A stretch of DNA of 49,422 bases, from positions 1 to 49,422 of the forward strand of contig NZ_AOHX01000033.1 in NCBI RefSeq assembly GCF_000337735.1, read 5' to 3'. The position numbers and the translations under genes were made by a program. This DNA is from Natronorubrum sulfidifaciens JCM 14089 (GTDB lineage: Archaea > Halobacteriota > Halobacteria > Halobacteriales > Natrialbaceae). Below, piece by piece: positions 1 to 49,422 of the stretch. The first letter of the stretch is position 1. Each line of letters starts with the position of its first letter. The notes beneath the pieces are model-generated. The model did no database searches. It saw only the letters and a program-made list of their open reading frames with translations, and was not told the DNA's origin.

Positions 1-1
1 G

Positions 2-20
2 AGATGTGTATAAGAGACAG
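2..20 (+). other. Tn5/Nextera mosaic-end adapter remnant
   Basis: The 19 bases match the Tn5 mosaic end AGATGTGTATAAGAGACAG exactly, preceded by one G. This is library-construction sequence, not genome. Native sequence starts at about 21. The reverse complement of the same element closes the window. Confidence 0.97.
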
Positions 21-463
21 GTTGCCGTGTCCGCGACTGGAAACCCGTTCTCGAGGTACGGTCGGTCTTCCTCACCGTCGCTGTCCTCGTAGGCGTACGT
101 CTCGTCGTCGGTAGTGTCTTGATGGACCGTCGCTGTCAGCCGGCCGACGAGGTCGACCTCGTCGCGTTCGATCGTCACGTTCTCGTGTGTTCCAGCACCG
201 AGGTAGTCGGAGACGACGAGTGGCTCCTCACCGCTGTCGGTGATGACGATGAAACCGCCGTCCGAGAGGGTGACCTCCTCGATGATGACCGACTCGCCGT
301 CCTGTTGTTGGTCCTCGAATGCGATCGACGCCGTCGGGTCCTCATCGACGCCGAAGATGGCGGGTGCCTGACCGACGACGATCCCCGCGGCGAGCACGAC
401 CACGATCGCGATCAGGATCGCGCCGACGCGTTTGATCGTGCCGAAGGTCACTCTCGAACTCAT
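21..463 (-). CDS. Membrane-anchored DUF7282-like secreted protein, 3' end missing
   Basis: Reading down from ATG at 463 gives 147 codons and no stop before the adapter, so the C-terminus is missing. The protein starts MSSRVTFGTIKRVGAILIAI, with a hydrophobic segment at about residues 12-34 that is a signal anchor or uncleaved signal peptide. It is followed by a very acidic extracellular part (FEDQQQDGESVIIEEVTLSD; later SDYLGAGTHENVTI). The pattern 'LSDGGF.....SG....VVSDYLGAGTHENVTI' resembles the haloarchaeal DUF7282 domain, found in exported proteins of unknown function. The domain name is from memory and unchecked. The gene diverges from the small gene at 618. Confidence 0.7.
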
Positions 464-617
464 GTGGCTGGGATCGTCCTCGTGTAAGGGCTCGAGCGAC
501 GTAAAACGCGCCGTCCGTTCGCAGAAACGGAGTGACTGGACGAGTGTCAGCGAGCAGGACTGTCCGTTCGTTGATAGTACCACAACGCTCTTGTTCCGTG
601 CTGGACACTAGTCAACT

Positions 618-827
618 ATGAAACAAAACGTGGGCAGAACGGACCAGCTCGTGCGTTTGGCCCTCGGTGCGGTTTTGGGACTCGCCTCGCTGGCGATTCT
701 CGGTGGCGTCGTTTCGCTGCCGATGGTCCTCTCGCCCGTTCTCGGCGTGTTCTCGCTCGTGTTCCTCGCAACCGCCGTCACCAGCGTCTGTGGGCTCTAT
801 TCGGCGCTTGGCATCAGCACGAAGTAA
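618..827 (+). CDS. DUF2892 (YgaP-like) small inner-membrane protein
   Basis: 69 residues. A short basic start (MKQNVGRTDQLVRLALGAVL) is followed by two hydrophobic segments at about residues 14-34 and 38-58, and a final 'CGLYSALGISTK'. That is the layout of the DUF2892 / YgaP transmembrane family: N-terminal 'N.G..DR..R', two helices, then 'C.LY..LGI.T'. In bacteria the domain is often joined to rhodanese and related to thiosulfate or sulfide handling, but here it stands alone. Function is unknown. It lies 141 nt upstream of the RNase Z gene and is probably a separate unit. Confidence 0.8.
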   Translation: MKQNVGRTDQLVRLALGAVLGLASLAILGGVVSLPMVLSPVLGVFSLVFLATAVTSVCGLYSALGISTK

Positions 828-968
828 CAAGAGACACCTCCCGCCGTTGGCCACGGCGACACCGAAATGGGTCGACTGTGTAATTCTTGTGCCCACGTCA
901 CGGGCGTTTCGGTTACTGTCGCCGGTCATCCGAAGGGCGTTTAGTCACGGCACGCCGACCATCGAGCG

Positions 969-1895
969 ATGCCACTGCGCGTGACGTTTCTGGGGACGGC
1001 TGGGGCGATTCCGACGACCGAGCGAAACCCGAGCAGTATCTTCGTCGCTCGGGCGGGCGACGAGTTGCTGTTCGACGCCGGCGAGGGAACCCAGCGCCAG
1101 ATGATGCGCTTTGGAACCGGATTTTCGATCTCACACCTGTTCGTCACGCATCTCCACGGCGACCACGTGCTCGGGATTCCCGGACTGCTCCAGACGATGG
1201 CCTTTAACGACCGTGAGGAGCCACTGGCGATCCACACGCCTCACGGCACGCGCCGTCAGATACAGAGCTTAGTCAACGCCCTCGGCAACCGCCCTTCGTT
1301 TCCAGTGCGAGTCAACGAGGTCGGCGACGGCGACGTCGCCTATCGGGCCGACGAGTACGAGGTCCGCGTCTTCGGAACCGACCACGACACCCGCTCGGTC
1401 GGCTACGCGCTCGTCGAAGACGACCGTAAAGGGCGGTTCGACCGCGACCACGCCGAGGACCTCGGCGTTCCTGTCGGACCGAAGTTCTCAAAACTCCACG
1501 CGGGCGAGTCGGTCGAACTCGAGGACGGGACCGTCGTCGAGCCCGAACAGGTCGTCGGCGAGCCCCGCCCCGGTCGTTCGATCGTTTACACCGGCGATAC
1601 GCGACCGACGACGGCGACGATCGAAGTCACGGACGAACCCGAACTGTTGATTCACGACGCCACGTTCGCCGAGGACCGCGCCGACCGTGCCGGCGCGACT
1701 GCCCACTCGACAGCTCGGCAGGCGGCCGAAATCGCCAACCGCGCCGGTGCGGATCGTCTCGCCCTGATGCATCTCTCCTCACGATATGCGGGCTACGCCG
1801 ACGATCATCTCGAGGACGCCGAGGCGGTCTTCGACGGCGAGGTGTTCGTCCCCGACGACGGACAGACGCTCGAGATTCCGTATCCGGACGACTGA
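969..1895 (+). CDS. rnz: Ribonuclease Z (tRNA 3'-processing endonuclease)
   Basis: 308 residues, the usual length of the short-form RNase Z. It removes 3' trailers from pre-tRNAs, leaving an end for CCA addition, and is a cytosolic zinc-dependent metallo-beta-lactamase-fold enzyme. The start MPLRVTFLGTAGAIPT, FDAGEGTQRQ near residues 35-44, the metal motif HLHGDH at 61-66, the YTGDT strand with a bridging aspartate near 210 and the late 'MHLSSRY' histidine all fit. The exosite region lies at about residues 150-200. Haloarchaea need it because many of their tRNA genes do not encode CCA. No gene partner is obvious; it is likely single-gene. Confidence 0.95.
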   Translation: MPLRVTFLGTAGAIPTTERNPSSIFVARAGDELLFDAGEGTQRQMMRFGTGFSISHLFVTHLHGDHVLGIPGLLQTMAFNDREEPLAIHTPHGTRRQIQSLVNALGNRPSFPVRVNEVGDGDVAYRADEYEVRVFGTDHDTRSVGYALVEDDRKGRFDRDHAEDLGVPVGPKFSKLHAGESVELEDGTVVEPEQVVGEPRPGRSIVYTGDTRPTTATIEVTDEPELLIHDATFAEDRADRAGATAHSTARQAAEIANRAGADRLALMHLSSRYAGYADDHLEDAEAVFDGEVFVPDDGQTLEIPYPDD

Positions 1896-2113
1896 GACGG
1901 AGTGCTGTCCCGATCTCCCGCCGATCGCCAGCACGGGTCGGCGATCAACGGTGATCGACTCCAGTAACCGTATCAGACGGTTCGCTGTCACCCGTCAGCT
2001 CGCCGGACCGAACGGTGCTATTTCGCCACACGGTTACACCCGTCGCGTTCTCAGTGCGGTATCAAAAGTACCATACCACCCCACGACTCAGTAGACCGTA
2101 TCAGGTGGTTTCT

Positions 2114-3226
2114 GTGACCGAAAAACGCGAGTACAAAGACGACTATCCCGACAAGACGCTGTATATTCCGGGTCCGACCGAAGTGCGCGAGGACGTCATC
2201 GAGGCGATGTGCGAGCCGATGTTCGGCCACCGCATGGACCAGATGACCGACCTCTATACGACCATCGTCGAGGACACCAAGGAGTTCCTCGGCACCGACA
2301 ACGAGGTCGTCATCCTCACGGGCTCGGGAACGGAGTTCTGGGAGGCGTCGACGCTCAACCTTGTCGACGAGAACATCCTCGTCCCGACCTGTGGCAGCTT
2401 CAGCGAGCGCCACGCCAACGTCGCCGAGCGACTGGGCAAAAACGTCGACCGCCTCGAGTACGAGTGGGGCCAAGCCATCAAACCCGAGGACATCCGCGAG
2501 GAACTCGAGGAAAGCGACACCGACTACGACGTGGTCGCAACCGTGATGAACGAGAGTTCGACCGGCGTCCGCAACCCCGTCGAGGAGATCGGTGACGTCG
2601 TCGCCGACTATCCGGACACCTACTTCGTCGTCGACGCCGTCTCCTCGCTCGGCGGCGACTACGTCGATATCGACGAGCACAACATCGACGTCATCTTCGC
2701 TTCCTCACAGAAGGCCTTCGCCATGCCGCCGGGGCTGTCGATCTGTGTCGTCAGCGACGACGCCTACGAGCGCGAACTCGAGAAAGAGTCCGCGTCGTGG
2801 TACGGCGGCTTCCAGCGGACGATCGACTACTACGAGCGGAAAGGACAGACTCACTCCACGCCGGCGATCCCGATCATGCTCGCCTACCGCAAGCAGATGA
2901 AACACATGCTCGAGGAAGGCCACGAGGCGCGGAGCGAGCGCCACCGCGAGATGGCCGAGTACGTCCGCGAGTGGGCCGACGAACACTTCGCCATGTTCCC
3001 CGAGGAGGGCTACGAGTCCCAGACCGTGGCCTGTATTGAGAACACGCAGGGGATCGACGTCGCCGAAACGATCGAGACCGTCAACGAGGAGTACGACATG
3101 GCCTTTTCGAACGGCTACGGCTCCCAACTCGGCGAGAAGACGTTCCGTATCGGCCACATGGGCGAACACGACCTCGAGTCGATCAAAGAACTGACCGACG
3201 CCATCGAAGACGTCGCTGACCTCTAA
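2114..3226 (+). CDS. Class V PLP aminotransferase (serine-pyruvate / alanine-glyoxylate type)
   Basis: The chosen GTG at 2114 gives 370 residues beginning (M)TEKREYKDDYPDK. GTG at 2105 is also possible. The fold-type-I class-V pattern is complete: 'LYIPGPTEV' near the N-terminus, 'TGSGTEFWEA' for cofactor phosphate, VVDAVSSLGG with the PLP-ring aspartate (D174), and the Schiff-base lysine in SSQKAFAMPPG (K200). The family transfers amino groups between alanine or serine and glyoxylate or pyruvate. Some archaeal members act as broad aminotransferases, including on phosphohydroxypyruvate. With serB and serA in the same window and no serC seen, a role in serine synthesis is possible but inferred. 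The exact substrate cannot be told from sequence. Confidence 0.88.
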   Translation: MTEKREYKDDYPDKTLYIPGPTEVREDVIEAMCEPMFGHRMDQMTDLYTTIVEDTKEFLGTDNEVVILTGSGTEFWEASTLNLVDENILVPTCGSFSERHANVAERLGKNVDRLEYEWGQAIKPEDIREELEESDTDYDVVATVMNESSTGVRNPVEEIGDVVADYPDTYFVVDAVSSLGGDYVDIDEHNIDVIFASSQKAFAMPPGLSICVVSDDAYERELEKESASWYGGFQRTIDYYERKGQTHSTPAIPIMLAYRKQMKHMLEEGHEARSERHREMAEYVREWADEHFAMFPEEGYESQTVACIENTQGIDVAETIETVNEEYDMAFSNGYGSQLGEKTFRIGHMGEHDLESIKELTDAIEDVADL

Positions 3227-3402
3227 GTCGGCGCTCGAGGACGTGACTCGAGTCTAGGGGTACTCTCGATCAGTTGTCGGATCACGCGCTCAGTGTTCTT
3301 TTACAGGAGATCGTCGCACGAGTGTGTTGTTTAGGACTGTCCGCGAGAAACCCGGTAAGTACAGCTGAAGGAATTACTACAGAACTCTCTGCCAATATTG
3401 AG

Positions 3403-3818
3403 CTAACACTGTTCCGTTTCAGCAGAGATGTCACAGGTTTCAGTAACCGTAAATCCGACGTGATCGAACGTGGTGACTTTGATAGTGACGGCTACACAAT
3501 CAGATTCGGCGTTAGTGAGCTCGCGTTCAACCCACTCTTCATCTCCCTCCAGCTGGCCTGCAATAGCGAACTGGCCCGGTTCACGTGGCCATGTACAGTT
3601 GAGGAACGTCCAAGAGTCCTCTGGGGGAGTTCATGAGTAGATTTATCAATGATTTCCCCCTCGTTCGTAATTCGAACGGACAGTGTCCGTTCCTTACTCT
3701 GCATATTTCCGAGGGCAACGCCGAGTAGTTCGACATCATCGTTGAAAAAGCCCGTACAGCCAGAAAAGCAGATTGTGGCACCAGCGGTAACTACAGAGAG
3801 ATACTGCCGTCGATTCAT
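3403..3818 (-). pseudogene. Haloarchaeal lipoprotein with a one-base frameshift
   Basis: From ATG at 3818 the frame reads MNRRQYLSVVTAGATICFSG then a lipobox-like cysteine (FSGC, C21), an RR-type lipoprotein signal, and runs well to '..STHELP'. At the run of five G (plus strand 3623-3627) it drifts into an unlikely basic sequence. Shifting one base continues as PEDSWTFLNCTWPREPGQF, then AIAGQLEGDEEWVERELT, a DC pair and a TAG at 3403-3405. The span is 416 nt, one base short of a multiple of three, so a sixth G would restore about 138 codons. The repaired protein shares 'WP..PGQF...A.L' and 'DC' with the intact lipoprotein at 27773. A real mutation or a homopolymer sequencing error are both possible. 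The region is AT-richer than its neighbours. Confidence 0.72.
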
Positions 3819-3992
3819 ACTATCTATTGATAATAAGTATGTAAATTCTTTTTGGGGGAGAGTGACACGGATACTGTTCAATACGCACACGTAGTTGCCA
3901 TTCAGTATCGGTGAATCACAAAACAGTCAGCGAGGAACTTGAGTAGCACAGTTGAAGAAAAACTTATGGGTAAATGAAATGAACTTGACAGT

Positions 3993-4466
3993 GTGTCATC
4001 TAAAGAACGTTCATTGCTGATCCCGAGTCTGGTTTATCTTGGTGCCACTATACTAATCGGAATACCAGCAATAATCGCTTCACTATCGGTTTTGACCCAT
4101 CTCTCCGGTGTAGTACTCAATACCGTAGGGAGTGAACAAATACCGCCAGTCGGCGGCATCTTGTTGCTCGCGGTATCAGTCCTAATTGGTCTTCAGTTAG
4201 CCATCGAAGCCGCTGCTGTTCAATTAGGCGGGATTGAAGCATTAGGAAGAGGGTCTCCGCGTGCTACCCTCGCTCGATATGGGTTCTTAACCCTGTGCGT
4301 GTTTATCGCGCTGGCAGCCGTTACGTGGGCAGGCCTTTCCGCAGTAGTAGGCGGATATGGGTGGAGCATTATCGTACTTGGACTGCTGGTCGGGTGTGCT
4401 GGGTTCATTGTCCTCTGTAGGAGTACACACGCCTTTATTACAGGATTCCGTAGCAGCGAGGTATAA
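3993..4466 (+). CDS. Orphan four-helix membrane protein, unknown function
   Basis: 157 residues from GTG at 3993 (MSSKERSLLIPSLVYLGATI). Hydrophobic segments lie at about residues 9-35, 49-75, 92-117 and 121-145, with short loops and a short polar tail (FITGFRSSEV). I recognise no family. An AT-rich TTATGG-type element at 3963-3968 lies about 27 nt before the GTG, which supports this start and leaderless transcription. The coding sequence is AT-richer and less acidic than neighbouring genes, as is the frameshifted lipoprotein before it, which suggests recent acquisition or relaxed selection. Confidence 0.65.
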   Translation: MSSKERSLLIPSLVYLGATILIGIPAIIASLSVLTHLSGVVLNTVGSEQIPPVGGILLLAVSVLIGLQLAIEAAAVQLGGIEALGRGSPRATLARYGFLTLCVFIALAAVTWAGLSAVVGGYGWSIIVLGLLVGCAGFIVLCRSTHAFITGFRSSEV

Positions 4467-4555
4467 GCATCTGTCGTTGCCGAATCGACCGTTCCAGTTT
4501 CACATCCCATTGCGAATAGAGTAGCTACTGAAAGTCGACGTGAACCCGCGTCGGA

Positions 4556-4561
4556 TTTATA
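4556..4561 (+). promoter_or_regulatory. TATA box of the DUF460 gene
   Basis: TTTATA centred about 27.5 nt before the GTG at 4586 in otherwise GC-rich DNA. Transcription would start at or next to the initiation codon (leaderless), supporting GTG 4586 as the true start. Confidence 0.7.
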
Positions 4562-4585
4562 CGCGACTCGCCCCTAGGGCCGCCT

Positions 4586-6559
4586 GTGAGTACGCGAACG
4601 AGTGCCCTCGATGCAGTCGTCTTCGGGGTCGATATTCAAAGCGGTGACGTGCGGGGCGATGCGCCGTCGTACGCCCTCGTGGTCTACGACGGTGACGACC
4701 TCACGCGGGATGTCGTCACTCACCGCAAACTCCGGCGGCTGATCGACGACGAGGAGCCGGCGATCATCGCGACGGACAACATGTACGAGCTGGCGGCCGA
4801 CAAGGATCAGCTGATTCACTTCCTCGGCTCGCTGCCTTCCGAGACGATGCTCGTGCAGGTAACGGGTGCCGAACAGCCCGAACCACTCTCTCGAGTCGCG
4901 AAACGCCACGGCATTCCCTACGGCAAACAGCCGATGGAAGAGGCCGAAGCCGCCGCGCGGCTGGCCGCCCACAACGTCGGCCACGAGGTCTCTGCGTTTA
5001 CGGATACGACAGAAGTCAAGGTCTCTCGAGGCCGTTCAACCGGCAGCGGTGGCTGGAGCGAGGATCGCTATACGCGTCGCATCCACGGCTCGGTTCGGAA
5101 GCGGACGCGAGAGGTCGAGTCCGAACTCGAGGCCGAAACCCTCGAGTACGATCGGGAGATCCGGGAGGCCTACGGTGGCTACGCGAACGCCGTCTTCACC
5201 GTCTCCGCCCGCCCCAGTGACATCCCCGTCTCGAGAAATCGGTCGGGCGACGTCCGCGTCGAGATCGAACGCGAGCGCCGCGATGGGATCGAGTTCCGCC
5301 CGCTCGCCAAACGCCGGGATCACGTCATCGTCGGTATCGATCCCGGCACGACGACTGCGGCCGCGATCGTCTCTCTCGAGGGTGAGGTGTTAGACGTCTG
5401 GAGTTCGCGGACCAGCGACACCGCCGACGTGATCGAGTGGATCGTCGAACGGGGTCGTCCGATCATCGTCGCGGCGGACGTGACGCCGATGCCCGAGACG
5501 GTCGAGAAGTTCCGCCGGAGCTTCGACGCCGCGGGCTGGATGCCCACGAGCGATCTGCCGATCGACGAGAAACAACACCGCACGCGTCACGACCCCTACG
5601 ACGACGACCACCAGCGCGATGCGATGGCCGCGGCGCTGTATGCCTTCGACGCCCACGAAGACCAGTTCGAGCGCATCGCCACAAAGCTCCCGCCGGGGCT
5701 CGACCGTGGCGAGGTGACGGCGCGTGTCGTCGCCGACGAGGAAAGCGTCGAGGCCGTCCTCAGGGATCTGGACGACGACGAGGAGAGCACGGAGGAGTCG
5801 ACCGAGCACGAACCACGCGAGCTGACGCCCGAAGAACAGCGGATCAAAGACCTCGAGCGACAGGTCGAGCGGCTTCAGTCACACGTCGGGACCCTCGAGG
5901 GACGGCTTGAGGACCGCGACGAGCGTATCGACGACCTCGAGTCGAAGCTCACCCTCGCGCGTCGCGAGGAACGAACGCAAGTTCGGAAGGATCGTGAGGT
6001 GAACCGCCTCGAGCGGAAGGCGAACCGTTTAGAGCGCGAACGCGACACGGCCCGTGAGGAAGTGGACGACCTCGAGCGGAAAGTCGAGCGGATGAAAGCG
6101 CTCTGGAAGCTCGATCACTCGAACTTCAGCGACGTGTCGGCCGAAAAGGAGGGGCTGGTCCCAGTCAAGGTCGTCGAGAAGTTCACGAAGGGCGCGCTCC
6201 GCGAGGCCAACGAGCAGTACGGGATCGCAGCCGGCGATATCGTCTTCTTGCGGGATGCGAGTGGGGCGGGCCGCTCGACGGCCGAACTGCTTGCCGGCTT
6301 CGAACCGCGGGTCGTCTTGAAACAGGGCGGACTCTCGGAGGTCGCCGACGAAATCCTCTTCGACGCCGACATTCCGGTCGGTCCCGCCGACGACGTCGCC
6401 ATGCAGGAAGTCGACGAACTCGCCGTCGCCCGTGAGGACGACGTCGAGGCGGTCATCGACGACTGGCACGAGCGTGCGACAGAACGAAAACGCGACCGCA
6501 AGGCGGCGATGGTCGATCAACTCATCAGCGAACACCGAGCGGGCGACAACCAGGCGTGA
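4586..6559 (+). CDS. DUF460 protein: RuvC/YqgF-like RNase H-fold nuclease with coiled coil
   Basis: 657 residues from GTG. The central RNase H-like domain shows VIVGIDPGTTTAAAI (IDPGT at 251-255, first acidic residue), AADVTPMPETV (D298) and DHQRDAMAAALYAF (D345), the spacing of RuvC/YqgF nucleases. A first unit at about residues 8-130 (VVFGVDIQSGD, IIATDNMYELA) looks like a second, degenerate copy of the fold. A long charged coiled coil spans about 413-505, and a conserved C-terminal region ends near 640. This is the archaeal DUF460 family, predicted nucleases of unknown substrate; coupling to RNA or recombination is only prediction. It has its own TATA box. Confidence 0.88.
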   Translation: MSTRTSALDAVVFGVDIQSGDVRGDAPSYALVVYDGDDLTRDVVTHRKLRRLIDDEEPAIIATDNMYELAADKDQLIHFLGSLPSETMLVQVTGAEQPEPLSRVAKRHGIPYGKQPMEEAEAAARLAAHNVGHEVSAFTDTTEVKVSRGRSTGSGGWSEDRYTRRIHGSVRKRTREVESELEAETLEYDREIREAYGGYANAVFTVSARPSDIPVSRNRSGDVRVEIERERRDGIEFRPLAKRRDHVIVGIDPGTTTAAAIVSLEGEVLDVWSSRTSDTADVIEWIVERGRPIIVAADVTPMPETVEKFRRSFDAAGWMPTSDLPIDEKQHRTRHDPYDDDHQRDAMAAALYAFDAHEDQFERIATKLPPGLDRGEVTARVVADEESVEAVLRDLDDDEESTEESTEHEPRELTPEEQRIKDLERQVERLQSHVGTLEGRLEDRDERIDDLESKLTLARREERTQVRKDREVNRLERKANRLERERDTAREEVDDLERKVERMKALWKLDHSNFSDVSAEKEGLVPVKVVEKFTKGALREANEQYGIAAGDIVFLRDASGAGRSTAELLAGFEPRVVLKQGGLSEVADEILFDADIPVGPADDVAMQEVDELAVAREDDVEAVIDDWHERATERKRDRKAAMVDQLISEHRAGDNQA

Positions 6560-6586
6560 ACTGCGCTCGCGGGCCGGCTCGGAGTC

Positions 6587-6841
6587 TCACTCCGCCGACC
6601 CCATCGGCGACAGCACCTGCGGCACTTCCTCGACCTCGAGCTCGTCGGTCAGGTCCTCCGGCTCGTCGACCGGACCGTTGACGAACAGCGCGTGCCCGAT
6701 CAAGCCGATCGCGATGACGCCGAAGACGGCGAGCGCGGGCTCGAGTGGGACCGACGTCACGTAGCCGATCCCGGCACCGAGGCTGAGACTTGCGGCGATA
6801 CAGGCCAACACGAGATCGTAGTAGTGAAGCGTGTATCCCAT
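6587..6841 (-). CDS. Small two-helix membrane protein
   Basis: 84 residues (MGYTLHYYDLVLACIAASLS). Two hydrophobic segments at about 9-30 and 34-55, with a glycine-rich turn, then an acidic cytosolic tail (DEPEDLTDELEVEEVP). An A/T element (ACAAAATCC on the plus strand, 6864-6872) sits about 27 nt before the ATG, so leaderless expression is likely. The gene converges on the DUF460 gene, with stops 27 nt apart. The family is common in haloarchaea, with no known function. Confidence 0.7.
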   Translation of the reverse strand: MGYTLHYYDLVLACIAASLSLGAGIGYVTSVPLEPALAVFGVIAIGLIGHALFVNGPVDEPEDLTDELEVEEVPQVLSPMGSAE

Positions 6842-6905
6842 ACGTCCTCGAGGTGACGCAGCGACAAAATCCTTCGCTGCAGCGTCGCCGGACTGTGACT
6901 GTGCG

Positions 6906-7085
6906 TCAGAACATCCCGAAGCTCTGGAGCATGCCCGAGACCAGTGCCTTGACGACGATGCCGAGACCGGCGAGGACGAGCGCGATGCCGGCGGCGATCA
7001 GGAGGTTCTGAGAGGCGATCAGTCCGACACCGGCGAGAAGGATCAGGAGACCGGCGATTCCTTGCGGACCGAGATTTTTCAGCAT
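6906..7085 (-). CDS. DUF7470-like 59-residue membrane protein
   Basis: ATG at 7085 to TGA at 6906-6908 encodes MLKNLGPQGIAGLLILLAGV, then a second hydrophobic stretch (IAAGIALVLAGLGIVVKALV) and 'SGMLQSFGMF'. Two short helices separated by 'LIASQNLL' make a hairpin membrane peptide. The layout matches a small haloarchaeal family I recall as DUF7470; the name is unchecked. A TTTATT-type box (plus-strand AATAAA near 7110-7115) lies about 27 nt upstream of the ATG. It is divergent from aIF-1A, 125 nt apart. Confidence 0.72.
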   Translation of the reverse strand: MLKNLGPQGIAGLLILLAGVGLIASQNLLIAAGIALVLAGLGIVVKALVSGMLQSFGMF

Positions 7086-7181
7086 ATGAAGGGCTGGCCA
7101 GCCGAGGGAAATAAACGGCGTGGTTTTCCGGGTTCCGTGGCCGGCGGCGACCCGGAGACTGTCAACGGAATCGATAAAGGG

Positions 7182-7187
7182 TTAAAC
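7182..7187 (+). promoter_or_regulatory. Probable TATA box of aIF-1A
   Basis: TTAAAC inside AAAGGGTTAAACCAC is centred about 26.5 nt before the ATG at 7211, consistent with a leaderless transcript. Confidence 0.55.
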
Positions 7188-7210
7188 CACTCGAATGTGA
7201 ACTACGGGCC

Positions 7211-7501
7211 ATGAGTGACGACGGTGAGGGCGGTCGGAAGAACCTCCGGATGCCTGAGGACGACGAGGTTTTCGCGACCGTCACGAACATGCTCGGAGCG
7301 AACCGCGTGAAAGTACGCTGTGCAGACGGGACAGAGCGCACCGCACGTATCCCCGGCAAGATGCAAAAACGCATCTGGATCCGCGAGGACGACGTCGTCC
7401 TCGTCGAGCCGTGGGACTGGCAAGACGAGAAAGCCGACATCACCTGGCGTTACGAAAAAAGCGAAGCCGACCAGCTCCGCCGCGAAGGCCACATTCAGTA
7501 A
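7211..7501 (+). CDS. eif1A: Translation initiation factor aIF-1A
   Basis: 96 residues. It binds the small ribosomal subunit A site during start-codon selection. The S1/OB-fold core is clear: '[17 protein letters not shown]', '[18 protein letters not shown]', '[20 protein letters not shown]' and '[20 protein letters not shown]', followed by a stop. The length and the conserved RIPGK(M/F)xKR.WI signature match archaeal aIF-1A. The N-terminal extension ([19 protein letters not shown]) is typical of haloarchaea. A TATA-like element sits 27 nt upstream. Confidence 0.97.
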
Positions 7502-7648
7502 GTCCACCCGTCTGTGCTGTGCGTACAGCGAGACGGCGTCACCGACGGCCACGCTTGCGGACCGAACTGCGTTCTCTCGAGATTTCTGCCCGGTAGCGGA
7601 GCCGATACCGTCCGTTTGTCAACTCGAGGCCGATGAACCGCGGCTGGG

Positions 7649-8311
7649 TCACTCGACCTGCAGGTCGCCGACCATCGTCACTTCGTGGGGCGCACAGACG
7701 TACTGTGCTATCTCGGAACTGGCCGTGAACGCGAGGAACTGACCGTCGCCACCCTCAGAAGTCAGCTCCGTCGCGAGATCGTCGACGACGTTTCCGTCCG
7801 CGTCTCGGAGCTCGAGGTTGTGCACCATGCCGTCGCCCTCGGCCCAGCCGATCTCGTAGGTTTCGCCGTCCTCGAGGACGAGCGTCGGGTTCTCGACGCC
7901 CTCGATCGGCGCTGGCTCGAGGCCCTCCCACGCGGCTGTCCCGCCGTAGAGGACGATACGCGTTCCCGGCTCGATCTCGATCGGTCCCACCGACTCGAGT
8001 TCTTCGTGGTCGTCGTCTGGCGTGGTCTCCTCCTCGAGATCGGACTCGGGCGCGGTCTCCTCGCCGGTGTCGGTCGACGTGTCCGCGTCGGCGTCCGCTC
8101 CGTTGGGGTCGTCGTTTTCGTCGCTCGAGGGCGTCTCGTCGTCCGTGCCGTTGGTCTCGGTAGTCGTGTCGTTCGCATCACCACCAGCACCGAGCGATGA
8201 CTCGGAATCGACGCGGCTCCGGTCGAGACAGCCGGCGAGGATCGACGCGACCGCCGCGCCGCCGGTGACCTGCAGCACTGCTCGACGCCGTACCCGATTC
8301 GTGTCATCCAT
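7649..8311 (-). CDS. Tat lipoprotein with blue-copper (cupredoxin) domain
   Basis: 220 residues. The N-terminus MDDTNRVRRRAVLQVTGGAA with a lipobox (ILAGC, C28) marks Tat export and lipid anchoring. Residues ~30-110 are a low-complexity Asp/Glu/Thr/Ser spacer that holds the domain off the membrane. The C-terminal ~110 residues form a cupredoxin: 'GTRIVLYGGTAAWEG', a ligand histidine in VHNLELRD, then YVCAPHEVTMVGD supplying Cys, His and probably Met. Type-I copper proteins of this kind carry electrons outside the membrane. His-Met spacing is H-x3-M, one shorter than plastocyanin H-x4-M. It is a paralogue of the next gene at 8516, without the long spacer there. A TATATA box at 8335-8341 supports ATG 8311. 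Confidence 0.88.
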   Translation of the reverse strand: MDDTNRVRRRAVLQVTGGAAVASILAGCLDRSRVDSESSLGAGGDANDTTTETNGTDDETPSSDENDDPNGADADADTSTDTGEETAPESDLEEETTPDDDHEELESVGPIEIEPGTRIVLYGGTAAWEGLEPAPIEGVENPTLVLEDGETYEIGWAEGDGMVHNLELRDADGNVVDDLATELTSEGGDGQFLAFTASSEIAQYVCAPHEVTMVGDLQVE

Positions 8312-8334
8312 GTATCCATTTCTCTCCCACGTTG

Positions 8335-8341
8335 TTATATA
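8335..8341 (-). promoter_or_regulatory. TATA box of the longer cupredoxin gene
   Basis: A TATATAA-type element (plus strand TTATATA) is centred 27 nt upstream of the ATG at 8311, so a leaderless start is likely. Confidence 0.7.
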
Positions 8342-8492
8342 CCTATGACATTATGGCCGAGTAACAGTTCGATGGCGCAGGCTCGAGTCTGCCGGAGATG
8401 GACACCGACGGTCGGATAACAGTGAACGCCACACCGCTTCGATCGAACGGCTACGACACGGACCGGTGTCTATCTGGTACGATACTGCCGTC

Positions 8493-8499
8493 AAAAAAA
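8493..8499 (-). terminator. Oligo-T terminator after the short cupredoxin gene
   Basis: Seven consecutive A on the plus strand are T7 on the transcribed minus strand. They begin 17 nt past the stop at 8516-8518 of the cupredoxin gene. Archaeal RNA polymerase terminates at oligo-T without needing a hairpin. Confidence 0.6.
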
Positions 8500-8515
8500 C
8501 GCCTATAGAACCGTA

Positions 8516-8974
8516 TTATTCGACCTGAAGGTCGCCGATCATCGACGTCTCGTGGGGGTCACAGACGTAGGTCGACATCTCTTCGCTGGCCGTGAAGTCG
8601 AGGAACTGGTCGTCGCCACCCTCGGAGACCTCCTCGGTCTCGAGGTCGTCGACGACGTCGCCGTCGTCGTTTCGGATCTCGATGTTGTGGGTCTGACCGT
8701 CGCCTTCGTTCCAGCCGATTGTGTAGTCTTCGCCCTCCTCGAGGACGAGGGTTGGGTTCGTGACCTCGTCGATGTCGGCGGGCTCTTCGCCGATCCAGCC
8801 AGCCGTCTCGGCGTAGAGAACGATTTCCGTGCCTGCTTCGATATCGTAGGTGTCGTCGCCGTCGTCGCCGTTACCGTTGTCGTCGTCGGAACAACCGGCG
8901 ACGAGCGCCGTCGCCGCTGCCGCACCCGTGACCTTCAGCGCCTTCCGCCGCGTGATTGGGTTATCTCGTGCCAT
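8516..8974 (-). CDS. Short Tat lipoprotein with blue-copper (cupredoxin) domain
   Basis: 152 residues from ATG at 8974 (MARDNPITRRKALKVTGAAA), with an RR signal and lipobox LVAGC (C28). A brief Asp/Asn/Gly linker leads into a cupredoxin: IEAGTEIVLYAETAGWIGEE, ligand His in QTHNIEIRN, then TYVCDPHETSMIGDL with Cys, His, Met. It is about half identical to the domain of the gene at 7649 and lies upstream of it in the same orientation, separated by a T7 terminator and a separate TATA box, so the two are tandem duplicates with their own transcripts. An upstream in-frame extension to 9019 is rejected because the TATA box at 8999-9005 lies inside it. Confidence 0.88.
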   Translation of the reverse strand: MARDNPITRRKALKVTGAAAATALVAGCSDDDNGNGDDGDDTYDIEAGTEIVLYAETAGWIGEEPADIDEVTNPTLVLEEGEDYTIGWNEGDGQTHNIEIRNDDGDVVDDLETEEVSEGGDDQFLDFTASEEMSTYVCDPHETSMIGDLQVE

Positions 8975-8998
8975 CGAGCGTGAATTAGGGCCGAGCAC

Positions 8999-9005
8999 AT
9001 AAAAA
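8999..9005 (-). promoter_or_regulatory. TATA box of the short cupredoxin gene
   Basis: TTTTTAT on the minus strand, centred 28 nt upstream of the ATG at 8974. It decides the start in favour of MARDNPIT. Confidence 0.7.
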
Positions 9006-9102
9006 TTGATATCCTCCACCTCTGCGCTGTCATGCGTTTACATACCACATTTATCGGTGGTATTTCTCACTCAGTTACCGGTCGAAATCTCGATGAGAGC
9101 GA

Positions 9103-10332
9103 TCAGATGCGATCGCAATCGTCCGCGGTGAGTTGTCGGTCACCGAACGAACGGCGGAGAAACGCCGGCGCGGCGAGGAGGGCGATCGCGATCTCGAGGC
9201 CGCCGACGGCGAGAAACGCGACGGCGTAGCCGTAGCTGCCGGCGACGGTCCCGCCGACGAGAAAGCCGGCGAGAAAGCCGAGGCTGCCGGCGATGTTGAA
9301 GCCGGCCATCGACACACCGCGTTCGCGGTCGCCGGCGATATCGGTGACCAGCGCCATCGTCGCCGGCGAGACCAGCGCACCGAGGACGCCGACGGTGACC
9401 ATCGCGACTGCGGCCGTGGCGACCGATGGCGCAGCGCCGACGGCGAGAATGCCGACGCCGTAGCACAGCGAGCCGACGACGATCGGGATCGCCCGCCCGA
9501 TCCGATCGGACAGCGCGCCCATGGGGTACTGCAACAGGGCGAACGGGGCGAAGAAACAGGCCAGTAACAGGCCGGTCGTGGCGGGCCCGAGACCGAACGT
9601 CTCCTGGAAGTACAGCGTCCCGACGAGGGCGAAAAAGCCCGCCGTCATCCGGTCGACGAAGCCGAACGTGTACGGGATCGATAGCGTCGGCCGTCGCCGA
9701 ACGCCGTGCAGCAGGGCTCGAGCGCTCCGACGACTGTTCGGTGTCCGGTCGTCGACGACCGTCACGAGCGCGCCGACGCCGACGAGCAAGACGGCGGCAC
9801 CGACCAGTGGCGCGATCGGGTCGAGTTCGGTGAGTTGGCCCCCGATGGGGGCACCGAGGGCGGCCCCGAGCCCGATCGCGATCCCTGCAGCACCCATGTT
9901 TCGGCCGTGGCCGCCGTCGAGGTCCATCAGCATGGTCATCGTCAGCGAGAACGCGCCGATGGTCATCGACCCCTGAACGACCCGCAAGAGGAGGACGCCT
10001 TCGAACGAGATCGATCCCACCGCGGGAACGACTGCAAGCGCCGCGTAGCCGACGGAACCGGCGAGCGCGCCGGCGATGATAAACGGCGTTCGCCGTCCCG
10101 TCACGTCGCTTGCGAGCCCCCAGACACCGACGAAGGCGATGTAGGCGACGAACTCGGAGACGAGAAACCACATGCTCGCATCGAGTGCCGTCGACGCGAA
10201 CGGCGAGGTCGTCGCGTCGGCTCCAAGCGTTTCTACGAGCGTCGCGACACCCGGATAGAGCAACAGCTGTGAGAACAACACGGCGAAGACGACGGCCGCG
10301 AGCACGACTCGGTCCCGGTCACTCGAGTGCAC
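9103..10332 (-). CDS. Major facilitator superfamily transporter
   Basis: 409 residues from GTG at 10332. About twelve hydrophobic helices are arranged as two halves of six, with a hydrophilic central loop near residues 190-215 (VVDDRTPNSRRSARALLHGV). The MFS loop signature after TM2 is visible as GLASDVTGRRTPFIIAG and is repeated in the second half as GALSDRIGRAIPIVVG. The substrate cannot be assigned; the family resembles drug/sugar exporters annotated simply as MFS in haloarchaea. It diverges from the lipoprotein at 10460. Confidence 0.88.
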   Translation of the reverse strand: MHSSDRDRVVLAAVVFAVLFSQLLLYPGVATLVETLGADATTSPFASTALDASMWFLVSEFVAYIAFVGVWGLASDVTGRRTPFIIAGALAGSVGYAALAVVPAVGSISFEGVLLLRVVQGSMTIGAFSLTMTMLMDLDGGHGRNMGAAGIAIGLGAALGAPIGGQLTELDPIAPLVGAAVLLVGVGALVTVVDDRTPNSRRSARALLHGVRRRPTLSIPYTFGFVDRMTAGFFALVGTLYFQETFGLGPATTGLLLACFFAPFALLQYPMGALSDRIGRAIPIVVGSLCYGVGILAVGAAPSVATAAVAMVTVGVLGALVSPATMALVTDIAGDRERGVSMAGFNIAGSLGFLAGFLVGGTVAGSYGYAVAFLAVGGLEIAIALLAAPAFLRRSFGDRQLTADDCDRI

Positions 10333-10459
10333 GGCCGATACGTTGCCACTGGGAGACTATCAACCCGTTCGTCTCGTGTGGGCGATGCGGTGTGCGTCTC
10401 CGGTCTTCGGGCCAGTCGAAAGCGATACGCTTTCGCCGCTCGGTCCCCTGTTTCTGTCG

Positions 10460-11116
10460 ATGACACCCACACGCCGACGCCTGCTCGCGGCGGGAGCGAC
10501 TGCCGGCATGGGACTCGTCGCCGGCTGTAGCGACCTCGCTCAGGAGTCGCTTGCCGCGTCTCCGGCGACCGTCTCCCCGGCGGCGCTTACGGAAACCGGC
10601 TACGGCGAACACACCGTCGATGAACTGCACATCGAGCGAACCGTCGGCCGGTTCGGACTCGAGCGAACGATCTCGGTTCGAAACTGGAACGCCGAGTACG
10701 ACCGTTCGCTCGCGCTCGAGGCACTCGGATTCGGTCGGCTGCAGATGGCCGTGGTCTCCGTGCTCAGTACGCCACAGATCGCCGTGCTCGGGCGGACGTT
10801 CAACCCCGTCGGCGAGTACTCGACGGACGAACTCGTCGCCCTGATTCAGGACCGCTACGCCGAACTCGAGGCCGTCCAGTACGTCGACGAGGAGCCCGTT
10901 TCGGTGCTCGGCAGTGAGACGACGCTGGCTCGCTATCGAGGGCGTGCGCGACTGGTTTCGGCCGGAACCACGCTCGAGGTCACCATGCTGGTCAGCCAAG
11001 CCGTCGAGCACGGCGACGATTTCGTGGTCTGTGTCGCGGTCTTCCCTCGGTCGGGGAACGTCGACGCCGAGCGCGAGGCGGTCAGAACGCTGCTTGCAGG
11101 TATCGAACACGGATGA
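10460..11116 (+). CDS. DUF6517-like lipoprotein
   Basis: 218 residues from ATG at 10460 (MTPTRRRLLAAGATAGMGLV), with Tat-type RRR signal and lipobox LVAGC. The mature part holds 'SPAALTETGYGEH', a beta-rich core (TISVRNWNAEYDRSL, ARYRGRARLVSAGTTLEV) and 'VVCVAVFPR'. The arrangement matches what I recall of the haloarchaeal DUF6517 family, exported lipoproteins of unknown role. The upstream in-frame extension lacks a signal and is discarded. A possible promoter lies in the 127-nt divergent region with the MFS gene. Downstream, metY starts 155 nt later. Confidence 0.78.
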   Translation: MTPTRRRLLAAGATAGMGLVAGCSDLAQESLAASPATVSPAALTETGYGEHTVDELHIERTVGRFGLERTISVRNWNAEYDRSLALEALGFGRLQMAVVSVLSTPQIAVLGRTFNPVGEYSTDELVALIQDRYAELEAVQYVDEEPVSVLGSETTLARYRGRARLVSAGTTLEVTMLVSQAVEHGDDFVVCVAVFPRSGNVDAEREAVRTLLAGIEHG

Positions 11117-11271
11117 GGTGCGAAGAGAGCGGTAACCCGTCCGTCTACGGGTCGCTCGAGCCCGCTCTGCGTAACGGAAACGGGCGGGACGTGTGTGAAC
11201 GCGACCGAATCGACTACGGTTTTTGCCGTTACTGCGACGCATATGAATCTGCAGGAGTATGCATACTAAAC

Positions 11272-12615
11272 ATGAGCGACGACGCAAGCGACGGGACGAA
11301 CACAGGCTGTCCCGAGCGCGGCCTCGGGACACGAAGCGTCCACGCCGGACAGTCCCCCGACCCGGAGACGGGGGCGATGGCACCGCCGATCTACCAGACG
11401 ACATCCTACGTCTTCGACGACGCCGACACCGCCGCTGAACGCTACGCCTTGGAGGACGACGGCTACATCTACTCTCGGATCGCCAACCCGACCGTCACGG
11501 TCCTCGAGGACCGACTCGCCTCGCTCGAGGGCGGGGCTGGTGCAGTTGCAACGGGCAGCGGTATGGCGGCCCTCGACTCTGCGGTTCTCATCCTCGCACA
11601 GGCGGGCGACAACGTCGTCTGTTCGACGGACACCTACGGCGGGACGACCGCCTACTTCTCGAAGACGGCGAGCCGTCGGAACATCGAACCACGATTCGTC
11701 CCTACCCTCGAGTACGACGCCTACGAGGAGGCGATCGACGACGACACCGCGTTCGTCCACGTCGAGACGATCGGCAACCCGTCGCTCGTCACTCCCGATT
11801 TCGAGCGCGTCGCCGAGATCGCCCACGACAATGGTGTCCCCCTTGTCGTCGACAACACCTTCGCGACGCCGGCGCTGTGTCGACCGCTGGAACACGGCGC
11901 GGACGTCGTCTGGGAGTCGACGACGAAATGGCTCCACGGTTCGGGGACGACGGTCGGCGGCGTCCTCGTCGACGGTGGCTCGTTCCCGTGGGGCGAGCAC
12001 GGCTACGACGAGATCGCCGGCCAGAACCACGCCTACCACGACGTCGATTTCTCGCGGGATTTCTCCGACGCCCCCTTCGCCGCCACGGCTCGCTTCCGGT
12101 CGCTGCGCAGTCTCGGCAACCAGCAGTCACCTTTCGACGCGTGGCAGACCTTACAGGGCCTCGAGTCGCTGCCCCTCCGAGTCGAAAAACACTGCGAGAA
12201 CGCCGCCATCGTCGCCGAGTACCTCGACGACCACGACGACGTCGCCTGGGTCACCCACCCCGGCCTCGAGGACCACCCAACCCACGACAACGCCACGAAC
12301 TACCTCAACGACTTCGGCGGCATGGTCGCGTTCGGCCTCGAAGCAGGGTACCAGGCAGGCAAGACCTTCTGTGAGAGCGTCGAGGTCGCTTCCTTCCTCG
12401 CGAACATCGGCGACGCGAAGACGCTCGTCATCCATCCCGCGAGTACGACCCACGGACAGTTGACCTCCGCAGAGCGCGAAGAAGCGGGCGTGACCGACGA
12501 CTTGATCCGGATGTCCGTCGGCATCGAAGACCCCGAGGACATTCTGGCCGACCTCGAGCAGGCGATCGAGACGGCGACACGAGCCGCGACCGTCGCAACG
12601 AGCGAGGACTGCTAG
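11272..12615 (+). CDS. metY: O-acetylhomoserine sulfhydrylase / cystathionine synthase-type enzyme
   Basis: 447 residues from ATG at 11272. It joins O-acetylhomoserine with sulfide (or cysteine) to form homocysteine (or cystathionine) for methionine synthesis. Fold-type-I PLP features are present: [19 protein letters not shown], 'YSRIANPTV', [14 protein letters not shown], the cofactor aspartate in VVDNTFATP (D194) and the Schiff-base lysine in [17 protein letters not shown] (K219). Length and the '[10 protein letters not shown]' segment favour the O-acetylhomoserine aminocarboxypropyltransferase branch over CGS. An ATATGA element 28 nt upstream supports the start. The stop is 2 nt before metX, so the two form an operon. 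Confidence 0.93.
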
Positions 12616-12617
12616 CC

Positions 12618-13829
12618 ATGACAACCAGAGACACTGTCGATCTCGGCGAGTTCCAGTTCCTTTCCGGTGAGTCGATCCCCTCCCTCGAGGTCGCCTACGA
12701 GACCTACGGCGAGTTCACTGGCGACAATGCGGTGCTGGTCTGTCACGCATTGACCGGCAGCCCCCACGTCGCCCGTCGGCCCGACGCCGGTGGTGACACC
12801 GCCGGCCAAGCGCGGGCCTGGTGGGGCGACGTCGTCGGTCCTGGGAAAGCGATCGACACCACCGAGTACTACGTCGTCTGTGCGAACGCGCCGGGCTCGT
12901 GTTATGGCACGACGGGGCCGGCAAGCGAGAACCCCGAAACTGGCGAGCCTTACGGCACCGACTTCCCACCCGTCACCGTCGGCGACTGGACGCGCTCGCA
13001 GCGTCGGCTGCTGGATGAACTCGGCGTCGGCCGACTCCACGCCGTCATCGGCGGCAGCGTCGGTGGCATGAACGCCCTCGATTGGCTGCGACGGTTCCCC
13101 GACGACGTCGATCGGGCGGGTGCCGTCGCCACCGCCGCCCGACTCGACCCGCAGTGTCTCGCGCTCGATACGGTCGCCCGCCGGGCGATCACCAGCGATC
13201 CCAACTGGAACGGCGGCCACTACTACGGCGGCCCCGAACCCGAAGACGGACTCGCACGCGCACGCCAGATCGGCCACATCATGTATCTCTCGAAGCCCTC
13301 GATGGCCCGGAAGTTCGGCCGTCGCTCCGCGGGCCGTGAGACGGTTCGCGAGGAGCCACCGGACCCGGCGGCCGCCTTCTTTCCCTACCGAGAGGTCGAG
13401 TCCTACCTCGATTATCAGGCCGACAAGTTCACCGACCGCTTCGACGCGAACAGCTATCTCTACATGACCCGTGCGATGGACGACTTCGATCTCTCGGCGG
13501 GGTATGAGTCCGATGCCGACGCGCTGGCGGCGTTCGAGGGTGAGCTGCTGCTCATCTCGTTTACCGGCGACTGGCATTTCACCGTCGAGCAGTCGGAAGC
13601 GCTGGCCGAGGCCTGCCGCGAGGCCGACGTCGACGTCGCCCACCACGTCGTCGAATCCGACCACGGCCACGACGCGTTCCTCGTCGAACCCGAAAAAGTC
13701 GGCCCGCCGCTTGACGAACTGCTCGAGGACGGACTCGCCGGACGGACGATTACTGATACGGCACCTGAACCCGACCTCGAGGACACAGACTCGTTCGCGC
13801 CGGTGCATACGAGTCTCTTTTCAGAATAA
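12618..13829 (+). CDS. metX: Homoserine O-acetyltransferase
   Basis: 403 residues. It makes O-acetylhomoserine from homoserine and acetyl-CoA, the substrate of the preceding metY product. The alpha/beta-hydrolase fold is shown by the nucleophile elbow [10 protein letters not shown] (S147), the oxyanion region [11 protein letters not shown], '[13 protein letters not shown]', and the catalytic histidine in [10 protein letters not shown] (about H351). The GxSxGG and S-x-x-x-M-N arrangement match MetX rather than the ordinary esterases. A short lid (residues about 210-290) carries [20 protein letters not shown]. The start lies 2 nt after the metY stop (translational coupling). No regulator is seen. 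Confidence 0.94.
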
Positions 13830-13939
13830 GGGTCGCTCACCGACACGACCGGCTTTGTTATCGATGATGATAATGCTGAGCGACGCTCCTCTCACGTGAT
13901 AACGCGACAGAAAGTACAGCAGGATAGAATATATAGAAA

Positions 13940-13946
13940 TATATAA
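13940..13946 (+). promoter_or_regulatory. TATA box of the membrane protein at 13972
   Basis: TATATAA is centred 28.5 nt before the ATG at 13972, inside an AT-rich run from 13925. A second ATATA copy just upstream (13930-13934) may be an alternative box. Confidence 0.65.
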
Positions 13947-13971
13947 CGTCTGTTCCTTTGATGTATCACTG

Positions 13972-14748
13972 ATGGCAGATAATAGTCAACTCGAGTACGA
14001 CGACGACGAACAGACAAACGAACAGCCGACACAGCGCGTGGCGACCGGACAGGACGCTGATCTGCCGTTCAAGCAGGGTGCAGTATTCGGTGCGATCGCA
14101 GTCGTTCTCTCGTATTTCGCACACCTCTTCTCGACGATCGTTTCGACCGCACAGACGACTCCAGCGACGTACACCGATGATGGGTCGCTGGTCGTCACGG
14201 AGATGGTTGCCTCCTGGGAAGCCGCTGGCTGGAGCTACCTCGCTGCGTTCGGGACTGGATTCGAGGCAGAGGGCGAACCCGCAACGCTTGGCGATGCGCC
14301 GAACCACGCCGCTGCGGCCGCGTCCCCACCGTTCTTTCTGATCGACACGGCGCTGTTCCTGCTCACTGCCGGTCTGGTGGTCGGGGCCGGATATGCGATC
14401 GCCACGTACGTCGACGCCGACGACGCTGTTGGGGCAGTGAAAGCCAGCGTGACGGTCGTTCCAGTGTATCTGGTGTTTGCGGTGCTTGCCGCGTTCCTGA
14501 TGACGACCACCTACAGTGATCCGGCACTCGTCAGCAGTGTCTTCGACAGTGTCGGTGCACTCGAGGCTGAGTCATTCCTAAACGATTCGGGTGAGGTCAC
14601 GGGCGAGATTACGTTCGGTCCGGCGACCATGAGCGCGATTCTCCTTGCTGGACTCGTCGTTCCTGCCGTCCTCGCGGCTATCGGTGGCGTGTTAACCCAG
14701 CGTCAGGATGCCCTCGAGACGCTGATGGCGAAAGCCACCGATCGCTAA
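13972..14748 (+). CDS. Multipass membrane protein, unknown function
   Basis: 258 residues. An acidic N-terminal tail of about 33 residues (YDDDEQTNEQPTQ) is followed by a first helix at about 38-60, an extracellular region with TPATYTDDGSLVVTEM, and further helices at about 120-145, 155-180 and 220-245, with Ala/Val-rich faces. It resembles haloarchaeal 'transporter-like' membrane proteins of unassigned DUF. I do not recognise a conserved catalytic residue. A strong TATA box lies 28 nt before the ATG. It converges with the gene at 14805. Confidence 0.6.
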   Translation: MADNSQLEYDDDEQTNEQPTQRVATGQDADLPFKQGAVFGAIAVVLSYFAHLFSTIVSTAQTTPATYTDDGSLVVTEMVASWEAAGWSYLAAFGTGFEAEGEPATLGDAPNHAAAAASPPFFLIDTALFLLTAGLVVGAGYAIATYVDADDAVGAVKASVTVVPVYLVFAVLAAFLMTTTYSDPALVSSVFDSVGALEAESFLNDSGEVTGEITFGPATMSAILLAGLVVPAVLAAIGGVLTQRQDALETLMAKATDR

Positions 14749-14804
14749 CGTCATCGATCACGAACTGCCGAACCAGCCGGTGACGGTTTGGTTTGTACGG
14801 AAAA

Positions 14805-15218
14805 TCAGTCTGCAGGTGTTTCCGTCGTGTGCTGGTAGCCGTGTTGCTGGCCGTATGCAGCGTCAGCAGCGACGTACTGTTCGACAGCTGACGACGAGCC
14901 GAAACTGCCGAGCCAATGTCGCAGATCGTGGATGAACAGAGCCGGGCTTTCCATGCGGAACAGTCGCAGTGAAATGGCGATACCACCCGGCGAGCGGATC
15001 AGCGCGATCAGCGACCACATCGTCCCGGCTGCGAACGCACCAATAGCGGAAAAGGTCATGCCGAGCGTCGCGAACGTCACCCCGTAGACGAAGCCGATCC
15101 CCATCGACGGAAGACTCGTCCCGAGCGGAACGCGCGCACTGGCGTCGCGAAGCGTCGGCGCGAGAAAGATGATCGAAAGGCCACTGCCGAGCATGAACAC
15201 AAGGTCTTGCCACATCAT
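14805..15218 (-). CDS. Small membrane protein, unknown function
   Basis: 137 residues from ATG at 15218 (MMWQDLVFMLGSGLSIIFLA). Three hydrophobic stretches at about residues 5-20, 33-55 and 57-75, then a polar C-terminus (FIHDLRHWLGSFGSSS) that is probably extracytoplasmic or cytosolic. A TATA-like element (plus strand GTTAATAGG, 15240-15248) lies about 27 nt upstream, which decides against the longer in-frame start at 15263. Similar short membrane proteins are common in haloarchaea without known role. Confidence 0.6.
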   Translation of the reverse strand: MMWQDLVFMLGSGLSIIFLAPTLRDASARVPLGTSLPSMGIGFVYGVTFATLGMTFSAIGAFAAGTMWSLIALIRSPGGIAISLRLFRMESPALFIHDLRHWLGSFGSSSAVEQYVAADAAYGQQHGYQHTTETPAD

Positions 15219-15326
15219 ACAACCACTTACTCGGCCCCGAGTTAATAGGCTTCTCGGTATCAAAAACGGCTCTCGAGCCCGATTTTCGCCGAGAGAAGAT
15301 GTTCGTCCGAACTGGGAAACGAGTCG

Positions 15327-15983
15327 TTACTGATCGGCGACCGGGAGGACGTCGGCCTCGAGCAGCTCCGCTCGGGCCTCGTCCATCGAGGTCACGACGA
15401 CGTCACAGTGGGGTTCGACCGCCGGCTTGGGTGCGAAGCCGATCGCGAGGCCGGCGACGTTCAACATCGGGAGGTCGTTTGCGCCGTCACCGACGGCGAC
15501 GGTGTCTTCCATGTCGGCGCCGACGTCTTCGGCGAGGTTCTCGAGGGCGTCGTCTTTGGTGCCTTCGATGAGTGGTCCGTCGACGTCGCCAGTCAGTTCG
15601 GTTTCGTCGTCGGTCATCGGGAGTCGGTTCGAGACGATGTGATCAACGGTGGCTCCCTCGCGCTCGAGAGCGGCCGCGACGCCGCGTTCGAAGCCGCCGG
15701 TGAGGATCGCGGTCGTCACGCCGGCGTCGTTTAGCTCCTCGATCAGGTCGGCTGCACCCTCGCGGAGTTCGACCTGATCGTACGCCGCCTCGGCCTCGTC
15801 GGCCGGCAGGCCCTCGAGGAGGGCGGCCCGCTTGCGGAGGCTCTCGGCGTAATCGATCTCGTCGTTCATCGATTGCTCGGTGATCTCGGCCATCTCGTCG
15901 GCGACACCGCAGCGATCGCCGAGCAGTACGGTCATCTCGGAGTCTGAAAGCGTCCCGTCGAAGTCGAAAGCGACGACTGTCAT
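15327..15983 (-). CDS. serB: Phosphoserine phosphatase
   Basis: 218 residues. HAD-superfamily hydrolase that converts phosphoserine to serine, the last step of the phosphorylated serine pathway. Motif I is DFDGTLSDSE (nucleophile D7, acid D9); motif II lies in TAILTGGFERGV; the motif III lysine is in 'IEGTKDDAL'; motif IV is VAVGDGANDLPML. The cap region (residues 20-80) has the alpha-helical form of SerB (EQSMNDEIDYAESLRKRAAL). Pairing with serA 4 kb away supports the role. A TTTATT-type element (plus AATAAAC near 16008-16014) lies about 27 nt before the ATG. Confidence 0.93.
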   Translation of the reverse strand: MTVVAFDFDGTLSDSEMTVLLGDRCGVADEMAEITEQSMNDEIDYAESLRKRAALLEGLPADEAEAAYDQVELREGAADLIEELNDAGVTTAILTGGFERGVAAALEREGATVDHIVSNRLPMTDDETELTGDVDGPLIEGTKDDALENLAEDVGADMEDTVAVGDGANDLPMLNVAGLAIGFAPKPAVEPHCDVVVTSMDEARAELLEADVLPVADQ

Positions 15984-16055
15984 CGAGCGCTGCTTGTCGC
16001 GCCCCGAATAAACCAGTTCAGGTTTTCGTCTGTGCTGTCGTGCGCTGGCCGACTC

Positions 16056-16511
16056 CTACTCGTCGTCCTCGACCGGCGTCTTCACGATCGTTACCGGTCG
16101 CGAGGCCAGTCGTGCGACACGATCGGTGACGCTTCCCAGCAGCCGGCGGTACTCGCCCGAGCGGGCTTTCGACCCCATCACGAGCAGGTCGACGTCTTCG
16201 TCGTCGGCGTACGCGAGGATCTCCTCGTGTGGCGCGCCGTGTCGGACGGCTGTCGCCGGCTCGAGGCCAGCCTCGCGTGCCGCCTCGGCGGCCGACTCGA
16301 GGGCCTCCTCGCCTTCTTGCTCGAGGGCGGACTCGAGGCCTTCGAACTCGTGGACGTACTCGTCGCCGGTGTAAGAGCTGTAGACGTCGCTGTCGACGAC
16401 GTACAGCAGGTGGAGTTCGGCACCGCTTGACTCCGCGACGGCGATTGCGTGTTCGGTTGCCAGTTCCGCCCCTTTCTCGGCGTCCGTCGGAAGGAGAATG
16501 CGGTCGTACAT
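16056..16511 (-). CDS. Universal stress protein (UspA family)
   Basis: 151 residues, one Usp domain. It begins MYDRILLPTDAEKGAELATE and ends with the ATP-binding motif G-x2-G-x9-G-S-type in MGSKARSGEYRRLLGSVTD and 'RLASRPVTIVKTP'. Members bind ATP and accumulate in stress, but the physiological task of this copy is unknown. A TATTTTAG box at 16533-16540 (minus strand) is centred 26 nt upstream, so expression is leaderless. Confidence 0.92.
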   Translation of the reverse strand: MYDRILLPTDAEKGAELATEHAIAVAESSGAELHLLYVVDSDVYSSYTGDEYVHEFEGLESALEQEGEEALESAAEAAREAGLEPATAVRHGAPHEEILAYADDEDVDLLVMGSKARSGEYRRLLGSVTDRVARLASRPVTIVKTPVEDDE

Positions 16512-16532
16512 CGACAGTTCCTACGTGACGAA

Positions 16533-16540
16533 CTAAAATA
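16533..16540 (-). promoter_or_regulatory. TATA box of the Usp gene
   Basis: TATTTTAG on the minus strand, centred about 26 nt upstream of the ATG at 16511. Confidence 0.6.
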
Positions 16541-16623
16541 AGAATCGGTGCCAGTTCGCTCCGTGAGAGACCGGTAACTCGTCTGATCTGACGAGTCGTG
16601 CTCGATCACCTGACGATGGGGGC

Positions 16624-17814
16624 TCAGTCACGATCGGGTGCCGGCTCATCCGTGGCCAGTCGTTCGTCGAACTCGTGGCTGGTGTCCGATGGCTCCTCCA
16701 GAAAGCTGAGTTCCCGCTGTGGGAACGGGATCGTAATGTCGGCCTCGTCGAAGGCGTCATAGACGCCTCGATTGATGCTGTCGAGCGCGCGTTTTTCGAC
16801 CAGCGGATGGTTGATGTAGGCCCGGAGTTCGAAGCCAAGCGCGGAGTCGCCGAACTCAGCGAAGATCACTCTCGGCGTCGGCGTGTCACGGACGAACTGA
16901 CACTCTTCACAGACCTCGAGGACGAGTTTCTCGACGGTCTCGTAGTCGGTTCCGTAGGCGGCCGTGATCGGCACCCGAAGTCGCATGTGGCGCTGTGGTG
17001 CGCTTTCGTTGACCACCTGTGAGGAGTTCAGGATCGCGTTCGGCACCGTTACGAGCAGGTTGTCCTCGGTCAGGACGGTCGTGCTTCGAATGCCGACGTC
17101 GGTGACCGTCCCGCGCATGTCGTCTTCGACTCGGATCACGTCGCCGACTTTGTACGTGTTGTCGAAGTACAGCGCGACGCCGCCGATCAGGTTGCCGATC
17201 GCATCCTGGGCGGCAAAACCGATTACGATCCCGAGGATGCCGGCCGAGGCGAGAAAGGGGGTGAGATCGAGGTTCCAGATCGAGAGCAACAACAGGACAG
17301 CACCGCCGACCACGGTAATCGTCCAGAGGTTCCCGAACATCGGTGCAAACTCGTACCCCGACTGGCCTTCCTGAAGCACCTCGATCCAGCGACGGCCGAT
17401 CCGGATCGACGCTCGAGCCCAGAGGATAACCAACACCGTGGCGATCCCGCCAACGATCAGCGTCGTCGACTCGAGGAGATCGAGCACGAGCAAGCTGAGA
17501 TACACCCCGAGCAAGGCGATCGAGATCGCAAGCGGGGTGTGAACTTCGACAAACGCCGCGCGACCGAACGTCGTCTCGGCGGTCTCGCCGTCCAGATACC
17601 GACGGCTCCCCCACTGGACGAACCGGGCCAGCAGGACCGAACCGATCAGGATGAGCGCGACCAGCAGCCAGGATTGATCGATGGCCCCGAATCCACTCCC
17701 GAACAGGGCCGGGCGCGTCGCCGGCCAGACGGGCAGTGCGCTGTAACCCGTCGACTCGAGCGACGCTGGAGCGGCGTCAGCGACTGGCCACGTGCCGACG
17801 GGCGGAGCAGACAT
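16624..17814 (-). CDS. MscS-family mechanosensitive channel
   Basis: 396 residues from ATG at 17814 (MSAPPVGTWPVADAAPA). A periplasm-facing start is followed by helices at about 45-65, 85-110, 115-135 and 165-185, then the pore helix PFLASAGILGIVIGFAAQDA. The MscS core follows: NLIGGVALYFDNTYKVGDVI, the beta domain and the C-terminal alpha/beta region with RELSFLEEPS. It opens on membrane tension to release solutes, important for osmotic downshock in a halophile. The ATG at 17814 begins the protein just before the family homology; the longer 5' extension lacks conserved sequence. It diverges from the DMT exporter. Confidence 0.92.
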   Translation of the reverse strand: MSAPPVGTWPVADAAPASLESTGYSALPVWPATRPALFGSGFGAIDQSWLLVALILIGSVLLARFVQWGSRRYLDGETAETTFGRAAFVEVHTPLAISIALLGVYLSLLVLDLLESTTLIVGGIATVLVILWARASIRIGRRWIEVLQEGQSGYEFAPMFGNLWTITVVGGAVLLLLSIWNLDLTPFLASAGILGIVIGFAAQDAIGNLIGGVALYFDNTYKVGDVIRVEDDMRGTVTDVGIRSTTVLTEDNLLVTVPNAILNSSQVVNESAPQRHMRLRVPITAAYGTDYETVEKLVLEVCEECQFVRDTPTPRVIFAEFGDSALGFELRAYINHPLVEKRALDSINRGVYDAFDEADITIPFPQRELSFLEEPSDTSHEFDERLATDEPAPDRD

Positions 17815-17962
17815 CTGTGTCGGTAACGCGTAGTTAACCGAGTGGTAAATACTGTCTGATGTCCGTGGCTGGCCGAACCTGTCGGCTGCATACCACAACG
17901 TTGACCCAGCAGCCGACCCCAGTATCGCCGATGGCAGCCTCGTCGGACTCGGAGGTGCGGTG

Positions 17963-18859
17963 ATGACCAGTGCCACGCTCGAGGTGCTGCTCCTCGCCCT
18001 GATTCCGGCGATCTTCTGGGGATTTACGCCGATCTTTGATAAGCGCGGGATGGCCGCGGGCGGTGGCTCCGTGCAGGCGTCGCTGGTCGTCGTGGTCGTC
18101 GACTCGGCGATCTACTGGCTCGTTATCGCCGCCGTCTACGGCCGGTCGGCGTTTTCGGGACTCACGCTCGAGGTCCTCGCCGTGTTCGTTTTCGCGGGCG
18201 TAGTCGGCACTGCACTCGGGCGAATCACGATCTTCGTCGGCGTCGACAAAGTGGGCGCGAGTCTCAACAGTACGATCCTCAGCACGCGGCCGCTGTTCGC
18301 GACGCTGATCGCACTCGCCGTCCTCGGCGAGCCACTGGGGCCAGTGACCGGCGTCGGCATCGTCGTTCTCGTCGCCGGGCTTGCCGTGTTGACGGCCTCG
18401 AAAGGCGGCGACCTCGCGGGCTGGCAGCCCCGCGACCTGTTGTGGCCGATCGCCGCCGCGGCCACCTTCGCCGTCGCGAACGTCTCTCGACGGTACGGGA
18501 TGCTCGAGACGCCGATTTCAGCGCTCGAGGCCGTCGCGATAAACGAGACGGCCGGCTTGGTCGCGCTGCTCGCCTACGTGGCTGCCGTCGGCGGGCGCGA
18601 CGTCCTCGCGAAACCGCGCGCGTCGTACACCTACTTCGCCGGCAGCGGCCTCCTGACGACCGTTGCAATGCTTTCGCTGATGGCCGCACTGGGTCTCGAG
18701 GCGGGTCGAATCGCGATCGTCGATCCGCTGGTCGCGACCGCGCCATTGTTCACGCTGCTGTTTGCCGCCGTGTTGTTGCGCGACCTCGAGCGCGTGACGA
18801 AAGGCGTCATCGTGGGGGCGGCGCTGGTGGTCATCGGTGCGGTGTTGATCACGCTCTGA
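17963..18859 (+). CDS. EamA/DMT-family transporter
   Basis: 298 residues from ATG at 17963 (GTG at 17960 is also possible). Ten hydrophobic helices form two EamA repeats of about 140 residues; repeat 1 holds 'FTPIFDKRGMA' and repeat 2 starts near 'DLLWPIAAAATFAVANVSRR'. EamA proteins export metabolites or amino acids; no substrate is evident. The end of the first repeat is 'LGEPLGPVTGVGIVVLVAGL', a typical linker. The start lies 149 nt from the divergent MscS gene, which may share regulation. Confidence 0.87.
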   Translation: MTSATLEVLLLALIPAIFWGFTPIFDKRGMAAGGGSVQASLVVVVVDSAIYWLVIAAVYGRSAFSGLTLEVLAVFVFAGVVGTALGRITIFVGVDKVGASLNSTILSTRPLFATLIALAVLGEPLGPVTGVGIVVLVAGLAVLTASKGGDLAGWQPRDLLWPIAAAATFAVANVSRRYGMLETPISALEAVAINETAGLVALLAYVAAVGGRDVLAKPRASYTYFAGSGLLTTVAMLSLMAALGLEAGRIAIVDPLVATAPLFTLLFAAVLLRDLERVTKGVIVGAALVVIGAVLITL

Positions 18860-18951
18860 CTGCTCGACTCCGACACCGTTTCGGCCGACACCACCCCGTT
18901 TTCGATGTCTTTACCAGACTACTTTTGTTCGATCCTGCAGACGCCACAGTT

Positions 18952-19359
18952 ATGTGCGCCAATCCCACAACTGAGACGAACACACGATTCGTTCGTCCGT
19001 CGAATCCAGTCGGCTACGTTGCGATCGTGATGGCACTCGTGACGGGTGTGTTACACCTGCTGGCCACGATGAACGCGATTCAGTTCAGCGAGGTGCTCGC
19101 TGCCCTGTTCGTCCTTAACGGACTCGGCTTTATCGGCGGCACGATCCTGTATCTGACCCCCTACTGGCAGCGCTCGCTGTTTCTCGTCGCGGCGGCGTAC
19201 TCGATCATCACCATCCTCGCGCTCTTTCCGGTCCAGGGCTGGGGCCTCGAGGCGTTCTACATGGAGGGCAATCTCAACCCGATCGCGGTCATCACCAAAG
19301 CCGCCGAGGCTGTGCTCGCTGTCTGTGCCGTTTATTTGTACGCCGATACGGATGCGTAG
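18952..19359 (+). CDS. Four-helix membrane protein (DUF7475-like)
   Basis: 135 residues from ATG at 18952 (MCANPTTETNTRFVRPSNPV). Helices at about 19-43, 49-67, 73-97 and 113-130. Motifs VTGVLHLLATMNAIQFSE and 'FYMEGNLNPIAVITKAAEA' are conserved-looking. It is similar in layout to a haloarchaeal family I recall as DUF7475; unchecked. The start lies 92 nt after the transporter stop. Function is unknown. Confidence 0.72.
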   Translation: MCANPTTETNTRFVRPSNPVGYVAIVMALVTGVLHLLATMNAIQFSEVLAALFVLNGLGFIGGTILYLTPYWQRSLFLVAAAYSIITILALFPVQGWGLEAFYMEGNLNPIAVITKAAEAVLAVCAVYLYADTDA

Positions 19360-19819
19360 GCTCCACTGAACGGGGTGCTCGAGGCTAGTTGTCGAAATCA
19401 GATCTCTTCTCCGACGCGAGCGGGACGGAACGATACTGAGCAGTGTCGATGGCGTCTGCCAGTGAGGCAGCGACCACACTCGTCGCCGTCGAACTCCTAG
19501 TGACCATCACCGGACTCGTGCCGCTTCCCCGACTGCTTGCGATCAGTGCCCTCCCTCCTCCCGTGTTGATCACCGTTCTTGGTATCTCGAGTCTCTGTGG
19601 GTCGTCCCGTGGACGCCGTGGGAGCGGGCCTGTTCCAACGACGAATGAACGTCAGTTGACACCAGATCCCGAATTTCCGGGATCAATCACCGTTCCGGGC
19701 TACTGTACCCGAGGAGAGTGCATCGATAAACGATCATGTTCGGCCGAATCGAGGTGGTAGATTTTGCCACCGGCGACGACAACGGAAGGGTTTACCTGCT
19801 CCACACGATTGTCTCGCGC
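19360..19819 (+). other. 460-nt non-coding stretch before serA
   Basis: Between the membrane protein and serA. A hydrophobic reading frame at 19449-19760 (MASASEAATTLVAVELLVTI) exists, but it overlaps the serA promoter and loses membrane character after residue 50, so it is not called. The last 30 nt hold the serA TATA box. I see no tRNA, repeat or riboswitch fold. Confidence 0.4.
19791..19796 (+). promoter_or_regulatory. TATA box of serA
   Basis: TTTACC in GGAAGGGTTTACCTGCTCC, centred about 26.5 nt before the ATG at 19820; it excludes longer N-terminal starts. Confidence 0.5.
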
Positions 19820-21406
19820 ATGAAAGTACTGGTCACGGATCCCATCGCGGATGCGGGTCTGGACGTACTCAGAGACGCCGGCCACGAGGTCGAGACGGGC
19901 TATGAACTCGAGGGTGAGGACCTCCTCGAGGCAATCTCGGACGCACAGGGACTGATCGTCCGATCGGGAACCGAGGTCACCGACGAGGTGCTCGAAGCGG
20001 CCGAGGAACTCGTTATCGTCGGCCGAGCGGGCATCGGCGTCGACAACATCGACATCGAGGCGGCGACGGATGAAGGTGTTATCGTCGCCAACGCACCGGA
20101 AGGCAACGTTCGCGCGGCAGCCGAACACACCGTCGCGATGACGTTCGCGACCGCACGCTCGATCCCACAGGCACACATCCGCCTGAAAGACGGCGAGTGG
20201 GCCAAAAGCGAGTATCTCGGCACCGAACTCGACAGCAAGACGCTCGGCGTTGTCGGTCTCGGCCGCGTCGGCCAGGAGGTCGCCAAGAAACTCGACTCGC
20301 TGGGGATGGACATTGTTGCCTTTGACCCCTACATCTCCGAGGAGCGCGCCGACCGCCTCGGTGCTGAACTCGTCGACTTCGAGGACTGTCTCGAGGCCGC
20401 CGACTTCCTCACCATCCACACGCCGCTGACCCCTGAGACCGAGGGCATGATCGGCGCGGACGAACTCGACCTCCTCGAGGGCGGCTACATCGTCAACGTC
20501 GGCCGCGGTGGCATTATTCAGGAAGACGCTCTCGCCGCGAAGGTCGAAGACGGCACCCTCGCCGGGGCCGCACTCGACGTCTTCGCCGAGGAACCCCTGT
20601 CGGCCGACTCGCCGCTGCTCGAGCACGACGACATCATCGTCACGCCTCACCTCGGCGCGTCGACCGAAGCTGCACAGGAGAACGTCGCGACCTCGACGGC
20701 CGAACAGATCAACGCCGCCATCGCGGGCGAGCCGGTCGCCAACGCGCTCAACGCGCCGTCGATCGACGAGAGCGCGTTCCCACGCCTCGAGCCGTACATC
20801 GACATCGCCGAAACGGGTGGCAAGGTCGCTGCCCAGTTGCTCGACGGTCGCGTCGAGTCCATCGAGATCGCCTACGAGGGCGAGATCGCCGACGAAGACG
20901 TCGAGTTCGTCACCGCAAGCGCGCTGAAAGGCGTTTTCGAACCGCTCGAGTGGCAGGTCAACGCCGTCAACGCACCACAGATCGCCGAGGATCGTGGCGT
21001 CGACGTCACCGAGTCCAAGACCCGACAGGCCGAGGACTTCCAGAGCCTGATTTCGGTGACCGTCAGCAACGGTGACGACGAGGTCTCCGTCGACGGAACC
21101 CTCTTCGCCGGCGACGACCCACGGATCGTCCGTGTCGACGGCTACCGCGTCGACGCCATCCCTCACGGCAAGATGGTCGTCACGCGAAACACCGACGAAC
21201 CCGGCGTCATCGGCCTCATCGGCTCCGTTATGGGCAAACACGGCGTCAACATCGCCGGCATGTTCAACGCCCGCGAGACGATCGGCGGCGAGGCACTGAC
21301 CGTCTACAACGTCGACAGCGAGGTCCCCGCAGAAGCGAAAGCCGAACTCGAGTCGGACGACCGGATCATCGGGATCAACTACATCACGCTGAACGGCCAG
21401 AACTGA
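19820..21406 (+). CDS. serA: D-3-phosphoglycerate dehydrogenase
   Basis: 528 residues, the long (type-I) SerA with ASB and ACT domains. It oxidises 3-phosphoglycerate with NAD+, the first step of serine synthesis. N-terminal substrate domain MKVLVTDPIADAGLDVLR; Rossmann motif VVGLGRVGQEVA (G146, G148, G151); catalytic R229, E258 and H277 in NVGRGG, FAEEPL and VTPHLGAST; then the ASB-type intervening domain and a C-terminal ACT domain (TRNTDEPGVIGLIGSV ... NAGMF-like, about 455-528). ACT domains often mediate serine feedback. ATG 19820 is chosen because it starts the family homology and has a TTTACC TATA box 27 nt upstream. Confidence 0.96.
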   Translation: MKVLVTDPIADAGLDVLRDAGHEVETGYELEGEDLLEAISDAQGLIVRSGTEVTDEVLEAAEELVIVGRAGIGVDNIDIEAATDEGVIVANAPEGNVRAAAEHTVAMTFATARSIPQAHIRLKDGEWAKSEYLGTELDSKTLGVVGLGRVGQEVAKKLDSLGMDIVAFDPYISEERADRLGAELVDFEDCLEAADFLTIHTPLTPETEGMIGADELDLLEGGYIVNVGRGGIIQEDALAAKVEDGTLAGAALDVFAEEPLSADSPLLEHDDIIVTPHLGASTEAAQENVATSTAEQINAAIAGEPVANALNAPSIDESAFPRLEPYIDIAETGGKVAAQLLDGRVESIEIAYEGEIADEDVEFVTASALKGVFEPLEWQVNAVNAPQIAEDRGVDVTESKTRQAEDFQSLISVTVSNGDDEVSVDGTLFAGDDPRIVRVDGYRVDAIPHGKMVVTRNTDEPGVIGLIGSVMGKHGVNIAGMFNARETIGGEALTVYNVDSEVPAEAKAELESDDRIIGINYITLNGQN

Positions 21407-21426
21407 GGCGCTGCCGCTTCGTTTCG

Positions 21427-21431
21427 TTTTT
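21427..21431 (+). terminator. Oligo-T terminator after serA
   Basis: T5 in CGTTTCGTTTTTGCAG begins 21 nt after the serA stop, the usual place for archaeal intrinsic termination. The weak run makes it tentative. Confidence 0.4.
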
Positions 21432-21535
21432 GCAGTGGTTCTTGGACCGAAATAACCCGCAGCACTGCAGCATGGTTGTCGGATCGTCGCCTTCACATCG
21501 AAATTAGTGAACAAATTGTGCAGAATCGAACCGTA

Positions 21536-21952
21536 TCACTCGCAGCGTATATCTGAGCTTTCTAGGAACGATGGATCATCACCTAAGACTCCGTACTCGA
21601 AGAGAATACGAAGACAGATTTCCCCGGTTTCGGTCCCACCAATTCCGATTAATTCGCCTCTCGTTGGCCGATCATCGACTACCCCGTGAATTGCGATTGG
21701 ATCGAAGTTCTCAGGTGCTTCTCTTATCACAGACTCACGAGTCTGTGGCTCCACTTCGTGAGATTCCCAATCGTCAACTCCCGTTGACGTTTCAACGGCG
21801 TAATGAAACGTCTGATGATCGGTTGTTCCGTTTGCGAGTTCAACTTCCAACTGAGCTATCGTGGCCGAATCCTCGCCAATATAACTACACCCGGATAGCA
21901 GTGTGATCGTGGCGGTGCTACCAACCAAGAACCGCCGACGGGTAGAGGGCAT
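21536..21952 (-). CDS. Tat-type lipoprotein, unknown function
   Basis: 138 residues: MPSTRRRFLVGSTATITLLS followed by the lipobox cysteine (LSGC, C22). The mature part carries a beta-rich stretch (LEVELANGTTDHQTFHYAVE, 'WESHEVEPQTRESV', 'TGEICLRILFEYG') and ends 'SDIRCE'. A paired cysteine (CLRI ... RCE) could be a disulfide. No family recognised, although haloarchaea encode many such small beta-sandwich lipoproteins. The gene is AT-richer than the flanks. Confidence 0.65.
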   Translation of the reverse strand: MPSTRRRFLVGSTATITLLSGCSYIGEDSATIAQLEVELANGTTDHQTFHYAVETSTGVDDWESHEVEPQTRESVIREAPENFDPIAIHGVVDDRPTRGELIGIGGTETGEICLRILFEYGVLGDDPSFLESSDIRCE

Positions 21953-22109
21953 TGATCGAGTAATTCCAGTGATGTGTCCTCAGTCTTCTTGTTTGCTAAT
22001 CCTCGCAGATCGCCTATCAATCTGTGCCACATTCGCGCCCTACATTCAGCACGACTCCTGAAACCGATCACCTTCCAAGTACTTCGACAGAGTCCCGCGC
22101 TCCGGTCCG

Positions 22110-22718
22110 CTATCCCCGATACTCGGCCAGCACGAACGGCACCGAACTCCCCAGCGGATCGTCGACGACCCGTTCCCAGACGATTGCAAAGTCCGCCGCC
22201 TCGAGTGCGTTCCGAGTCTGACGGCGGCCGGGCGTGCTGAAAAACATCGACTGGTCGCTTCCGAGCCAGTTGCGCTGGACTGTTTCGTAGCGACTCGAGC
22301 CAACCGTTGCGAGGAGTCGCCCGCCCGACCGGAGGACGCGAGCGAACTCGTCGTAGACGGCCGGGTGCTCGCTCTGGGGAACGTGGAAGACGGCGTGGTA
22401 GGCCGTAATCGCGTCGACCGAATTTGCGGCCAGCGGCAGCCTCGTCATCTCGCCGTGAATTAGGTGGGCTTCGGGGACGTTTTCGGCCGCCAACTCGAGT
22501 TGCCGGCTCGAGAGATCGAGCCCGATCCGCTCGACGCCCGTGAGGTTCGCAAGCGTTCGCAGCCCGTCGCCACAGCCGACATCGAGGACGGTCGCCTCGT
22601 CGGGCAGCGTCTCGAGGAGGTCGTCGATCAGGGCGGCGTCCGCGCCATCGGCGCGGCGGGCGCTGGCGTAGTCGTCGGCGACGGCGTCCCACGCGCGTCT
22701 GATGTCTCGCCGGTCCAT
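22110..22718 (-). CDS. Class I SAM-dependent methyltransferase
   Basis: 202 residues from ATG at 22718 (MDRRDIRRAWDAVADDYASA). Rossmann motif I VLDVGCGDGLRTLANLTGVE, acidic residue ERIGLDLSSRQLELA, motif II-III 'DAITAYHAVFHVP' and 'VLRSGGRLLATVGSSRYE'. The helical N-terminus (RAWDAVADDYASAR) is the UbiE/COQ5-like Methyltransf_11 start. The substrate is unknown. Upstream codons are omitted because the sequence before the ATG is out of character. Confidence 0.88.
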   Translation of the reverse strand: MDRRDIRRAWDAVADDYASARRADGADAALIDDLLETLPDEATVLDVGCGDGLRTLANLTGVERIGLDLSSRQLELAAENVPEAHLIHGEMTRLPLAANSVDAITAYHAVFHVPQSEHPAVYDEFARVLRSGGRLLATVGSSRYETVQRNWLGSDQSMFFSTPGRRQTRNALEAADFAIVWERVVDDPLGSSVPFVLAEYRG

Positions 22719-22834
22719 AGTCGGATGACGGGCGAAGTGGGTATGGCGTTGGTGCCAAACGAGTGGTGTTCGCGTCGATTCCCGTTGCCTGTGTTGGCCG
22801 CGCGCTCTTATCATCCGAGGTCGTAGCACCGTCG

Positions 22835-23608
22835 ATGCATTACCATGACGCCTCGCGGCTGGCGGCCGTTCTCGCAGATCTTCGTGATCGCGGCTACCAC
22901 TGTCCGGAGCCGGCTGACGACGAGCTGTCGGCGGTGGCGACCGACGGCGACCACCCGATCGACGGCTCCGACGACCCGCTGTCGGTCGAACGGGCTCGAG
23001 ACGTCACGCCGCTGTCGCTCGTCAGTCATATTGGGGCTGCCGCCGACGCCGGTCGGGTGCCGGTGCTCGTTGTCGACAAATGGGATCTCGCGGACGTACG
23101 GGAGATTCTCGGCGAGCCGTTCTTGCTCCGAGGGCGTTCGGACGGTCGACGCCAGTTCTACTCGATTCCGGATCGGATCGCGCTCACCGACGGGCGATAC
23201 GCCTGCGTGCGAACCGACACCGAACCGCGATGGCAGGAGGAATCGCCGGCAATGATGTCGGTCGACGACGACCGCGACCGAACCGGGACCGACGAGCCAC
23301 GGCTCGTCCTCGAGGCCGACGGGTCGGTCCAGGCCGGCCTTGAGGCCGGCACGCTGACCTGTCCCGGCCCCGATCCGGCGGTGTTCCCGTACCGGTACAG
23401 TCGCGGCACGGATAGACGCATCCACGTCTTCGATCAGGATCGCGAGGTCGGTCGCTACGCCGGTATCGCGGCGATGCGCGCCAACGCTTATCGGCCGGTG
23501 GCGATGCCACTGGTACCCGAACGCCACGTCAGAACGGGCGGGCAACTGGCTCGCGATGTGACTCTCGCGACCGTGGCGCCCGACGGCGTCGCGTACGAAC
23601 AGCCCTGA
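22835..23608 (+). CDS. Uncharacterised haloarchaeal protein
   Basis: 257 residues from ATG at 22835 (MHYHDASRLAAVLADLRDRG). An N-terminal helix and 'YHCPEPADDELSAVATDG' lead to a compact hydrophobic region with LVSHIGAAADAGRVPVLVVD, 'ILGEPFLLRGRSDGRRQFYS', an acidic linker and a C-terminal block 'RYAGIAAMRANAYRPVAMPL'. I recognise no domain; it may be a small sensory or HTH-containing family in haloarchaea but that is a guess. It diverges from the methyltransferase; the stop is 84 nt before hisI. Confidence 0.6.
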   Translation: MHYHDASRLAAVLADLRDRGYHCPEPADDELSAVATDGDHPIDGSDDPLSVERARDVTPLSLVSHIGAAADAGRVPVLVVDKWDLADVREILGEPFLLRGRSDGRRQFYSIPDRIALTDGRYACVRTDTEPRWQEESPAMMSVDDDRDRTGTDEPRLVLEADGSVQAGLEAGTLTCPGPDPAVFPYRYSRGTDRRIHVFDQDREVGRYAGIAAMRANAYRPVAMPLVPERHVRTGGQLARDVTLATVAPDGVAYEQP

Positions 23609-23692
23609 GCGCCGATGGTGGTCCTCAATAGTCGTCGTTGTGGTGACCATCTTGGCAAAAGACCTATCGCCCCGTCGGCCATCCCCTCACGT

Positions 23693-24064
23693 ATGACCGA
23701 CGACGTTGCGGTTGATTTCGGCGAGAACGGACTCGTCCCCGCCGTCGCACAGGACGCCGACACCGGCGAGGTACTGATGCTCGCGTACGTCTCGCCGGAG
23801 GCCCTCGAGCGCACTCGAGAAACCGGCGTCGCCCACTACTACTCGCGCAGCCGAGACGAACTCTGGCAGAAAGGGAAGACCAGCGGCCACACACAGGCCA
23901 TCGAGGAGGTGCGAGTCGACTGTGACGCCGACACGCTACTGTATCTGGTTGACCAGGAAGGCGGTGCCTGCCACACTGGCCACCGGTCGTGTTTTTACCG
24001 GACGATCGACGGCGAGAACGTCGGCGAGAACGTGTTCGATCCCGACGCCGTCTACGACGACTAA
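23693..24064 (+). CDS. hisI: Phosphoribosyl-AMP cyclohydrolase
   Basis: 123 residues. It opens the purine ring of phosphoribosyl-AMP in histidine synthesis. The Zn/Mg sites are visible: [20 protein letters not shown] ('CDxD' metal motif) and [13 protein letters not shown] with the paired cysteines. '[21 protein letters not shown]' is the diagnostic HisI block. It lacks the HisE pyrophosphohydrolase domain. The ATG at 23693 begins family homology; upstream codons do not. Next gene starts 6 nt later. Confidence 0.95.
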
Positions 24065-24070
24065 TCACAG

Positions 24071-25240
24071 ATGAGCGAACGCGTTCACCACCCTGACGCG
24101 GACGCTAGCGACGACAGACAGACGCCACTCGAGGCCCTCGAGTCGGCCCGCGAGCGATTCGCCCGGATCGAACAGCGAATCGACGACCACGGTGGCGAGG
24201 CGGTGGCCGACGCCGCCGACGCCTACCGCGATGCGACCCGTTTGCTCGAGTCCTACGTCGACCGGGCGACGGGCACCGGGCGGGAGAACTTCAAGGCCTA
24301 CATCGAACTCGAGGGCAAGTTCGATACGCTGGTTACGAGCCTGCCCGACGATCTGCGTGGCCGGGCGGCGTTCGAGGATGCCCTCGAGGCGATCGACAAA
24401 CGCCGACTCAGTGAGTCGGATTTCGAACGCGCCCATGCAGCCCTCGAGCCTGCGGCCCAGTATGCCGACCTCCTCGACGAGCGCGAGGCCGCCCGCGAGG
24501 CAATCGCCGACGCGCGCACGGCTGGCGCGAAACGTCTGCGCGACCTCGAGGACGAACTCGACGAGCGCGAACGACTACTCGAACTCGCCAGCGCCGACCT
24601 CGAGGCCCCCGTCGAGGAGCTTCGCGAGCCGATCGAGGCGTACAACGACGCGATCGAAACCGCGTTCGAGGCGTTTCGACTCGAGGCCTCGGCCCGCGAG
24701 GTGTTCGCGTTGGTCGAACGCAGCCGCTGGTACCCGTTCGTCCCCTACGAGCAGCCCCCGACTGATCTGGCCGACTACGTTCAGGACGACCCGGCCGGCG
24801 AGTACACGATTCCAGAGCTGCTCGAGTACGCGAACTATTCGCATTCGAAACTCTCCCACTACGTTGAGAGCGCTGACGAACTCAAACGTCGAGTCGCGAC
24901 CCAGCAGACGTATCTCGACGGGATCGATGCCGAGCCACTAACGATTTCGTGGCCGCCGGCCGAAGCGGGAGTACTCCGGCGACAGATACGCGAGATCCGT
25001 CCGTTCGTCGCTCGTGTCGCCGACGAGGACGTTGTCGCCCACCTCCGATCCATCCGTCGGCTCACGACCGACCCCGAGTTCGACTACGATCGGCTGCAAA
25101 CCGCCGCACAGGCCGTCGTCCAACTCACCCCCGACGAACGCGAGCGGCTTGCTGACGGCCAGATCGCGGGCGAACTCGAGACGCTTCGGGACGAACGCGA
25201 CGCGCTCGAGGCGGCGCTCGAGGTTGACGATCCGGTCTGA
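24071..25240 (+). CDS. DUF7118-like coiled-coil protein
   Basis: 389 residues with strong heptad character over about 15-85, 110-205 and 270-380 (RERFARIEQRIDDH, ERDALEAALEV). Middle blocks 'YPFVPYEQPPTDLADYV' and 'YEYANYSHSKLSHYVESADE'-like are conserved. It fits the haloarchaeal DUF7118 family in my recall; function unknown. It starts 6 nt after hisI, so is cotranscribed. T6 at 25346 ends the transcript. Confidence 0.75.
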   Translation: MSERVHHPDADASDDRQTPLEALESARERFARIEQRIDDHGGEAVADAADAYRDATRLLESYVDRATGTGRENFKAYIELEGKFDTLVTSLPDDLRGRAAFEDALEAIDKRRLSESDFERAHAALEPAAQYADLLDEREAAREAIADARTAGAKRLRDLEDELDERERLLELASADLEAPVEELREPIEAYNDAIETAFEAFRLEASAREVFALVERSRWYPFVPYEQPPTDLADYVQDDPAGEYTIPELLEYANYSHSKLSHYVESADELKRRVATQQTYLDGIDAEPLTISWPPAEAGVLRRQIREIRPFVARVADEDVVAHLRSIRRLTTDPEFDYDRLQTAAQAVVQLTPDERERLADGQIAGELETLRDERDALEAALEVDDPV

Positions 25241-25345
25241 GCCGGCACGGGCGGCGCGGGCGGCGCTCGAGTACGCACTCACGATTGTTCCCGACGCCGA
25301 AAGCACGGTGGTCAACGTGGTCGACGACCTCGATGTATCGGCTGC

Positions 25346-25351
25346 TTTTTT
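25346..25351 (+). terminator. Oligo-T terminator downstream of the DUF7118-like gene
   Basis: Six T in GCTGCTTTTTTCGG lie between the convergent DUF7118-like and glmM genes. They fit termination of the plus-strand hisI unit, 106 nt after its stop. Confidence 0.5.
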
Positions 25352-25369
25352 CGGTCCTCGAACGCAGGC

Positions 25370-26734
25370 TCAGGCGTCAGCTTTCGCGTCGGACAGCGTC
25401 TCGTACAGCTCGTTGGCGAGTTCGCGGGCGCGTTCGGTGTCGCGGGCCTCGGCGTACACTCGGACGAGTGGCTCGGTACCGGAGGGACGGGCGAGCACCC
25501 ACGCGTCGCCGTGGTCGAGTCGGTAGCCGTCGCGGGTGTTGAGGTCGGCGTCGGACGACTGGGCGTGGTTTGCGGCGGCATCTAACATCGCATCGCGTTC
25601 GGCCGTCGACTCGTAGGCGAGGTTGTGTCTGACGTTCGCGTAGCCGTCGTAGGGGGCGACGATCTCGCTGACCGGGCGTTCCGCGACGAGTTCGAGGAAC
25701 CGGGCTGCGGTGAACGCGCCGTCTCGAGTGAGCCGAAACGACGGGAAGAAGATCCCGCCGTTGCCTTCGCCGGCGATCGGCACGTGCTCGCCTTTCGCCT
25801 CGAGTTCCTCGATCCGGGTGATGATGTTCGTCGAGCCGATGGGGGTGAGTTCGAGTTCGGCCCCGACCTCGGTGACGACGTCGACCAGTCGTTGGGAGAC
25901 GTTGACCGCCGAGACAGTCGTGTCGCCGGCCTCGAGTTCGGCGGCGGCGAGGGCAGCCAGCGTCGCGTCGCCGTTGACGTACGCGCCGGTTTCGTCGAAG
26001 AAGATGGCGCGGTCGGCGTCGCCGTCGTGGGCGATGCCGACATCGGCGTCGGTCGCTCGGACCAGTGTGCCCAACTCCTCGAGGTTGTCGGGGACGGGCT
26101 CGGGATTCCGGCCGGGGAACTTGCCGTCTGCTTGGCCGTTGACGGTGACGACACGACAGCCGAGTTTGCGGAAGAACTCGGGACTCGTGAGCGCGCCGGC
26201 ACCGTGGCCGGGATCGAGCGCGACCGTCAGGTCGGCGTCGGCGATCGGCTCCCGGTCGGCCGCCGCGAGCAGTTCGTCGATATAGGTCGCTCTGACGCCG
26301 TCGACCGCTCGTGAGCGGCCGGTTTCGTCCCACGGCGCGACTGCAAAGCCTTCCGCGAGCAGCACCTGTTCGATCTCCTCAAGGTCGGAGACGACGAGTT
26401 CGATCCCGTCGCTGCCGACGAGTTTGACGCCGTTGTACTGGGGCGGGTTGTGCGACGCCGTGATCATCATGACGGGGACCCCTTCCCGATCGGCGTACGC
26501 CTGTGCGCCCGGCGTCGGGATAATCCCAAGGCGATCGACGTCTGTGCCCGTACTCGCCAGCCCACTTGCGGCCGCATCCGCGAGCATCCGTCCGGTATAG
26601 CGCGTATCGCGCGCGATCGCAACCCGGTCGGCTTCCCAAGCCGTTCCCGCCGCTTTCGCGACGCGCAGGACGAACGCGGGCGTCAGCTCTTCGTTGGCGA
26701 CGCCCCGCGTCCCGCTTGATCCGAACACTTGCAT
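25370..26734 (-). CDS. glmM: Phosphoglucosamine/phosphomannomutase-family enzyme
   Basis: 454 residues, alpha-D-phosphohexomutase superfamily. Start MQVFGSSGTRGVANEELTPA; substrate-phosphate ASHNPPQYNG holds the phosphoserine (S102); Mg site DGDADRAIFFDETG; sugar loop 'GEGNGGIIF'-like; C-terminal phosphate loop RPSGTEPLVRVYAEA. It probably makes glucosamine-1-phosphate for UDP-GlcNAc, feeding surface glycans, but haloarchaeal paralogues may also handle mannose or glucose phosphates. The gene adjoins the HVO_0234-like beta-propeller in opposite orientation. Confidence 0.85.
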   Translation of the reverse strand: MQVFGSSGTRGVANEELTPAFVLRVAKAAGTAWEADRVAIARDTRYTGRMLADAAASGLASTGTDVDRLGIIPTPGAQAYADREGVPVMMITASHNPPQYNGVKLVGSDGIELVVSDLEEIEQVLLAEGFAVAPWDETGRSRAVDGVRATYIDELLAAADREPIADADLTVALDPGHGAGALTSPEFFRKLGCRVVTVNGQADGKFPGRNPEPVPDNLEELGTLVRATDADVGIAHDGDADRAIFFDETGAYVNGDATLAALAAAELEAGDTTVSAVNVSQRLVDVVTEVGAELELTPIGSTNIITRIEELEAKGEHVPIAGEGNGGIFFPSFRLTRDGAFTAARFLELVAERPVSEIVAPYDGYANVRHNLAYESTAERDAMLDAAANHAQSSDADLNTRDGYRLDHGDAWVLARPSGTEPLVRVYAEARDTERARELANELYETLSDAKADA

Positions 26735-26816
26735 TGTCCACTAGTCTGCGCGGCCACCTCAAAGGGATTCCGGAGCAGACAGAACGCTTTCGGGATGGGG
26801 GACTCGAGGTCTACGT

Positions 26817-27686
26817 ATGCACTCGATCGAGGAGAAACGCGTCTACGGCGATCGTGCGGGAGCCATCGAGGCCTACGTCTCGAGTTCGATCGGCGTCGTC
26901 CGCGTCCGTGTTGCCGGCGACACCGTCGGCGAGTTCGGTCTCTGTGACCGCTGTACCGCCCGCGACATCGCAGCGACCGAGAGAGCGGTTGCGGTCGCAA
27001 CCGACGAGGATGTCCGGCTGTTGGTGCCATCGGCCGACGATGACGAGTCGACAGCTGACGACCCGGCGATCGTCGAAACCGGCTTCGGCCCCGCAGTCGC
27101 TGTCGGTGCCGACGACGCAGGGCTGCTGGCAGCGAGCCCCGACGGCGGTATCGCTCGGCTGGAAGGGGAGTTGACGGCCGCCGACGGCGACTGGAACACG
27201 CTCGAGTCCGACGGCATCGGGACGGTTCGGGCGATCGACCGCGACCTCATCGGCACCGATAGCGGTGTCTACCGTGTCCACGACGGTGGACTCGACCACG
27301 CCGGTCTCACGGCCGTCCGGGATGTCTCCGCGGCGGGCGTCCCGCTCGCTGCGACCGCCGACGGCCTCTACAAACTCGGCAACGGCTGGATGGAGATCCT
27401 CGAGGGGTCCTTTGAGGTCGTCGCTGCGGACCCACACACCGACCCGGGACGGCTTACGCGCGCTCACGCGGTCTCCGGAGAAACGGTCTACGCCTACAGC
27501 GAGGACGGCTGGCAGGTGTACGACCGCTCGAGTGAACCCATCGTCGGCATCGGCTACGGCGAGACGTGCTATGCCGTCACCGAACGGGGCACGTTCTGCT
27601 CGGCCACGCCGGACGACGACACCGGCCAGTGGCGGTCACGAACGCTCGGGATCGGAGACGTGACGGGACTCGCTGTGTCGTGGTAG
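26817..27686 (+). CDS. HVO_0234-like beta-propeller protein
   Basis: 289 residues with repeated 'DAGLLAASPDGGIARLEG', 'DSGVYRVHDGGLDHAG' and 'YSEDGWQVYDRSSEP' units, each a four-stranded blade of about 40-45 residues, giving six or seven blades. The haloarchaeal family is named after Haloferax HVO_0234, itself of unknown function. No signal peptide, so cytosolic. Divergent from glmM by 82 nt. Assignment is by recalled pattern and synteny, not search. Confidence 0.75.
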   Translation: MHSIEEKRVYGDRAGAIEAYVSSSIGVVRVRVAGDTVGEFGLCDRCTARDIAATERAVAVATDEDVRLLVPSADDDESTADDPAIVETGFGPAVAVGADDAGLLAASPDGGIARLEGELTAADGDWNTLESDGIGTVRAIDRDLIGTDSGVYRVHDGGLDHAGLTAVRDVSAAGVPLAATADGLYKLGNGWMEILEGSFEVVAADPHTDPGRLTRAHAVSGETVYAYSEDGWQVYDRSSEPIVGIGYGETCYAVTERGTFCSATPDDDTGQWRSRTLGIGDVTGLAVSW

Positions 27687-27772
27687 GCCGCCTCGAGTGC
27701 CGACGTGGGCGACGACTGGCACCTGTGTCGGTGCCGGACAGTTTAACTATCGTGAATTCGTTCGCTCCGAAC

Positions 27773-28303
27773 ATGAACGAACTTCCACGACGTAAACTCC
27801 TCGCCGTCACCGGGACTGCCCTGACCGGTGCCGTCGCCGGCTGTTCCGGCAGCGACGACGATCCGGACGACTCCACCGAGGCCGACGACCCGGATGCCGG
27901 TGACGAGGCCGACCCCGAACCGAGCGAAACGGACAGTTCGACCGGCGTCGCGGGCACCGTACTCGGTGATGTCATCGTCGACAACTCGGGCGAGACCGAA
28001 CACACGGTCGATGTCCTCGTCGAGTTCGATCGCGAGATCGAAGCCTGGTCGACCGAGACGCTCGAGGCAAACGAGGACGTGACCCTCGAGCGGAACTGGC
28101 CGACCGATCCGGGCCAGTTTCGCGTGGTCGCCCGCCTCGATCAGGGCGAGCCCGTCGAGATCACGCCCGCCCGGTGGAACGACCCCGACTGTCTCAATCT
28201 CTACGTTCGAATCGGTCGAGAGGGGACACTGACGTTCCTGAGTGACACCAGCGGTGGCCCCTGTGGTGACGGCGACGCCGATATCGACGACGCCGAGGCG
28301 TAA
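27773..28303 (+). CDS. Acidic lipoprotein, beta-sandwich type
   Basis: 176 residues from ATG at 27773 (MNELPRRKLLAVTGTALTGA), with RR signal and lipobox AVAGC. An acidic linker (DPDDSTEADDPDAGDEADPE) precedes a compact domain: GDVIVDNSGETEHTVDVLVE, 'WPTDPGQFRVVARLDQGEP', 'PDCLNLYVRIGREGTLTF' and 'GGPCGDGD'. Two cysteines may pair. It matches the broken lipoprotein at 3403-3818 in 'WP..PGQF...A.L' and 'DC'. A GTTTAACT element 30 nt upstream supports the start. Confidence 0.78.
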   Translation: MNELPRRKLLAVTGTALTGAVAGCSGSDDDPDDSTEADDPDAGDEADPEPSETDSSTGVAGTVLGDVIVDNSGETEHTVDVLVEFDREIEAWSTETLEANEDVTLERNWPTDPGQFRVVARLDQGEPVEITPARWNDPDCLNLYVRIGREGTLTFLSDTSGGPCGDGDADIDDAEA

Positions 28304-28365
28304 TCGCTCGAGCCACCACCACGACACTGCGAGTCACTCACGGTGTGCGCGAGAACGAAAACGGG

Positions 28366-28371
28366 TTTTAT
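28366..28371 (+). promoter_or_regulatory. TATA box of prs
   Basis: TTTTAT, centred 25.5 nt before the ATG at 28394. Confidence 0.6.
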
Positions 28372-28393
28372 CCTTCGTCCAGTCCACTCGAGT

Positions 28394-29248
28394 ATGACCA
28401 CGATCGTCAGCGGTGCTGACTCACAGACGCTTGCCGCTGCGCTTGCCCGTGAACTCGACGTTTCGCTCGCCACTGCCGAGTACAACCGGTTTCCCGACGG
28501 CGAACTGCTGGCTGCTGCGCCCGACTTCGACGACGACCGCGCCATCATCGTCGCTTCGACCGTCTCGAGCGACGCCCACATGGAACTGCTCCAGTTGCAG
28601 GATGCCGTCCGCGAAGCCGGTGCCGAAGAGGTCGTCACCATCCTCCCGTACATGGGCTACGGCCGGCAGGACAAGGCGTTCGAGGCGGGCCACCCGATCT
28701 CCGCCCGTGCGGTCGCCCGTGCTATCTCGACCGGCGCGGATCGTGTGCTGACCGTCACGCCCCACGAAGAAGCAGTGTGTGAGTTCTTCGAACCGACGGC
28801 GACCGCCGTCGATGCGGCCGGCCGCCTCGCCGAACCGCTGCCAGACGACCTCGAGGACCCCGTCTTCCTCTCGCCCGACGCGGGCGCGATCGAACTCGCC
28901 GAGACGGTTCGTGACGCCTACGGCGACGGCGAGACGGACTACTTCGAGAAGAAACGCCACTCCGGCACCGACGTCGAGATCACCCCGAGCGATGTCGACG
29001 TGGCCGGCCGCGACGTCGTCGTCGCGGACGACATCATCGCGACCGGGTCGACGATGAGTGAGTCCGTCGCCGTCCTGCAAGAGCGTGGCGTCGGCCGCGT
29101 GTTCCTCACCTGCGTTCATCCGCTGCTCGCCGACAACGCAGTGACGAAACTCTCTCGAGCCGGTGTCGAGGCGATCTACGGCACGGATACGATCGAACGG
29201 CCGATGAGCGACGTCTCGGTCGCACCGTCGATCGCCGAACACCTCTAA
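28394..29248 (+). CDS. prs: Ribose-phosphate pyrophosphokinase
   Basis: 284 residues, within the archaeal (class III-like) PRPP synthase length. It makes PRPP from ribose-5-phosphate and ATP for purine, pyrimidine and histidine synthesis. 'EYNRFPDGELLAAAPDF', ATP-binding 'LPYMGYGRQDKAFEAGHPIS', PRPP loop VVVADDIIATGSTMSE and C-terminal YGTDTIERPMSDVSV match. TTTTAT 26 nt upstream argues for ATG 28394 over the upstream start. Confidence 0.95.
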   Translation: MTTIVSGADSQTLAAALARELDVSLATAEYNRFPDGELLAAAPDFDDDRAIIVASTVSSDAHMELLQLQDAVREAGAEEVVTILPYMGYGRQDKAFEAGHPISARAVARAISTGADRVLTVTPHEEAVCEFFEPTATAVDAAGRLAEPLPDDLEDPVFLSPDAGAIELAETVRDAYGDGETDYFEKKRHSGTDVEITPSDVDVAGRDVVVADDIIATGSTMSESVAVLQERGVGRVFLTCVHPLLADNAVTKLSRAGVEAIYGTDTIERPMSDVSVAPSIAEHL

Positions 29249-29406
29249 ACGACCGCGACGCGGCGGCGCTCGAGTGGGTGTAACTGTTAAGTCGCTTCAC
29301 GTGACATTCTCACGCAGAGACGATTCGGTCCGGGCCAATGGGTACCTGCTGGTGGACTCGAGTAACCGGCCGTCGCCCGTGGGGGCAATCGAGGGAGTGA
29401 GACCTG

Positions 29407-29958
29407 ATGCACGGAATCATCCACAAAACACTCGAGGAGTATGTCATCGCAAAGACCGACGAGGAGACGTGGGACTCGATCGTCGACCGCGCCGACATCG
29501 AGCCAACGCTGTATCTTCCCGTCTCGTCGTACGACGACGCCGAAATCGAGGCCGTCCTCGAGACGCTCTCGTCGCTGGCCGTCCAAAAACGCCGGCAGAT
29601 CGAACGCGATTTCGGGCGAGCGCTCGCCCCCGAACTCCTGTCGACGTTCGCCGCCCACGTTCGCGACGATGGGGATCTGTTCGCCGTGCTTGAACGCCTC
29701 GAGTCGATCGTCGAGAGCGTCGACACGACGACGAACGCGAACGCAGTGCCAACCGTTTCGGGGACTCGAGAGTCGCCTGACTGCGTTCGTGTGACCTACC
29801 GAACCCACCGGGAGCCGTGTTACTGTGGGGTCGCACAGGGGATTCTCGAGGGGATGGCCGATACGTTCGAGACCGAGGCGACCGTCACCGAAACGGCGTG
29901 TGTCGCCGACGGCGACGAGACGTGTGTGTTTCGCGTGGAACGCGTGGAACGAGTGTAA
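29407..29958 (+). CDS. H-NOX-like / V4R-type small sensor protein without the usual haem histidine
   Basis: 183 residues. The N-terminal half (MHGIIHKTLEEYVIAKTDEE, 'YLPVSSYDDAEIEAVLETLS', RDFGRALAPELL) is the H-NOX fold. The C-terminal half has Y131-R-T133-H-R135, matching the H-NOX YxSxR haem motif with Ser replaced by Thr. V102 falls where the proximal His102 belongs; the alignment is by eye. The segment CYCGVAQGILEGMADTF and 'TETACVADGDETC' (Cys138, 140, 165, 173) reads like the V4R domain, which shares the fold and can bind metal by cysteine. So the ligand is uncertain: haem by another residue, zinc, or a lipid-like small molecule. No fused output domain and no neighbour kinase. It starts 159 nt after prs, likely its own unit. 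Confidence 0.72.
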   Translation: MHGIIHKTLEEYVIAKTDEETWDSIVDRADIEPTLYLPVSSYDDAEIEAVLETLSSLAVQKRRQIERDFGRALAPELLSTFAAHVRDDGDLFAVLERLESIVESVDTTTNANAVPTVSGTRESPDCVRVTYRTHREPCYCGVAQGILEGMADTFETEATVTETACVADGDETCVFRVERVERV

Positions 29959-30012
29959 CGCCGGTGACTGACGGCTCGATATGCTGCCGTGGCTACTCGA
30001 GGTCCGGGGCCG

Positions 30013-32151
30013 TTATCGTCGTCGACCGAGCAGCGCAATCGCGAGTACCACTGCGAGCGCGACGACGCCGGCGACGCCGCCGAAGCCGGGCATCGACTCG
30101 AGGCCTCCGAGCACGCCACCGACGGTGACCGTCGTCGACTGCCCGCCGGCGACGATCTCGTAGCGTCCGTCCTCGCTGAACTGGAGGTCGACCTCGACAG
30201 TGCCGGTTTCGCCGGGTGCGAGCGCGATCGGCTGTCCGCTGACGGTCTCCGCGGCGGTTCGGAACTCGAGTGTGCCCGCTGCCGGATACTCGTCGCTCGT
30301 CGTCACCGTCGCCGTCGCCGTCACCGACTCGCCGGGGTCGACGCTGTCGGGGCTGACCTGTAGCTCGGTGACGGTCAAACTCGGTGCCGACCGAACGACG
30401 ACAGTCAGTCGATCCGAGCCGATCCGGACGTCGTGGATACCGGGTTCCATCGGCGTCCACGACAGCGTCTCGTTCACCCGTGCACCGCCCTCGAGGTGGG
30501 TCTGTGTGTGCGCCATGATTTTCCCGTCAACCTGTAGCGTCGCATCCGCGGTGCCGGCTCGAGTGTCGACGTTCTCGACCGTGACTGGAACCGTGACGCG
30601 CTCGCCGGCCGGCACCGCCAACACGCCACGGTCGGTCGCGCTGTCTGCGGTTTGCGTATCGAGACTACCGATGTCGGCGCGATCCCAGCGCTCCCACGGT
30701 TGGTCGCTAACCCTGATCGAGTCCACCCCAACTCCGTACGCGATGGTCGCCCGCGGCTGGTCGAATGCGGCCCGGTGTTCGAAGCGGTTCCACGCCTCCG
30801 GCGTCTCGTCTGTGCGGGTGTATCGATCGGCACGGTCTCGAACGGTCGGTCCGCCCGCAGCCTCGAGCGCCTCGAGGAACTCGGCCTCGCTCACCCGCTC
30901 GTCGCGAGCGTTCAGCGTCCGGAACACGTCGTCGAGGCTTCGGTCGCCCTCGGTCGCGAGCCGGAGCTGTCGATCCAGGTCGCCGTACACCAGCGCCCCT
31001 TTCAGGTAGTCCGCGTTGCTGTCGCCCCAGGTCGACGGCTCGGTGAGGACGGCGTCCGACGCGGGCGACTCCGCACCACGCTCGAGTGAGCGACGGAACT
31101 CACGGAACGTGATCAGCTCCTGTTCGTACGCGAGCAGGGCCGCGTAGTACTCCGCTTGCGCTTCGACGAGCCATCTGCTATCGCTTGCAGTCCCGACGTC
31201 TGGGTTGGCAAATCGCTGTCTGACGTGGACGTACTCGTGGAGCCAGACGTTCGTCGCCGTCTCGAGCGGTGCGTCGGCGACGACCCACGCGTCGCTGGGG
31301 CCGTACTGCATCCCGCGTGACCCCCAGTCGACGTCGCTCGGCACGGCGACCATGACAGCCTCGGTAGCGCTCGAGCCCACGTCGAGACGCCCGCTTGCGG
31401 CCTCGAGGCTGTCGAGGATCTCGGTCGGTCGCTCTCGAAGGTCGGCGGCCTCGAGCACGACCAGTCTGATCCGTTCGCCGTCGACGACGCGTTCGTGTTC
31501 GGTCACCGCCCCAAAGACGGCCAGCTCCGTGCCGGCTGCGCCGGGGCCGTCGACGGTGACCGTTTCCTCGATACCGATCGGGTCGCTGGTCGCCGTCCGA
31601 TAAGAGAGGCCCACGGTGGGGACCTGAACCACGCCCCACTCGCCGGTCTCGAGGAAGGCGTAGCCGCCCTCGCCGTCGCTTGTTGGTGCCGTCGCCGCCT
31701 CTGTTTCGGCGACGGGCTGGGCCGCGTGGCCGTCGATCGCCCCTGTTCGGTTCGCCGGCATGGTAAACCGAACAGTCGGCGACTCGGTCGTCTCGTCCCA
31801 CCGGTACGTTCCTCGATCGGTCGCCTCGAAGCCCGCAGCGGTGTGGACCTCGGCTTCCGACTCGAGGTCGATCTCGAGGGCGGTCATCGACTCCGGCACG
31901 TCGAACGTCATCTCGGTTTCGAACGTCCCCGGTTGTGCCGGGAGCTGTCGGAGCGTCGTCGTCCGCTCGAGAACGTCGTTCGTGCTGGACAGGCTGGCTG
32001 TCGACCCGCTGTTCACGCTGGGAACGCTCGCGGCGTCGCCATCGGCCGTGTCAGTCTCGGGAGCTATCTGCGACCCGCCGGCACCGGCGACACCCGCAGG
32101 GAGTGCGGTGAGCAGTAATACGACGAGCACGACGGCGACTCGAGTGGTCAC
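30013..32151 (-). CDS. Secreted HExxH metallopeptidase-like protein with PGF-CTERM anchor
   Basis: 712 residues. Signal peptide MTTRVAVVLVVLLLTALPAG, then a beta-rich N-terminal domain to about 240. HEYVH at 305-309 with 'WLVEAQAEYYA' about 20 residues on (E330) is a gluzincin zinc site, as in M1/M61-like peptidases. A helical domain follows to about 460 ('DDVFRTLNARDERVSEAEFL'). After it come two CARDB/Ig-like beta modules (about 490-680: 'GERVTVPVTVENVDTRAG', 'DPGESVTATATVTTSDEYPA'). It ends PGFGGVAGVVALAVVLAIAL plus GRRR-like basics, a PGF-CTERM tail for archaeosortase processing and lipid anchoring. Substrate unknown; cell surface. Confidence 0.82.
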   Translation of the reverse strand: MTTRVAVVLVVLLLTALPAGVAGAGGSQIAPETDTADGDAASVPSVNSGSTASLSSTNDVLERTTTLRQLPAQPGTFETEMTFDVPESMTALEIDLESEAEVHTAAGFEATDRGTYRWDETTESPTVRFTMPANRTGAIDGHAAQPVAETEAATAPTSDGEGGYAFLETGEWGVVQVPTVGLSYRTATSDPIGIEETVTVDGPGAAGTELAVFGAVTEHERVVDGERIRLVVLEAADLRERPTEILDSLEAASGRLDVGSSATEAVMVAVPSDVDWGSRGMQYGPSDAWVVADAPLETATNVWLHEYVHVRQRFANPDVGTASDSRWLVEAQAEYYAALLAYEQELITFREFRRSLERGAESPASDAVLTEPSTWGDSNADYLKGALVYGDLDRQLRLATEGDRSLDDVFRTLNARDERVSEAEFLEALEAAGGPTVRDRADRYTRTDETPEAWNRFEHRAAFDQPRATIAYGVGVDSIRVSDQPWERWDRADIGSLDTQTADSATDRGVLAVPAGERVTVPVTVENVDTRAGTADATLQVDGKIMAHTQTHLEGGARVNETLSWTPMEPGIHDVRIGSDRLTVVVRSAPSLTVTELQVSPDSVDPGESVTATATVTTSDEYPAAGTLEFRTAAETVSGQPIALAPGETGTVEVDLQFSEDGRYEIVAGGQSTTVTVGGVLGGLESMPGFGGVAGVVALAVVLAIALLGRRR

Positions 32152-32235
32152 TACCTTGCTCTGTCGAGTCCGCGATGATGACTGTTACGGCACAGAGACT
32201 GTCTGGCAAAAACCCACCTCGCTCCGCTCGGCGCG

Positions 32236-35200
32236 CTACTTCGACGCGTCCGCAGCCGCCAGCGGCTCGAGTGCGATTTCCATCATTACACCTTCGACCT
32301 CCCACTCCTTGCGAGCGCCGTTGTCGACCTCGAGGTCGCCCAGTTCGTCGGCACGGACTTCCTCGCGGATGAGGGCCTCGCGCTCGCTGACGAGGTCGGC
32401 GACGCGGTCGTCGTCGATCGCGAGGTCCAGTGCGATCCGTTCTTCGACGTCTAAGTCGAGGTCTTTGCGCATCTCCTGGACACGGCGGATGACCTCGCGG
32501 GCGTAGCCCTCGCTTTCGATATCCTCGGTCAGCGAGGCGTCGACGTAAACGACGCCGCGGTCGTCGTTGTCGAGGCCGAACGCGGTGCCGGCGACACCGT
32601 CGGGCGTCTCGGTGACAAAGGAGACCATTGCCTCGGTGATCGACTCGTCGTCTTCGAGCACGTCCGAGACGGCCTCTTCGAGTGCCTCGAGGGTCGTCTC
32701 CTCGATACGGGCCTCGTTGAGCGCGGTCATGACCTCGCCAGCGCGGCCACCGAAGGCCGGGCCGAGCTCGCTCATGTCGGCTTCGGCGCTGTAGTCGAGT
32801 TCGCCCCACTGACTGTCGGGTGAGACGAGTTCGATCTCGCGGGCGTTGAGTCGCTCCTCGAGCAGCGTCGTGTGTCGCTCGACAGCTTCGACGACGCGCT
32901 GGTCGTCAGCTGCGACGACGACCCGTGGGACGGGCCAGCGCAGCTTGCGACCGGCCTGCTGGCGCGCGTTCGCGCCGGCTTCTTCGATCGCTCGCAGCAG
33001 GGCAACGTCCTCCTCGAGCTGTTCGTCGACCCAGTACTCCTCGACGGCCGGCCAGTCTTCCATGTGGACGGTGTCGTGGTCGGCCTCGCCGGCGAGCGTG
33101 CCGTAGATCTCCTCGCTGACGAACGGCGCGAACGGGGCCAGCAGAGTGACGCTCTCCCGGAGCACCCGGTAGATCGTCGCGTAGGCGGCCGTTTTGGAGC
33201 CGCTGTCCTCTTCATCCCACATCCGTTCGCGGACGGCCTGGATGTAGAATCGGGAGACGTCCTCGACGACGAACTCGAGCAGGGCCTCGAGGGCGCGGTC
33301 TTGTCGGAACGCCTCTAAGTGCTCGGTCATCTCGGCTTTGGTGGCCTGCAGGCGGGCGAGGACCCACTCATCGACCAGTTCGAGGTCGTCGTCGACCGAC
33401 TCGAGGTCCGTCTCGGACGGTTCGAAGCCGTCTAAGCGCATGTACGGCAGTGGGAACCGGAAGACGTTCCACAGCGTCCGGAGGTGGTTCTCCATCGTCC
33501 CCATCTCGTCCCACGAGAAGCGCATGTCGTCGCCCTGTGGGTTCGCAGACAGGAGGAACATCCGCATCGCGTCGGAGCCGTGGCGCTCGATCGCCACGTC
33601 GGGCTCGACGACGTTGCCGACGGATTTGGACATCTTGCGGCCGTCTTCGTCCAGTGCGTGGCCGTGCATGAGGACCTTGTCGTAGGGGATCTCGCCCATC
33701 GCGGCGGTGCCCATCCCGAGCTGGGACCAGAACCAGCCGCGGGTCTGGTCGTGGGCCTCGAGGATGAGGTCGGCGGGCCAGAGTTCGTCGAATCGGCTGT
33801 CGTCGGATGGGAAATCAAGGGTGCCCCACGACGCCACCGAGGAGTCGAGCCAGACGTCGAAGACGTCGGGAACGCGGGTGTAGGTCGTGCCGTCCTCGGT
33901 GATCGTGAGATCGTCGACCGTGTCCTTGTGGAGGTCGACGGCCTCGGGGTCGACATCTTGGTCGACCCGTTCGGCGAGTTCCTCGCGGGTTCCGACGACG
34001 ATCATGTCTTCATCGTCATCGCGGTCTTCGGGGGTCCAGACCGGCAGCGGGATGCCCCAGTAACGCTGGCGCGAGACGTTCCAGTCCGGGGCCTCTTCGA
34101 CGAAGTCCCGGAACCGGTTGTCGCGAGCCCACTGTGGGTACCACTCGCTGTCCTCGATGTTGTCGAGGAGTTCGTCTTTGACGTCCGTGATCGTGATGAA
34201 CCACTGGTCGGTGACGATCTGCAGGATGCCCGTATCACACCGCCAACAGTGGCCGTAGCTGTGATTGACTGTGCCCGAGGCGAGCAACGCGCCGTTTGCC
34301 TCGAGGTCGGCCATGATCTCGTCGTCGGCCTCTTTGACGAACTGGCCCTCGTACTTTCCGGCCTCGTCGGTGTAGACGCCGTCGCCGCCGACGGGACAGA
34401 AGATCGGGAGCTCGAGTTCGGTGCCGCGGTAGAAGTCCTCCTCACCGTGGCCGGGTGCGGAGTGGACGAGTCCGGTACCGCTTCCGTGGGTGTCGACGTA
34501 GTCGCCGGCATACACTTCGAACACGCCCTCGCCGTCGACGTGGTCGGGCACCTCCTCGGCGAGTGGGTGCTCGTAGGACCAGCCAAGCAGGTCCTCACCG
34601 GTCAGCTCTTCGACGACCTCGTAGTCGTCGTAGCGCCCTTCTTTGAGGACGTCCTCGTGTTTGGCTTCGGCGACGTACAGCAGTTCCTCCTCGCCATCTT
34701 TTTCCGCGCGCACGCCGACGTAGTCGCCCTCCTCGTCGACGGCAACGAACGTGTTCGCCGGAATCGTCCACGGCGTCGTCGTCCAGATGACGATCGAGCC
34801 CTCGCGGTCCTCGAGATCAAATTTGACGTAGATCGAGGGGTCCTCGACGTCCTCGTACTCGACTTCGTTGTTCGCGATTGCGGTCTCACAGCGTGGACAC
34901 TGCGAGATCGAGCGATGGCCCTGCTCGACCAAGTCGCGGTCTGCAGCCTTCGAAAAGCCCCACCAGGCGGCTTCCATGTACTCGGGGCTGACCGTTCGGT
35001 AGGGGTTGTCCCAGTCCATCCAGACGCCGAAGGATTTGAAATCCGACTGGAGTCCCTCGAGTTGCTCGTCGGCGTAGTCTTTACACTCCTGAATGAAGTT
35101 CTCCTCGCCGAACTCCTCGATGTCTTTTTTGTTCTCGAAGCCGAGTTTTTCCTCGACTTTGGTCTCGATCGGGAGGCCGTGCATGTCATAGCCCGGTCGG

Positions 35201-35448
35201 TCGGTGACGTCGTACCCCTGCATGCGCAGGAAGCGGATGTAGACGTCTTTCAGGGACTTGTTCCACGTCGTCCCCATGTGTGCCGACCCCGACGTGTACG
35301 GCGGGCCGTCGACGAAGAAGAACGATTCACCGTCGGAGCGATGCTCGACCGTCTGCTCGTAGGCGTCGACGTCGTCCCAGTAGTCGAACACCCGTTGCTC
35401 TAAGGCGTGGGGATCGTACTGGTCGTCGACCTCGCCGAACCTGCTCAT
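32236..35448 (-). CDS. ileS: Isoleucyl-tRNA synthetase
   Basis: 1070 residues from ATG at 35448 (MSRFGEVDDQYDPHALEQRV). Class Ia synthetase. The HIGH-like motif sits in PPYTSGSAHMGTTWNKSLKD and the KMSKS loop is GRKMSKSVGN. The editing CP1 domain lies at about 190-400, the anticodon-binding domain at about 640-800, and a long acidic C-terminus is as in archaeal IleRS. Zinc cysteines (CPRCETAIANNEVEYE) are visible. The upstream in-frame part to 35580 lacks homology and is not used. Confidence 0.97.
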   Translation of the reverse strand: MSRFGEVDDQYDPHALEQRVFDYWDDVDAYEQTVEHRSDGESFFFVDGPPYTSGSAHMGTTWNKSLKDVYIRFLRMQGYDVTDRPGYDMHGLPIETKVEEKLGFENKKDIEEFGEENFIQECKDYADEQLEGLQSDFKSFGVWMDWDNPYRTVSPEYMEAAWWGFSKAADRDLVEQGHRSISQCPRCETAIANNEVEYEDVEDPSIYVKFDLEDREGSIVIWTTTPWTIPANTFVAVDEEGDYVGVRAEKDGEEELLYVAEAKHEDVLKEGRYDDYEVVEELTGEDLLGWSYEHPLAEEVPDHVDGEGVFEVYAGDYVDTHGSGTGLVHSAPGHGEEDFYRGTELELPIFCPVGGDGVYTDEAGKYEGQFVKEADDEIMADLEANGALLASGTVNHSYGHCWRCDTGILQIVTDQWFITITDVKDELLDNIEDSEWYPQWARDNRFRDFVEEAPDWNVSRQRYWGIPLPVWTPEDRDDDEDMIVVGTREELAERVDQDVDPEAVDLHKDTVDDLTITEDGTTYTRVPDVFDVWLDSSVASWGTLDFPSDDSRFDELWPADLILEAHDQTRGWFWSQLGMGTAAMGEIPYDKVLMHGHALDEDGRKMSKSVGNVVEPDVAIERHGSDAMRMFLLSANPQGDDMRFSWDEMGTMENHLRTLWNVFRFPLPYMRLDGFEPSETDLESVDDDLELVDEWVLARLQATKAEMTEHLEAFRQDRALEALLEFVVEDVSRFYIQAVRERMWDEEDSGSKTAAYATIYRVLRESVTLLAPFAPFVSEEIYGTLAGEADHDTVHMEDWPAVEEYWVDEQLEEDVALLRAIEEAGANARQQAGRKLRWPVPRVVVAADDQRVVEAVERHTTLLEERLNAREIELVSPDSQWGELDYSAEADMSELGPAFGGRAGEVMTALNEARIEETTLEALEEAVSDVLEDDESITEAMVSFVTETPDGVAGTAFGLDNDDRGVVYVDASLTEDIESEGYAREVIRRVQEMRKDLDLDVEERIALDLAIDDDRVADLVSEREALIREEVRADELGDLEVDNGARKEWEVEGVMMEIALEPLAAADASK

Positions 35449-35570
35449 ACGTGACGTAACTGGCTGGGATAGTAAAGAGGAATCGATATGCGAGGTTCGA
35501 CTGCGGGGGACGATCGGTCGCCATCGATCGTTCGGTGTGTCTATGGGACGGCACTCGAAACAGCCACCGT

Positions 35571-35843
35571 ATGGATGCACGTGACGCGATTGACGTCCTC
35601 TTCGATCAGGAGGTTCTGAAACTCATCACGATCGCCGTAGTTGGTTGGTGGCTGCTCAACGCGAGTGTAACGGGCGGGGCCAGTGGGAGTGTCGGGGTCG
35701 GAACCGCCGCACCGCTGCGATTCCTCTATGACGGACTGGTCACACTCACGTGGCTCACTGGCACCGTCATCTACTACGGTGGCGTTCTCGCGTTGCTCGT
35801 CAAACTCGTCTACGAAGCGTCCCGCCGGGCCAACTCGAGCTAG
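35571..35843 (+). CDS. Small two-helix membrane protein
   Basis: 90 residues (MDARDAIDVLFDQEVLKLIT). Helices at about 17-36 (ITIAVVGWWLLNASVTGG) and 57-80 (TWLTGTVIYYGGVLALLVKL), then a short basic tail. Unknown function. It is convergent with the gene at 35840, and the two stop codons overlap inside CTAG (see the palindrome entry). Confidence 0.6.
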   Translation: MDARDAIDVLFDQEVLKLITIAVVGWWLLNASVTGGASGSVGVGTAAPLRFLYDGLVTLTWLTGTVIYYGGVLALLVKLVYEASRRANSS

Positions 35844-35849
35844 CTCGAG
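35834..35849. repeat. 16-bp perfect palindrome over mutual stop codons
   Basis: CTCGAGCTAGCTCGAG equals its own reverse complement. The central CTAG supplies TAG to both convergent genes: TAG at 35841-35843 (plus) and its complement at 35840-35842 (minus). A hairpin could form in either transcript; no T-tract follows. Confidence 0.85.
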
Positions 35850-36076
35850 CGAATCGACACAAAGAGCTTCTGATAGCCGATCCCGTAGAGCCCAGCATAC
35901 AGCATGACCATGCCGAGCGCAGCGAGCCAGATGCCGACCATTGCCTCGCCCGAGCCGAGGTGCTGGACACTCGCGTACTCAGCAGCGATGCCGCCTGCGG
36001 TCAACACGCCACCGATAATCGTGTAGGCAACAAGCGGGAGTAGTTCGACGACTAGTTCCGGGGCAGCCGATCCCAT
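35840..36076 (-). CDS. Small multi-helix membrane protein
   Basis: 78 residues (MGSAAPELVVELLPLVAYTI). Two helices at about 9-29 and 45-65, with 'YASVQHLGSGEAMVGIWLAA' between them. Ends 'YGIGYQKLFVSIRSS'. No family recognised. It shares its stop with the opposite gene. The start is 67 nt from the MITE. Confidence 0.6.
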   Translation of the reverse strand: MGSAAPELVVELLPLVAYTIIGGVLTAGGIAAEYASVQHLGSGEAMVGIWLAALGMVMLYAGLYGIGYQKLFVSIRSS

Positions 36077-36143
36077 ACAGGGTGGAGAACCACCCAGTAA
36101 AGGTAAATCTGTCCCCTCGAGAAGGACTCGAGTTCGTGCCAGC

Positions 36144-36227
36144 TATAGTAACAACTGAAACGATTTACACACTGACCGCACAGCCGTCGTGCGGCCAGGT
36201 GTGCAGTGACTTTCAGTGGCTACTATA
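36144..36227. mobile_element. 84-bp palindromic MITE-like element
   Basis: The ends are inverted repeats of 17 bp with 15 matches: left TATAGTAACAACTGAAA, right reverse complement TATAGTAGCCACTGAAA. The middle is also near-palindromic (CACAC-TGACCGCAC against CACACCTGGCCGCAC with one gap). Size, lack of coding potential and terminal symmetry fit a miniature inverted-repeat transposable element; no transposase is here. I see no clear target duplication (left flank CAGC, right flank ACGT). The right end provides TATAA at 36224-36228, about 28 nt before a GTG. Confidence 0.65.
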
Positions 36228-36253
36228 ACGTGTTCGAGACCAACCACTCGACT

Positions 36254-36967
36254 GTGTCTCCGTCCAATTCCGATCCGAACGCGGCCGGCGCGTCCGATGG
36301 CGACTCGACGCGAGCGCCCGCGTTCCCGACCACGCGAAACGTGATCGAACCTGACTGCGACCGCTGTCCGGCGCTCGCCGCGTGTCGCGAGCGCATCTCG
36401 TGGGGGACCGGCCCGCTCGAGGCGACCGTGGTGGTCGTCGGGGAAGCGCCCGGGTACGGCACCCCCGACGCCGACCGCTGGCGGGGCGGCAACTGGACCG
36501 GGAAAGCCTACACCTCCCGTCACTCTGGACGGCGTATCCGGCGCATGCTCGCCCAACTTGGCTACGACGAGACGGCTTACTATACTAACGCCGTCAAATG
36601 TTTTCCGGCAAGCGAGGAGCCGACATCCAACCGTGAGCCGACGGCCGACGAACGCGAGACCTGTCGCGACCACCTGCTGGCAGAACTCGAGGCCATCGAC
36701 CCGGACGTGGTGCTCGCGACCGGCAAACACGCGACGAAAACGGTGCTCGCCGCCGAGGGCCGGGGCCTCGAGGGCTTTCTCGAGCACGTCCTCGAGCCGA
36801 CGTGGTGTGACCGCCTCGATGTCTGGCTCGTCCCGATTCTCCACCCCTCGTATCAAGACGTCTGGATCGGGCGTTTGGGGTACGAGCCGGAGGGGTATCT
36901 CGAGGCGATCGGGGAGATACTCGAGAACTGTCGCGAAACGACGGGCGGGGACTCGGCGGGTCATTGA
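36254..36967 (+). CDS. Uracil-DNA glycosylase (iron-sulfur type)
   Basis: 237 residues from GTG 36254 (MSPSNSDPNAAGASDGDSTR). It removes uracil from DNA. The UDG family 4/5 layout is clear: CDRCPALAACRERISWGTG supplies Fe-S cysteines, 'VVVVGEAPGYGTPDADRWRG' is motif A, YYTNAVKCFPASEE carries another cysteine, LATGKHATKTV follows, and ILHPSYQDVW is the C-terminal motif. Four cysteines suit a 4Fe-4S cluster. GTG 36206 gives 16 extra residues wholly from the MITE, so GTG 36254 with a TATA box 28 nt upstream is preferred. Confidence 0.88.
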   Translation: MSPSNSDPNAAGASDGDSTRAPAFPTTRNVIEPDCDRCPALAACRERISWGTGPLEATVVVVGEAPGYGTPDADRWRGGNWTGKAYTSRHSGRRIRRMLAQLGYDETAYYTNAVKCFPASEEPTSNREPTADERETCRDHLLAELEAIDPDVVLATGKHATKTVLAAEGRGLEGFLEHVLEPTWCDRLDVWLVPILHPSYQDVWIGRLGYEPEGYLEAIGEILENCRETTGGDSAGH

Positions 36968-37027
36968 CCCTACTGCGGACTCGAGGGTCGACGACGGTGC
37001 TCGAGTTGTATGGCCGACGATTCGTGG

Positions 37028-37726
37028 CTACCCCTGTGTCGTCATCGTCGGCTTGAGTGCGGGTGGGACGATGTCCCAGCGATCCGCAGTGACGCCGTCG
37101 ACGCCGAGTTCGTGGAGGGTACGGACATCGTCGACCGTCCGCGCGGCTTTCCAGGCGATGACGTTTAGGTCGTGCTCGCGTGCGTTTGGAACCACGTCCG
37201 TCTCGACACAGAGGTCGTAGTGGGGGAAGACGTGCGTGCAGTCGTACTCGAGCGCCCGCGAGAGGTTGGTTTCGGGTTCTTCGCCGAAGAGCAATCCGTT
37301 GGGAACGTCGAGACAGGCCGCGTCGATCTCTGCGATCGCGTCGGGCAGAAACGACGAGACGCGGACGTCCGCGCCGGCCGCCATCGCCAACTGCAACGTA
37401 TCCGCCGCGATCTCTCGCTCTTTGAGTTCGAGTTGGACGGTGACGTCGTCGGGCACGGCTCGTAACACCGACTCGAGGCGCGGAATCGATTCCGCCGAGT
37501 CGAGGACGGTGAGTTCTTGCAGCTCGGACCACGACGTCTCCGCGACTCGCCGGTCGACGTCGGCGACGCGCTCGAGCGTCTCGTCGTGTACGACGACCAG
37601 TTCACCCGAGCCACACCGTCGCACGTCGACCTCGACGGCGGGCAGTCGGCGGGCGGCTTCACGGATCGCAAGAAGAGTGTTCTCTGGGCACTGTGCTGCA
37701 CAGCCACGATGGCCGATAATCTCCAT
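37028..37726 (-). CDS. Glycerophosphodiester phosphodiesterase
   Basis: 232 residues. It hydrolyses glycerophosphodiesters to glycerol-3-phosphate plus an alcohol. GDPD signatures: IGHRGCAAQCPENT (H6, E15), VEVDVRRCG (E32, D34), VVVHDETLERV (H47), 'VTVQLELKE' (catalytic acid) and the final 'GVDGVTADRW'. TIM-barrel length is right. It follows the TagB/LicC-like pair on the same strand but 153 nt away with an AT-rich gap, so probably its own promoter. Could recycle lipids or the phospho-polyol polymer (inferred). Confidence 0.9.
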   Translation of the reverse strand: MEIIGHRGCAAQCPENTLLAIREAARRLPAVEVDVRRCGSGELVVVHDETLERVADVDRRVAETSWSELQELTVLDSAESIPRLESVLRAVPDDVTVQLELKEREIAADTLQLAMAAGADVRVSSFLPDAIAEIDAACLDVPNGLLFGEEPETNLSRALEYDCTHVFPHYDLCVETDVVPNAREHDLNVIAWKAARTVDDVRTLHELGVDGVTADRWDIVPPALKPTMTTQG

Positions 37727-37879
37727 CTACCGAGACCGCAGGAGCCAGTCCCCATCAATATTTTCTTTTCTCCGCAATCAAGTGGTTGATCGTACAGAAT
37801 CTACCATCTTTTGTACTGTCTCGAGCACCGACAGTCGGTGACGGGAGTTCGTCGGGACAGCCCTCTCGTTGGCCGTCGA

Positions 37880-38560
37880 TCACGCACACTGTATCCGCTC
37901 GGACGCGAGCCACGCTCGAGCGCGCTCTAAGTCGGCCGGACGGTTGACCTCGACGTGACGGGTGGCCGGGATCAACAGCGGCTGTGTCGGCGTCTGTGGG
38001 TAGATGTAGGGGTACCAGTCACCGAGCCGTGCTTGGAGGACTCGAATCGCTGCCGGGCGGTGGGTGTGGCTCACGATGCCGAAGCCGGCGTGCTGGTGGC
38101 CCTCGATGAGCCCGTAGGCCGTCACGCGTCCCGAGCCGTCCCAGCGGATCGCGGTCGCGTCGTTCTGGAGGCCCGGAATGCAGCCGACGAGGTTGAGCCG
38201 CCCTCTGAGTGCGTCGAACTGCTCGGTCAGCCGTCCGATCTCGCGTTCGTCGACGAGGATGTCGCCGTTGAGCACCAACAGGTCGTCGTCGATGCGTCTG
38301 AGCGCGAGAAGCAACGACGCGGCGTTCTCGTATCGGTCCCAGTCCTCGAGGACGATCGGGTCGTCGGGATCGTACCGCTCGAGAACCGTCTCGTGGCGAT
38401 AGCCAAGCACGATACTCGTCCCGTCGACGTGTGGCTCGAGTAAGCCGCGCTGGCGGTCGTACAGCGTTCGCCCGTCGAACTCGAGGAACGCTTTCGGGAC
38501 ATCGTCGGTGTGATGGCCCATCCGTTTGCCCTCACCCGCGGCCAAGATCACTGCGTGCAT
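37880..38560 (-). CDS. LicC/GlmU-type nucleotidyltransferase
   Basis: 226 residues. MHAVILAAGEGKRMGHHTDD and VPKAFLEFDGRTLYDRQ give the nucleotide-binding GxGxRM and PKA loop. 'VLNGDILVDE' has the Mg aspartate. Length and pattern are closer to phosphocholine / sugar-phosphate cytidylyltransferases (LicC-like) than to dTDP-glucose synthases. It overlaps the TagB-like gene by 13 nt, an operon. Substrate unknown: perhaps CDP-activated polyol or choline phosphate (inferred). Confidence 0.75.
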   Translation of the reverse strand: MHAVILAAGEGKRMGHHTDDVPKAFLEFDGRTLYDRQRGLLEPHVDGTSIVLGYRHETVLERYDPDDPIVLEDWDRYENAASLLLALRRIDDDLLVLNGDILVDEREIGRLTEQFDALRGRLNLVGCIPGLQNDATAIRWDGSGRVTAYGLIEGHQHAGFGIVSHTHRPAAIRVLQARLGDWYPYIYPQTPTQPLLIPATRHVEVNRPADLERARAWLASERIQCA

Positions 38561-39534
38561 CGCAGCACCTCCTCGGCGGCTCGTTCGCCTGCTCGGCCGT
38601 CCATCGGGATGCCGAGGTCTTCGAGCCACGCCTCGCGTCGGCGGGCAACGGCCTCGGGTTCGCCGTCGTGATAGAGGTCGTCGACGAGTTCGACCTCGAG
38701 TGTGTCCGTCGTTGCGCCGATCTGTGGCACCTCGCGGTCCGGCGCGTCGATGTCGGTCAACTGGATCAGCGGCCGGCCCGTGTGGAGCCACTCGGCGATC
38801 GACCCCGAGTAATCCGAGATGAGCACGTCCGAGCGGCGCATGCTCTCGGCGGGCGTCGTGGTCGTATCGAAAACGACGTTCGGGAGTTCTGCGATTCGGT
38901 CGCGACAGGCCTCTGTGATGGCCAGTCCCGGCCCCTCGCGTCGGTCGGTCGGGTGGGGCCGAAAGAGCAGTTCGTATTCGGTGTCGGCGAAACACTCGAG
39001 GACCGAGCGAGCCGTGTTCGCGTACGCGCCCTGCCCGACCTTGTAGTTGGTCGGCGCGTACAGCACCCGCCGGTCGCGAGGCGGCGGCGAATCGACCAGC
39101 ACGTCGGCTTCCGGAATGCCGACGACGGCGACGCGAACGTCCGGCGGGGCAGCCTCCCGGTATGCCCGTGCCCACCGCTCGCCGGGAGCGAGTGCGGTGT
39201 TGACGTGCGCTAAGATCGTCGTCGCCGTCACGGATCGCTCGCCGCGCCCGATCGACGCCCCGTGGCGGACGTGCACGAGCGGGTACTCCTCGTAGAACGT
39301 GAAGCGCTCGATGCCGAACCGGTGGTTGTAGACGACCACGGCGGGGTCGATCGCCCGCACGTTCTCGTCGACCGCGCCGGGGTCGTCCACTTCGATTTCG
39401 TCGATGCGGTCGCTACAGCCGCGGGCGTCCGCTCGAACCGGGACGTACGCCGACTCGCTGTCGACGTGACGGTCGATCGCTTCGAACGTCTTTCGCATGA
39501 ACGGTCGCTCGATGGCGTACAGTATCGTACACAT
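38548..39534 (-). CDS. TagB/TagF-like CDP-glycerol glycerophosphotransferase-family protein
   Basis: 328 residues from ATG at 39534 (MCTILYAIERPFMRKTFEAI). GT-B-like. Family features: 'RHGASIGRGERS' near residue 85, RRVLYAPTNYKVGQGA, LLFRPHPTDRREGPG, VLISDYSGSIAEWL (the S-D-Y-S motif of TagB/TagF) and GRPLIQLTDIDAPDR. Bacterial members add glycerol-phosphate or ribitol-phosphate to wall teichoic acid linkage units. In an archaeon without peptidoglycan the acceptor must differ. An AGGAG Shine-Dalgarno 9 nt upstream shows this transcript is leadered. Confidence 0.78.
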   Translation of the reverse strand: MCTILYAIERPFMRKTFEAIDRHVDSESAYVPVRADARGCSDRIDEIEVDDPGAVDENVRAIDPAVVVYNHRFGIERFTFYEEYPLVHVRHGASIGRGERSVTATTILAHVNTALAPGERWARAYREAAPPDVRVAVVGIPEADVLVDSPPPRDRRVLYAPTNYKVGQGAYANTARSVLECFADTEYELLFRPHPTDRREGPGLAITEACRDRIAELPNVVFDTTTTPAESMRRSDVLISDYSGSIAEWLHTGRPLIQLTDIDAPDREVPQIGATTDTLEVELVDDLYHDGEPEAVARRREAWLEDLGIPMDGRAGERAAEEVLRCTQ

Positions 39535-39543
39535 CCTGTAATT

Positions 39544-39548
39544 CTCCT
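39544..39548 (-). promoter_or_regulatory. Shine-Dalgarno of the TagB-like gene
   Basis: AGGAG on the minus strand, 9 nt before the ATG at 39534. Unlike many genes in the window, no TATA box lies at -27, so this gene is read from a leadered mRNA and the ATG is supported. Confidence 0.65.
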
Positions 39549-39678
39549 GTCCCGCACGTGGTGTGCGACGGCTCCAGCGACACTCCAGATGGGGACCTCG
39601 AGAGCGCTCGACACCGGTCGACGACGTGGCAAGCCGCCGACTCGAGTAAACGACACAGCCGAGTACGCCGACGACTAC

Positions 39679-39780
39679 TATAGTGCTTTCAGTACCTCTC
39701 TTGTGCACACAGTCTGTCCATCCAACACCAACCGAGCGATACAGATTTCCTCGAGTCGGTGTGCGGTGACTGTCGGTGCA
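39679..39780. repeat. Possible degenerate relic of the MITE
   Basis: TATAGT begins at 39679 and GGTGTGCGGTGACTGTCGG follows at 39758. The latter matches GGTGTGCAGTGACTTTCAG of the right arm of the 36144 element at 16 of 19 positions. The ends no longer match well, so this is a tentative, decayed copy or a chance resemblance. Confidence 0.3.
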
Positions 39781-39865
39781 CACTTCTGCCCGACACGCTG
39801 TGGGGAGCCAGTACACACACCGCTGGCGGGTAACCTTCTTACAGTGGGCCGACAGACAGTTCCCT

Positions 39866-40321
39866 ATGAGCTCGATCTTTACACAGATCGTCGACGGAGA
39901 GATTCCCGCACGAATCGTCTACGAAGACGAGACCACGATCGCCTTTCTCGACGCCAATCCGCTGGCACCGGGGCACACGCTGGTCATCCCGAAAGCCGAG
40001 TACGAGCGGGTAAACGACATGCCCGAAGACGTCGCTGCCGACGTTTATGCGACGATCCATCGCTTGGTCCCCGCCGTCGAGGAAAGCGTCGACGCCGACG
40101 CCTCGACTATCGCGTTCAACAACGGCGAGGCGGCCGGCCAAGAGGTGCCCCACGTCCACTGCCATATCGTCCCCCGCTTCGAAGACGACAGCGCCGGCCC
40201 CATCCACAGCATTTTCAGCGACGCCGGCTCGTTCAGCGTCGACGACCTTGATCAGCTCACCGAAGACCTTTCCGACGACGAACTCGACGAGATCGCGGCC
40301 GATATCGAGTCTCGAGCCTAA
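39866..40321 (+). CDS. HIT-family nucleotide hydrolase
   Basis: 151 residues from ATG at 39866 (MSSIFTQIVDGEIPARIVYE). 'TIAFLDANPLAPGHTLVIPK' and 'IAFNNGEAAGQEVPHVHCHI' with the histidine triad HVHCHIVPR are the HIT signature. Members hydrolyse nucleotide phosphoramidates or dinucleotides (HinT/Fhit-like). The C-terminal acidic tail (LTEDLSDDELDEIAADIE) is a haloarchaeal adaptation. Physiological substrate unknown. Confidence 0.93.
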   Translation: MSSIFTQIVDGEIPARIVYEDETTIAFLDANPLAPGHTLVIPKAEYERVNDMPEDVAADVYATIHRLVPAVEESVDADASTIAFNNGEAAGQEVPHVHCHIVPRFEDDSAGPIHSIFSDAGSFSVDDLDQLTEDLSDDELDEIAADIESRA

Positions 40322-40392
40322 CTGGTCGGACTCGAGTCGATCGGTCGACGCCTCGTCGTGACGCTTTTCCCGCTCGCGCGTGAGCCACCCGT

Positions 40393-40617
40393 ATGATCGC
40401 CGACTTCGTCGCCCGGTTGCGAGCGATCCCTCTCGCTGCAGTGCTCGAACTCGGGAGCCTCTTCGTCTGTGTGCTGTTGTTCGTCGGGACGCTCGGCTTG
40501 CTCTCGAGTGGTCCACCGACTGGCCGGGGCGACCTGTGGCTCGCGCTGATCGGGCTTGGAGCCGCGTTCGTCGTCTTCTGGACGGTGTTGGTGCCGCTGT
40601 ACGAACGGACGCTGTAA
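40393..40617 (+). CDS. Small two-helix membrane protein
   Basis: 74 residues (MIADFVARLRAIPLAAVLEL), with helices at about 15-37 and 46-68 separated by SSGPPTGRGD. No known role. It ends 3 nt before the convergent PibD-like stop. A CTTTTCCC run ~27 nt upstream could be a weak promoter. Confidence 0.6.
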   Translation: MIADFVARLRAIPLAAVLELGSLFVCVLLFVGTLGLLSSGPPTGRGDLWLALIGLGAAFVVFWTVLVPLYERTL

Positions 40618-40620
40618 TGG

Positions 40621-41625
40621 TCAGATGAACGTCCCGATGAGCAGGTCGCCGTACACCAGCGCGATCGCCAGCCCGACGAACACGGGCACGAGAAACGGCG
40701 CACCCGGCGAGATCCAGACGGTGTCTTTCTCTGCGAGGACCTCGAGTCCTTCCCGAAGCTCCGCGGGCGTCGTGCCGTAGGCCGTCCCCTCGATATCCGC
40801 GAGGAACGCCTCCGCTCCCCACGGGTCGGCATCGCTCGAGCCGTCGTCGGTGGTGTCGGGGGTGTTGGCCTCGAGTGTTGCCCCGCCGTCGCTGCGAACC
40901 GTGGCGGTGACGGCTCCGTCGGTCGGCGGATTCGGCTCGTCGGGGAGAGTCGCCGGATCACGGTACCGATTGGGGTCCTCGCGAACGTCAGCCAGCGAGA
41001 GCCCTCGCCAGCGCAGGTACATCCGCAGAGCATCGAGGTCGAGCCCGCCTCGAGAGCGGCCCTCGAGCGTCTCGAGGAGTCGCCCGTGTGTTTCGGGCAC
41101 ATCGTCCCACGAGACGGGCCAGCCGATGACCATCACGGACGTGATGCGGCCGGCGGCGGCGTTGCGAACCGCGAGGGCGAGCGGAATCGCCATCCCGACG
41201 ATGACGGCGTTCGTTAGCACCGTAAACGAGAACGTCCCGATGGGGGTGGTCGTCATCGGCAGGGTCCACGACCCGAGCGTATACTGTGGAAACGTCGGGA
41301 ACAAGAGCGCAAGCACGAGCAACGCCTTCGCGTCGGCCCCGCCGAACCCGCCGAACCACCAGAACAGGTACGCGATGGGGACGACGAAGCCGAGACTCAC
41401 CGCCGTCGGGATGAGAAACTCGTGACTCCAGGCGAAGCCACCCGCCTCCCAGGCGCGTCGCCCCTCCCAGACGAGAGCGATGAGCCCCACTACTGTCAGT
41501 GGAATCCAGACGCCACTCGAGACCCGTCTGGTCTTGATATCCCGAACGGCAACCCAGGCGAAGACGGGGACGGCGACGAGGCGAAGCAGATCCGGCATCG
41601 TCGCCGACACGCCAGCGAATGTCAC
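40621..41625 (-). CDS. pibD: Prepilin/preflagellin peptidase (A24, PibD-like)
   Basis: 334 residues. It cleaves type-III signal peptides of archaellins and pilins at the cytosolic face. First catalytic aspartate in AVRDIKTRRVSSGVW, second in the GGFGGADAKALLVL loop (GxGD-type). Helices at about 11-25, 37-55, 70-95, 100-120 and 135-155, then a hydrophilic insert of about 140 residues (DDGSSDADPWGAEAFLA) and a final helix (FLVPVFVGLAIALVYGDLLI). The insert makes it longer than bacterial or methanogen peptidases. Start could be M1 or M10 (MPDLLRL). Confidence 0.87.
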   Translation of the reverse strand: MTFAGVSATMPDLLRLVAVPVFAWVAVRDIKTRRVSSGVWIPLTVVGLIALVWEGRRAWEAGGFAWSHEFLIPTAVSLGFVVPIAYLFWWFGGFGGADAKALLVLALLFPTFPQYTLGSWTLPMTTTPIGTFSFTVLTNAVIVGMAIPLALAVRNAAAGRITSVMVIGWPVSWDDVPETHGRLLETLEGRSRGGLDLDALRMYLRWRGLSLADVREDPNRYRDPATLPDEPNPPTDGAVTATVRSDGGATLEANTPDTTDDGSSDADPWGAEAFLADIEGTAYGTTPAELREGLEVLAEKDTVWISPGAPFLVPVFVGLAIALVYGDLLIGTFI

Positions 41626-41751
41626 AGACGTGTTTCTCGAGTGCGACGGTGTTATTGTTTCGACCTCGTCGTCGGCTGACTCGAGCGTGTCACCAGTGTG
41701 GCCCGCTCGAGACGGCTCTCGATTCCGCTTTCGCTGTCGGGTCGCGGTCGG

Positions 41752-42513
41752 TCACTGCTGGTCGTCGTCAGTGTCGTCTTCAGACCGGTCAGCGATGTCG
41801 TTCTGTTCCGTTGTCGGCGGCTCCGGCGGTTCGAACGCCGCACTGAGCAACTGGGCCGCTCGAGTTGCCTGCAGTTCCTCGAGCGTCGTCGTCGAACGGA
41901 GTCCGGCCGCAGCGAGCGCGGCGAGGGCGACGAGGGCGGCGACCGGGACAGTTGACAGCGTTCCCGTGAACGTGCCGAGGAGTAGAGACCCGAAGAGGGC
42001 GGGGAGAAGGGCTAGACTCGCGGCCCTGATCGGTCGCGCTTGGACAAACGTAGCAACATCGGTCCCAATTCCCGTGATCGTTGCGGTCGGGACGCCGGCC
42101 GCGAGTTCCCGACACGTTCGATCGATGGTGGTGATGACTGGGCCGGCGGTCCACGTCTCGCGGAGATCGATCTCGATGACTTCTGGCTCGGGTTCGGCAG
42201 TGAGCCACCGGTAACAAAACGACCCGGTGACGGCGCTTTTGATCGCCGTCGTCAGGTTGGTGACTCGAGCAGTGTCCGTGGCTGCGGTGAGTCGATTCTC
42301 GAGGGCGAGTGCGGACGCGCCGACAACCGAGGTACTGAGTAGGGCACCGACCCGACTGTCGGAGTGCCCGTCGTCGGTCGAGCGAGACCGGATACGTTCG
42401 TTCCCGGACACGGCACTGTGGAGACGCGAGCCGGCGGCTGCCGATCGGACTCGGGAAAGTCCGCGTCGGGCGAGTGCAACAGCCGTCGATCGGTCTCGAA
42501 TGGTGTCGCCCAT
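41752..42513 (-). CDS. Membrane protein partner of the DUF4330 gene
   Basis: 253 residues (MGDTIRDRSTAVALARRGLS). An Arg/Ser-rich start, a possible weak hydrophobic stretch at about 55-75, a central soluble portion ('EPEPEVIEIDLRETWTAGPV'), and two helices at about 165-185 and 190-205 ('ALVALAALAAAGLR'). The acidic tail ends 'DRSEDDTDDDQQ'. No family recognised. It starts 1 nt after the DUF4330 stop, so the two are translationally coupled. Confidence 0.65.
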   Translation of the reverse strand: MGDTIRDRSTAVALARRGLSRVRSAAAGSRLHSAVSGNERIRSRSTDDGHSDSRVGALLSTSVVGASALALENRLTAATDTARVTNLTTAIKSAVTGSFCYRWLTAEPEPEVIEIDLRETWTAGPVITTIDRTCRELAAGVPTATITGIGTDVATFVQARPIRAASLALLPALFGSLLLGTFTGTLSTVPVAALVALAALAAAGLRSTTTLEELQATRAAQLLSAAFEPPEPPTTEQNDIADRSEDDTDDDQQ

Positions 42514-42514
42514 C

Positions 42515-43639
42515 CTAGTCGTCAGCGTTCAGCGTCGTGACGGTCCCTCGAACCATCGTGGTTCCGACGTCGAGTCTGAGGTCGTCTCCTTCCCGCAATG
42601 ACTCGCCGTGGAATCGAACGCCGGAGTCGGTTCGCATCGTTCGAAGTTCGACCGTCAGCCTGACGTCTTTGTTTTTCGGATGTTCGTGGAGGTAGATCCC
42701 GCCGCTGTCGCCCTCGAGCACGATGTCTGCGGGCTGGCTGTCGACGGACTGGATCGTCGCCAGCGTCTCGCCGCGCACGGTCTCGGTCATCCCCACCTCG
42801 AGGCCGTCGGCGACGTCCGGATCGATGTCCTCGAGTTTGAGTTCGACTGTCGTGTGCTCGAGTTCGCCTGCGGGCTCGGTCGTGCCCCGCCGGATGACCT
42901 CACCGTCGAGCGAGTAGGCGTCGAGTGTCAGCGAGAGCTGGTTCCCGATCGAGACCGCTTGCCCGGCAAAGCGCGGGGTCGTCCCGTCACGGATGGTCTC
43001 GAGTTCGACGCCCAGATGCACGCGGTACTGGTCGTTATCGATCGGATACGGCTGGACGGTTTGGACCGTCGCGATCGTGTTCGAGCCTGCGTCGAACGTA
43101 TCACCTTCGGTGATCTCGTCGGCGGTGTTCGCCGACACCATTGTCTCGAGGAGGACGGGCGTCGTCTCGACGTTCAGGTCGGCCCCATCCTGCTCGAGGC
43201 TCGTCACCTGCCCATCGGTGACGTACTCGTCGGTCTCGAGGGCAAGCGTGTCGCCGACGCGGAGGCGCTCGCCAGCGAACTCGAATATCGGCTCGTCGTC
43301 GCTTCGGTCGATGAGTTCGCCGTTCACTTCCGCGCGGACGATGACGCGGGTCCCGTTGTCTTCGTCGTCAGTTGCGGTGACGTAGACGTCCGTCACCGTG
43401 AGGTTCTGGTCGTAGCCCTCAATTGGCACTTCGTCGCCCGCTTCGACGCGGTCGACGACGTACTCGGGCTGACTGCCGAGATCGATCGTCGCATATCTCG
43501 TCTCCGGTTCGCCGCCCCCGGAGAGGACGCCGACGGCTGCAACCCCAGCAACGACGACTGCAAGCACCAACAGTACTGCCAGCGCGTCGATGACGTTGAC
43601 GACGCCGAAGAGATCGCCGTCGTCGTCGATTATAGGCAT
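42515..43639 (-). CDS. DUF4330 protein with three internal repeats
   Basis: 374 residues. Acidic start MPIIDDDGDLFGVVNVIDAL, one helix at about 16-40 (AVLLVLAVVVAGVAAVGVL), then three tandem beta domains of about 95-105 residues at 48-150, 160-252 and 264-372. Each ends alike: FAGERLRVGDTLALETDEYV, PRFAGQAVSIGNQLSLTLDA and VRFHGESLREGDDLRLDVGT, with a following 'G.V'. DUF4330 is known in bacteria and archaea as single-pass proteins of unknown role. The ATG at 43639 has an A/T element (AGAAAAAC, 43661-43668) about 26 nt upstream. Coupled to the next gene. Confidence 0.8.
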   Translation of the reverse strand: MPIIDDDGDLFGVVNVIDALAVLLVLAVVVAGVAAVGVLSGGGEPETRYATIDLGSQPEYVVDRVEAGDEVPIEGYDQNLTVTDVYVTATDDEDNGTRVIVRAEVNGELIDRSDDEPIFEFAGERLRVGDTLALETDEYVTDGQVTSLEQDGADLNVETTPVLLETMVSANTADEITEGDTFDAGSNTIATVQTVQPYPIDNDQYRVHLGVELETIRDGTTPRFAGQAVSIGNQLSLTLDAYSLDGEVIRRGTTEPAGELEHTTVELKLEDIDPDVADGLEVGMTETVRGETLATIQSVDSQPADIVLEGDSGGIYLHEHPKNKDVRLTVELRTMRTDSGVRFHGESLREGDDLRLDVGTTMVRGTVTTLNADD

Positions 43640-43748
43640 AGATCACCAGTTCCGAGCATTAGAAAAACGATACTATCGGCGGAGTATATATGTTGTTATC
43701 CGCTGATATCTGTCGAATCGAGCGGTGACGGTCGCGTGGACCCAGTTA

Positions 43749-44492
43749 CTAAGCCGCCTGCGCCTCGAGTTCGCGCTCGCTTTCTTCGCGGAGACGCTTC
43801 TCGGCGGCATCCCGATCGTCGGGATAGCCGATATCAGTCCGCCAGCCGTCGAGTCGGATCGCGTCGATGGTGCGGCCGGATTGGATCAACAGGTCGATCG
43901 CTTCGCTGATCTCGTACTCGCCGCGGTCGCTGGGCTGGACGAGGTGACAGGCGTGGAAGATCGCGGGCGTGAACGTGTAGAAGCCGGTCATGACGAGATT
44001 GGACGGTGGCTCGTCGGGCTTTTCGATCACGTCGGTGATCTCGCCGTACTTGTTGGTGTCACAGACGCCGTAGCGGGAGGCTTCCTCCCAGGGAACCTCC
44101 TCGACGAGGAAGGCGGCGTCGGCGCGCTCTTCTTGTTGTCGGTTGACGACGTCACTGAGGTTCGCACTGAAGATGTTGTCGCCCAGAATCAGCATGAAGT
44201 CGTCGTCGACGTGTTCCTCGACGGTGAGCAGGGCGTGGGCCAGCCCGTTTTGCTCGCGCTGGTGCGTGTAGGTGATTGGCACCCCCTGGAACTCGTCGCC
44301 GTAGTGTTCAATGATCCGCTCTTTCTCGTAGCCGACGACAACGAGGAGTTCCTCAGCCCCGAGGTCGATGACCTGTTCGAAGCAGTGGGTCAGAATGGGT
44401 TTGTCGTCGACTTCTACCATCCCCTTCGGTTTGTCCTCGGTCAACGGTCGCAGCCGGGTCCCCTCGCCGGCCGCGAGTACGACAGCTTGCAT
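43749..44492 (-). CDS. Sugar-phosphate nucleotidyltransferase (AglF/RmlA-like)
   Basis: 247 residues from ATG at 44492 (MQAVVLAAGEGTRLRPLTED). KPKGMVEVDDKPILTHCFEQ, 'ILGDNIFSANLSDV' with the Mg aspartate, VTGFYTFTPAIF-like core and 'WRTDIGYPDDRDAAEKRL' match glucose-1-phosphate thymidylyl/uridylyltransferases. Haloferax AglF of N-glycosylation is similar. It makes a nucleotide sugar for surface glycans (inferred from the sugar transferase and epimerase downstream). GTATTTAG 28 nt upstream confirms this ATG. Confidence 0.87.
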   Translation of the reverse strand: MQAVVLAAGEGTRLRPLTEDKPKGMVEVDDKPILTHCFEQVIDLGAEELLVVVGYEKERIIEHYGDEFQGVPITYTHQREQNGLAHALLTVEEHVDDDFMLILGDNIFSANLSDVVNRQQEERADAAFLVEEVPWEEASRYGVCDTNKYGEITDVIEKPDEPPSNLVMTGFYTFTPAIFHACHLVQPSDRGEYEISEAIDLLIQSGRTIDAIRLDGWRTDIGYPDDRDAAEKRLREESERELEAQAA

Positions 44493-44516
44493 ATCATACT
44501 CCGGGTGATTCAACCA

Positions 44517-44524
44517 CTAAATAC
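44517..44524 (-). promoter_or_regulatory. TATA box of the AglF-like gene
   Basis: GTATTTAG (minus strand), centred 28.5 nt upstream of the ATG at 44492. Confidence 0.6.
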
Positions 44525-44599
44525 TTTTTTGCTTACCAGTAGTTACTACTACGGTTTCTTTATTCAGTTCCGCGTTGAAACCATCAGTGAGGATTTTGT

Positions 44600-44621
44600 G
44601 TTTGTGTATGTATACACAAAC
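44600..44621. promoter_or_regulatory. Palindromic operator-like site before vapB
   Basis: GTTTGTGTA and TACACAAAC are perfect inverted arms around TGTA, ending 2 nt before the vapB ATG (44623). A TTTATT element at 44559-44564 would put the start of transcription near 44590, so the site lies in the early transcribed region. Antitoxins of this type repress their own operon by binding palindromes; function inferred. Confidence 0.6.
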
Positions 44622-44622
44622 T

Positions 44623-44901
44623 ATGGGGACGAAAACCATCGGCATCCGAGATGACGTATACGAGCGGCTGAAAGCTCGAAAACGAGAGGATGAGAGCTTT
44701 ACGGACCTTATGAACCGCATGCTGGATGATACGACTGTCGATTGGCGTGAGGGATTCGGAACACTCTCCGAAGGAGACGCCGACGAACTCGAGCGAATCG
44801 TTGCGGACTCCCGTGACCAAACAAGTGACGGGCTTTCCGCACGGCAACGAGAGGCTCTTGATGAGTTCGCGGATATCGAGGCAGACGATGAAACTGCTTG
44901 A
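44623..44901 (+). CDS. vapB: VapB-type antitoxin
   Basis: 92 residues from ATG 44623 (MGTKTIGIRDDVYERLKARK), a ribbon-helix-helix/AbrB-type antitoxin of the COG1753 group: 'TIGIRDDVYERLKARKREDE', then 'SFTDLMNRMLDDTTVD'. The acidic C-terminus would wrap the PIN toxin. ATG 44608 would start inside the palindrome and is less likely. The vapC start overlaps its end by 14 nt. Confidence 0.85.
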   Translation: MGTKTIGIRDDVYERLKARKREDESFTDLMNRMLDDTTVDWREGFGTLSEGDADELERIVADSRDQTSDGLSARQREALDEFADIEADDETA

Positions 44902-45289
44902 TACGACGTTCCTCATCCATTACTGGGCGGGACGGGAAGCGGTTGCAGACTATCTCGAAACGCACGACGAAGCGGAGTTTGTAACGACGACACTGAACAT
45001 CAAAGAAATCGCCGTCGGAAGGGAGATTCAGGGGAAACTTGACCCAGTTGAGATTCAGTCACACTTCGAGTGGATGACCATCCTCCCGTTTCAGGTGGAA
45101 CACGCCTTTATTGCTGGCGAGTTAGAATCGGAATTTCACCGGGATGAAACTGTGAATCAGGACAAGATAAACTCCCTCTCTGGAGATTTATTGATTGCCG
45201 CCGTTGCGAAAGAGACAGGCGCGACAGTTGTCACGCAAAATACGGACGACTTCCAGCTATTCGATGGCGTATCCGTAGAGACCTATTAA
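44888..45289 (+). CDS. vapC: VapC-type PIN-domain toxin
   Basis: 133 residues from ATG 44888. PIN nuclease: first acidic residue in MKLLDTTFLIHYW (D5), then 'TLNIKEIAVGREI' (E), and 'SGDLLIAAVAKETGATVVTQ' with a later D in NTDDF. Such toxins cut RNA (often tRNA or rRNA) when the antitoxin decays. Overlap with vapB is the usual operon arrangement. AT-richer than the surrounding genes, suggesting transfer. Confidence 0.9.
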   Translation: MKLLDTTFLIHYWAGREAVADYLETHDEAEFVTTTLNIKEIAVGREIQGKLDPVEIQSHFEWMTILPFQVEHAFIAGELESEFHRDETVNQDKINSLSGDLLIAAVAKETGATVVTQNTDDFQLFDGVSVETY

Positions 45290-45335
45290 CATCTATCTCT
45301 GGTTGTGAACAACGATACCGTGCTCCTCTCTACTG

Positions 45336-45836
45336 TTACTGATCAGTTTCGGGTTTGGGTCGCGTTCGGTCTCGCAGCCAGACGAGGAGGGCCGCGAGTC
45401 CGGCGACGGCGAGGACGGCCGGATCAGCCGAGACGTACAGGCTCGGCGTCGGATGGCGATACCACGTGAGCGGATACAGCCACGCGCCGGCAGCCCCGTC
45501 GGCGTACACTTTGAGCCCGTCGACGAGCAGGTGCGAGAGCGCCCCCGCGAGCAACACGCCGAACGTCCGGCGGTGGTGTGTGTCGACGACCATCGCGCCG
45601 ACGACGGCCAGCAGGACGACGCCGCCGAGCGTGTGGACCGCGTTGAGATCGAACGGGACGCCGAGGGCGCTCTCGAGCGTCGCGTCGGTGACGAAAAGCC
45701 CGATTCGGTTGATGTCAGGGAGGAGGGCTCCGATCATCGCGATCGCCACCCACCGCTTCGTCAGCCACTCGTAGTGCCAGCTCGCGGCGGTCGCGAGGGC
45801 GTAGGCGATGAGAACGTGTGAGAGGAGTTCAGCCAT
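45336..45836 (-). CDS. YdjM-like (DUF457) membrane-bound metal-dependent hydrolase family
   Basis: 166 residues. MAELLSHVLIAYALATAASW, 'MIGALLPDINRIGL', 'VHTLGGVVLLAV' and GALSHLLVDGLKVYADGA carry the H, D-x-N, H and H-x3-D residues of the family; four helices. Members are predicted hydrolases; some bind LexA in bacteria. Function here unknown. It overlaps the next gene by 8 nt. Confidence 0.82.
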   Translation of the reverse strand: MAELLSHVLIAYALATAASWHYEWLTKRWVAIAMIGALLPDINRIGLFVTDATLESALGVPFDLNAVHTLGGVVLLAVVGAMVVDTHHRRTFGVLLAGALSHLLVDGLKVYADGAAGAWLYPLTWYRHPTPSLYVSADPAVLAVAGLAALLVWLRDRTRPKPETDQ

Positions 45837-46326
45837 CGTTCGTGGTGTCGGTCGGTCGTGGCTCGAGAGCGAGCGTGCGCGGGTCGATTCTCCAGTGACG
45901 GAACAGGTAGCCGATCGCGAGCAGGACGCCGACGACGGAGACGCCGAGTTTGTAGTACAGCGCGTGCGAGTCGGGGTTGACGACGACCACGTCGGCGGTC
46001 GTTACTGTTTGGTCCGCCTCGAGGACGCCGTACACCTGGACGGTCCCACCGGAGTCGACTGTCGTGTCAGGTGCATGGACCTCGAGGTCGGCTGCGGTTC
46101 GGTCGGCGGAGTCCGTGATGTGGACCTCGAGCGTGTCGCCGTCGACGGCCTGGACGTCGCCGATGAGGAGGACGCGCTCGCCCGCGTACGCGTCGTAGTC
46201 GTCTCGGAGCTGGTCGCCCGTCGGATGGGGCCAGTTGTCGTCGTAGGTCGCGCCGTAGTGGACACAGAGCCCGAGCAGGGCCGTAAGGGAGAGTGCGACG
46301 ATCGCGAGTCTAACGGCGAGACGCAT
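45829..46326 (-). CDS. Membrane protein with an OB-like extracytoplasmic domain
   Basis: 165 residues. Signal/anchor at about 7-24 (AIVALSLTALLGLCVHYG), then a beta-rich domain ('YAGERVLLIGDVQAVDGDTL', 'VQVYGVLEADQTVTTADVVV') of OB appearance, and a second helix at about 128-146 (YKLGVSVVGVLLAIGYLF). Overlaps the YdjM-like gene by 8 nt, so coexpressed. No known function. Confidence 0.65.
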   Translation of the reverse strand: MRLAVRLAIVALSLTALLGLCVHYGATYDDNWPHPTGDQLRDDYDAYAGERVLLIGDVQAVDGDTLEVHITDSADRTAADLEVHAPDTTVDSGGTVQVYGVLEADQTVTTADVVVVNPDSHALYYKLGVSVVGVLLAIGYLFRHWRIDPRTLALEPRPTDTTNDG

Positions 46327-46422
46327 TCGTCTCCCGCGTCTCGCGTCGGCGGTTTGGGTGTATCGATCCGCAACGGCTCGAGGGCGATCACGCCGATAGC
46401 GAAGAGAGACGGCTCACCAGCG

Positions 46423-46707
46423 TCACTCGCCGCTGTTTTTCGTCGCTCCGCTTCGCACAGCATCGCCGTGCTTTCGGGCAATCGGATCGGTTCCTTCGGT
46501 ACGTGGCGTCGTCTCCCCTCGCTCCGACGCCGTTTCCGCGACGAGTCGCTCCATCCGCTCGAGAATTTCGTCCGGGTCGTTTTCAGGGACGACGACTGCG
46601 TTCCCGTCTTCTTCGTGGACGGTCACCTCTGTCCCCGGCGTCATACCGAGTCGCTCTCGCACCTCCTTCGGGAGGACGATTCGCCCTTTTGAGTCCACCT
46701 TCACCAT
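46423..46707 (-). CDS. AbrB/MazE-type DNA-binding protein
   Basis: 94 residues from ATG 46707. VKVDSKGRIVLPKEVRERLG and 'MTPGTEVTVHEEDGNAVVVP' form the swapped-hairpin AbrB fold; a helix (PDEILERMERLVAET) and an acidic/basic tail follow. Usually an antitoxin or regulator. No PIN or MazF partner follows. Confidence 0.83.
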   Translation of the reverse strand: MVKVDSKGRIVLPKEVRERLGMTPGTEVTVHEEDGNAVVVPENDPDEILERMERLVAETASERGETTPRTEGTDPIARKHGDAVRSGATKNSGE

Positions 46708-46796
46708 ATTCACACTCTGTGCGGGAACGGACAGAATCGTTTCGGTCAGCACACTGATTTCAGCTCTCACTCTGAATGACAAACTCGGCCTCCAAA

Positions 46797-47084
46797 CTAC
46801 TGAGGCCCGCGACAGTGGCCGGTTTGTGTCGACGGGTTTCCGTCGCATTCGGTCGCGTTTTCTCGAGCAGCAGCACGCGACTTTCGTTTGATTTCGTCGA
46901 TCGGTTCGTCGTCGAACGCATCACCGACAGCATCACGCAGCCCTTCGATGGGGTCTTCCTCGAGCGGACGCAGTTCGACCCGATCGTCGAGTTCGATAAC
47001 GCGGTATCGATTACCGTGTTTCTCTCGGATCTCGTGGGGGATGACGATTCGACCTCGATCGTCGGCCTCCACCGTTTTACTCAT
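46797..47084 (-). CDS. AbrB-type antitoxin-like protein
   Basis: 95 residues from ATG 47084 (MSKTVEADDRGRIVIPHEIR). 'RYRVIELDDRVELRPLEEDP' and 'GLRDAVGDAFDDEPIDEIKR' are typical of haloarchaeal antitoxins that pair with PIN toxins. The tail 'ATECDGNPSTQTGHCRGPQ' looks unusual, and no PIN gene follows; perhaps eroded. GGTTTTACC at 47109-47117 lies 29 nt upstream. Confidence 0.82.
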   Translation of the reverse strand: MSKTVEADDRGRIVIPHEIREKHGNRYRVIELDDRVELRPLEEDPIEGLRDAVGDAFDDEPIDEIKRKSRAAARENATECDGNPSTQTGHCRGPQ

Positions 47085-47108
47085 TATCGTCTGTAGTACT
47101 GCGGGAAG

Positions 47109-47117
47109 GGTAAAACC
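47109..47117 (-). promoter_or_regulatory. Probable TATA box of the AbrB-type gene
   Basis: GGTTTTACC (minus strand), centred 29 nt upstream of ATG 47084. Confidence 0.5.
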
Positions 47118-47369
47118 CTCTTCCGACCGCTGATTCGGTCCCCGCAGCCGATCAGCACCTGGTGTCGTCTCCAGTTGAATCGGTGTGTTGATTTCGGCTC
47201 CAGGATCGACGCGCCTCGCTCGAGGCCGGTCTCAGGTGCGAGCGCGCGGATACGCAGTTTAAACGCACCCGGTGACGTTGTGTTTCGGTCCGTTGACCGC
47301 CCTTTCGGCGACGACACCGGCCACAACAGTTAAGATGACATTCGTAAACCGCCGTGACTCATCACAGTA

Positions 47370-47375
47370 TTTATA
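47370..47375 (+). promoter_or_regulatory. TATA box of the sugar transferase
   Basis: TTTATA, centred 28 nt before the ATG at 47401, and so decides this start over in-frame upstream ones at 47335 and 47272. Confidence 0.7.
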
Positions 47376-47400
47376 CGAATGCAGGGACCTCCCTCTGACG

Positions 47401-48855
47401 ATGGTTACTGGGTGGCGCTACCGGATCGGCAGCAGTCTCGGCGCGATCGTTCTCACCGCGTGTGCGGTGCTCGCCGCGAACCACCCCGCGACGCAGTCGG
47501 TGTTTACGGCTCACGTGCCGCTGTTCGATCGCCTCGAGCCGACCGTTCTCTCCGGGGCGTCGCTGTGGTGGGCGGTCCTGTTGAGCGTGCTCGCCGTCGC
47601 GGGCGCGCTGTTGCCGCTGTACAAACCGCAGCCGCGGCGGATCCTCGATACGGTCTTTCTGGCCCAGAAACGCGTGCTTGCGGGCGGGCTCGCGCTGGCC
47701 ACGCTCGGGTATTTCAAATGGTCACACCGGCTGCCACGGGCGACGCTCGTGATGACGTTCGGGTTCCTCTTCGTGGCGATCCCCGCGTGGTTCGTCTGGA
47801 TTCGCCGGCCCGCCGGGGGCTCCGAGCGAACGCTGCTCGTCGGCGACGACCTCGCCCAGCTCGAGCAGGTCGCGCCCGCCGTCGAGGGGCCGGTGGTCGG
47901 CTACCTCTGTCCCACGAGTGCACTGGTGCGGTCGTCGGGTCGGGTCGCCACCGACGGCGGCGTGGCAGTGGAGGCGAGCGGCTCCCAACCCCGTGACCTC
48001 GAGACCATTCTCGAGGACATCGAGACACACGGGCGACTCGGCGCGCTGGATCGCCTCGGCGGGCTCTCGCGACTCGAGGACGTCCTCCTCGAGTACGACA
48101 TCGACACCGTCGTGCTCGCGTTCGGGCGGGCCGACCGCGCGGAGTTTTTCGGCGCATTGGATGCCTGTCACGACCACGGCGTCAGCGCGACCGTCCACCG
48201 GGAGTACGCCGACAGCGTGCTGGTTGCGGATGGGGCCGTCGGCGAGTTGGTGGATGTGGATCTCGAGCCCTGGGACCCGCTGGATCACCTGTTCAAGCGG
48301 GTGTTCGACGTGGTGTTTGCGTCGGTTGGGTTGGTCGTCTTCGCGCCGCTGCTGGTGGTGATCGCCGCGGCGATCAAACTCGACAGTCCGGGGCCGGTGT
48401 TCTACAGCCAGGACCGCACCGCCGGCTTCGGCGAGACGTTTCCCGTCTACAAGTTCCGATCGATGCTCCCGGAAAGCGAGGACGCAACCCCCGGCGAAGT
48501 AGACGATCGGATCACGCGTGTTGGTCGCGTGTTGCGCAAGACGCACCTCGACGAACTGCCACAGCTGTGGTCGATCTTCGTCGGCGACATGAGCGTCGTC
48601 GGGCCGCGAGCCGCCTGGACGGAAGAGGAAGTGTTGCTCGAGGAAGACGCCCCCGCGTGGCGCAAACGCTGGTTCGTGAAACCCGGCTTGACCGGGTTGG
48701 CGCAGATCAACGACGCGAAAAGTACCGATCCGAACCTGAAACTTCGCTACGACCTCGAGTACATCCGCAAGCAATCGCTGTGGTTCGATCTGCAGATCGT
48801 GATTCGGCAGGTGTGGACGGTGCTTGTGGACATTCTGGAGACGGTCCGTGGGTAG
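47401..48855 (+). CDS. Polyprenyl-phosphate hexose-1-phosphate transferase (WbaP-like)
   Basis: 484 residues. The first half has four or five helices (MVTGWRYRIGSSLGAIVLTA on) and a CoA-binding-like Rossmann domain (about 140-290: 'ERTLLVGDDLAQLEQVAPAV', 'LEYDIDTVVLAFGRADRAEF'). The catalytic half has RVFDVVFASVGLVVFAPLLV, FYSQDRTAGFGETFPVYKF, 'DELPQLWSIFVGDMSVVGPR' and PGLTGLAQINDAKS, the bacterial sugar transferase signature. It links a sugar-1-phosphate to a dolichyl/polyprenyl phosphate, first step of surface glycan assembly. It converges with the epimerase. Confidence 0.92.
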   Translation: MVTGWRYRIGSSLGAIVLTACAVLAANHPATQSVFTAHVPLFDRLEPTVLSGASLWWAVLLSVLAVAGALLPLYKPQPRRILDTVFLAQKRVLAGGLALATLGYFKWSHRLPRATLVMTFGFLFVAIPAWFVWIRRPAGGSERTLLVGDDLAQLEQVAPAVEGPVVGYLCPTSALVRSSGRVATDGGVAVEASGSQPRDLETILEDIETHGRLGALDRLGGLSRLEDVLLEYDIDTVVLAFGRADRAEFFGALDACHDHGVSATVHREYADSVLVADGAVGELVDVDLEPWDPLDHLFKRVFDVVFASVGLVVFAPLLVVIAAAIKLDSPGPVFYSQDRTAGFGETFPVYKFRSMLPESEDATPGEVDDRITRVGRVLRKTHLDELPQLWSIFVGDMSVVGPRAAWTEEEVLLEEDAPAWRKRWFVKPGLTGLAQINDAKSTDPNLKLRYDLEYIRKQSLWFDLQIVIRQVWTVLVDILETVRG

Positions 48856-48872
48856 TCGCTGAGGGTCGGATC

Positions 48873-49403
48873 TCAGGACTGACGGACGAGCGGCTCGTAC
48901 CACTCGCGGTTTTGCTCGTACCATTCGACGAACTTCGCGACGCCCTCGCGGATCGTGTGATCGGGAGCGTAGCCGAGCAACTCCTGTGCCTTCGTCGTCT
49001 CGGCGTGGGTGTGATCCGCGTCGGCGTCGTAGCGCTCGGCGTACTCGATCTCGAGGTCGGGTGCGAGCTGGTCGCGGATCTCTTCGGCGAGAGTCTTGAT
49101 CTGGATGTTGTCCGTCGAGCCGATGTTGACCGCCTCGCCGTCGGCGGCGTCGGTCTCGAGGAGTGTGCGGTTCGCCTCGATAACGTCCTCGATGTAGGTG
49201 AAATCGCGGGTCTGGGTGCCATCGCCGTAGACGACGGGCGGTTCGTCGTTGTAGCACCTGGAGACGAAATTCGAGATGGCCATGTTCGGGCGCATCCGCG
49301 GCCCGTAGACGGTGAAATACCGCAGTGAGACCGTCGGCAGGCCGTAGACCTCGTGGTAGGAACTGGCGTAGCGTTCGGCGGCGAGTTTGGAAGTTCCGTA
49401 CGG
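48873..49403 (-). CDS. NAD-dependent epimerase/dehydratase, 5' part missing
   Basis: 177 codons remain; the N-terminal Rossmann half is absent because the contig ends at the adapter. The visible start PYGTSKLAAERYASSY has the SDR catalytic Y-x-x-x-K, followed by LRYFTVYGPRMRPNMAISNF, YGDGTQTRDFTYIEDVIEAN, NIGSTDNIQIKTLAEEI and 'ELLGYAPDHTIREGVAKF'. Extended SDR of the UDP-glucose 4-epimerase / dTDP-glucose dehydratase group. Probably part of nucleotide-sugar synthesis with the adjacent sugar transferase. The apparent peptide MYKRQ before it is adapter. Confidence 0.9.
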   Translation of the reverse strand, partial: PYGTSKLAAERYASSYHEVYGLPTVSLRYFTVYGPRMRPNMAISNFVSRCYNDEPPVVYGDGTQTRDFTYIEDVIEANRTLLETDAADGEAVNIGSTDNIQIKTLAEEIRDQLAPDLEIEYAERYDADADHTHAETTKAQELLGYAPDHTIREGVAKFVEWYEQNREWYEPLVRQS

Positions 49404-49422
49404 CTGTCTCTTATACACATCT
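49404..49422 (-). other. Tn5/Nextera mosaic-end adapter remnant
   Basis: CTGTCTCTTATACACATCT is the exact reverse complement of the mosaic end at the other window edge. It is library sequence and ends the truncated epimerase. Confidence 0.97.

Follow-up and report, generated by a model that had tools for sequence, protein, structure and literature searches.

A haloarchaeal clade of H-NOX-fold proteins without the proximal haem histidine, and a putative zinc/cysteine redox switch in Natronorubrum sulfidifaciens

Haem-based H-NOX gas sensors require a proximal histidine that ligates the haem. Among 598 H-NOX sequences related to the Vibrio cholerae protein this histidine is absolutely conserved (PMC7108781). 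Haem-free V. cholerae H-NOX undergoes a reversible response when the cysteines of its zinc site are oxidized (PMC7108781), and Caulobacter H-NOX is activated by cysteine oxidation and not by NO (PMC12329717). In the same survey, haem-free signalling was observed only with a protein that is also able to bind haem (PMC7108781). In Shewanella oneidensis H-NOX the cysteine ligands of the zinc are C139, C164 and C172 (PMC7108781). In soluble guanylate cyclase (sGC), the alpha H-NOX domain is haem-free and has an N-terminal extension that blocks the pocket (PMC8196705). Here we describe a protein of Natronorubrum sulfidifaciens JCM 14089, encoded in a window of 49,422 nucleotides (the whole stretch of DNA that was analysed, from contig NZ_AOHX01000033.1), in which the proximal histidine is absent and valine is found at its position (Table 1). 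It is a member of a large, vertically maintained clade whose proteins have lost the histidine and retained the propionate clamp and the cysteine site. Our search of the mostly open-access literature found no report of such a His-less haloarchaeal H-NOX clade.

Table 1 Features of the His-less H-NOX locus (coordinates are those of the window; So, S. oneidensis H-NOX)
Feature	Position	Strand	Basis or occurrence
prs, ribose-phosphate pyrophosphokinase; fixed upstream neighbour	28343..29248	+	
Putative own promoter TGTAACTGTTAAGT (BRE/TATA-like), about 115 nt 5' of the ATG	29279..29292	+	motif comparison
His-less H-NOX-fold protein P0001	29407..29958	+	183 aa, single domain
His6	29422..29424	+	95% in His-less clade; Leu/Phe in His-bearing group
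His84	29656..29658	+	94% in His-less clade, about 51% in His-bearing group
Val102 codon, at the proximal haem His position (So His103)	29710..29712	+	alignment; His in 0/80 clade members
Pro115, conserved proximal-side Pro of H-NOX	29749..29751	+	76/76 prs-linked copies
Y131-x-T133-x-R135, haem-propionate clamp (YxSxR with Thr)	29797..29811	+	alignment
Cys138, in a 2-residue insert of a subclade	29818..29820	+	4/76 prs-linked copies
Cys140, aligned with So zinc ligand Cys139	29824..29826	+	alignment
Glu162, where So fourth zinc ligand His161 lies	29890..29892	+	alignment
Cys165, aligned with So zinc ligand Cys164	29899..29901	+	alignment
Cys173, aligned with So zinc ligand Cys172	29923..29925	+	alignment
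Convergent secreted protein, CARDB domain and HEYVH (HExxH-type) motif; usual downstream neighbour	30013..32151	-	

By descent and fold the protein is a member of the H-NOX/HNOB superfamily. The Pfam HNOB profile matches residues 2-161 with an E-value of 1.7e-24 and 87 bits, well over the cut-off of 25.5, and the nearest solved sequences are Shewanella H-NOX proteins. The AlphaFold2 model, for which an alignment of 101 haloarchaeal rows served as input, has a mean pLDDT of 93.2. The top Foldseek structures for this model are the H-NOX proteins of S. oneidensis and Nostoc (TM 0.88-0.89), and the best 46 rows are all H-NOX or sGC beta. The reading frame is open for just two codons upstream of Met1. 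An initial annotation made from the letters alone had described a stand-alone archaeal H-NOX-fold protein, which the HNOB match, the model (TM 0.89) and the single domain bear out; the open reading frame, its length and the residues named there (V102, Y131, T133, R135, C138, C140, C165, C173 and H84) were all found as described. Searches with defence-system profiles and Rfam gave no match.

The same annotation had called the cysteines V4R-like. V4R and MetOD1 domains share with our protein a related fold and a C-terminal cysteine cluster (PMC5847659), but its full-length match is HNOB, while the V4R and MetOD1 profiles match the C-terminal cysteine region alone (residues 135-178; MetOD1 E-value 1.7e-6) and V4R, with 29.4 bits and an E-value of 8.6e-7, stays below its Pfam cut-off of 31. 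The four cysteines are indeed present; only three of them are conserved, however, and these occupy the zinc-ligand positions of H-NOX proper, so that no V4R explanation is needed. The link to V4R is further weakened because the model lies far nearer to H-NOX (TM 0.89) than to the V4R-like TRAPPC3 (TM about 0.5).

For the analysis of position 102, homologues were gathered at family level (125 genomes) and at class level (391 genomes), and 110 haloarchaeal rows were aligned with two solved Shewanella H-NOX sequences. The proximal His103 of S. oneidensis aligns with V102, as had been supposed from the sequence, and the helix that carries this residue (98-109) has no His, Cys, Met or Tyr. Histidine at 102 occurs in none of the 80 rows of the His-less clade, compared with all 30 of the remaining haloarchaeal H-NOX rows. 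Among the 76 rows linked to prs, the residue is Tyr (38), Ala (12), Thr (11), Val (9), Arg (2), Ser (2), Leu (1) or Ile (1), and four more rows without detectable prs likewise lack the histidine and are placed inside the clade. A sporadic mutation is ruled out by the agreement of 80 relatives, and an alignment slip by the lack of a histidine in or near that helix: neither the alignment, nor the model, nor any member of the clade puts a histidine at the proximal site. By weighted entropy, position 102 ranks first in the His-bearing rows and 131st of 183 in the His-less clade; the constraint on this position is relaxed.

In the maximum-likelihood tree the 80 His-less rows form one side of a single branch with a support of 100/100 and a length of 0.67. 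Their hosts belong to the Natrialbaceae and one further haloarchaeal family. H-NOX proteins from other classes of Halobacteriota have the proximal histidine wherever their sequences cover this stretch. Descent of the clade from a His-bearing haloarchaeal H-NOX is likely, although not proven, because the root of the tree is not fixed by a safely close outgroup. When GTDB genomes were scanned with two patterns derived from the clade, relatives turned up in Halobacteria only. The searches as a whole covered haloarchaea well and bacteria hardly, and other His-less H-NOX groups may thus exist. Two divergent His-less relatives from outside the main sample, in the MAGs QS_8_69_26 (L169) and QS_1_68_20 (L170), have Tyr and Phe at 102, respectively, and in the former the C-terminal cysteine pair is seemingly missing from the aligned part. 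A shortened HNOB relative that consists of the C-terminal half only (L043/L200; G030, genus g11), with Phe at 102 and located away from prs, is a separate remnant.

The Y131-x-T133-x-R135 motif, noted earlier for its YxSxR numbering, is confirmed by the alignment as the propionate clamp. As YxS/TxR, it is retained by 74 of the 80 clade members, among them all 10 that have no cysteine triad. Ranked by weighted entropy over 183 positions of the clade, Tyr131 stands at 15, Pro115 at 19, C173 at 24 and Arg135 at 34. Since the clamp persists even where the triad is lost, two readings that centre on the pocket stay alive. According to the first, which we consider rather unlikely, haem or another porphyrin would be held by the clamp and by pocket packing without the proximal histidine. 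The iron might be unligated or bound to water, or the tyrosine might be its ligand in the half or so of the clade that has Tyr102; the protein might sense haem or porphyrin or sit permanently in a state resembling the NO-bound, His-released one. The better conservation of clamp and Pro115 than of the cysteine triad is consistent with such a pocket, and a structure of the S. oneidensis H103G variant in the Fe(II)CO state exists (2kil). Tyr102 points the same way: it occurs in 40 of the 80 rows, and the three lineages that branch earliest have it throughout (17 rows). However, the rows without tyrosine vary freely at position 102 (A, T, V, R, S, L, I), the N. sulfidifaciens protein has Val102 in a helix without any possible ligand, and most losses of R135 fall in the Tyr102 lineages, contrary to the prediction for a Tyr-haem site.

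Tyrosine is able to ligate haem in other proteins, and the step from histidine to tyrosine is therefore a lead. On the tree, Tyr102 requires only five label changes. Its apparent loss on several occasions speaks against such a step, as do the R135 losses in Tyr lineages; the 17 rows of the earliest-branching lineages that carry it are present-day sequences. One could imagine, although we think it improbable, that the clade began when tyrosine took the place of the haem histidine. The product would have been an H-NOX with Tyr-associated haem or porphyrin, sensing haem, porphyrin or oxidation instead of NO; lineages of the Natronorubrum type would then have lost the tyrosine and come to rely on a cysteine switch and the clamp alone. 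If true, such a history would line up, within one fold, the natural steps that lead from His-haem to haem-free signalling.

Of the 80 clade members, 70 have the complete set of conserved cysteines, C140, C165 and C173. The triad is gone in the 10 others, which retain the gene, and hence cannot represent a universal function of the clade. C138 was considered as part of a metal site and is ruled out as a clade feature. Compared with the zinc-site H-NOX groups 2 and 3 (PMC7108781), our protein shares the three cysteines and lacks the fourth ligand, His or Gln: it has Glu162, and Glu or Lys prevails at this position in the clade. The resemblance to S. oneidensis H-NOX (SO2144; PDB 4u99, 4u9b, 2kii) extends to the fold (TM 0.89), the YxSxR clamp, the proximal proline and the three zinc-ligand cysteines, while Val102, the threonine in the clamp, the glutamate in place of His161 and the lack of an adjoining histidine kinase set our protein apart.

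We propose that the protein is a pseudo-H-NOX without Fe-His chemistry. The clade probably senses something other than NO on a His-ligated haem. Because the triad is kept and an Fe-His bond is impossible, we tentatively favour, by analogy, a zinc/cysteine redox switch in N. sulfidifaciens like that of haem-free V. cholerae H-NOX. The latter has the same cysteine triad at its zinc site and is a redox sensor without haem in vitro (PMC7108781); in contrast to the haloarchaeal clade, which is genetically without the histidine, it keeps the proximal histidine and can bind haem. The protein would act as a stand-alone cytosolic unit which has permanently lost the Fe-His bond and retained the fold, the clamp, the proximal proline and the triad. 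In this species the input would be the oxidation of the putative zinc/cysteine site C140-C165-C173, which would move the proximal subdomain relative to the distal one. Such a shift, like that reported for haem-free V. cholerae H-NOX, could alter how the protein binds a partner whose gene lies elsewhere, and the retained clamp suggests a pocket that may still accommodate a carboxylate-bearing molecule. Glu162 in place of the fourth zinc ligand, the 10 members without the triad, in which the clamp is nevertheless kept, and the lack of an adjoining partner gene speak against the redox-switch reading. The clade constitutes a natural test of H-NOX signalling through the zinc/cysteine site alone, and it also tests the role of the propionate clamp without Fe-His ligation.

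In the second pocket-centred reading, the pocket would have been adapted to another ligand, carboxylate-bearing or hydrophobic, in a way comparable to V4R regulators or to cinaciguat in haem-free sGC. The retained carboxylate clamp would suit such a ligand, as would the conserved distal residues specific to the clade, in which H6, R67, A74, F81 and A83 became fixed and H84 rose from about half to 94%. Among the Nostoc structures matched by the model is 4iae, with the haem mimic BAY 60-2770 bound. The neighbouring genes, however, point to no ligand and the V4R match is under its cut-off, and we regard this reading as improbable. H84 had also been suggested as a replacement haem ligand. This suggestion is weakened, since His84 occurs together with His102 in about half of the His-bearing relatives and hence did not arise as a replacement.

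The gene has a fixed genomic position: 76 of the 80 His-less genes were seen directly after prs. At every locus where prs and the His-less gene were both detected, the latter follows prs in the same orientation after a gap of 26-543 nt, and it usually converges on the gene for the secreted CARDB protein or on ileS. In the gene-less genomes examined, prs is followed by the identical downstream neighbours and the gene is absent. A BRE/TATA-like motif ending in TTAAGT lies at -77 to -143 from the ATG in 28 of the 55 loci examined, and this motif is absent after prs in all 17 loci without the gene. A functional tie to prs is judged unlikely: a promoter motif of its own precedes the gene in many copies, and other genera have prs but not the gene beside it. 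Pairwise dN/dS values of 0.10-0.29 among Natronorubrum copies indicate purifying selection, and with the gene intact across the genus they rule out a pseudogene in N. sulfidifaciens. In the family, 79 genomes have the His-less gene, 29 the His-bearing kind and 28 both; 51 genomes have the His-less gene without a His-bearing paralogue, so that the His-less protein is not dependent on that partner. The gene looks selected, independently transcribed, stand-alone and not dependent on the paralogue.

These data also bear on the idea of a non-sensing scaffold or partner-binding domain, possibly paired with another protein, as in the haem-free alpha H-NOX of sGC. The sGC alpha domain is a known pseudo-H-NOX, in human a H-NOX fold without the haem histidine (PMC8196705), and our clade has likewise lost the sensory histidine and kept the fold. 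Several positions conserved in the His-bearing rows are released at or around helix F, namely L92, N97, L105 and R106 along with H102, as a scaffold might allow. The sGC alpha domain is, however, fused in a cyclase subunit, whereas our protein has no HNOBA, coiled-coil or cyclase fusion, no other output domain and no N-terminal extension that could block the pocket. Together with the 51 genomes that have no His-bearing paralogue, and with a clamp and a cysteine triad that would not be expected to persist in a scaffold, this makes the idea decidedly doubtful.

The genome of N. sulfidifaciens has one H-NOX of each kind. The His-bearing paralogue (L031) is about 33% identical, with the same fold family and the same motifs; unlike the His-less protein, which follows prs, it has His102, is unlinked to prs and is followed by a chemotaxis-receptor gene with an MCP signalling domain. 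No partner gene was seen adjoining the His-less gene. Tandem H-NOX genes occur at three loci (L063, L064 and L065, in G410, G403 and G330). Both members carry the haem histidine, which rules them out as His/His-less pairs, and at L063 the pair is followed, after about 180 nt, by a candidate chemotaxis-receptor gene. In one genome (G080, genus g17; L106/L198) the prs-linked His-less gene seems to be broken into several frames, a probable pseudogene or assembly error, and in another (G043; L130/L131) prs is split into two overlapping frames, which suggests a frameshift or sequencing error. Upstream of prs in the window, a lipoprotein-like open reading frame without a Pfam match (27656-28303) lies between the HVO_0234 beta-propeller gene and prs, an arrangement found in many, not all, relatives.
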